Source of the DNA: an uncultured Granulosicoccaceae bacterium
Lineage (GTDB): Bacteria > Pseudomonadota > Gammaproteobacteria > Granulosicoccales > Granulosicoccaceae
Length of the DNA: 36,355 nt
Direction of reading: 5' to 3'
Assembly (NCBI GenBank): GCA_938028465.1
Contig: CALJAA010000070.1
Coordinates: 1 to 36,355 of the forward strand
In this document: positions 1 through 36,355 of the stretch, in pieces
How the letters are laid out: every line of letters begins with the position of its first letter
Position numbering within the stretch: the first letter of the stretch is position 1
The notes under the pieces: model-generated
Seen by the model: the letters and a program-made list of their open reading frames with translations, nothing else
Told to the model about the DNA's origin: nothing
Database searches by the model: none
Translations under genes and position numbers: made by a program

Positions 1-405
1 TCCCTTATCTTCAATGATCTCATCAATGTTCAAATAACTTAATCCATCCAAATCAAACGTAGTGCCGCGCACGGTCAGTTCACTGCTTTGGAGATCCAAT
101 ATTTCATCATTGGTAGCGCCCACACCCTTTCCATTCAGAGAGAGAATCATGTAAACCTTGTTATCCGCCTTACTCAACAGCCCGACGGGAATACCACCTG
201 CCGCACACCAAACTGCGCAAACGTGATGAGCTGTTCCTGTCACCTCTTCCGATGACCCCATGATTTGAGATACGTAACACCATGTGTCAATCATTTCACC
301 CGTTAAGGTGATCTCTTTGGACTCTGACGCTCGAATAGGCGATACGAGCGTAGCGCCGATTAAGAGCAGAAATAAGGCGGTTGAAATTCGAATTGACTTA
401 AGCAT
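1..405 (-). CDS. Secreted Cys/His-containing protein of unknown function (3' end cut by window)
   Basis: The gene starts at an ATG at 405, preceded by an AAGGTG ribosome binding site, and runs off the left edge; 135 residues are visible. Residues 1-26 form a signal peptide (basic start, hydrophobic core, likely cleavage after PIRA). The mature part has the pattern GEMIDTWCY, then HHVCAVWC and GGIPVGLL, giving Cys43, His60/61, Cys63 and Cys67. These could bind a metal or form disulfides. I recall similar short exported proteins with a DxxCY...HxxCAxxCxxGGIP pattern but no assigned function. The gene is divergent from the cyclase gene on the plus strand. The exported location is well supported; the function is unknown. 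Confidence 0.7.
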   Translation of the reverse strand, partial: MLKSIRISTALFLLLIGATLVSPIRASESKEITLTGEMIDTWCYVSQIMGSSEEVTGTAHHVCAVWCAAGGIPVGLLSKADNKVYMILSLNGKGVGATNDEILDLQSSELTVRGTTFDLDGLSYLNIDEIIEDKG

Positions 406-695
406 TGAAAAGCACCTTTTAATGGCTGAACAACGATAATGGAGCGGTTACTTTAGTTCGTAAACGTAGGCTGATCAAGTAACCTAAACCCCTACTTTAA
501 CTTCTGAATAAAGATTTTGTTAAAACTCTGTAAAGTTTAGAGACGGTAAAAAACCCAGCAAACCAGCGTCTACCAGTGCAACGGTGACATAAATAAGGCG
601 CAATAGGGAACAATTTTTTGAAGCTTATTTTTTATGCTACCGCAATCGCTGAGTAGGCCATTTAGGTAATCACCGAGAATCCTTTACAATACCGA
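406..695. other. Divergent intergenic region
   Basis: This 290-base stretch separates two genes pointing away from each other, so it must hold promoters for both. It is A/T-rich around 500-545. I could not pick out a convincing -35/-10 pair or operator by eye. Confidence 0.4.
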
Positions 696-2492
696 ATGGC
701 TATTCGAATCCCTATTCGTTATATCACCGTGTTTGGTGTCACCGCGCTAGTCGCTACAGCTGTGGGCATCGTTTTTTATCTGGGCTTTGTCAGCGCTGCT
801 AAAAACACCCGCTTATTGATGAGTGATCAAGCGACAGTCATGATCAATTCCATGGAGCGTAATATCGCTTTGTGGTTACGCCCAGTTCATGAACAATCCA
901 GCTGGATCGCTAAACATGTTGTCAACAACGCCAACGATATTGCGAATATCGAAAAATTCGATCAATTCATGCTCGGCGCTTTAGCCGCCACCGATCAAGT
1001 TGCGGGGATTGCATTCATAACACCAGAGGGGCTCAGCCGTCGTTGGGCCCGTGTTGACGCTGGCGGCGTCACAGAAGACTGGTCCACTCGCCCAGGCATA
1101 CTTGAATGGATCGCAAGCGGTCAGCAACGTTCAAACTCATCTTGGGTTGAGCCGTTTTTCACAGACACCATTGATAAAACAATATTGCTCCATGAGTCAC
1201 CCGTTCATGATGCCGATGGAAATTTGCTTGGTATGTTGGCTCAGATTGTACCTATTGAGGAGCTATCGCGTCACATTACCAGCCTAGCCCCACGAGAAGG
1301 GATGACACCGTTTATTCTTTATGGCCAGAATCGTGTCCTTGCTCACCCGCAACTAATTTATGAGCTAAACGAAGGTGAAGCCACCAGTACGCCGCTACTG
1401 TCCCTAGATGAATTTAGTGACGACATACTAAAACGCATTTGGTCACCTGACGAGGAGCAGCTATTTTTTTTAGTCACCGATAATAATTTACAAACATCGG
1501 GTGCATACATCGACAAACACGAACAATTCTACATTTATATCTATCGCTTTATTGCAGACTACGGCAACGAGCCATGGGTACTTGGGGCCTATTTAAATAC
1601 GGAAGTCTATGGTGGTACAGAGAGTGAACGACTCGTGCGCGCTCTGTTAGGCAGCGTTGGTGTTCTACTCGCAGCAGTTATAGGTGCAATTTTACTAGGG
1701 CGCTACATAACACGCCCTATTACCCATATAGCGAATGCATCTCGTTTGGTCGAAGCCAACGCCTTAGACGATATTCCTGAACTGTCTTCAAGCCGAATGA
1801 GAGAGCTTGACGACGCTGCGCGATCATTCAATCAGATGATTATCGATCTACGCGAGCGTAATCTGATAAGACAAACACTCGGCCGATTTGTACCTGAAGA
1901 AGTAGCTCGTTCTCTTTTATCTGAAGGTGGCACTATACAGACAGAGACTGCACAAGCAACACTGTTGTACTCAGACATAGAAGGCTTCACGGCTTTAACA
2001 GAAACGCTGGGGCCAACGAAGATCGTGGCAATACTGAATGCCTATTTCTCCACCATGGTAGAGATTATCGAACGCCACAATGGAGTGGTGACGCAATTTC
2101 ATGGAGACGCCATTCTCGCCACATTCAATGTGCCGATAGCCAATCCCGAACACGCCAAAAGCGCACTTAAGGCAGCGTCAGAAATGTTGGCAGCTGTAGA
2201 GAAGCAAAGCTTTGCAGATAATCGCTTGCGCATTCGTATCGGTATCGACTCCGGCCAAGTCGTCGCAGGTGCTGTTGGGGCTGCCGGCCGGCTGAGCTAT
2301 ACAGTTTACGGCAACTCGGTTAATTCAGCTGCCCGCTTAGAAGGGCTAAACAAAGATCTGGGCACCTATTTATTGGTATCAGAAAACACGGCCAAGCTTG
2401 CCGATGGAGTCATAGCACTGCGTGTCGTTGGCGAAACTCAAATTCGCGGCCAGGTTGATACCATAAAAATCTATACTGAAGATGTGTCGTAG
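696..2492 (+). CDS. Membrane-bound class III adenylate/guanylate cyclase with extracytoplasmic sensor and HAMP
   Basis: This 598-residue protein should make cAMP or cGMP in response to a periplasmic signal. Residues 9-31 are a membrane helix and residues 32-312 an extracytoplasmic sensor region, probably Cache-like. A second membrane helix at about 314-336 leads into a HAMP linker (337-390). The catalytic domain spans about 418-590. Metal-binding Asp427 (SDIEGF) and Asp471 (FHGDA) are present, as are the transition-state Asn543 and Arg547 (GNSVNSAAR), so it looks active. The base-selecting Lys usual in K-F-x-G-D is Gln467, so substrate choice cannot be read off. It stands alone, divergent from the secreted protein on its left and convergent with the serine hydrolase on its right. 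No strong ribosome binding site is visible before the ATG. Confidence 0.9.
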   Translation: MAIRIPIRYITVFGVTALVATAVGIVFYLGFVSAAKNTRLLMSDQATVMINSMERNIALWLRPVHEQSSWIAKHVVNNANDIANIEKFDQFMLGALAATDQVAGIAFITPEGLSRRWARVDAGGVTEDWSTRPGILEWIASGQQRSNSSWVEPFFTDTIDKTILLHESPVHDADGNLLGMLAQIVPIEELSRHITSLAPREGMTPFILYGQNRVLAHPQLIYELNEGEATSTPLLSLDEFSDDILKRIWSPDEEQLFFLVTDNNLQTSGAYIDKHEQFYIYIYRFIADYGNEPWVLGAYLNTEVYGGTESERLVRALLGSVGVLLAAVIGAILLGRYITRPITHIANASRLVEANALDDIPELSSSRMRELDDAARSFNQMIIDLRERNLIRQTLGRFVPEEVARSLLSEGGTIQTETAQATLLYSDIEGFTALTETLGPTKIVAILNAYFSTMVEIIERHNGVVTQFHGDAILATFNVPIANPEHAKSALKAASEMLAAVEKQSFADNRLRIRIGIDSGQVVAGAVGAAGRLSYTVYGNSVNSAARLEGLNKDLGTYLLVSENTAKLADGVIALRVVGETQIRGQVDTIKIYTEDVS

Positions 2493-2593
2493 TCGCGGCA
2501 AAACACCTTCCACCACCCCATTACTGCCAGCAGCTCTTGCACTGAACCAACGCGACTAGTCGCTCAAGCAAATGAACAATAGCTCATGTTTTT

Positions 2594-3784
2594 TCACGCA
2601 TCAAACGCTTGGCTTAACTGTTCAAACACAGCTAGCATCTGATGGTCAAGGTCATCATTCAATGGCTCAGACTGAGAGGACAACCTAACAATAACGACGT
2701 TGGATGTTGGGTTGATATATAACCACTGGCCGTGAATTCCGATACCGGTAAAACAGCGATCCGAATTGCCAATCTGGTACCACTTATTACGATACCGACC
2801 CTTTGGCAATAGCGTCGCAAGGTCACCGTATTTCCATACGGTAGAATCACCACCAGTGACGGTGTCATGAATCCAGCTTTCAGGGACAATAGATTTACCG
2901 TTAACCGCACCGCTATCCAATACTAACTGCCCGAGACGCGCCAGATCATCTGCCGTAACACAAATTCCTCCTGCTGCGCGCGCGGTCATTGCTCGATCAA
3001 CCGTGACGTAGCCATTGGTCTCTGCACCTAGCGGATTCCATAGTAAGTCAGACAATAGTTCAGCGTACGGAACACCGGCTGCACGTTCAAGCAATAGACC
3101 AAGCAAATCTGAGTTCGGCGATTTGTAGTTAAATTTTTCACCATGCTCAAACTCTGCCTTCGTCAAACCGTACAAAAATTCTTCAAGCGTTGGGCCTGGC
3201 TGATTCTGATCAACCGGATTCCAACAGGTTGCGTTTCGATACCGGTAATAATCGCCATCCGGATTTAGGTAATCTTCTTTAAACGCTAGCGCAACAGTCA
3301 TATCCAACACATGCTGCACAGTACAATCGGAGTACGCGCTACCCACGGTGCCCGGCAAATAGTAAGACACGTGCCGCGAAGCATCAACAATGCCTTGTTC
3401 TACAAGTACGCCTGTGAGCAATGCCGTTATCGATTTACTAATGGAGAATACAATGTGTGGTTTTTGTAAATCGTTATGCGGTGCGGACCATTGCCAAACT
3501 TTTTTACCCTTGTGCAGGATCACCATACTATCGGTTTCACATTGCGACAAATATGCAGCCAAACCCATATCAGAGCTCTCATTCTCGGGTAAAGATAGCA
3601 ACAGTGAATCCGGCACATCCGACGTGGCTTGCGCCAATGGAGACGATTCCTTGCAAGCATTAATGCTCGCAGCTGGAACCAGCTGTTGGACATGTTGAAA
3701 TGCCCACTGACTATGCGGTGAAAGTCTCCAGTTACTCAGATCAGTTTCTGGGAGTCGCTGTTTGGCTGAATCTGGTTTTTTCAT
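2594..3784 (-). CDS. Beta-lactamase-fold serine hydrolase (class C / NylB-like), copy 1
   Basis: The 396-residue protein belongs to the class C beta-lactamase-related hydrolases (COG1680 type), which includes 6-aminohexanoate-dimer hydrolase, esterases and D-aminopeptidases. The nucleophile motif is SISK (Ser114, Lys117), the second motif is YKSPNSD with catalytic Tyr220, and an HGQ near residue 351 takes the place of the KTG triad. There is no signal peptide, so it should work in the cytosol, unlike resistance beta-lactamases. The ATG at 3784 is preferred; an in-frame TTG five codons upstream also exists. It is the last gene of the minus-strand run, 23 bases after a paralogue. The substrate is not determined; an amide or ester brought in by the neighbouring importers is my inference. 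Confidence 0.85.
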   Translation of the reverse strand: MKKPDSAKQRLPETDLSNWRLSPHSQWAFQHVQQLVPAASINACKESSPLAQATSDVPDSLLLSLPENESSDMGLAAYLSQCETDSMVILHKGKKVWQWSAPHNDLQKPHIVFSISKSITALLTGVLVEQGIVDASRHVSYYLPGTVGSAYSDCTVQHVLDMTVALAFKEDYLNPDGDYYRYRNATCWNPVDQNQPGPTLEEFLYGLTKAEFEHGEKFNYKSPNSDLLGLLLERAAGVPYAELLSDLLWNPLGAETNGYVTVDRAMTARAAGGICVTADDLARLGQLVLDSGAVNGKSIVPESWIHDTVTGGDSTVWKYGDLATLLPKGRYRNKWYQIGNSDRCFTGIGIHGQWLYINPTSNVVIVRLSSQSEPLNDDLDHQMLAVFEQLSQAFDA

Positions 3785-3807
3785 CTCTATCGGTCCCAAT
3801 AATGTGC

Positions 3808-4965
3808 CTATGTACTGACTAAGTGCTGCTTAATCGCATCAAGCGCTTTTAGAGTTGCGCGTAACCGAGCCTCGGACGTGAATTCAGGCCAACTGGATAA
3901 TTTAACGGCGACAAAATCATGGTCAGGATCGATGTAGATCAGCTGACCAAACACACCTCTGGCCATATAGGCTTGTGTGGATACATCCTCAAGCCAAAAT
4001 TGATTTCGATAAGCGCCATTTGGCGTCACACGATTATAGGGATCACGAAACAAACCAGCATCGGCATTACTAATATCGCGCACCCACTCAGTTGGCACAA
4101 TTTGTCGACCATTCGCAAACCCTCGCTGCAAGTGCATTTGCCCAAACCGAGCGTAATCTCGAAGCGTCGCGTTGAATCCGCCATCGGCAAGCGCGTACCC
4201 TGCACGATCAACGGTAAAGCAAGCGCTCTCTTCACAACCGAGCGGCTGCCACAATTCGTGGCTGACCAGCTCAGCCAACCGTAGCCCTGTAATTCGTTCT
4301 AAACAATGCGCTAGCACATCGGTTTCAATCGAGCGATAGACAAACAACTCGCCGTGCTCACGTTCGACATCCGTTAGCGATAATATCTGATCCCACATAC
4401 ATTCCGGCGCGTCTACGCCGTGTGCCGGTATTTTCCAACCACAAGCAAAATCAGTCATCGCAATATCAGAATCGAGCGCTTCGTAATCTTCAACGAATCG
4501 TACCCCGGTAGTCATATCCATGACTTGCTGAATGGTCGCGCCTTTCCACGCCGTTTTATTTAGCTCGGGTAGATAGCTTGTAACCTGCTCGCTCGGGCTC
4601 AACGACCCTCTACCGATCAAAATACCCGCCACTGTGCCAACGATGGATTTAGCAACAGACTGAGATAGGTGCAGAGTACGCGCCGACATGCCGTTCATGT
4701 ACCGCTCAAATAGTATTGATCCATGATGCAGCACGATAAAGCCATCGGTGTAGCTCTCATCCAACCAATCGTTAATCGTAAATGGCGGTGCCTTATCCAG
4801 CTCTACAGTCAGTTTGTCTAGCGCACGGTAGTTCTCTTGGAGCATCCACGGTTGATCGTTTCCACGCCACACTTCCACGGTGGGAACCAATTGTCGAACA
4901 TTCTGGAATGACCAACGGTTCCATGGTGCACGATCCCAATCATTTCTCGGTATTCGCTGATGCAT
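3808..4965 (-). CDS. Beta-lactamase-fold serine hydrolase (class C / NylB-like), copy 2
   Basis: This 385-residue paralogue of the next gene has the same layout: an N-terminal segment with WSFQNVRQLVPT (compare WAFQHVQQLVPA in copy 1), then SVAK (Ser103, Lys106) and YRSIETD (Tyr210). The late motif is FGQ (339-341) instead of HGQ, so the last active-site His is missing and specificity may differ. No signal peptide is visible, so it should be cytosolic. A GGAGA ribosome binding site sits six bases before the ATG. It follows the PotD-like gene by 72 bases and lies in the same operon direction. Family membership is secure. The NylB-like label is by fold and motif only; other cytosolic amidases or esterases of COG1680 remain possible. 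Confidence 0.85.
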   Translation of the reverse strand: MHQRIPRNDWDRAPWNRWSFQNVRQLVPTVEVWRGNDQPWMLQENYRALDKLTVELDKAPPFTINDWLDESYTDGFIVLHHGSILFERYMNGMSARTLHLSQSVAKSIVGTVAGILIGRGSLSPSEQVTSYLPELNKTAWKGATIQQVMDMTTGVRFVEDYEALDSDIAMTDFACGWKIPAHGVDAPECMWDQILSLTDVEREHGELFVYRSIETDVLAHCLERITGLRLAELVSHELWQPLGCEESACFTVDRAGYALADGGFNATLRDYARFGQMHLQRGFANGRQIVPTEWVRDISNADAGLFRDPYNRVTPNGAYRNQFWLEDVSTQAYMARGVFGQLIYIDPDHDFVAVKLSSWPEFTSEARLRATLKALDAIKQHLVST

Positions 4966-5032
4966 GGAAATCTCCGGCGTTGGAAACTGCAGAACAGAGT
5001 GCCGCGGCGTAAACTACGGCACCCTATCCCCG

Positions 5033-5051
5033 AAAAACTACTTTTGTAGTT
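5033..5051 (-). terminator. Weak hairpin plus U-run overlapping the potD-like stop
   Basis: On the minus strand, AACTAC and GTAGTT form a six-pair stem around an AAAA loop, followed directly by a run of T. The stop codon (5038-5040) lies within the hairpin's 3' arm. The stem is short and A/T-rich, so it may only partly terminate before the hydrolase genes. Confidence 0.35.
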
Positions 5052-6072
5052 CTGTCCAGATCGCGGTATACAGTTTGGTCGCATCCGGAGAACAGGCATC
5101 TAGGAATTTGCCTGCAGCTGCCAGTTCTGCTGGAATGATAATCTCGGGCGCAGTCTTCATGTCATCAGGCATAAATTCCTCAGAACCCTTGATGCCATTG
5201 GCGTATCGTGCAAATGCCGAAATCAGTGCTGCATTTTCCGGTAGCATCACAAAGTTTTGAAACAGCTTAGCGTTCTCAACATTTTTAGCATCGCTTAGGA
5301 TCGCAACGCTATCCATCCACAAAGCAAAGCCCTCTTGCGGGTAGCCGAACCGAACGTCTGCATTCTTTTCGCGTGAGCGAAACCCTGCACCATTCCAGTA
5401 CAGAGATGCGGCAAGATCTCGACCGGCAAATTTCTCGATAACGCCGTAGTCCATCGACAGCCATTTAGGCTTCGCTGCTACCAGCAAATCGCGCACCTGC
5501 TTTAGCAATGCCTTATCAGTGGTACAAGGCTCGCCACCAAGGTACATAATGGCAGAGCTCAGCACATCATTCATTTCTGGCGGCACATTAATTTTACCAA
5601 CTAGTTCGTCGGGTGGGTCCAAGTAAATGGCAGCAGTATTGATATCGCCTGAGTACACAGAAGTATCGACGATCATTCCAACACTACCCCATTGCCAAGG
5701 AACCGAGTAAAGACGACCTGGATCCCAAGTGGGGTTGGAGAAATCGTCCGATACGTGTTTGAAGTTATCCATCTGATCCGGACGCGACTCAAGCAACAAA
5801 CCTTCATTTATCCAGATTTGCATATAGTTGGCAGACGGCACCACCATATCAAAGCCATGCCCGCCGGCTTTGACTTTGGCTAGTGCTGCATCATTGGAAT
5901 CGTAATCAGTGACGGTAACTTTAACGTCAAACTCTTTTTCGAATTTACTTATAAGATCTGGGTTGGTGTAATTGCCCCAGTTAAAGAGATTGAGTTCACC
6001 AGCGGCGAGTACGTTGGTAGATGCAAAAAGCATCGCCATCAACGCGATATGTTTTTTTATAATGCTTTTCAT
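5038..6072 (-). CDS. PotD/PotF-like periplasmic solute-binding protein (polyamine-type ABC uptake)
   Basis: The 344-residue protein begins with a clear signal peptide (cleavage near VLAA at residue 24). The mature start, [20 protein letters not shown], is the typical opening of the spermidine/putrescine-binding PotD/PotF family. It would capture the ligand in the periplasm for the two permeases and the ATPase encoded just upstream. An AGGAG ribosome binding site precedes the ATG. It is the last transporter gene of the set, followed by two cytosolic serine hydrolases. Members of this family also bind other amines and amino compounds, so a polyamine ligand should not be assumed. Family is certain; ligand is open. 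Confidence 0.9.
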
Positions 6073-6168
6073 TCGAGCTCCTCATTCAGTGTGATAAGGG
6101 GAATCTCAGCAATCACTGGCCTCGTCCGTCAGCAATTCCAGTTAGCCCCGGTTCAGTACACAGTAGTA

Positions 6169-6993
6169 TCAGTTTTTCGATCGGTTCAAAATGAAAATTA
6201 CCGAAACGATCACAACCGATACTACCAGCAGCACAGTGGAAATGGCATGCATTTCTGGTGTTATCACTCGTCGTAGCTGCCCCAACATGTACGTTGGCAG
6301 TGTATCCTGCCCGGCGGACTTCACAAATTCGGTAATTACCACATCATCAAGTGAAATCACAAACGCCAACATAGAGCCTGCGAGAATGCCCGGCCACATC
6401 AATGGCAGTGTTACCTGTCTGAAACTACGCCATGGTGTTGCATAAAGATCCGCTGCGGCAGTTTCGAGCGCTCGATCCATACCCTCCAGCCTCGCTCTAA
6501 TGGGCAAGTAGGCGAACGGGATGCAAAATGCGGTATGCGCTATCACCAGATACATAAGCCCTTGATAGTCGGTCAGTTGCTTAATTACCGCGAAGCAAAT
6601 CAACAAAGCAACTGCGGTCACAATTTCAGGCACCATCAACGGTTGATTGATCATTGTGTAGATTGCCGTTTGGCCTCGATACGGCTTTGTTCGCGTTGTA
6701 CCGAGTGCAGCCATCGTCGCAAGGACGGTGGCGTAAAGTGACGCTTGAATGGCAATGACCAAGGAATTAAATGTGGCTGATTGCACCATTTCATTATCCC
6801 AGGCAGCGCTATACCATTGCCAAGAGAACCCTTCCCACACCGCTATCGACGAACCAGCATTAAACGAATACACAACGAGTATCATGATAGGTGCATATAG
6901 AAGCGTAAAGCACGCAATCGCTATAACAGCAAAGCCTGGCAGCCTACGAACAGAAAATCGTTTTTTGGGTAGCATAGCGTTAATTTTGCTCAC
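6169..6993 (-). CDS. PotC/PotI-like ABC permease
   Basis: This is an inner-membrane permease of about 274 residues with roughly six hydrophobic segments. The binding-protein-dependent transport (EAA) loop reads AAADLYATPWRSFRQVTLPL and contacts the ATPase, followed by GSMLAFVISLDDVVITEF, characteristic of PotC/PotI. It starts at a GTG overlapping the end of the upstream permease by 14 bases, which implies translational coupling; an ATG at 6975 is an alternative start. It forms a heterodimer with the PotB-like protein. Confidence 0.92.
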   Translation of the reverse strand: MSKINAMLPKKRFSVRRLPGFAVIAIACFTLLYAPIMILVVYSFNAGSSIAVWEGFSWQWYSAAWDNEMVQSATFNSLVIAIQASLYATVLATMAALGTTRTKPYRGQTAIYTMINQPLMVPEIVTAVALLICFAVIKQLTDYQGLMYLVIAHTAFCIPFAYLPIRARLEGMDRALETAAADLYATPWRSFRQVTLPLMWPGILAGSMLAFVISLDDVVITEFVKSAGQDTLPTYMLGQLRRVITPEMHAISTVLLVVSVVIVSVIFILNRSKN

Positions 6994-7918
6994 CTTTATT
7001 CTTTTGCATGTTTTTCACATACAACAGCATCGCAACCATCACGATCAATAACAACGAAATAGATAACGCAGCACCCAGTGGCCAGTTACGCCCTTGACCA
7101 AACTGTAGTTCGATCAAATTGCCCAACATCATATTTTTACCACCGCCTAAAACGCGGGGTGTGACAAACGCACCCAGGGAAGGGATGAATACCAGAATGG
7201 AACCTGCGACAATGCCTGGCTTAACCAGAGGGATGATGACTTTACGAAGCACTCTAAACCGATTTGCATATAAATCGTATCCCGCTTCGATCAATCGAAA
7301 ATCCAGTTTCTCCATCGATGCATACAGCGGCAGTATCATCAAAGGCAGATACACATACGTCATACCCAACATGATGGCAAAATCTGTGTATAGCATTTGT
7401 ATAGGTTGTTCGATCACGCCAAACTTCATCAGTACGTTGTTGACAAGGCCCCTGTTACGGATCAACTCCATGATCGCGAACGTTCGAATTAATAGGTTTG
7501 TCCAGAATGGAATAGTCACCAAGAACAGCCAAAAATTTCGACTCTTAACTGGACGAGTGGCAATAAAGTAGGCCGTCGGGAAACCTAATATGAGCGCGGC
7601 TATGGTGGTTAGCAGCGACAACTTGATGGATCGCCAAAATATCGAAAGGTGGGCACTGGCCACAGAAACCGTTTCATCAAATATATCCTGATGAAAAAAC
7701 ACTCTAAACCAACCATCGCTCGACAGTTTATAAACTACACCACCATAATCCCCGGGAGTCAGAAACGAATACACCAACATGACCAACAACGGACCCGATG
7801 CAGCAAAAAACAAGACGATCATCGCAGGTGTGCACAGCAGAATGTTCCGTCGGGACTCTCGTTTCAGAGCAACGCGCTCCACTGATGACAATTGACGACC
7901 GGGGGCGGAGGAATTCAC
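6980..7918 (-). CDS. PotB/PotH-like ABC permease
   Basis: This 312-residue inner-membrane permease has about six membrane spans and an EAA loop (EAGYDLYANRFRVLRKVIIP). The adjacent FIPSLGAFVTPRVLGG is typical of PotB/PotH. The likely start is a GTG at 7918, only four bases after the ATPase stop. It overlaps the PotC-like gene. Together these two proteins form the channel of the polyamine-type importer. Confidence 0.92.
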   Translation of the reverse strand: MNSSAPGRQLSSVERVALKRESRRNILLCTPAMIVLFFAASGPLLVMLVYSFLTPGDYGGVVYKLSSDGWFRVFFHQDIFDETVSVASAHLSIFWRSIKLSLLTTIAALILGFPTAYFIATRPVKSRNFWLFLVTIPFWTNLLIRTFAIMELIRNRGLVNNVLMKFGVIEQPIQMLYTDFAIMLGMTYVYLPLMILPLYASMEKLDFRLIEAGYDLYANRFRVLRKVIIPLVKPGIVAGSILVFIPSLGAFVTPRVLGGGKNMMLGNLIELQFGQGRNWPLGAALSISLLLIVMVAMLLYVKNMQKNKGEQN

Positions 7919-7922
7919 AACA

Positions 7923-9011
7923 TCAATCCTGTAATACCTGGACCGATCCCGGTTCCAGTTTGATCCCTACGGCCTGACCTGACTCCCATTGGGCAGACTG
8001 CGCACCCCGGTTCTGCACTCGAACCACAAACGGTTCATCCGATTCAAGCATGACATGCACGTGTGTGTCGTTTCCCGAGTACACGACATTGTTTATTGTT
8101 CCAGATAAATCTGCAGCCGATGGGCCGTTTATCAAGCTGGCTTGCTCAGGCCTTATCGTTATATTGACTTTGCCCGCGCCAGGAAAATCGGACTGCGTTG
8201 TCTCGACTGTTCGACCACCGGGTAGAGTCACCATCATGCGCCCATTGTCGGATTGGTTCAGATCGGCCGCCAAGAAATTCGTATCACCGATAAAGTCAGC
8301 GACAAAGCGCTCCGCTGGGTGATCGTAGATTTCCTTTGGCGTACCCACCTGCAAAATCCGACCTTGATTCATCACCGCAACCCTATCTGACATCGTCAGA
8401 GCTTCTTCTTGATCATGGGTTACAAAAATAAATGTTATGCCCGTCTCATGCTGTAGCGTTTTAAGTTCTATTTGCATTTCTTTGCGCAGTTTGTAGTCCA
8501 ACGCGGATAGTGGTTCATCTAACAATAGAACTTTCGGATGAGGCGCGAGCGCGCGAGCGAGTGCAACGCGTTGTTGTTGCCCTCCAGATATTTGATCGGT
8601 TCGCCGATCAGCCAACGACTCCATTTGCACCAACTTAAGCATGGCAGCAACCGTTTCTTTTATTTCATTGGCAGGCTTATCCTGCATCGAAAGACCAAAA
8701 CCAATGTTTTCAGATACCGTTATATGCGGAAACAACGCGTAGCTCTGAAACACCGTATTAACAGGCCGTTTAAACGGAGGGAGGTGAGATATCTCTTCGC
8801 CATGCAACAGGATCTTTCCCCCACTTGGATGTTCGAAGCCAGCAATGAGTCGTAACAAAGTCGTTTTACCGCAACCGGATGGGCCTAGCAGTGTGAAGAA
8901 TTCGTTTTCGCGAATATCGACGGACACGCGATCAAGCGCTGTCACCTGATCTTTATCCTGCCCGAACGTTTTACTGACATCGATAACCGACGTCGCAACT
9001 GTTGAACCCAT
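7923..9011 (-). CDS. PotA/PotG-like ABC transporter ATPase
   Basis: This 362-residue cytosolic ATPase powers the PotBCD-type importer. The nucleotide-binding domain has Walker [10 protein letters not shown] (43-51), a Q-loop FQSYALF (88-94), the signature SGGQQQ (142-147), Walker B VLLLDE (161-166) and the switch His199. The C-terminal 130 residues form a TOBE-type regulatory domain (for example [10 protein letters not shown]). All catalytic residues are present. It is the first gene of the Pot-type block, 33 bases downstream of the amidase stop, so the two probably share a transcript. Confidence 0.93.
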
Positions 9012-9044
9012 AAACCGCTACCCTAATTTTATATCGAATCATTT

Positions 9045-10418
9045 TTATATCGGATCAATGGGTAACGCGCTTCGACCGACCAGCTCCTCGATTGCTCTGG
9101 CGTAGCGAAACAAATTAGCTTCGTCCCCCGGCTTGCCTACTAACTGTATACCCACTGGTATACCGTTGTCGAGTTGACCGCACGGTAGCGTGATGATTGG
9201 CAGCGATGTCATGGTTGTCGCATACGCAATTGCCAGCCAGCGGTAGTAGTCGGCAACGGGCACACCAGTATCTGAGCCAGGATAACGTAGATCAACAGGT
9301 ACAGAGGCGACACTGGTAGCCGGGCAAATCAACAAATCATAGTCCCGCATGAAGTTAACAGCTCTGTGTACGAGTTGACCTTGTGAACGCAGTGCGCGAC
9401 GAATCTGTTCACTCGTCAAGCTGATACCCTGTTCAATATTCCATTCTACTTCGGGTTTCATTATGCCGGGATGATCATGCCGCATGGCCTCTAGACCGAC
9501 CGCATAGCACTGTGCCCTTAATACGTCGAAGCTATCATGCACATCGGTTAAATCTGGATGATTTTGTTCGAGCGCAATCCCATCAGATGCCAGCTTGCCA
9601 ATAAACAGATTGAACACAGCAAGAACCTCATCACTGATCGAGGCAATACCAAGATCGGTTGATACCGCCACTCGAATAGGCTTAGTGCCCTGCTCCGCGG
9701 CTGCTTGCAACGACACATTGCTATGGCTCCTCATCACATCAGCAAATAGTCCAAGATCCTGAATATCACGCGCCATCGGGCCCTCAGCACCGAGCACATC
9801 GAAGGGTAAATAGAGAGAGTCAGCTGGAATCGTACCGGGAGACGGCCGCAGGCTGGTAACGCCACAAAAAGCTGCTGGCGTTCGAAGTGAACCCGCCATG
9901 TCTGACCCATGTGACAACCATGCACTACCGCTAGCCAGCGATGCGGCTGCACCACCAGATGAACCGCCGGACGCCATTTGCAAGTTGTGCGGTGAGCGCG
10001 TAGTGTCAAAAACATCATTGAAGGTAATACCGCCGGTTCCAAATTCAGGCGTATTGGATTTTGCATAGACGACTCCGCCACCATGCTCTATGCGTTTCAC
10101 CAGTTGATCAGACTCGTCAGGAATATGGTCTTTATATAATGCTGAACCGAACGTGGTGCGGACACCATCAACCGGCGTCAGATCCTTTATCGTAACCGGC
10201 AGGCCACATAAGATACCGCGCTCTGCAACAGGTAATGCCTGTAGCACTGCCGCATTTTTTCTCGCACGCTCAAAACACACTGTCGGCAACGCGTTGACAA
10301 GTGGATCCACTGACTTGAAGCGCTGCTGCAGACTACCGAGCGTATCAACTATCGACACGTCGCCAGATTTAAGCTTAGCCACCACTTCACGGGCACTTAA
10401 TTGGTATAGATCAGTCAT
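9045..10418 (-). CDS. Amidase-signature hydrolase (NylA/GatA-like fold)
   Basis: The 457-residue protein is an amidase-signature family enzyme that hydrolyses amide bonds in the cytosol. The Ser-cisSer-Lys triad is visible: Lys78 in PVTIKDL, the GGSSGG loop (151-156) and nucleophile Ser177 in DMAGSLRTPAAF. I chose the ATG at 10418 (MTDLYQLSAREV), where family similarity begins; the reading frame is open 47 codons further upstream but that part looks like untranslated leader. The family includes GatA, fatty acid amide hydrolase and 6-aminohexanoate-cyclic-dimer hydrolase (NylA). No GatB or GatC neighbours are seen, so it is not the tRNA amidotransferase subunit. Its position between two ABC importers suggests it acts on an imported amide. 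Confidence 0.88.
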   Translation of the reverse strand: MTDLYQLSAREVVAKLKSGDVSIVDTLGSLQQRFKSVDPLVNALPTVCFERARKNAAVLQALPVAERGILCGLPVTIKDLTPVDGVRTTFGSALYKDHIPDESDQLVKRIEHGGGVVYAKSNTPEFGTGGITFNDVFDTTRSPHNLQMASGGSSGGAAASLASGSAWLSHGSDMAGSLRTPAAFCGVTSLRPSPGTIPADSLYLPFDVLGAEGPMARDIQDLGLFADVMRSHSNVSLQAAAEQGTKPIRVAVSTDLGIASISDEVLAVFNLFIGKLASDGIALEQNHPDLTDVHDSFDVLRAQCYAVGLEAMRHDHPGIMKPEVEWNIEQGISLTSEQIRRALRSQGQLVHRAVNFMRDYDLLICPATSVASVPVDLRYPGSDTGVPVADYYRWLAIAYATTMTSLPIITLPCGQLDNGIPVGIQLVGKPGDEANLFRYARAIEELVGRSALPIDPI

Positions 10419-10586
10419 ATTTCTAATATCGTTGATTAGCGGACCAGTCCGTTTTAGTGTACTCCACCCCGGAATCGCAACACAGCGAATGAATTTAGAG
10501 AAAAATGATGTTGAGCAGGATTCTTCGACGCTTGCGTTATGATGAAGCGGATACCCCAATCCGCGGTAGCTTAAGATTCAATCAAA

Positions 10587-11327
10587 TCACTGCTTAAGCA
10601 CTGACGATAAAAATTGCCTAGTGCGTGGTTCAGATGGGTTCGTGAACAATTTTTCCGGCGATGCCTGCTCTATTATTATTCCTTCATCCAACATACAAAC
10701 AGTATCAGCGGCTTCGCGTGCAAAACCTATTTCATGCGTTGCCAATATCATAGTCATGCCTTGCCTACGTAACTGTCGCAACACATCCAATACTTCTTCA
10801 ATTAGTTCTGGATCGAGTGCTGAGGTGACCTCATCGAACAACATGATTTGTGGGTTCATGGCCAGAGCACGAACAATCGCGACGCGTTGCTGTTGCCCAC
10901 CGGACAACTGATCTGGGTAATGATTCATGCGATCCGCTAAGCCAAACTTTTCAAACAACGCCGTGGCTTGAGCAAGTAATTGATCACGAGGCTCGTGTAA
11001 CACACGACGAGGGGCAAGCATCACGTTAGCTAGTGCCGTCATGTGTGGAAACAGGTTGTAACTTTGAAAAACGATACCGATTTTTTGTCTCACAGGTTGT
11101 GGATCAAACCCTGGCTCCGATATGTCTTCGCCTTTGAATATGATCTGCCCGTTGTCGATAGGCTCCAATAAATTGATACATCGCAGAAGCGTCGATTTAC
11201 CCGAACCAGATGATCCGATAAGACAAACCATCTCACCTTCCTTTACCGATAGGTTTATACCTTTCAATACGGGCACATCACCAAACGCCTTATGCACATC
11301 TTTAAGATGCAGTCGTTCATTAGCCAT
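10587..11327 (-). CDS. Polar amino-acid-type ABC ATPase (GlnQ/HisP-like)
   Basis: This 246-residue ATPase has Walker A GSSGSGKST, Q-loop FQSYNLFPHM, signature LSGGQQQR, Walker B IMLFDE with VTSALDPE, and the ATHE switch. EVTSALDPEL is the hallmark of the amino-acid (GlnQ/HisP) subclass. The ATG at 11327 overlaps the TGA of the upstream permease by one base (TGATG), with GGGAG upstream; an in-frame TTG one codon earlier is less likely. It powers the permease and binding protein encoded immediately upstream. Confidence 0.93.
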   Translation of the reverse strand: MANERLHLKDVHKAFGDVPVLKGINLSVKEGEMVCLIGSSGSGKSTLLRCINLLEPIDNGQIIFKGEDISEPGFDPQPVRQKIGIVFQSYNLFPHMTALANVMLAPRRVLHEPRDQLLAQATALFEKFGLADRMNHYPDQLSGGQQQRVAIVRALAMNPQIMLFDEVTSALDPELIEEVLDVLRQLRRQGMTMILATHEIGFAREAADTVCMLDEGIIIEQASPEKLFTNPSEPRTRQFLSSVLKQ

Positions 11328-12148
11328 CAAGATCGCTCCCGATGTTGTTTAGCTAATAGATAATCCGCGTAACGAGTTGCCGGAATAGTCACTGCAAGAA
11401 ATATGATGGCGGCGCCAACGTATGGCGTGAAGTTAGCAAGCAACGATTTGTGCACACCCGCCTGTCGCAAAATTTCAACAGGGCCTATGAACGATAATAG
11501 CGCGACATCTTTTTGCAGCGCTACCAGCATATTCATATTGGCCGGGACAACTCGTCGTAAAGCCTGCGGCAATACGATGAATCGCATCGTGTCAGACGAG
11601 CTCAAGCCTAATGATTTACCTGCGTTTCGTTGGCTCTCATGGATAGACTCTATGCCACTACGAAGCACTTCGGCAACGTAAGCTGAGTACGTTAGCACCA
11701 GCGCCACCGAACCCCAAATGTACGGGCTATTCCAGGGGCGAGGCAATCCAAGGCCAGGAATACCGAACCCGATAAGAAAGATAGTCAAAATGACCGGAAC
11801 ACCGCGAAAGATATCGGTATAACCAATTGCCAACGCGCGTAATGGAAACATAGCTGGAGACTTTTGATCACGAGCCAGCGCCACCAGCAAGCCAAGTATC
11901 GCAATAGCCGGTAGCGACCAGAGAAAGATAGCAATATCAACAAGGAACGCCTTTAAAAGCGATGGGAACGTCGACACCAAAATCTCGCCGTCAAAGAAGC
12001 TGGCCTGAACCTTTTCCCAGCCTGGAGCCCTTGGCACTAAAACAACTAGCGCAATAAGTACAACTAACGAGCTGAGCGCAGCAATGACCGCGCCTTTCGT
12101 TTTTTGCTGTTTATCGTACGCGACACGCGCGGCGCTGCGATTGATCAT
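11327..12148 (-). CDS. Amino-acid-type ABC permease (HisM/GlnP-like)
   Basis: The 273-residue inner-membrane permease has an N-terminal hydrophobic helix and several further membrane segments. The domain signature is FRGVPVILTIF, followed by the EAA-type loop RNAGKSLGLSSSDTMRFIVL and PQALRRVVPAN, typical of the polar amino-acid uptake family. Only one permease gene is present, so it probably works as a homodimer. It lies 68 bases after the binding-protein gene and is coupled to the ATPase by a one-base overlap. Confidence 0.92.
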   Translation of the reverse strand: MINRSAARVAYDKQQKTKGAVIAALSSLVVLIALVVLVPRAPGWEKVQASFFDGEILVSTFPSLLKAFLVDIAIFLWSLPAIAILGLLVALARDQKSPAMFPLRALAIGYTDIFRGVPVILTIFLIGFGIPGLGLPRPWNSPYIWGSVALVLTYSAYVAEVLRSGIESIHESQRNAGKSLGLSSSDTMRFIVLPQALRRVVPANMNMLVALQKDVALLSFIGPVEILRQAGVHKSLLANFTPYVGAAIIFLAVTIPATRYADYLLAKQHRERS

Positions 12149-12216
12149 AACGATACAGTTTATAGATTCACGCTAATGCTATTCGTTTAATAGTGATTAA
12201 AACGACTTTATTGCCA

Positions 12217-13059
12217 CTACTTGATTAAGGGTACGCCCGTTGTTTCTTGCAACCACTGTGCTTCTATCGCGGCAAGCGTTCCATCTTCTGTTATTGACAG
12301 TACCGCTTCATCAACACAGGCTTTGAGTGCACTACCGTCTTCCATTAACAATCCAAACTGGTCAGGCGTGTCGGTTCTATCTGCCGGAAATTGCCCGAGT
12401 ACAACTCCGTCCTCAAGAACAACGCCGCCCAAATATAGTGCGGTAGGTAGGTCAAACATACCTGCATCAATCTGATTTGCTTTCATCGCTTCGACAACGT
12501 TGATGTTGTCGTCATACAAAAGCGGTGTGCTGCTCGGTGCGATCGTTTCTTGAATCATTGCCAATGCAGTCGTGTTTGAATCGATACCCCAAATAAGTGT
12601 CTTCAAGGATTCAATCGTGGGCGCTGCACCATTTTCAACCGCTGACTTTCTAACTAATACAGCCATAGGGGCAGAATAATAAGGTGCTGAAAAATCGACA
12701 ACCTTCTCTCGCTCTTCAGTGATAGAGAACTGCTGTAAATTAAAATCAAAATCTTTTACGCCCGGTTGAATTGATTGATCAAACGAAGCTGACGTCCATT
12801 CAACGTTCTCTTTATCAAAACCCATGCGTTCAGCAACAGCGTAAGCGACTGCTGCTTCAAACCCTTGGCCTGAGGAAGGATTGTTGTCCATCACCCAAGG
12901 ATAGTAGGCTGGGTTGCCTGTAGCGATAGTTAACACACCCTCTTTCATGGTTTTACCCGCTGCACAATCTGCGGCGTGCAGGTTTGAAGTAGCTGCAAGT
13001 GTGACTCCAACAACCAATGCTTGAATGACGATCTTTTTGATACCCAGCCTCTGTCTCAT
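12217..13059 (-). CDS. Family-3 periplasmic solute-binding protein (amino-acid type)
   Basis: The protein has 280 residues from the ATG at 13059, which has a GAGAG ribosome binding site; a TTG six codons upstream also lies in frame. A signal peptide ends near NLHAA and the mature protein soon shows TIATGNPAYYPWVMD, the ligand-loop region of family-3 binding proteins. Later segments (VDFSAPYYSAPMAVLVRKSA; LIWGIDSNTTAL) follow the usual order. It delivers an amino acid or related zwitterion to the permease and ATPase downstream. It is the first gene of the long minus-strand run and so marks the likely promoter side. Ligand unknown. Confidence 0.9.
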   Translation of the reverse strand: MRQRLGIKKIVIQALVVGVTLAATSNLHAADCAAGKTMKEGVLTIATGNPAYYPWVMDNNPSSGQGFEAAVAYAVAERMGFDKENVEWTSASFDQSIQPGVKDFDFNLQQFSITEEREKVVDFSAPYYSAPMAVLVRKSAVENGAAPTIESLKTLIWGIDSNTTALAMIQETIAPSSTPLLYDDNINVVEAMKANQIDAGMFDLPTALYLGGVVLEDGVVLGQFPADRTDTPDQFGLLMEDGSALKACVDEAVLSITEDGTLAAIEAQWLQETTGVPLIK

Positions 13060-13418
13060 ATTACTACTCTCAGCCAATTTGTTATGCTTTGATGATAACA
13101 GTGTCTATGGGTCCGACCAAACTCAACAATTCAATTACTAGATTATTGGGCAAAATCATTGCTGAACACCCCGTGGAGCGCGGTTGCGGGTGCTTAGCAC
13201 CGCCTGCAATGGGTGCCAAGCCATGCTTTGCCTTCTAACTGGCTTGCAATAGCCCGTAAAAACCACCTTTTGTGCTCAACTTGTAAATTCTCTTGACATA
13301 TTGATGCAACAAACTCGAAAATAAAAAATCAACATCATGAATTCTACAAATAACTCAGTTTTGCAAAAACGGACGACGAACAGACTGCATTCCAGATAAA
13401 TCAACAGGATACCTACTT
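13060..13418. other. Divergent intergenic region with candidate promoter
   Basis: This stretch separates the binding-protein gene (minus) from the coiled-coil OmpA gene (plus). A perfect TTGACA lies at 13293-13298 on the plus strand, with an A/T-rich stretch about 19 bases further on that could serve as a poor -10. A small GGTGC/GCACC hairpin sits at 13189-13201. An AGGA ribosome binding site precedes the ATG at 13419. No operator was recognised. Confidence 0.4.
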
Positions 13419-14606
13419 ATGGTTAAAACTACCTTCATTGCACTAACTCTGATGACTGTTATTACTTCGTTTCTGGCCACTCCCGCCATAGCAGATGAGA
13501 ATAATGAACTCGCAATCATCACCGCTGATCGCGATCACTTGCGAAATAGGCTATCCAAGGCTATCGCTTATTCAAAGGCGAGAGGGAAAAAACTCGAAGA
13601 GGCTGAAATGCAACTGGCGAGGTCGATGGAGGAGCGTAAGGTGTTAGCCAAAAGGCTAAGTCGCGCCATCACTGTTTCAAAAGAGAGAGGAAAAAAGCTG
13701 GCGAATTCAAATGCTAGCCGCAAGCAAGCAGAGGACAGACTTCGACGAGTCATCGCTATTTCAAAAGAAAGAGGGGAACAGCTTGCGAATTCAAATGCTA
13801 ACCGTAAGCAAACAGAGGACAGACTTCGACGAGCCATCGCTATTTCAAAAGAGAGAGGGAAACAGCTAACAGATATCAATACTCGTCACTCGCAAACGAG
13901 AGCTCGACTCAAGCGCGTTATCGCCACGTCGAAAGAGAGAAGACTAAAGCTGGCGGATGCCAATTCTAATCTCAAGCAAACCGAAGACAGGCTCCAACGC
14001 GTCGTCACTATTTCGAAAAAGATGGGGAGAAATCTAACGAAGTCTAACGCCAGTCTCAAACAGTCGGAAGAACGAGTACAGCGCGTCATCGGCGTATCGA
14101 AATCGATGAAAAAACATCTTCAAGGGCAAATCGCAAAAAGTAAAGAAAGCCAATCAAGCGATTGGGTAGCGCAGGCTGGTGTCTCGTTACGCGCTAGTAT
14201 CGGTGGGCTAGAAGGCACGGAAATTATCGAGAACTATGATAACAACACCGTAAAAGTTCAACTTGGTAACAAGGGCCTTTTTCGTCGCGCCGGAAGCTCC
14301 CTGAGTAATGGCGGCAAAGCGTTGTTGTCAGCGATCGCACCTCAACTCCTGTCTCAGAACGCTTCATTTACCGTTATCGGACACACAGACAGCACCCCTG
14401 TCGGCCAAGGCGGAAAATATGGCGACAATGAAGCATTGTCATTGGCTCGCTCACTATCAGCACTGCAGTTTCTCCGCGATCAGGGAATTCCTAAACAACA
14501 ATTGTCGGCAGCCGGGCATGGCGCAGATAGCCCAATCGCTAGTAATGATACTGCGGAAGGACGTCAACAAAATCGACGTGTTGAAATCGTATTGCGGGCT
14601 AACTAA
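13419..14606 (+). CDS. Periplasmic coiled-coil protein with 28-residue repeats and C-terminal OmpA domain
   Basis: The 395-residue protein has a signal peptide (cleavage near AIA at 25), a long basic helical region (about 30-250) and an OmpA-type peptidoglycan-binding domain (about 280-395). The helical part is made of seven units beginning RL(S/R/K)RAI at residues 44, 79, 107, 135, 163, 191 and 219, each with ISKERGKKLA-like cores. Units 2-6 are exactly 28 residues (four heptads) and the first is 35 (five heptads), as expected for a continuous coiled coil. The OmpA domain has VIGHTDSTP and the NRRVEIVL end. It probably tethers a fibrous stalk to the cell wall; no partner gene is evident. A terminator follows. 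Confidence 0.85.
   Translation: MVKTTFIALTLMTVITSFLATPAIADENNELAIITADRDHLRNRLSKAIAYSKARGKKLEEAEMQLARSMEERKVLAKRLSRAITVSKERGKKLANSNASRKQAEDRLRRVIAISKERGEQLANSNANRKQTEDRLRRAIAISKERGKQLTDINTRHSQTRARLKRVIATSKERRLKLADANSNLKQTEDRLQRVVTISKKMGRNLTKSNASLKQSEERVQRVIGVSKSMKKHLQGQIAKSKESQSSDWVAQAGVSLRASIGGLEGTEIIENYDNNTVKVQLGNKGLFRRAGSSLSNGGKALLSAIAPQLLSQNASFTVIGHTDSTPVGQGGKYGDNEALSLARSLSALQFLRDQGIPKQQLSAAGHGADSPIASNDTAEGRQQNRRVEIVLRAN
13548..14156 (+). repeat. 84-bp in-frame tandem repeat region (28-residue coiled-coil units)
   Basis: Seven tandem units encode the rod of the OmpA-type protein. Unit 1 is 105 bases and units 2-6 are 84 bases each. Units 2 to 4 are very similar at DNA level, sharing for example AGAGGACAGACTTCGACGAG, which indicates recent duplication, while outer units have diverged. 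Copy number may vary between strains. Confidence 0.85.
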
Positions 14607-14619
14607 TTGCGAAAATAAG

Positions 14620-14653
14620 GAAGCCATGCTAGTTATTGGCATGGCTTCTTTTT
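14620..14653 (+). terminator. Rho-independent terminator
   Basis: A perfect ten-pair stem, GAAGCCATGC with GCATGGCTTC, encloses a nine-base loop and is followed by five T residues. It lies 14 bases after the stop codon of the OmpA-type gene. Confidence 0.92.
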
Positions 14654-14706
14654 AAACGTATGCGCCTGGCCTTCTTCGTGTACCAGCCATCCTTTAAGGA
14701 GTCATC

Positions 14707-14856
14707 ATGAAACGTAACCAACTTATTATCGTTGCCGTAGCAGCCATTCTCGGTCTGTGGCTGTTTTCTAAATCAGGCAATGCAGGCACGGCAAATTGTG
14801 ACGGCGTCTATTCCTATCACTCAACGGGCGATACAACATTGTTGATTGATAGCTAA
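14707..14856 (+). CDS. Small exported or membrane-anchored protein (49 residues)
   Basis: An ideal ribosome binding site (AAGGAG, six bases before the ATG) precedes a 49-codon frame. The protein starts MKRNQLIIVAVAAILGLWLF, a basic end plus a hydrophobic helix that could be a signal anchor, followed by a short polar tail with one Cys (TANCDGVYSYHSTGD). I do not recognise the family. It sits just after the OmpA gene terminator on the same strand, so it needs read-through or its own promoter. The strong start signal is the main support; a truncated remnant of a longer secreted protein is also possible. Confidence 0.5.
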   Translation: MKRNQLIIVAVAAILGLWLFSKSGNAGTANCDGVYSYHSTGDTTLLIDS

Positions 14857-14938
14857 ACGCTGAGTTTGGCACAGCCGATCGAGATTTAATGGCTAAAAGT
14901 GGTGTGACAAAGCCAATAGAAGAGTAATACCTCTATCC

Positions 14939-14972
14939 AAACTCCGCACGGGAAACCCCGTGTCGGTAGTTT
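14939..14972 (-). terminator. Hairpin after the flavoprotein gene, possible terminator
   Basis: An imperfect stem is built from CACGGG/CCCGTG with flanking AAACT/AGTTT-type pairs, separated by bulges, 15 bases beyond the minus-strand stop at 14987. It has no clear T-run, so intrinsic termination is uncertain. Confidence 0.4.
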
Positions 14973-14986
14973 GAACCGCAGTTAGA

Positions 14987-17464
14987 TCAGCTCTTCACGT
15001 TTGTCATGTCGGCATCGTACAACGGTTTTAAATGCACTTCACAATCAACCAATTGCGTTGCTACTTCGAGTTGATAGCTCCCCTGCATAATATATTCATC
15101 AGTGACACCCGCCGGGTCTCTGATATAGCCAAGACCGATAGCCTTATCAATGTAATGCCCATAACCACCGCTACTCAACCACCCCGCTCTTTGTCCGTTT
15201 CTGAAAATCGTTTCTCGTCCGAGCAACACTACAGTAGGGTCGTTAACGGTAAAAGTGGCCAGTCGTTTCTTGACACCATCGCGTATTTGCATAGCAATGG
15301 CATCGGCACCTTTGAACGGCGTATTCGATCGATTTATCTTTACCGCCCAGCCCAGCCCAGCCTCAATAGGCGTATGGTCCGGCCCAATATCCGCACCCCA
15401 GGCCCGATAACCCTTTTCCAATCGACAGGTTTCAATGGTTCGATAACCTGCGTTGCGCAATCCAAGTGGCTCACCTGCTGACATCAAAGCATCATAGATT
15501 GTTTGCGCGTATTCAGCGGGCACATGCAGCTCCCAACCAAGTTCGCCCACATAGGTTATACGCAGCGCACTGACCGGACAGCCTGCTATACCTATTGTTC
15601 GAACTTGCCCAAACGGAAAATGTGCGTTCGCTACATTGTCGTTGGTCAGCTTCGATAATATGTCACGCGATGCAGGCCCCATTAACGAAAGTACGCTTGT
15701 ACCGGAAGTCACATCGACTAACTGCGCATTTAACCCTGCAGGAATATTGCTTTCAATCCAATGAAAATCGTGCGTGGCAAATCCGGTGCCAGTCACAATA
15801 TAAAATTCATTGATAGCGGTTCGGGCCACTGATACGTCACACTGAATGCCGCCGTTGTCATCGAGCATTTGTGTATAGACCAGGCTACCAACGGGTTTAT
15901 CGATATCGTTCGCTGCAATCCAGCCCAATGCCTTGCACGCATCTGGACCTTTAAGCACAAATTTAGCAAAGGATGTTTGATCAATCAGTACCGCAGCTTC
16001 TCTCACCGCGCGATGTTCTCGCGCCACAGCCGCGTGCCAGTTGGGTATCTCAAAGCTGTATTCGTCTACCGGTGATTCACCCAGGCTTTCATCAGCAAAC
16101 CAGTTTGGGCGCTCCCAACCTAGCTTTTCGCCAAAGCATGCACCCTGCTGTTTCAAGCTTGCATACAGCGGCGAACGGCGACAGGGTCTGCCAGATTCGT
16201 GCTCCTCGCCTGGCCACGCAAGCGTGTAGTGTTTTGAATAGGCTTCCAATGTTCGAGACCTAACCCAATCGGTATCCTGGTGAGGCTTGCCGAATCGGCG
16301 TATGTCCACACTCCACAAATCGTATGGTGGCTCGCCATTACGCACCCATTCGGCCAACGCCATACCAGCGCCTCCGCCCGAAGCAATACCAAAGGCATTA
16401 AAGCCAGCACCGACATAGAAATTGGCAAGCTCCGGCGCTTCACCCAAAATAAAATTTCCATCTGGAGTGAAGCTCTCCGGGCCGTTGGTCAGTTGCTTGA
16501 TGCCCACATCGTTCAATGCCGGTACGCGTCCCATCGAGAGCTCCAGCATGGGTTCGAAATGGTTAAAATCCGAGTCAAGCAAGGTGTAATGAAAGTTATC
16601 TGGAATGCAGTTCACCGCCCACGGCACTGGATTGGGCTCATAACCTCCCATCACCAATCCACCAACCTCTTCTTTGTAATAGGTGAGCCGATCAGGATCG
16701 CGCAATGTTGGGAGGGAGTCAGTAACACCTTCCATACGCTCGGTTAACATGTATTGATGTTCCACTGATACCAGCGGTACGTTAACGCCAAAGCGGCCAG
16801 CAAACTCGCGTGTCCATTGACCAGCACAGACCACCACTTTTTCACATTCAATACGTACTGGTTCGGCACCAGATTGATTGGGCTGTGCGACCACGCGCTT
16901 GATCACACCTTCGTGAAATTCAATATCGGTAACCGACACATCTTCAACGATCAATGCGCCTGACATACGTGCACCTTTGGCCAGCGCCTGGGTAATATCC
17001 GATGGATTGGCTTGACCGTCGGTGGGCAGAAAAGCGGCGCCAATGACATCATCGATGTTCATCAACGGCCAGAGTTCCAGTGCTTCTGAAGGAGTGAGCA
17101 GCTGCATATCCAAGCCAAACGAATGCGCGGTTGTCGCTTGTCGCTTGACTTCCGTCCAGCGATCCTCATTACAGGCTAAGCGAAGCCCGCCGTTCATTTT
17201 CCATCCGGTACCCAACCCCGTTTCCGCTTCAATGGTGTTGTACAAATCAACCGAATAACCCAGTAGTTGAGTGATGTTGGCATTCGATCGTAACTGCCCT
17301 ACCAGCCCGGCTGCATGAAAGGTGCTACCCGATGTCAGTTTATTTTGTTCCAGCAACAACACCTCACAACCTGCCTTAGCCAAGTGATAAGCGGTTGAAC
17401 AGCCAATGATGCCACCACCGATGACGACGATTCGACTCGAGGACGGAAGTTCGTTGGCCATCAT
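14987..17464 (-). CDS. Dimethylglycine/sarcosine-dehydrogenase-like flavoprotein with GcvT domain
   Basis: The 825-residue protein joins a D-amino-acid-oxidase-type FAD domain (about 1-390) to a GcvT/aminomethyltransferase domain (about 430-815). The FAD motif is VVIGGGIIGCSTAYHL, and GSTFHAAGL carries His50 at the position of the covalent flavin His in dimethylglycine and sarcosine dehydrogenases. Such enzymes oxidatively N-demethylate methylated glycines and pass the carbon to tetrahydrofolate through the GcvT domain. The start overlaps the stop of the phosphotransferase gene by four bases (ATGA), so the genes are coupled. With a betaine transporter in the same operon, N,N-dimethylglycine or sarcosine is the likely substrate; related methylamines are alternatives. 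Confidence 0.85.
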   Translation of the reverse strand: MMANELPSSSRIVVIGGGIIGCSTAYHLAKAGCEVLLLEQNKLTSGSTFHAAGLVGQLRSNANITQLLGYSVDLYNTIEAETGLGTGWKMNGGLRLACNEDRWTEVKRQATTAHSFGLDMQLLTPSEALELWPLMNIDDVIGAAFLPTDGQANPSDITQALAKGARMSGALIVEDVSVTDIEFHEGVIKRVVAQPNQSGAEPVRIECEKVVVCAGQWTREFAGRFGVNVPLVSVEHQYMLTERMEGVTDSLPTLRDPDRLTYYKEEVGGLVMGGYEPNPVPWAVNCIPDNFHYTLLDSDFNHFEPMLELSMGRVPALNDVGIKQLTNGPESFTPDGNFILGEAPELANFYVGAGFNAFGIASGGGAGMALAEWVRNGEPPYDLWSVDIRRFGKPHQDTDWVRSRTLEAYSKHYTLAWPGEEHESGRPCRRSPLYASLKQQGACFGEKLGWERPNWFADESLGESPVDEYSFEIPNWHAAVAREHRAVREAAVLIDQTSFAKFVLKGPDACKALGWIAANDIDKPVGSLVYTQMLDDNGGIQCDVSVARTAINEFYIVTGTGFATHDFHWIESNIPAGLNAQLVDVTSGTSVLSLMGPASRDILSKLTNDNVANAHFPFGQVRTIGIAGCPVSALRITYVGELGWELHVPAEYAQTIYDALMSAGEPLGLRNAGYRTIETCRLEKGYRAWGADIGPDHTPIEAGLGWAVKINRSNTPFKGADAIAMQIRDGVKKRLATFTVNDPTVVLLGRETIFRNGQRAGWLSSGGYGHYIDKAIGLGYIRDPAGVTDEYIMQGSYQLEVATQLVDCEVHLKPLYDADMTNVKS

Positions 17465-18351
17465 TGATACATCCTTTTAAAATGAGCGTAACTGGCTTCA
17501 AAATTTTGCAGATTGCTTTTCGTGTATTCGGCATAGTCAAAATCTACGGTGGCATGCACTTCCGATATCATGCTCCATAAGGTCTCACGCAAAAGCGATG
17601 CACATTTCATTGCCTGATAGCGTCGCCATAGTTCATCTGTTACATCGGTACCGTAGTAAGCATCGAGTAACCAGTACTCCTGCTTTTCACTGATCTCATT
17701 ATTTGATGCTAGGCCGCCAAGATCAAACAACGGCGAATTAAAACCACCGTATTCCCAGTCGATCAACCACAGCCTTTTGCCATCATCAAGCAGATTAGCC
17801 GCGAGCAAATCGTTGTGGCCGAACACAATCTCATAGGGAGATGCTGCCGCCTCTAAAACGTTTGCTGCTTTCAGCAATGCGGGTAGCTTGTCCAGATGTG
17901 GGCTGTCGACATCCTTTAGTGAGCCTGCGTAATCACGTACAACATGGAACACCCAGAACACCACAGATGCACCGCGCAAATAATTGGGCAGTTCGCGATG
18001 ACAGGATTGGATTAACGGCACCAGCCGATCGAGCATGGCGTCGTTGCGAACTAACTCTGGTGTTAATGCGCTTGATGGTACATAGTCCATGACAAGTGCA
18101 CCGGGTTCGTGATGACGTATTGCTGGTGATAAGCCAACGGCGTGCGCCGCTTTTGATGCGGCTATTTCATTAAACCGAAGAATGTGATGAACCGGTATAT
18201 CATGGCCGAGCCGCACAACAAATTGCTTGCCCGAATCACTGCCTTGTTCAGTCACCAGAAAGTTGTGATTAGTAATACCGCCTTCGAGCGGTACTAACTC
18301 TATTTCGGATTGCCAGCAAGAGAGTGCGCGGATGAATTTCTCATTGTCCAT
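17461..18351 (-). CDS. Choline-kinase-like phosphotransferase (APH/LicA fold)
   Basis: The 296-residue cytosolic kinase has the aminoglycoside-phosphotransferase/choline-kinase fold. The catalytic loop is FGHNDLLAANLL (His179, Asp181, Asn186) and the metal motif LIDWEYGG (Asp198); LIDWEYGG-type sequences favour choline/ethanolamine kinases over antibiotic kinases. The N-terminal GGITNHNF nucleotide loop is present. It would phosphorylate choline or a related alcohol using ATP. It lies between the fused permease and the flavoprotein in one operon, fitting a role on an imported quaternary amine. Substrate not proven. Confidence 0.8.
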   Translation of the reverse strand: MDNEKFIRALSCWQSEIELVPLEGGITNHNFLVTEQGSDSGKQFVVRLGHDIPVHHILRFNEIAASKAAHAVGLSPAIRHHEPGALVMDYVPSSALTPELVRNDAMLDRLVPLIQSCHRELPNYLRGASVVFWVFHVVRDYAGSLKDVDSPHLDKLPALLKAANVLEAAASPYEIVFGHNDLLAANLLDDGKRLWLIDWEYGGFNSPLFDLGGLASNNEISEKQEYWLLDAYYGTDVTDELWRRYQAMKCASLLRETLWSMISEVHATVDFDYAEYTKSNLQNFEASYAHFKRMYQ

Positions 18352-18364
18352 GACGGGTCTAAGC

Positions 18365-20425
18365 CTATTGGTTCAAAGTTGTAGGCGCATAACGTTCTCG
18401 AGCGCGACGCGCCCCGGCAACGATAATGCGATCGGCAATGATGGCGATAAATGCAACGCTGAGCCCGGCTACAATCCCTCGACCGACATCGGCTTTGGTC
18501 AGCGCAATGTAAACCTCTTGCCCAAGGTCGCGTGTGCCCACCAAGGCGGTAATAACCAACATCGATAAGGCCAGCATGATGGTTTGATTAATGCCCATCA
18601 GGATTTCTGGGTAAGCCAGAGGCAGGCGGATCCGTGTTAGCAATTGCCGTGGTGTGCAGCCGCTGACTACGCCAGCATCGATTAATTGTGGGTCTATGCT
18701 GCGTATGCCATGGGCCGCGTAGCGTACTGCGGGTGCCAGTGCATATAACACCACTGCAATCATGGCTGTGAAATCACCCACTCTGAACAACATAACAACC
18801 GGAATAAGGTAAACAAAACTAGGCAGTGTTTGCAAGGTGTCGATAAATACGCCGATGATGCGCCCTGCTGTTTTATTCAAAGCCGCCCAAATACCCAGCG
18901 GAATACCAAGCAGCGATGCGATGATCACCGATGCACCACACAGATATACGGTTGTCATGGCCTTGACCCACAAACCATTGACCACAATAAACCCAGACAA
19001 CAAAAACGTCAGCAAGGCCAAACGCCAGCCACCAAAATGCGCGGCTATCAGTGTAATTAGTGCCAAACCCCAAGGCCAAGGAATGCCAAGTAGAAATCGT
19101 TTGATCGGCAGCAGAAACCAGATCAACACGGCGTCCTTGAACACTTCAAGATCATCAAAATAATTGATATTGATAAAGCTGACTTTATCTTGCCAAAACT
19201 GCCCGGTGGTGAGCTGTGCAGACTCTGGGTAGGCCTGAAAAAACGGTAACACTGCTCCAAGTAAACTCAGCAGCACAGCAATCACCAGCACCATCACAAG
19301 CCTTGGATAACGACGCAAGCCACGTTGATTAGCAGTTGGAGCAGCATATCTGCGCTCACTGCTTTGCCTGTCTACTATCGCTTGACTCAAACGATCGAGT
19401 GCAACCGCCAATACAACGATGGCAATACCTGCTTCAAAACCACCGCCAATATCAAGTTTACGTAACGAGGTTAATACGTCGTACCCCAACCCGCCAGCAC
19501 CGATCATCGAGGCAATAATTACCATGTTAAGCGATAGCATAATGACTTGATTGACGCCAACCATAAGCCCCGGTCTTGCCACCGGAATCAGCACTCGCCA
19601 CAATAACTGCCGATCGGTGCAACCCACCATAACGCCAAGGTCACGCACCTCATCGTTAACACCACGCAGTGCCAGCGCTGTCATGCGAACCATTGGTGGC
19701 ATGGCGTAGATGATCGTTGCAATCAATGCAGACACAGGGCCAAAGCCGAACATAAAGAGAATGGGCACCAGATAGGCAAACACCGGAATAGTTTGCATAA
19801 GATCCAGTATGGGCGACATCACTCGATCAACCCAGGCATGCCTGAAAATTGAGATACCGATAAGCAACCCGAGCGCTACACCCAGTGGTACAGCAATAAC
19901 AATCGAAGCCAGCGTGACCATGGCACTGTTCCATTGCCCAAACACTGCCAGATACACAAATGCGGCACCACACAAAGCAGCAAGCCACCAATCCTTCGCA
20001 TAGTGACCCAAGGCGATAACAGCACACACCACAACCATCCAGCTTATCGGTGGTAATAACTGGATTGCATCACTGCCCACGCCGCTTAACAAGCCGGTAG
20101 AAAATAAAGATAAGGCAAAATTGTAAGGCTGTTCGATTAACCACGAAATTCCGCGGGTTAAATCGGTAAAGCTAAACAAACCAAAATGCGCCACTTCGAC
20201 TAACCACTGCATGAATGCAGAAATGTAATCTTTTACCGGAAGCTTCCACGCACTTGGGTATTTAACCAACCAGCGCATATCGAGTGATTTTGCGATGGCT
20301 TTTGAATGGCTCGACAAATAGAACGTAGCCAGAGCAATAAGCAGCCAGCACAAACGATAAGCATAGCGACGTGCAAGCGATGCTGAGTGAGCGTTGCTTT
20401 TAATGGCGACATTCACAGTAGACAT
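18365..20425 (-). CDS. Fused double ABC permease of the glycine betaine type (ProW-ProW)
   Basis: The 686-residue protein contains two ProW-like membrane domains in one chain. The first has DLGVMVGCTDRQLLWRVLIP and the second DAGVVSGCTPRQLLTRIRLP, the paired EAA loops, each followed by a conserved permease tail (GVNQVIMLSLNMVIIASMIG; GINQTIMLALSMLVITALVG). A fused permease replaces the usual ProW homodimer. I chose the ATG at 20425 (MSTVNVAI); the frame is open 23 codons more upstream but overlaps the ProV remnant. It starts five bases after that remnant's stop. It needs an ATPase, and no intact one is encoded next to it. Confidence 0.9.
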   Translation of the reverse strand: MSTVNVAIKSNAHSASLARRYAYRLCWLLIALATFYLSSHSKAIAKSLDMRWLVKYPSAWKLPVKDYISAFMQWLVEVAHFGLFSFTDLTRGISWLIEQPYNFALSLFSTGLLSGVGSDAIQLLPPISWMVVVCAVIALGHYAKDWWLAALCGAAFVYLAVFGQWNSAMVTLASIVIAVPLGVALGLLIGISIFRHAWVDRVMSPILDLMQTIPVFAYLVPILFMFGFGPVSALIATIIYAMPPMVRMTALALRGVNDEVRDLGVMVGCTDRQLLWRVLIPVARPGLMVGVNQVIMLSLNMVIIASMIGAGGLGYDVLTSLRKLDIGGGFEAGIAIVVLAVALDRLSQAIVDRQSSERRYAAPTANQRGLRRYPRLVMVLVIAVLLSLLGAVLPFFQAYPESAQLTTGQFWQDKVSFININYFDDLEVFKDAVLIWFLLPIKRFLLGIPWPWGLALITLIAAHFGGWRLALLTFLLSGFIVVNGLWVKAMTTVYLCGASVIIASLLGIPLGIWAALNKTAGRIIGVFIDTLQTLPSFVYLIPVVMLFRVGDFTAMIAVVLYALAPAVRYAAHGIRSIDPQLIDAGVVSGCTPRQLLTRIRLPLAYPEILMGINQTIMLALSMLVITALVGTRDLGQEVYIALTKADVGRGIVAGLSVAFIAIIADRIIVAGARRARERYAPTTLNQ

Positions 20426-20429
20426 TGAG

Positions 20430-20630
20430 TTACTGCTGACGACGTGAACTGGACACAAGAAAGTTGACAATAGCCGCGCGATCAAAGCCACCACCCTTTA
20501 CGCCATTATCATCCACCACGCTCAACGGATTTGCTGCCCTGACCGCAGTTACCAAGCCCGCTTCTAACGCGTGCGCTAGAGCAGGCTTAGGGTTGCGTTT
20601 TAACAAGACCTTGAGCGTTACGCTAATCAC
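20430..20630 (-). pseudogene. Probable 3' remnant of the ProV-type ATPase gene (CBS-like C-terminus)
   Basis: A 66-codon frame lies exactly where the ATPase gene of a betaine importer is expected, between binding protein and permease. It starts at a GTG overlapping the binding-protein stop and ends five bases before the permease ATG. Its sequence (PALAHALEAGLVTAVRAANP, then LSVVDDNG and FDRAAIVNFL) resembles the end of a CBS domain, as found at the C-terminus of ProV/OpuAA ATPases. No Walker motifs exist. I read it as what is left after an internal deletion of about 1 kb. A genuine small protein is the alternative. Confidence 0.6.
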
Positions 20631-21574
20631 TCACCCCAGGTAGACCAGCGAGCCTTGTTATCCTTCATCCAAGCGGCAACCACGTCTTCAACCGTTTCGT
20701 TTTCAAGATCAACAGCTGCAACCATTGCTCCCATCTCATCGTTGTCTATCGTAAAACCATCTATGAGCTTGTGTGCACCGGGCCACTTGTCTTTAACACC
20801 GCTCCACGCCACCTTCCAGATGGGCCCGCGTGGCTTGCCACAATCATACAGCGCAGAACTATTGGAGCCTGCTGAAGGATCGTTGTAGCACTCTTTAGAA
20901 TACGGAGGAAACTCAACAAACTCACCTTCGTATTTACTTGGCGCCCAATGCGGTGAATAGACCCACAGAACAATTGGCGCTTTACGTTGATAGGCAGATT
21001 CAAGTTCGGCAAACAGTGCCGCATCGGTACCGGCATGCACAACTTCAAAATCCATCTCCAATGCTTCGACACGTTCATCATCAAAACCACCCCAGGTTAC
21101 CGGGCCGCCAAGATAGCGTCCATTGGGTGCTGTTTCTGTTGTAGCGAACTCTTCAGCACAATCATTGAGTGCTTGCCAATCCGGCAAACCGGGGCACTTC
21201 TCCTTCATATACAGTGGGTACCACCAATCTTCGATGGCTTGCATGCCAGTCTCACCTACATTTTCTACCTTACCTGTGGCTGTGGCCTCATCCATTGCAT
21301 CACGTCCGGTGGTTTCCCACATTTCCATCGCCACATGCAAGTCCCCGGTTTTGAGACCGGCAAACTGGGCGATGTAGTCAGCTTGTACCAACTCGATGTT
21401 ATATCCAGCCTCTTTCAACACTTCGGCCATAATGTTTGTCGTAATTAACTGACCCGTCCAGTCGTGCAGAGTTAGTTTTATTGGATCTTTGGATTCAACC
21501 TCAGCCTGCGCGGGCGTGATGCACAAGGCGGCGGTTGCAGCGATCAACATGGCGCTGCTCAATAGTTTCTTCAT
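20627..21574 (-). CDS. Glycine betaine/choline-type periplasmic binding protein (ProX/OpuAC-like)
   Basis: This 315-residue protein has a signal peptide (cleavage near AQA at 24) and an OpuAC-type substrate-binding domain starting at KLTLHDWTGQLITTNIMAEV. Many Trp and Tyr residues are present (HDWTGQ, EDWWYPLYM, GPVTWGG, WVYSPHWAP), matching the aromatic cage used to hold quaternary ammonium groups. Cys residues at CPGLPDWQALNDC and KECYN...YDCGKPRGP may form disulfides. An AGGAG ribosome binding site precedes the ATG. It leads the minus-strand betaine operon, divergent from a DeoR-family regulator. Exact ligand (betaine, choline, dimethylglycine) is open. Confidence 0.92.
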   Translation of the reverse strand: MKKLLSSAMLIAATAALCITPAQAEVESKDPIKLTLHDWTGQLITTNIMAEVLKEAGYNIELVQADYIAQFAGLKTGDLHVAMEMWETTGRDAMDEATATGKVENVGETGMQAIEDWWYPLYMKEKCPGLPDWQALNDCAEEFATTETAPNGRYLGGPVTWGGFDDERVEALEMDFEVVHAGTDAALFAELESAYQRKAPIVLWVYSPHWAPSKYEGEFVEFPPYSKECYNDPSAGSNSSALYDCGKPRGPIWKVAWSGVKDKWPGAHKLIDGFTIDNDEMGAMVAAVDLENETVEDVVAAWMKDNKARWSTWGE

Positions 21575-21622
21575 TCTGTTCTCCTTTTAAGTTCTTCTTT
21601 TAAGTCGATCAGTTGCGACTTC

Positions 21623-21651
21623 ATCATTTCCCAACCCACTCTGATTGTCAA
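21623..21651 (-). promoter_or_regulatory. Candidate sigma-70 promoter for the betaine operon
   Basis: On the minus strand, TTGACA (21651-21646) and AATGAT (21628-21623) are separated by exactly 17 bases, about 50 bases before the binding-protein ATG. The -35 is perfect and the -10 matches four of six. Confidence 0.6.
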
Positions 21652-21664
21652 TTCAAATCAACAT

Positions 21665-21673
21665 AAACGAACA
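21665..21673. promoter_or_regulatory. Possible DeoR/GlpR-type operator half-site
   Basis: AAACGAACA (TGTTCGTTT on the minus strand) resembles the TGTTCG half-site of GlpR/DeoR-family operators. It lies 14 bases upstream of the candidate -35 and just before the DeoR-family gene. Only one good half-site is seen. Confidence 0.35.
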
Positions 21674-21753
21674 GAAATGTGGTTTTTTGTTGTTTTTTTA
21701 TTCCTCCTATGGATATGATCCCAAGGACAAACTTAATCAACATGATGTGTTTC

Positions 21754-22569
21754 ATGACAGCCTTGACCGCAACTGCCACAGATGCAGCTGATACGCAGCA
21801 CAACTCCCACCGTGAACTCGAAATCATGGCGCAGTTGCGTCTCTCTGGCGGGTCCTGCCGGGTTCGCTTTCTGGCGGATCGCTTGAAAGTCTCCGAACAA
21901 ACCGTGCGTCGCAACGTTCGCGGCCTAGAGATGAGCGGCCTTATAAGGAAAGTGCATGGTGGCGTGCAACTAGTTGACGCGATGACCGAAGCACCTTTTC
22001 ATCAACGAATGAACGTCAACGCCTCACATAAGAAAGCCATAGGCGCATTGGTGGCCGATATGATTTCTGATGGCGATTCCTTATTCCTGGATGTTGGCTC
22101 CACAACGGCTTATGTGGCGATGGCATTAAAGAATCACAAAAACCTATTCGTGGTGACCAACTCCGTTGGCGTTGCCCATACACTAGCCACCAGAAACAAC
22201 AATCGTGTATTCATGGCAGCCGGAGAGTTACGCCCGCATGACGGTGGCGCGTTCGGAGATCGCGCTATTGATTTCATCAAGCAATTCAATACGCAATATG
22301 CCGTATTGTCAGTGGGTGCAATCAATGCAGAGACCGGTTTCATGCTGCATGATTTACAAGAGGCAGCACTGTCACGTGTGGCCATGAGCCGCGCACAAAC
22401 TACGATCATCGCTGCTGACAGCAGTAAGTTCGGACATCGAGCACCGATTCAACTGGCTGAATGCAATAACGTCGATATTGTTGTAAGTGACCAGCCAGTT
22501 GATAGCAACATTGCCACGTTGATGAACGATAGCGATGTAGACGTCGTGACCAGTGCGATGAATGCTTGA
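21754..22569 (+). CDS. DeoR/GlpR-family transcriptional regulator
   Basis: The protein has an N-terminal winged HTH (RFLADRLKVSEQTVRRNVRG, ending in KVHGGVQL) and a C-terminal sugar-phosphate-isomerase-like sensor domain (DGDSLFLDVGSTTAYVA; FVVTNS; FGDRAIDFI; ADSSKFG). Members usually repress a neighbouring catabolic operon and respond to a phosphorylated intermediate. The neighbouring choline-kinase-like gene could supply such a molecule, which is my inference. The start is uncertain: ATGs at 21709, 21715, 21742 and 21754 are in frame and none has a good ribosome binding site. I give the last, which leaves 19 residues before the HTH region. The gene is divergent from the betaine operon and overlaps the next gene by eight bases. 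Confidence 0.88.
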   Translation: MTALTATATDAADTQHNSHRELEIMAQLRLSGGSCRVRFLADRLKVSEQTVRRNVRGLEMSGLIRKVHGGVQLVDAMTEAPFHQRMNVNASHKKAIGALVADMISDGDSLFLDVGSTTAYVAMALKNHKNLFVVTNSVGVAHTLATRNNNRVFMAAGELRPHDGGAFGDRAIDFIKQFNTQYAVLSVGAINAETGFMLHDLQEAALSRVAMSRAQTTIIAADSSKFGHRAPIQLAECNNVDIVVSDQPVDSNIATLMNDSDVDVVTSAMNA

Positions 22570-22852
22570 CCAGAACCAATACGTAGTCGAGGCCATTGCA
22601 CAGTATGAGCTGATCAACGGGAAAGATTTTGTCAGCTCCGGTGGTGCAGGCATGCCTGAAAAACTCATTGAATCAATGCAATTGCCACGCGGTGCACTAG
22701 TGCTGGATGTTGGCTGTGGTCGAGGCGTAAGCGCGTTTATGATGGCGAAAAAGTTTGGACTACGAGTCGATGGCGTGGGTTTGTCCGTCAATATGATTGA
22801 GCAAGTACCACTGCGCCTGTTGGTTCGCGCAGTGAAAGAGCATAGGGTGTGA
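22562..22852 (+). pseudogene. Truncated phosphoethanolamine-N-methyltransferase-like SAM methyltransferase
   Basis: The 96-residue product resembles the start of a methyltransferase module of the phosphoethanolamine N-methyltransferase type: LDQNQYVVEAIAQYELING, then FVSSGGAGMPEKL, SAM motif I LDVGCGRG (48-55) and GLSVNMI. Family members continue for about 170 further residues; here similarity stops after residue 80 and the frame ends 16 codons later. Without the rest of the Rossmann fold it should be inactive. It overlaps the regulator stop and is followed four bases later by the channel gene, so a deletion kept the operon spacing. A full-length partner elsewhere cannot be excluded. Confidence 0.65.
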
Positions 22853-22856
22853 GTAC

Positions 22857-23483
22857 ATGAGCTTTTTCCTTTTTTTGGATTATGCAGGTGTTGCCGTGTT
22901 CGCCGCTACCGGCGCATTGGCGGCTTCGCGGAAACGCTTAGACATTGTAGGTTTTATTTTTCTGGCAGCGATTACCGGTATTGGTGGTGGCACCTTGCGC
23001 GATGTGCTACTGGGTAAACTCCCGGTGTTTTGGATCAAGCACCCTACCTATATTGGTATATGTGTATTGATTGCGGTGCTTGTTTTTTTTACGGCTCATT
23101 TGGTGGAATATCGTTATCGCTTGTTGCTATGGCTAGATGCTGTAGGCATGTCGGCGTACTGCGTGATGGGCACCATAATCGGTTTAGAGTTTGGTGTATC
23201 CCCTTATGCCGCAATCGTCATGGGTATTTCCACGGCTACATTCGGCGGTATTTTTCGTGATGTCATTTCGGGTGAAAAGTCCGTACTGCTCAGTGATGAG
23301 ATCTATATCACCGCGGCCTTATTGGGGGCCGTTAGTTTTACTGCGCTGGTATCGATACATATACCTGAAAGCGTGGCTGCCATAATTGCGGTTGTTCTCG
23401 CGTTCAGTTTGAGAGCAGCAGCTTTACTATTTGGTTGGACAACACCACGTTACAAACCACGTAAGGGCAGGGAAATCGAATGA
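22857..23483 (+). CDS. UPF0126/TRIC-family membrane protein (possible glycine transporter)
   Basis: The 208-residue protein has about seven hydrophobic segments arranged as an internal repeat, each half with a conserved glycine-rich signature: GIGGGTLRDVLLG and FGGIFRDVISG. These identify the UPF0126 family, related to TRIC cation channels. I recall genetic work proposing that some bacterial members carry glycine. That would fit here, because the nearby betaine demethylation enzymes end at glycine and the next gene is an alanine/glycine symporter. Ion channel function is the alternative. It lies in an operon with the regulator and the truncated methyltransferase. Confidence 0.85.
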   Translation: MSFFLFLDYAGVAVFAATGALAASRKRLDIVGFIFLAAITGIGGGTLRDVLLGKLPVFWIKHPTYIGICVLIAVLVFFTAHLVEYRYRLLLWLDAVGMSAYCVMGTIIGLEFGVSPYAAIVMGISTATFGGIFRDVISGEKSVLLSDEIYITAALLGAVSFTALVSIHIPESVAAIIAVVLAFSLRAAALLFGWTTPRYKPRKGREIE

Positions 23484-23679
23484 TTCGTTGGCAGTGGATT
23501 AGCGAATACAGCAAGGATAATTAACCTTTATGTGTAAGTGCTCTTACCCGTCGCGGCTAACGCCTATAAACATGTCATCGCGATTTATTTGACGGATCCC
23601 CCCCCTGCACCCATCGTTTGGGTTAATAAAAGACAGTAGAAATTCATCGCTTTTTTATCCAGATTAGTTTACAACTAGG

Positions 23680-23709
23680 GTACTAACATTCCTAATTGAA
23701 TGTTAGTAC
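23680..23709. promoter_or_regulatory. Perfect 12-bp inverted repeat (operator or hairpin)
   Basis: GTACTAACATTC and GAATGTTAGTAC are exact reverse complements separated by six bases. No T-run follows, so a protein-binding operator or a 5' UTR hairpin is more likely than a terminator. It lies about 110 bases upstream of the symporter start. Confidence 0.55.
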
Positions 23710-23726
23710 TGCATAGTCCCAATATA

Positions 23727-23762
23727 CATTGCCCCAATCATTGCCCCAATCATTGCCCCAAA
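23727..23762 (+). repeat. Three tandem 12-bp repeats (CATTGCCCCAAT)
   Basis: Two exact copies of CATTGCCCCAAT and a third with one change follow each other without spacing; a looser copy (CATAGTCCCAAT) lies just upstream at 23712. The unit is itself partly symmetrical (ATTG/CAAT). It may be an iterated binding site or slippage-generated leader sequence. Confidence 0.7.
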
Positions 23763-23821
23763 GAATGATGAACAAATTAAAGGATCCACTCATCGAATAA
23801 AACTACTAAAAAGGAGATTAC

Positions 23822-25333
23822 ATGACTGTATTTTCGCGCTTGATACCCGTACTGCTTCTGTTATTGGTGTCGACTACTACCCACGCCGGTATTGACGAAA
23901 CTGTCGATGCATTTTTCAACGATTACCTGGGCTGGTTTGCTAGCCTTATATTCACTTCTGTCCCTGTTGGCGGCGCCGATTTCCCGCTTATCGCTGGTTG
24001 GCTGCTCGTTGCAGCACTCGTGTTCACACTTTATTTCGGTGTTGTTCAATTCCGCAAAATAGGGTTAGCCTTAGACATCGTTCGCGGCAAATATACTGAT
24101 CCAAATACTAAAGAAGATGGCGAGATAAGTCATTTCCAAGCACTGACCACGGCACTTTCAGGTACCGTTGGTTTGGGCAACATCGCAGGTGTTGGTGCCG
24201 CATTGGCCATTGGCGGGCCAGGCGCGACCTTCTGGATGATACTAGTGGGTCTGCTCGGTATGGCATCCAAGTTTGTTGAGTGTACGCTGGGCGTAAAGTA
24301 TCGAACCATCCTACCTTCAGGTGCGGTTTCTGGTGGCCCGATGTATTACTTGAGTCGTGGATTGTCTGAGCGTGGTTTCGGTGGCCTGGGTAAGTTTCTC
24401 GCTGTCATGTTTGCCATCATGACAATCCTGGGTGCATTGGGCGGTGGCAACATGTTCCAAGGCAATCAAGCTAATGCAATGTTGGTTAGTACCTTTGGTT
24501 TGCCCGATGGTTATGGCTGGGTTGTTGGCGTCATACTCGCAGCTTTCGTATTCTCAGTAATTGTCGGAGGTATGCCATCAATAGCTAGCGTTACTTCCAG
24601 ATTGGTCCCGATCATGGCGGCGATGTACATAGCCATGTCTCTAGTTGTGATCTTCGGCAACTTGGGTCAGGTAGGCCCTGCATTTGCGGCTATATGGGAT
24701 GGTGCTTTTTCTGCAGAAGGGGTAACCGGTGGTTTTATCGGTGCGCTTATCCAGGGTTTAAAACGAGCAACCTTCTCGAACGAAGCGGGCGTGGGTTCTG
24801 CTGCGATTGCTCACTCGGCGGTTAAAACTAATGAGCCTGTAACCGAAGGCTTGGTTGCGTTGTTAGAGCCGTTTATTGATACCGTTATCATTTGTACAAT
24901 GACTGCATTAGTCATTACCATTTCAGGTATGAATGCTAGTCCGTATACGGGTGAAGGGCTAACCGGTGTTAACTTAACCGCTGCAGCATTCCAAGAAACG
25001 GCAGATTGGTTCAAGTATCCGTTAGCTATAGCGGTGGTGATGTTCGCCATTTCAACAATGATCTCGTGGTCTTACTATGGTTTAAAAGCTTGGACGTACT
25101 TGTTTGGCGAAGGTCGTGTTAATGAAATCATCTACAAGATAATGTTCTGCGTATTTGTGGTGATCGGTTCATCCATTAGCTTTGGTGCGGTTATCGACTT
25201 CTCCGACGCTGCTATTTTTGCAATGAGTATCTTCAACATTATTGGCTTGTACTTCTTGATGCCTGTGGTGAAAAGGGAGTTGGCATCATTTGTTGCTCGG
25301 ATTAAGTCTGGTGAGATTAAGAAGTTCGCGTAA
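23822..25333 (+). CDS. AGCS-family sodium:alanine/glycine symporter
   Basis: The 503-residue inner-membrane protein imports alanine or glycine with sodium. The family signature TVGLGNIAGVGAALAIGGPG lies at about 113-132, followed by FWMILVGLLGMASKF. Other typical segments are GGPMYYL, RATFSNEAGVGSAAIAHS and SWSYYGLKAW. The N-terminal hydrophobic stretch (residues 5-22, ending in THAG) may be cleaved or act as an extra helix. It has an AAGGAG ribosome binding site and its own leader region. Length and motif order are normal. Placed after the glycine-related genes, glycine is a reasonable ligand; alanine cannot be excluded. Confidence 0.94.
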   Translation: MTVFSRLIPVLLLLLVSTTTHAGIDETVDAFFNDYLGWFASLIFTSVPVGGADFPLIAGWLLVAALVFTLYFGVVQFRKIGLALDIVRGKYTDPNTKEDGEISHFQALTTALSGTVGLGNIAGVGAALAIGGPGATFWMILVGLLGMASKFVECTLGVKYRTILPSGAVSGGPMYYLSRGLSERGFGGLGKFLAVMFAIMTILGALGGGNMFQGNQANAMLVSTFGLPDGYGWVVGVILAAFVFSVIVGGMPSIASVTSRLVPIMAAMYIAMSLVVIFGNLGQVGPAFAAIWDGAFSAEGVTGGFIGALIQGLKRATFSNEAGVGSAAIAHSAVKTNEPVTEGLVALLEPFIDTVIICTMTALVITISGMNASPYTGEGLTGVNLTAAAFQETADWFKYPLAIAVVMFAISTMISWSYYGLKAWTYLFGEGRVNEIIYKIMFCVFVVIGSSISFGAVIDFSDAAIFAMSIFNIIGLYFLMPVVKRELASFVARIKSGEIKKFA

Positions 25334-25376
25334 TTGATAGATGTCGCCAATAGTAGGTGCATTATCAATGAGTATG

Positions 25377-25410
25377 ATCAAGGCCGATGCCGAGTAGCGT
25401 CGGCCTTGAT
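25377..25410 (+). terminator. Terminator-like hairpin after the symporter
   Basis: ATCAAGGCCGA pairs perfectly with TCGGCCTTGAT across a 12-base loop, 44 bases after the stop codon. It is followed by TAATTAAT rather than a pure T-run. Confidence 0.65.
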
Positions 25411-25793
25411 TAATTAATGGAATCTATAAAGCCCTCCCCACTGGATAATTACTGCCCATTAGATCCTTGTCGATCATGTCCAATAATGCGCTACCCTATT
25501 GATGATATCCGTAGCTTCCATCGGTCCGTTATACAAGACATATTATGAACATGCCATCTCGGTTAGAGCCGTGATCATATAGGTCAGAAAAGAGTCTTGT
25601 CATCGCAAGTACTTCCTCACACGTCATTAGTCAGTAATGACACCATGGATCGTTCTGCGAGATTATAAATTCCTTACGCCTAACCTATTTAAAACCTAAC
25701 AATTCGATATGAAAGTTAGTAAAGGCACACCATGGCCTTTACATACATTTCGGTTGATGCAAATATCGACTTCAGGAGTAGGAGGAAAAGCTT
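25411..25793. other. Intergenic region before the lipoprotein gene
   Basis: No gene is visible. An eight-base inverted repeat (GTAAAGGC at 25719, GCCTTTAC at 25735, eight-base spacer) lies about 50 bases before the lipoprotein start and could be an operator. A strong TAGGAGG ribosome binding site precedes the ATG. Confidence 0.45.
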
Positions 25794-27704
25794 ATGCGAA
25801 ATTTCCAGCACCTGATGTTATTGGCGATGGTAGCGACTCTCGTTTCCGGATGTGGCGGTAGCAGCTCTAATCCCGCACCATCCTCTGGTAGTGACACCAG
25901 CGCAATAGCTGGATTTTGGGATGTGAGCGAGGAGAATGATAGCGGTGAGCAAGATATTTACTATGCTCTGATCAGCGCCAATGGCATGGTCACAGAGTAC
26001 GACTACGATCAGGATGCAGCCGGTAGTGGTCGCAATTGTTATGTCATTTCCACCAGTACCCTTACCGCAATATCAAATAATCAGTACCAACAAAGTGATG
26101 AGATCGAAGGCGGGTTCGATACTTTCACAGCGACCCGTCAAGGAACCGTACTTACTGTTTCTTTTGTCGATGAGGATGATGACAATCAAAACGGGAGCAC
26201 CACCGACCTTATCACCGAAACCTATAACGAGCTGACAAGCATAGATCCGGCTACGTTAGAAGATTGCAATACTGCTTCAAGCCCAACAGATATTCCAGTA
26301 TTAAGCAGCGGCGGGTTGGTTGTCGGTGGTTTCGATGAGTCGCGAGGAGGAACCAACGCCATTGATGTTGGCGCCTTCAAACCCAGCTTGGAAACTCACA
26401 TCACCGACGTCACTATTCTGACCACAGCAACACTCACCGACGCCTTTCTAGATCAGGTTGATGTATTTATCGTCGACGTTGTATCGAATTCTGGAACAGC
26501 AATCTCTCGGCTCAATTTAGCTGAAACTGCAGCCTTGGAGTCTTTTGTCAACGGCGGTGGTGGCTTACTAGTTGCCTCCGACAATCCCTCGTTTCAGTCA
26601 GCCAGTAATAGTTTTTTAACACCATTTGGATTAACCGCTGGCGGTATCGCGACGGGTGGCTTGCATACCGCTTCAGTGATTGACCGAAGCATCTTTAGCG
26701 ACGTAACCGATGGCCCTTATGGGCAAGTGGTCAGTGTAAGCGCCAACAACACCGGTGGTTTCAGTGTGCTGGGAGAGTTTTCTGTGCTCGCTAACTGGAG
26801 TTCCGGCCCGCTTAGCGACAGCCCTGCAATTGTTGCTCGTTCCAATATTGGAGCCGGAGCTGGGCGCATTGTTTCTGTTGCTGATCATCAGACGGTTATC
26901 GCAGGCCTTGAGGACAGTGAAATCCTTTTCTTGAATTCAATCTATTTTCTGTCAAAGGCGTTCTCTCCCAGCAGGAATAGTAGCGAGGTGACAACAGTCG
27001 ATATGTTCAGCGTAACCAGCTCAACGTCGAGCTCGAACCCAAGCACCTTTGTCGGCGTGGATGTTGCGAATGGCCAACAAACCCTCATCGGCACCACGGG
27101 CGGCGTTAGCATTGGTAATGCTATGGACTGGAACCCAATAACCCGTAAATTTTACAGCACCGATAGTTTCAACTTTCCTGGGATCATCCACGAGATAGAT
27201 TCCGTTACAGGCACGTCAAGCCAGGTTGCCTGGGTGCGCGACTCTGCGGGCACGCCATTGGAGATTGGTGCAATAGCGTTCTCATCCGACGGCACGCTCT
27301 ACGCTGCTGAGGGCAGAAACGTTGGAACCGGGCTACGTATTGGCATAGTCGATCTTGACAACGAAACCTTCTCCGAAATAATGCCAGTGCCCAGCGGTAA
27401 TTTCGTGCCCGGTATTGATATAGGAGACGATGGTACGCTGCACGCGGTGTACAGCCTCTTTCAAACCGGTACCACCACGACAAACAGCGTAGTAAGAATT
27501 AATTTACAAACCATGCAAATCCTTAGTGACGTTGCGCTAAGCACTGATTTTGCTGTAGGCGATATTGATCTTGCAGCAGATGGTTTTCTCTATCATTCCA
27601 ACTTTAGCTTTACCCTGATTCGGGTTGACCCCATTACAGGCGATCAAACAAACGTGGGTTTTGGTGAAGTCGGCGCATTCGCTGGGCTCGCGTCCGTGCA
27701 GTAG
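25794..27704 (+). CDS. Large lipoprotein: lipocalin-like N-terminus, amidotransferase-like middle, propeller-like C-terminus
   Basis: The 636-residue protein has a lipoprotein signal peptide with lipobox LVSGC (Cys20), followed by a Gly/Ser/Pro-rich linker. Residues about 40-155 look like a lipocalin-type barrel (IAGFWDVSEEN... start). Residues about 165-400 resemble a ThuA/type-1 amidotransferase-like fold used for carbohydrate or structural roles (VDVFIVDVVSNSG; ESFVNGGGGLLVASDNPSF). Residues about 405-636 have spaced LIGTTGG, FYSTDS, LYAAEG, LHAVYS and FLYHSN segments suggesting beta-propeller blades. No catalytic residues can be named. It is probably anchored to the outer membrane. Domain calls two and three are by pattern only; function unknown. 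Confidence 0.8.
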   Translation: MRNFQHLMLLAMVATLVSGCGGSSSNPAPSSGSDTSAIAGFWDVSEENDSGEQDIYYALISANGMVTEYDYDQDAAGSGRNCYVISTSTLTAISNNQYQQSDEIEGGFDTFTATRQGTVLTVSFVDEDDDNQNGSTTDLITETYNELTSIDPATLEDCNTASSPTDIPVLSSGGLVVGGFDESRGGTNAIDVGAFKPSLETHITDVTILTTATLTDAFLDQVDVFIVDVVSNSGTAISRLNLAETAALESFVNGGGGLLVASDNPSFQSASNSFLTPFGLTAGGIATGGLHTASVIDRSIFSDVTDGPYGQVVSVSANNTGGFSVLGEFSVLANWSSGPLSDSPAIVARSNIGAGAGRIVSVADHQTVIAGLEDSEILFLNSIYFLSKAFSPSRNSSEVTTVDMFSVTSSTSSSNPSTFVGVDVANGQQTLIGTTGGVSIGNAMDWNPITRKFYSTDSFNFPGIIHEIDSVTGTSSQVAWVRDSAGTPLEIGAIAFSSDGTLYAAEGRNVGTGLRIGIVDLDNETFSEIMPVPSGNFVPGIDIGDDGTLHAVYSLFQTGTTTTNSVVRINLQTMQILSDVALSTDFAVGDIDLAADGFLYHSNFSFTLIRVDPITGDQTNVGFGEVGAFAGLASVQ

Positions 27705-27708
27705 TCGT

Positions 27709-27737
27709 TATTCGGTAAAGCGCTAACGCACCGAATA
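27709..27737 (+). terminator. Hairpin after the lipoprotein gene
   Basis: TATTCGGT and ACCGAATA form a perfect eight-pair stem with an inner GCG/CGC, starting five bases after the stop. There is no T-run, so it may stabilise the message end rather than terminate. Confidence 0.5.
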
Positions 27738-27984
27738 GGTGATAAATCATATTTACGATGGATCTCGCCTGAACGTCTCCTTCTGCTACAACCCGATTTC
27801 TACTTAGTGTATATATTGGGCCAGAACGATGAAGAATAAATATGGAGTGAAGGTTGCAAATTTTCCAGCACTACGTTACAACATTATATTCGACACTCGT
27901 GATAGTGAAGGCGCTTGAAACATAAAGTCATTACAAAAGCCCTACATGTTCGCCTCGTGTCAGCTATTCAGTAAAGAGATAACG

Positions 27985-28299
27985 ATGAAGAATGAAGCCC
28001 AGAGGCACCGTTCCACAGTCAGCACCGCAAGATTAATATCTAGCATTATTCTCATTATTTCATTTCTACTACTAATGGTCGGAGTGATTACTCTAGTCGC
28101 CTCGATCTCGCCAGAGAACACAGCAGCTGCAACCGATATAATGCCTTATTATATCCAGCCTTGGTTTGACGTAAACGCAGGTCGAGGACTCAAATTATTA
28201 GGCTTATTTGTATTATTCGCTTGGATGGGATATGTACTACGTATCCTAACTTGTCTACTGGAATCGCAAATCCCTGACGAACCTGCCCGCAGCCAATAA
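27985..28299 (+). CDS. Small two-helix membrane protein of unknown function
   Basis: The 104-residue protein starts at the ATG at 27985, which has an AAAGAGA ribosome binding site; the frame is open 13 codons further upstream without one. It has two hydrophobic segments (about 19-42 and 70-92), a short extracytoplasmic loop between them (ISPENTAAATDIMPYYIQPW) and polar ends. The helices are about 25 residues long, suitable for membrane spans. I do not recognise the family. It stands alone, 280 bases after the lipoprotein gene. Confidence 0.65.
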   Translation: MKNEAQRHRSTVSTARLISSIILIISFLLLMVGVITLVASISPENTAAATDIMPYYIQPWFDVNAGRGLKLLGLFVLFAWMGYVLRILTCLLESQIPDEPARSQ

Positions 28300-28770
28300 A
28301 CAAAGCGATAACGAGTCAACAGCTTAACCGAACCAGGCATCACTCCACACTAGCTGCAAGCCCACGTGTCCCGTGCTGTATCGACGCCTAGGCATAAACC
28401 AAGCCGTCTGCTGGACTCCGCTCACCCGTTTTGCTGCTATGGTGCCAAAACGCGCATCAATTTATTAGGCCGTCCAGACACGCTTGCAAGGCGTGCTGCC
28501 GGAGTGTTCGAATAGCAGTAACCAGCCAAACAATCACTCACCTTCCCAACTGATACTCAACTGATACCAAACTGATCCCAAGTTGATGTCGAGTGTTTAA
28601 CCCAAAAAAGAGAATATAGTCCCTGCAATCCATTGGATTGCATTCGATGAGTTTACACAGGCAACAACCTGAGCAGGCGTAGGCGTGTTTTTGACATGGA
28701 AGTCATCTCAACGTTCCAGCTTTTCCGCCCGAACTCTCTTTGGCGATTACAATTCACAAGGAATATTAAG
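28300..28770. other. Long leader/intergenic region before the Flp pilin gene
   Basis: This stretch of about 470 bases holds no convincing gene. It contains the 11-bp-phased repeats described separately (28548-28591) and a TATAGT at 28615-28620 that could be a -10 element. An AAGGA ribosome binding site precedes the pilin ATG. Confidence 0.5.
28548..28591 (+). promoter_or_regulatory. Four 11-bp-phased direct repeats, OmpR/PhoB-type binding array
   Basis: AACTGAT occurs at 28548, 28559 and 28570, and AGTTGAT at 28581, each followed by a four-base spacer. A seven-base repeat plus four-base spacer at exact 11-bp phase is the architecture of sites bound by OmpR/PhoB-family response regulators (compare the Pho box). 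It lies upstream of the pilin gene. The regulator is unknown. Confidence 0.6.
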
Positions 28771-28956
28771 ATGAAACACCTTAATACAGCGACACAGAAG
28801 CTTCTCCGAGACGAAAAGGGATTTATAACAGCCGAGTACATAATTATGGGAGCACTGGTTGTTATGGTAACAGTGATTATTTTTACAGGTATGCAAACTG
28901 CCGTTGCTGAAAACATAGATTATCTTTCTGGAGCTTTAGGTAGCATCGGCAGTTGA
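28771..28956 (+). CDS. flp: Flp/Tad-type prepilin
   Basis: The 61-residue protein has the class of processing site used by Flp prepilins: KGFITAEYIIMGALVV, with Glu and Tyr at +5 and +6 after the Gly. A hydrophobic helix follows and a short tail ends in SGALGSIGS. Length is normal for Flp pilins (50-80 residues). It would be cut by a Tad prepilin peptidase and assembled into thin adhesive pili. No tad/cpa genes are nearby, so it is an orphan pilin gene. The start at 28771 has an AAGGA site; an earlier in-frame ATG at 28696 would add an unlikely 25-residue leader. A terminator follows. Confidence 0.82.
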   Translation: MKHLNTATQKLLRDEKGFITAEYIIMGALVVMVTVIIFTGMQTAVAENIDYLSGALGSIGS

Positions 28957-29022
28957 TCTGCAACAGTAGATTGTTGAAACTCTTTTGTAGACTACTGATG
29001 AGCACTGTTTTCTTCTACTCTT

Positions 29023-29054
29023 AAGCGGACGTCGCACAGCGGTGTCCGCTTTCT
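29023..29054 (+). terminator. Terminator after the Flp pilin gene
   Basis: AAGCGGAC and GTCCGCTT form a perfect eight-pair stem with a 13-base loop, followed by TCT. It lies about 65 bases beyond the pilin stop. Confidence 0.65.
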
Positions 29055-29136
29055 ACTGCTTACCTCGTACTGCAACGTTTATCCAATGACCAGTGAAGAA
29101 AAAGGAAAATCAAAACAAGGTCAGCTTAAGCGAAGT

Positions 29137-30846
29137 TCATTGCACTTCGTTGCTAACCATCAAGTCGACCACACGCTCCGCCTGCTCGAAGCATTCCTCA
29201 TGCAGACCAGCGCCATTAGTCCAGCACCCGGCAAAAAACACACGTCTATCTGGCATGCCCTGATGTTTTGGTAGCTCTGCCTGTATCTCGAGCAGTTTGG
29301 TGGTCATCACTGCGTGGCGAAAAGTTGCGCAGGCCAATCCGGCCTTCGCATCGTTAGCATTCAGTTTGTGCCCATAACCCGCTTGCTGTTTCAGTGCATT
29401 TTTTTTGTCTTCAGGGGTACGCTTCAGAATATATTCGTCCGGGATTTTCTCTTCTGGGTTGAGCGAGACAAAATAGATAGGCATCCCATACTGATTATAG
29501 TCTTCGTGTCGACGGTCGTTTCGATGCCGGTTTTGAACGTACGTCATCTGATAGGGTATCGTCTCAAGACGTTTTGGATCTGGTGTTCGAATCATGACAT
29601 TGTAGGTACGCCACATGCCTGGATCGGGCGGCAACAATCGATTCCAAGTATGGGCATAGGCGTGGCTGGTGGAAAAATCAACGGCCTTGAGGTATTCCTT
29701 CATCTCTTCTGATAATAGAGATGAGCCCTCAAAAGACTTCAATTGATCGTCAGCATGGCCAGCCATAACAACCTGGTCAACAACAATATTTTTGGGATTT
29801 TTGCCTGAAGCGTATTCTCCACCCGATACATCTTCCACCCTAACGCCGTTTTCACCGTCGTCATGAACAACGGCCTCAAAATGACGATAAATCTTGACCT
29901 TGTTTTTTTGCAGCCACGAAGCCAGTGCCTCAATCCAGTGCTGCGATCCGTGTGTAAAATACCGCCGATCTATTCCCAAGTCGAGCTGCGTTTTTACGTC
30001 TGTACCTGTCGCCCCTTCCTGCAGCATGTAATAACTCATAACCCCACGCATTGGCATTACTGCCGGGCCGCGTTCGTCTGCAAAGTACATAGCAGAAATA
30101 CGGGGATAGAGAAACGTGCGCACCAGAGTCTCCAAGTTCTTACGGGATATTGTGGTTAACCTTTCCTTCTTAAAAAAATCGACATATTCAGCGACGGTGT
30201 AATTCCACCAGTCAGGCAGGGGTTCGAGTTTGTGCGGGTCACGATAAAAATCTTTAGCAGCCAACTCCATAAACTTATGCTCGTCCAGAGCCAATTGCTC
30301 ATCTACAAGCGGCAGTGAACGGCTCGTATCAACAACGGCTCTTCGATCATCTATGCGCGCGCCATTATAGGGTTGGGCCTGCCCGGTCAGATAACCGTCT
30401 TTAGTCCAGACTTCGCTAAAATCCCTGCTAAAGAATGCGGCAGTATCTTCAAGCGGTTTTAAATTCTCATCAATGGAGTAATTGATGTCGAGCATTGCCT
30501 GCTTGAGCTTTCTATAGGTTTGTAAATTTACATCATTGACACCAAGGTCTGCGAAACGCACAAAATCCTTTATATCCCCGGAACCGCGGTAATCGGTACC
30601 CAGCATAACTTCTGCAGTAGCAGCATTTCCACCAAGCGTTGGCGATTTTTCGACAACGGTTACCTCACCCTTGAACCCACGTTTGACGAGAGTGTAGGCA
30701 ACGGAAAGACCGGATATACCGCCACCAATGATGGCCACAGATTTCGGTTTCTGATCTTTGGGAGCATCAGTTGCACCCAGTACTCTGGTTGCAAGTGCGG
30801 CTCCACCGCCGATGATCCCAAGTGCTTTGCGTCTAGAAACAGCCAT
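29137..30846 (-). CDS. Tat-exported FAD/NAD(P)-dependent oxidoreductase (amine-oxidase-like)
   Basis: The 569-residue protein starts with a twin-arginine signal (SRRKALGIIGGGAALATRVLG), so it is folded with its cofactor and exported to the periplasm. The FAD dinucleotide motif VAIIGGGISGLSVAYTL lies at 37-53, with VVEKSPTLGGNAAT for ribose binding. The C-terminal flavin segment is RVFFAGCWTNGAGLHEECFE. The overall pattern is that of flavin amine oxidase/COG2907-type oxidoreductases. A GAGGT ribosome binding site precedes the ATG. It is divergent from the large HTH-AAA regulator, which might control it. The substrate is unknown. Confidence 0.85.
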   Translation of the reverse strand: MAVSRRKALGIIGGGAALATRVLGATDAPKDQKPKSVAIIGGGISGLSVAYTLVKRGFKGEVTVVEKSPTLGGNAATAEVMLGTDYRGSGDIKDFVRFADLGVNDVNLQTYRKLKQAMLDINYSIDENLKPLEDTAAFFSRDFSEVWTKDGYLTGQAQPYNGARIDDRRAVVDTSRSLPLVDEQLALDEHKFMELAAKDFYRDPHKLEPLPDWWNYTVAEYVDFFKKERLTTISRKNLETLVRTFLYPRISAMYFADERGPAVMPMRGVMSYYMLQEGATGTDVKTQLDLGIDRRYFTHGSQHWIEALASWLQKNKVKIYRHFEAVVHDDGENGVRVEDVSGGEYASGKNPKNIVVDQVVMAGHADDQLKSFEGSSLLSEEMKEYLKAVDFSTSHAYAHTWNRLLPPDPGMWRTYNVMIRTPDPKRLETIPYQMTYVQNRHRNDRRHEDYNQYGMPIYFVSLNPEEKIPDEYILKRTPEDKKNALKQQAGYGHKLNANDAKAGLACATFRHAVMTTKLLEIQAELPKHQGMPDRRVFFAGCWTNGAGLHEECFEQAERVVDLMVSNEVQ

Positions 30847-31068
30847 TTGGTTTTACCTCAATAAAACGGAGATAGAAAAAGGTCACTACTGAAACCGGAT
30901 TCGACTCGGCCAGATGCGAGTTTCTTTCTCCGTACAAAAACAATACCAGGGAGTGACAAAGGCAAAAAAGATTGATAGACAAAACAGTGTTTATCCATTG
31001 CTTAGTGCGATTTGCCATAGCATTCACACATGGGGTGCGTGCAAAAATGCTTTTTGGTATTTGTCGCA

Positions 31069-34000
31069 ATGATGATTGAAGCACATCAAGATGGTCGAGT
31101 AGTTCTCTGCAAAGATCAGTTGAAATCACTGCGACGTCGCGTGGGCGCCAGTCAGGAAAAGGTCGCGTTTTTATGTGCAGAACAAGGCCTATGTGTATCG
31201 ATTGCCTCTTTAAAACGCGCCGAAACTAGCAAAAACGTACTGTATCGCACGGCTCGTGACTTAGCTCGATTTTACGAAGTCACAGTAGAGCAGCTTTGCG
31301 GCGCAGGCAACCACTCCGACAGTTCAGTCGTACCACCCTCTGCGCAATCAAATACCCACCCCGCACACACAATGGCAGTACAGCGCAACTTTGTTTTATT
31401 CTGTTGCGAGCAGGCTGAGGTTAATTTTTCACTGGCCAAAGAAGGTGCAGGGTTTGAGTCAATTCTTAGCCATATTGCACCTCAATATAATGCCGAACCT
31501 ATACCCTCTGACAATCAGAGTGTGTACTACTCCTTTGGTGCAAGTCACACGCATGCCAATGAGGCACAACGTGCCATTGGTTTTGCGAATCGCTGTTTAC
31601 AAATATTTTTCTCTCTTTGGGGCACCTCCGAAGTCGTTAGATTGGGGCTTTGTGTAGGGAGACTAACGTCGCCAGAAAATGAGTTGGCGATCGATACAAA
31701 TCATATCAATTCCAATATAGACCCGTTGATGTTGGCCGCTACACCGGGAAAGGTCACGATCAGTGAAGAACTACTGTTTGCTGCTGGTGATAACCCTATT
31801 CCGCTTAAAGGTGAAGCGACCGACAGTACCTTCTGGGTGCTAAGCGATAACGATCGGTCAGAGAGTCGTGAATATTCTCCAATCATTGGTCGCAGGGTTG
31901 AAATTACATTATTTAAAGCGGTCCTCGAGTCCGCTAAAGAATATGAATCGTTGCAGCTGGTCCACTTATTAGGTAATGCTGGAATTGGTAAAAGTCGCCT
32001 TGCGGAGGAATTCGTTCGAGTAGCATCGCTGGACGGATTTTCCTGCCACACAACCAATATGATGGATTTTCAAGTTGAGCAAAAAAAGCTAACGGTTCCC
32101 AAATTGTTAAGTTCACTGCTAGGCATTAGCGACTCAGAATCGAACCTATCACTGGATGAAATCAACTCTCGTAATGAGCTTTTGATTCTCCAGGAAACAA
32201 CGCACTTACCATTGTTGTATTCACTATTAAACTGGAAGATAAGTAAACGGTGGGAATCGTTGTTTGCGGCAATGTCCCCGGAGAAAATTTTTGAGTACCA
32301 ATGCCATCTGATTTCGCGAATTATAGAAATGAAAGCAATGGTTTCTCCCATCTTGATCGTTGTAGAAGATTATCATTGGTCTCAAAATACGGAGAGAGCT
32401 TACATTGAATCGATGATGAGCAACCTTGTTAGCGATTCAGTAGTTCTGCTTATCACAACCCGTCCCGGGGATGCCAGCGAATCAGTGGTGCTGTCAAGCG
32501 AGGCAAGCGGTGCTTCCGTTACCAATATCAGTTTAGGCCCGCTCTCCAGAATTGACGCTCAAAATTTTGCTGAGCATATTTCTGGTATCGACGAAGGTTA
32601 CCGTGACAAATGTATCGCTAAAGCTCAGGGCAATCCGCTGTTTCTGGAACAACTACTGAGGGAGCGGCGTGGCAGCGTACGTGATGGACTGCCGTATTCT
32701 TTGCAGAGCCTGATTGTTTCACGCATCGATGATATGCCACTGGAGGATCAGCTAGCAGTACGAACAGCGTCTGTCATTGGGCATCGTTTTACATTGGGAA
32801 TACTGCGCAGACTGCTGGATCAACCTGACTACGATCCTGCACTTCTCGTTTCCAGCAACATAATTAACGGAGACAATGATAATTATTCATTCAATCACGC
32901 CTTGATTGTTGAAGGGATATACCAATCTATTTCCGAGGAGGATCAGCGTAAGCTGCATTATCAATGCGCCCAATGTTATACCGACGATATTGTTATGCAA
33001 TGCCAGCACCTGTTAAAGGCGCAACATCCCAAAGTAATCGACAAACTTATTCCAGCCATTCGATTTCTAATCAGGGGTTATAACTTTGAGCGCGCGAAAG
33101 ACTTTGTAGAAATTGCACTGAATTTCCCTGACAATCAGGCTGCACAACTGGTGCTATATGAGTTACGGGCCGATGTGAACAGCCGCACCGGCAACATAGC
33201 AGAGGCGCTCTCCTCCTATGAAATGATGTATCAACAGGCAATCACGGCAGAGGAAAAAGCGAATGCACTAATTGGAAAAGCCAATTGTCTGAATACGCTT
33301 GATCAGTTTGAGCGGGCAATGGAGACGCTTATAGAGGCTGAAGATATAGCGAGTAAATCGAAGCTTTTGCACCAATTGTCCAGCGTTCACTACCTTAGAG
33401 GAAATTTTTTGTTCCCAAAAGGACAGTCACAGGATTGTATAGAAGCGCAGGAAAAAGCCTTATATTTTGCCCGGAAAGCATCTGCGCCTGAACTCGAAGC
33501 TCGCTCTCTAGGAGGTCTGGGGGACGCCGCCTATATGAGTGGAAAAATGGTAACCGCTTATGAGTACTTTAAACAGTGCCTGGCCCTGTGTGATAAACAT
33601 GACTTAAAAGCAGTGTCTGCAGCGAACATGTTCATGATGGGCACAGTACGAATTTATCTTAACGAAAATGAGCAAGCACTTACCGATGTCGAACGATCAA
33701 TATCTACAGCGCAGCTTGTCGGCCATAAGCGCGCGGAAATTGTATCCCGTTTAACTGCATCCTGGATTCTTGCAGATTCATTGCGAGTAGTTGAAGCTGA
33801 ATCTCATATCGATCTCGCGATGGAGATCGCTATTGATATTGGCGCTCAAAGATTTGTTCCCTTTTTACGAGAATGCAGAAGCCGTTGTTTGTGGCTGTCC
33901 GGAAACAAAGATGAGGCTGCCGTGTCAATAAAAAAAGCCCTTGTCGAGGTCGAGGAATTAAACGCTCAGGCTTTTATCGGCCCCTGGGTTCTGGGAACCT

Positions 34001-34356
34001 GCGCTCTGCTGTCAAATTCAGCAGAGGAGGCACAAGAGTACCTAGCTCGTGCGGATGTAATAATAGAAGGCGGTTGCGTGGGCCATAATTACTATCGCTT
34101 TTATATGGAGGCACTCGAAACTTCCGTTATTCATAGGGACTATAAACGCGCAAATCATTACCTGGAAATTTTTCGTGACTTTGCTAAAAACGAGCCTTGC
34201 CCATGGTCTGATTTTTACCTAAAACGAGGTGAACTATTATTGGCTAGCGATGATTTAGAGAGTAAGAATAACGACATTTTAAGCCTAATTGATACCGCAA
34301 AATCTATCCAGTTGCTTTCTGCCATACCATTACTGGAAAGCGCCCTGAATGACTGA
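31069..34356 (+). CDS. Large regulator: XRE-type HTH, degenerate cyclase domain, AAA ATPase and TPR repeats
   Basis: This multidomain protein has about 1,095 residues; the start could be 31030, 31069 or 31072, none with a good ribosome binding site. Numbering here is from 31030. Residues 25-92 form an XRE-like HTH (LKSLRRRVGASQEKVAFLCA). Residues about 117-270 follow the class III cyclase pattern (NFVLFCCEQ; VYYSFGASHTHANEAQRAIGFA), but the metal Asp residues are gone, so it should be inactive. An AAA_16-type ATPase follows with Walker A GNAGIGKS (315-322) and a Walker-B-like LIVVEDYHW. The C-terminal 400 or so residues are TPR-like repeats. The design matches COG3899/MalT-like signal-integrating ATPases. 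It is divergent from the Tat oxidoreductase gene. Confidence 0.8.
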   Translation: MMIEAHQDGRVVLCKDQLKSLRRRVGASQEKVAFLCAEQGLCVSIASLKRAETSKNVLYRTARDLARFYEVTVEQLCGAGNHSDSSVVPPSAQSNTHPAHTMAVQRNFVLFCCEQAEVNFSLAKEGAGFESILSHIAPQYNAEPIPSDNQSVYYSFGASHTHANEAQRAIGFANRCLQIFFSLWGTSEVVRLGLCVGRLTSPENELAIDTNHINSNIDPLMLAATPGKVTISEELLFAAGDNPIPLKGEATDSTFWVLSDNDRSESREYSPIIGRRVEITLFKAVLESAKEYESLQLVHLLGNAGIGKSRLAEEFVRVASLDGFSCHTTNMMDFQVEQKKLTVPKLLSSLLGISDSESNLSLDEINSRNELLILQETTHLPLLYSLLNWKISKRWESLFAAMSPEKIFEYQCHLISRIIEMKAMVSPILIVVEDYHWSQNTERAYIESMMSNLVSDSVVLLITTRPGDASESVVLSSEASGASVTNISLGPLSRIDAQNFAEHISGIDEGYRDKCIAKAQGNPLFLEQLLRERRGSVRDGLPYSLQSLIVSRIDDMPLEDQLAVRTASVIGHRFTLGILRRLLDQPDYDPALLVSSNIINGDNDNYSFNHALIVEGIYQSISEEDQRKLHYQCAQCYTDDIVMQCQHLLKAQHPKVIDKLIPAIRFLIRGYNFERAKDFVEIALNFPDNQAAQLVLYELRADVNSRTGNIAEALSSYEMMYQQAITAEEKANALIGKANCLNTLDQFERAMETLIEAEDIASKSKLLHQLSSVHYLRGNFLFPKGQSQDCIEAQEKALYFARKASAPELEARSLGGLGDAAYMSGKMVTAYEYFKQCLALCDKHDLKAVSAANMFMMGTVRIYLNENEQALTDVERSISTAQLVGHKRAEIVSRLTASWILADSLRVVEAESHIDLAMEIAIDIGAQRFVPFLRECRSRCLWLSGNKDEAAVSIKKALVEVEELNAQAFIGPWVLGTCALLSNSAEEAQEYLARADVIIEGGCVGHNYYRFYMEALETSVIHRDYKRANHYLEIFRDFAKNEPCPWSDFYLKRGELLLASDDLESKNNDILSLIDTAKSIQLLSAIPLLESALND

Positions 34357-34514
34357 ACGACCTACCACATATTTACATCTGCAAGTTCTTCCGCCATCAA
34401 ACACCGCTTGCAGCCGCTTTATCAGCCAGATAATAACATTCCATCTAATTCAACTTTGCATATACACGTATGGTAGAACCATTCGTAAAGCGACTGGTAA
34501 TCTAGGAGAGGTTA

Positions 34515-35243
34515 ATGCCAGAAAGTAAAAGAATAGCTCTTCTTATCGACTGCGATAATGTAAGTCATCATTCCATAGAAGGAGTGCTGGAGGAGCTGGC
34601 CAAATACGGGGTGGTTAATGTTCGACATGCCCATGGAGATTGGAAAAATCCATCCTTGGCTGGCTGGACCAGCAGGTTGCACCCTCATGCGATAAGGCCA
34701 ATGCAACAATTTGCCTATACAAAAGGTAAAAATGCTACCGACTCAGCAATGATCATCGATGCAATGGATCTCCTTTATAGCAAAAATATTGATGCCTTTG
34801 CACTTATGACGAGCGACTCTGATTTCACACCTCTCGTACTTAGAATTCACGAAAGCGGAATGCCGGTTTACGGATTTGGCGCAATGAAGACGCCTAAACC
34901 ATTCGTAGATGCATGCTCCCCTTTTATCTATACAGAAAACCTTGTCCTTGAAGAAGACGATAAATCAAAAACTGACTCAAAGCCTGAGAAGCAAGGTCGA
35001 AACAAATTAAGAGGCGACACAGCGCTTATAAAGCTACTTAGAACCGCGGTCGAGCAAACTTCAGATGATGACAATTGGGCTCAATTAGGTAGTGTTGGCA
35101 GCTATATTTCTAACAACAGCTCATTTTCAACCATCAACTACGGTTACAAAAAGCTTGGCGACCTAATAAAAGCAACCGAACTATTTGAAGTCGAAATGCG
35201 AAATAGCGGCACATCGATGTGTATCAAAGATACCCGCAAGTAA
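34515..35243 (+). CDS. NYN-domain RNase-like protein with C-terminal OST-HTH/LOTUS domain
   Basis: The 242-residue protein has an N-terminal NYN (PIN-like) domain: Asp12 and Asp14 in ALLIDCDNV, Asp76 in KGKNATDSAMIIDAMDLL, and Asp101/Asp103 in MTSDSDFTPLV. These acidic residues form the metal site of PIN-type nucleases, so it is likely active. Residues about 163-240 form an OST-HTH/LOTUS domain (RGDTALIKLLRTAVEQ; WAQLGSVGSYI; YGYKKLGDLIKATELFEVE), thought to bind RNA. This LabA-like combination is widespread but little understood in bacteria. An AGGAGAGG ribosome binding site precedes the ATG. It follows the large regulator by about 160 bases. Confidence 0.88.
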   Translation: MPESKRIALLIDCDNVSHHSIEGVLEELAKYGVVNVRHAHGDWKNPSLAGWTSRLHPHAIRPMQQFAYTKGKNATDSAMIIDAMDLLYSKNIDAFALMTSDSDFTPLVLRIHESGMPVYGFGAMKTPKPFVDACSPFIYTENLVLEEDDKSKTDSKPEKQGRNKLRGDTALIKLLRTAVEQTSDDDNWAQLGSVGSYISNNSSFSTINYGYKKLGDLIKATELFEVEMRNSGTSMCIKDTRK

Positions 35244-35531
35244 ATTCAAACAGAGCGTGGGAAATCGGATTTAATTTTTGCGACACATAAAATTAGCTTG
35301 ATGCTAAGACAGCTGGAATTTTAGGCAAAAGACTGAAGGTCTACACCCGATCGAGGATCAAAGAAGTGAATATTTAGGTAAGCAATGGGGGCGTCTATAC
35401 ACGTAAGCATAACCCGCCTACAACTAAGAAGAACCTGCCAACACGCCACTAAACATGGCAGCAACAAAGCACGCTAATACATCACTCTACCAAGCAATCG
35501 CACCACACACACATTAACTACCACACACTTA
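35244..35531. other. Non-coding stretch with A/C-rich segment
   Basis: No gene is visible. The part from about 35430 to 35530 is rich in CAC and ACA steps on the plus strand. No terminator was recognised for the NYN gene. Confidence 0.4.
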
Positions 35532-35765
35532 TCAATAAAACTGAGACATTGTTTTGCGCATAAATAACACCCAGTAACCTTTAACGCAAAAGAATGAGAC
35601 ATCGAATTGCAGCTTTCTTGATTCAATAACCACTCCGCTACTGTCGCAAAGTATTTCTGTGGCTCGGTACCCGATAACGATGTTAACCACAGTAAATGCG
35701 AGCAACGCTAGGACGCTAACTACTATACTGGCGCAAATGTCAATACAGTAAGTCTGTGCAGACAT
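35532..35765 (-). CDS. Possible small single-helix membrane protein (77 residues)
   Basis: This minus-strand frame encodes one strong hydrophobic helix (CASIVVSVLALLAFTVVNIV, about 11-30) followed by a polar and aromatic tail ending in RKTMSQFY. There is no ribosome binding site before the ATG and I recognise no family. It lies between the NYN gene and the riboswitch region and points away from the latter. It could be chance; the helix is the only support. Confidence 0.3.
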   Translation of the reverse strand: MSAQTYCIDICASIVVSVLALLAFTVVNIVIGYRATEILCDSSGVVIESRKLQFDVSFFCVKGYWVLFMRKTMSQFY

Positions 35766-35811
35766 AGGCGCTTAGTATTTTACTGGTGCATTAGCTCCAG
35801 GAAACAAACGG

Positions 35812-35903
35812 CACTCAATGCCGATTGGCAAAACCATCGAAAGGTGGTGACGCAAAGCTTCCGGTCTAAGGGACAACTGTCCTACGATAGCGGGGCCGCC
35901 AGA
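35812..35903 (+). ncRNA. Cyclic di-GMP-I riboswitch aptamer (GEMM), copy 1
   Basis: The segment carries the GEMM-I core: GGCAAAACC (35827), stem ACCATC/GGTGGT closed by a GAAA tetraloop (35839-35842), GACGCAAAGC (35849-35858), CCGGTCTAA, a variable stem GGAC/GTCC, and GATAGCGGGG (35886-35895). The tetraloop and the AGCGGGG segment are its receptor pair in the known structure. This RNA class binds the second messenger c-di-GMP and controls the downstream gene. No coding gene follows within the window, only further aptamer-like units, so the target lies beyond 36355. Confidence 0.9.
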
Positions 35904-36052
35904 TACACACTCGTGTATCTGTACTTACAATACGCAGTCACGCGTATTGTCGGCTGGCGGCCGCTCGTCTATCGGAAGCTGTTAAATACGGACTCCTATA
36001 AGCCTACTCATAGGCTTGACGGCGGTGCAAAACGCCAGCAGCTTACCTAAAC
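35894..36052 (+). ncRNA. Structured spacer after riboswitch 1 (candidate expression platform)
   Basis: Perfect local hairpins are AGATACAC/GTGTATCT (35901-35920), CAATACGC/GCGTATTG (35928-35949) and AAGCCTA/TAGGCTT (36000-36017). In addition GGCCGCCAG (35894-35902), the 3' edge of aptamer 1, is exactly complementary to CTGGCGGCC (35954-35962). Pairing there would enclose two hairpins and compete with the aptamer end, as expected for a switching element. None of the hairpins is followed by a clear T-run. Confidence 0.6.
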
Positions 36053-36084
36053 AGTTTGCAGTTGAACGCAAAGCACCCAAGGAA

Positions 36085-36163
36085 ATAGCAAAACTGTCTT
36101 AAGATGGTGGCGCTATAGCTTCCCGGTTTTGTGGATTTCGATCCTAAGATCTCAGAGCGCCCA
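36085..36163 (+). ncRNA. Degenerate third copy of the c-di-GMP-I riboswitch
   Basis: Aligned with copy 2, this segment keeps AGCAAAAC, a wobble-rich stem ACTGTC/GATGGT with a TTAA loop, the TAGCTTCCCGGT region and an identical GGATTTCGATCCTA stem-loop. It has lost the GACGCAAAGC core (now GGCGCTATAGC) and the AGCGGGG receptor (now TCTCAGAG). It looks like a decayed duplicate unlikely to bind c-di-GMP. Confidence 0.6.
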
Positions 36164-36239
36164 CGTGCTAGCGTACCGAAATGGTTTCTAACTCTGTGCA
36201 GGCCTCCCTATCTGAATCGTTATCCTCCGGTTAGCAAAT

Positions 36240-36325
36240 TGATGCTGTTGGCAAAACCATCGAAAGATGGTGACGCAAAGCTTCCGGTCTAACGGATTTC
36301 GATCCTATGATAGCGGGGCCGCCGA
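36240..36325 (+). ncRNA. Cyclic di-GMP-I riboswitch aptamer (GEMM), copy 2
   Basis: The same core as copy 1 is present: GGCAAAACC (36250), stem ACCATC/GATGGT with GAAA loop (36256-36271), GACGCAAAGC (36272-36281), CCGGTCTAA, variable stem GGAT/ATCC closed by TTCG, and GATAGCGGGG (36309-36318). The variable stem differs from copy 1 by a compensatory pair change, which supports a functional RNA. The controlled gene and its expression platform lie to the right of the window. Confidence 0.9.
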
Positions 36326-36355
36326 AATTAATGTAGCGAGAGCTATATTAGTGGG

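Follow-up and report, generated by a model that had tools for sequence, protein, structure and literature searches.

A probable two-step c-di-GMP switch with a decayed third aptamer upstream of a pilin-like gene in an uncultured Granulosicoccaceae bacterium

In this study, we analysed a 36,355-nucleotide stretch of DNA (the window), which makes up all of contig C70, one of 223 contigs in a draft genome of 4.1 Mb. Its right edge is likely the 5′ leader of a pilin mRNA that carries two intact c-di-GMP-I aptamers and a decayed third and works as a two-step c-di-GMP switch, probably in the ON direction. The observation made in the original prediction is real and its interpretation was essentially right. 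Taken alone, the window is of moderate interest; the loci found in sister genera are more surprising and offer a lead for specialist testing.

Two intact aptamers and the gene downstream

The Rfam covariance model RF01051 (gathering cut-off 35 bits) was run over the region and gave two matches above the gathering score on the plus strand (Table 1). Both were full length (1-87 of 87), with E-values of 8.4e-14 for copy 1 and 2.6e-14 for the last copy, and their starts were 423 nt apart, which bears out the predicted pair of GEMM-I aptamers on one strand. The two copies were 89% identical over a 76-nt core. The predicted stem differences are present in the sequence, with GGAC/GTCC versus GGAT/ATCC in the variable stem, and the stem capped by GAAA has T-G in one copy where the other has T-A. 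Among six strong copies from three genomes, the window's genome (G000) and two listed in the same genus (G001 and G004), 4 of 22 pairs were altered on both sides and still paired (shuffle mean 0.6; 1 of 500 shuffles reached 4). Residues G20, A47 and C92, numbered from the Vc2 structure, are taken here to be the ligand contacts. Copy 1 kept the residues aligned to all three together with the GAAA loop and 33 of 36 upper-case consensus positions, and the last copy kept the contact residues, the loop and 32 of 36 positions; the contact residues are identical in both copies and of c-di-GMP type.

Table 1. Features located at the right edge of the window
Feature	Position	Strand	Basis or remark
NYN + OST-HTH/LOTUS domain protein gene	34515..35243	+	Pfam NYN 5.1e-35, OST-HTH 8.1e-14
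c-di-GMP-I aptamer, copy 1 (strong)	35817..35903	+	RF01051 77.7 bits
Predicted competing (anti-aptamer) helix	35884..35975	+	Aptamer 1 3′ strand 35884-35903 with 35953-35975, two hairpins enclosed
Vestigial c-di-GMP-I aptamer (middle)	36077..36164	+	RF01051 24.0 bits
c-di-GMP-I aptamer, last copy (strong), closest to the gene	36240..36326	+	RF01051 79.8 bits
Leader start toward the pilin gene, hairpin directly 3′ of the aptamer	36327..36355	+	Runs on into contig C81

The NYN + OST-HTH/LOTUS gene lies 573 nt upstream of aptamer 1 and is not thought to be part of the riboswitch-pilin unit. Beside it, positions 31030-34356 encode a 1108-aa protein with AAA_16 and TPR matches and with partial similarity to kinase/cyclase fusion regulators (TIGR03903, far under its cut-off).

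The window ends 29 nt past the last aptamer. Read on its reverse strand, contig C81 opens with an exact copy of the final 141 bases of the window, an overlap apparently of the kind that some assemblers leave at a branch. From this exact overlap, backed by the same order in two relatives, we infer that C70 and C81 join. The plus-strand gene that had been predicted beyond the window is then found on C81, where an ORF of 170 aa (L025 9589-9077, minus strand of L025) begins 162 nt after the last aptamer on the same strand as the aptamers. A break of the assembly at the aptamer possibly reflects another copy or a strain variant. Contigs of the window's genome (window/C81) and of G029 (L028/L029) break at c-di-GMP-I aptamers, and the real arrays may be longer. 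At the far end of C81, L025 1-3483 is a large ORF with an open end, in which glycine-rich stretches and repeats rich in Asp were seen by eye.

Judged by eye, the 170-aa ORF has a signal-peptide-like start and a plausible ribosome site upstream, and its product is likely secreted. The protein was named by no Pfam or NCBIfam family, and a PDB profile search gave only chance-level matches. Its sequence relationships suggest kinship with subunits of a TcfC/TcfA-type pilus. It was 44% and 37% identical to its relatives in G001 and G004, respectively, and weakly related to another pilin-like subunit (32.7%, E 3e-7). In G004 the pilin is followed by an usher (TcfC domain, 1.7e-12), a PapD-type chaperone (PapD_N; TcfA-like) and more pilin-like genes, and is weakly related to the neighbouring subunit (24.6%, E 1e-7). 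In G001 the pilin comes after chaperone and pilin-like genes, and the usher is cut by the contig end. Since the usher match of the window's genome sits on a different contig, C28, it is the pilin, and not the pilus cluster, that the array accompanies. At E 1e-10, a profile of the three pilins run over the order's 48 genomes matched G000, G001 and G004 and no other, and RF01051 was found in the same three of the 27 genomes of the genus; by our own arithmetic, the chance of hitting the same three of 27 independently is 1 in 2925, kinship ignored.

Leader architecture, alternatives and the middle copy

Downstream of copy 1, a long helix is predicted that would compete for the 3′ strand of the aptamer (Table 1). 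The duplex was modelled at -32.4 kcal/mol, which 0 of 300 shuffles equalled, and the first copies of G001 and G004 gave predicted values of -29.1 and -25.5 kcal/mol (1 of 300 shuffles as good in each); the partner strand lies about 50 nt downstream of the first aptamer in all three genomes. For the last copies, no partner stood out within 110 nt (269, 246 and 121 of 300 shuffles as good in G000, G001 and G004). A competing helix thus follows the first copy in three of three genomes and the last copy in none, which gives the two strong switches an unequal appearance.

No U-run follows the competing helix of copy 1, and no sense-strand terminator-like site was found after the window aptamers; terminator-based expression platforms were rejected. 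Upstream of the array, no promoter-like site beyond chance was detected. In the fold model, part of the ribosome site at the pilin start was paired in G000 and most of it in G001, and enforcing the last aptamer left this pairing unchanged in both. Because no promoter-like site beyond chance and no sense-strand terminator-like site was found and the modelled ribosome-site pairing does not depend on the aptamer, the expression platforms are putative, and effects of Rho, RNase or folding may be involved.

In the proposed mechanism, c-di-GMP rising with surface life would be bound by both strong aptamers. At copy 1, binding would prevent the long helix that otherwise consumes the 3′ strand of the aptamer. 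The last copy, which ends 162 nt ahead of the start codon, would act on the leader beside the ribosome site. Both aptamers would have to be satisfied, so that pilin would be made only at high c-di-GMP, and the tandem arrangement would give a steeper response than a single switch. The ON direction is drawn from the likely role of the pilin and from the architecture of copy 1, and the most likely model appears to be a tandem switch that turns adhesion ON when c-di-GMP is high.

Alternatively, the array could be a stand-alone c-di-GMP-binding RNA with the pilin as a mere neighbour, either like the merRNA of Bdellovibrio, for which the accessible text of PMC3627812 gives a precedent, or like the GGA-hairpin loci described below, since sister genera have copies with no same-strand gene nearby. 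We regard this as unlikely. The array adjoins the same pilin in three of three genomes despite their differing surroundings (in G000 via the contig overlap), so that the missing downstream gene of a merRNA-type orphan is not the situation found here, and the array with its leader held 1 GGA hairpin in 1,239 nt (shuffle mean 2.9). What was found downstream is a gene of the surface, motility or adhesion type that c-di-GMP-I riboswitches lead, namely the pilin-like gene. Read as a pilin leader, the array would connect a chaperone-usher pilus of the TcfC type with c-di-GMP in uncultured relatives of Granulosicoccus.

A third aptamer-like stretch, missed by the original prediction, lies between the two strong copies. 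It scored below the cut-off, with an E-value of 0.02 in a search of 656 bases, and aligned end to end. The position of G20 is changed to A and that of A47 to U, the GAAA loop is gone, and 24 of 36 strongly conserved positions are retained. The region hence consists of three aptamer-derived units, of which the middle one is vestigial. The same three-unit order was found on a single contig in G001 (74.6, 39.1 and 78.3 bits), where the middle copy retains G20, A47 and C92 but not the loop. G004 has two copies with starts 185 nt apart and no RF01051 match between them. The strong copies of the three genomes were 76-87% identical, the last copies of G000 and G001 being the closest at 87%. The first copy of G000 was about equally similar (80-84%) to several strong copies, and the order of the units is only partly mirrored in their similarity. 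The sequence pattern can be read as an array that has long been triple and is now losing its central unit to decay. Since the middle copies of G000 and G001 were 47% identical, nothing shows that the degenerate copy is kept for a purpose.

The two-input control raised in the original prediction found no support, because both strong copies share the same c-di-GMP-type contact residues. In another form of this idea, the middle copy would have been retuned, its change of G20 to A resembling one that favours c-AMP-GMP; we take G20 to be the position that decides between c-di-GMP and c-AMP-GMP. According to the available text of a 2022 survey, a G or an A at one ligand-contacting position sets that preference (PMC9481103). 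Such a device is very improbable, as the middle copy lost more than G20 (A47 and the GAAA loop are also missing, and it scores 24 bits), its counterpart in G001 has a G at this position and shares only 47% identity with it, and in G004 no RF01051 match lies between the two copies. Least credible is that the second copy is an assembly artefact, one repeat placed twice where C70 and C81 both break at the last aptamer, which is largely refuted by two differing copies inside one contig and by two or three copies on single contigs of G001 and G004.

As a two-step pilin leader, the window represents a natural multiplied c-di-GMP riboswitch in which one of three units is decaying and the outer two, which differ in their downstream structures, are retained. 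It may be of use for studying how work is shared among tandem switches and how arrays expand and degenerate.

Aptamers and GGA-loop hairpins in sister genera

Sister genera of the Granulosicoccaceae also carry RF01051, in one to five units and in a setting unlike that of the window. Twelve contigs outside the window's genus were considered; two end too soon and ten were decidable by simple ORF calling. Of genes with a product of at least 150 aa, the closest one downstream was convergent in six of the ten (G035:C44, G035:C70, G027, G064, G058 and G059) and on the same strand in four (G029, G057, G031 and G028, at -7 to 921 nt), a count made for sister genera only. Short same-strand ORFs (83 and 88 aa) precede the convergent gene in two of the six, G035:C70 and G027.

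The largest array, that of G064, packs five strong copies into 2.9 kb ahead of a convergent gene. At this locus (L051 2083-4950; G064:C40 80582-83449) the starts are spaced 571-839 nt apart, GGA-loop hairpins lie near each unit, and the convergent gene after the last one looks adenylate-cyclase/FHA-like by eye. The convergent genes facing the aptamers L031 4891-4982 (G035) and L033 2452-2561 (G027) are alike by eye, suggesting a conserved locus, and the hairpins downstream of these aptamers have diverged. Several copies (L028 7282-7365 and 6379-6462; L029 5137-5220; L051 2084-2169) scored best with the variant family RF03167, c-di-GMP-I-GGC, and not with RF01051.

Directly 3′ of most sister-genus aptamers stand hairpins with GGA in the loop, for example GACAC-AGGAU-GUGUC. 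In minimum-energy folds of the 110 nt downstream, 26 GGA loops were counted in 16 copies outside the window's genus versus 2.7 in shuffles (sd 1.5, maximum 7), and 0 in 8 copies of the window's genus; the 16-copy count was made without the contig-end copy G029b, which is almost identical in sequence to the first G029 copy. From -200 to +110, 15 sister-genus copies held 49 GGA hairpins versus 15.6 in shuffles (sd 3.7), and 7 copies of the window's genus held 3 versus 3.7. Omitted from this second count were G029b (22 nt downstream only), the vestigial G000 copy and the first G029 copy (short upstream), and overlapping GGA sites may count twice, in the shuffles likewise. The hairpins are not a general trait of c-di-GMP-I aptamers, since 23 class copies held 19 versus 19.2 in shuffles; these controls omit 5 of the 28 loci L064-L091 (L065, L067, L084, L087 and L091) for a short flank or an unclear position, and L065 and L067 have one GGA loop each.

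The enrichment was strand specific. In 13 copies from 9 loci with at least 150 nt upstream, 3.6 GGA hairpins per unit were found on the sense strand versus 0.69 on the antisense strand, and the background was 0.62 sense and 0.83 antisense per 310 nt over 221 comparison stretches, one of which has 7 sense hairpins. The stems also covary: in 12 copies, 14 cells were changed on both sides versus 4.8 in shuffles, and 0 of 500 shuffles were as high. Single loci over longer stretches were only moderately enriched, with observed and shuffled numbers of 4 and 2.7 (G058), 4 and 1.9 (G059), 4 and 1.9 (G057), 5 and 2.4 (G035:C44), 9 and 4.3 (G029), 10 and 4.5 (G028), and 22 and 9.6 (G064). Both copies of genus g6 had no GGA hairpin downstream, and G035:C70 and G027 had one each.

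Single or paired aptamers followed by GGA-loop hairpins with covarying stems were seen at L030 5592-5686, L053 7488-7572, L054 2808-2894, L033 2452-2561, L052 5184-5269 and L028 6380-7366, and in four of these six the closest gene that encodes at least 150 aa is convergent. At L032 5685-6575 (G028:C138), the aptamer lies within about 1.1 kb in which ACAGGA motifs recur and the 10 GGA hairpins were counted (shuffle mean 4.5), and a same-strand gene, hydrolase-like by eye, follows 921 nt after the aptamer.

A model of the downstream tails (R1) gave 12 strong matches, which all follow an aptamer and are its own source sequences, and 4 further weak matches (E 0.005-0.009). Tails occurring apart from an aptamer were rejected as a candidate on these strong matches, though R1 was built from them. 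Among 369 class genomes no R1 match was obtained at E 1e-4, an empty result that, lacking a positive control, shows nothing. Two of the seven R1 loci have a same-strand gene, at 359 and 441 nt, so that cis roles for the GGA sites are possible there.

According to the accessible portion of PMC7652899, the sites of CsrA consist of GGA placed in the loop of a hairpin, and their selected consensus is RUACARGGAUGU. CsrA genes were present in 47 of 48 genomes of the order, and many GGA-loop hairpins of the CsrB/RsmZ type were found in the sister-genus loci and not in the window array. Across the 12 loci scanned, the Rfam CsrB/Rsm families all stayed below their cut-offs. When the sequence ahead of the sister-genus copies was scanned with what we took to be the GacA box consensus, the best site had 2 mismatches (upstream of the fourth G064 copy); by our own estimate this single site is within chance, and a GacA box was rejected.

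The sequence evidence suggests that the sister-genus loci may be CsrA-sequestering RNAs with a c-di-GMP sensor. For the Granulosicoccaceae we tentatively propose, as a possibility that we rate just short of even, a tandem cis-switch before a pilin in the window's genus and stand-alone, CsrB/RsmZ-like, c-di-GMP-sensing RNAs that capture CsrA in the sister genera. In the latter, the aptamer would be the sensor domain of RNAs of one to five units, the conserved GGA-loop hairpins would capture CsrA, and c-di-GMP would directly set the amount of free CsrA. If true, this would wire two global lifestyle regulators directly together at the level of RNA, and the crosstalk of c-di-GMP and Csr/Rsm would take a direct RNA form that is testable in vitro with purified components.

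Comparison with known systems

Our literature search, outside which most subscription papers fell, found nothing on Granulosicoccus together with c-di-GMP and nothing joining CsrA, a c-di-GMP riboswitch and a sponge. For a c-di-GMP-I riboswitch paired with a chaperone-usher system, only a review on anti-biofilm agents turned up. One paper that mentions GEMM, c-di-GMP, riboswitch, CsrA and GGA makes no such CsrA link in its accessible text (PMC3971182).

A close precedent for the sister-genus loci is the Bdellovibrio merRNA, a c-di-GMP aptamer without a downstream gene as far as the available text describes it (PMC3627812), which some of these loci may resemble in this respect. The sister-genus loci, as predicted from sequence, differ from it in their GGA-loop hairpins and in having up to five units, and the window array differs in having a downstream gene. 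The sister-genus loci would also resemble RNAs that are described, in the portions at hand, as combining an aptamer with sites for a regulator protein, such as Rli55, a B12-riboswitch RNA of Listeria that sequesters EutV (PMC8079631). Related cases are the CsrA-sequestering RNAs of the CsrB type and the CsrA sites in the Moco riboswitch of moaA (PMC7652899). Since CsrA binds this moaA leader (PMC7652899, same portion), an action of CsrA on a riboswitch is already known.

For the window array, the comparison is with tandem riboswitches. The accessible text of the 2022 survey gives 347 doublets and 12 triplets for c-di-GMP-I, the most of any class (PMC9481103), and that of a 2025 study places c-di-GMP among the classes enriched in tandem (PMC12452182). 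Of the original description of such arrangements as known but uncommon, the first word stands and the second is true only relatively. In our gammaproteobacterial sample, 67 of 369 genomes had RF01051, and under strict filters 3 of the 67 (G000, G101 and G320) had two listed matches within 500 nt. Because tandem c-di-GMP-I riboswitches are well known, as the accessible survey text attests (PMC9481103), the window is a modest variant of them. Like the surveyed tandems, it has two same-class aptamers in one leader, and it differs in the vestigial third between them, in the different architecture after copy 1 and after the last copy, and in that no intrinsic terminators were found.

A degenerate aptamer beside an intact one is also described for glycine riboswitches, as ghost aptamers, in the available survey text (PMC9481103), whereas the degenerate copy of the window has drifted to 47% identity between two genomes. 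The Bc3-5 RNA of Bacillus thuringiensis, a triple-tandem RNA in the cspABCDE leader, shares with the window three aptamer-derived units in one leader. In Bc3-5 all three are complete with a terminator each, as its accessible text describes (PMC4759541), whereas in the window the middle one is decayed, no terminator was found, and the array is thus not three complete aptamers of the Bc3-5 type. Bc3-5 is described there as giving a more stringent, digital ON control than double or single versions (PMC4759541), and by analogy a sharper control by the window tandem would fit this published triple array.
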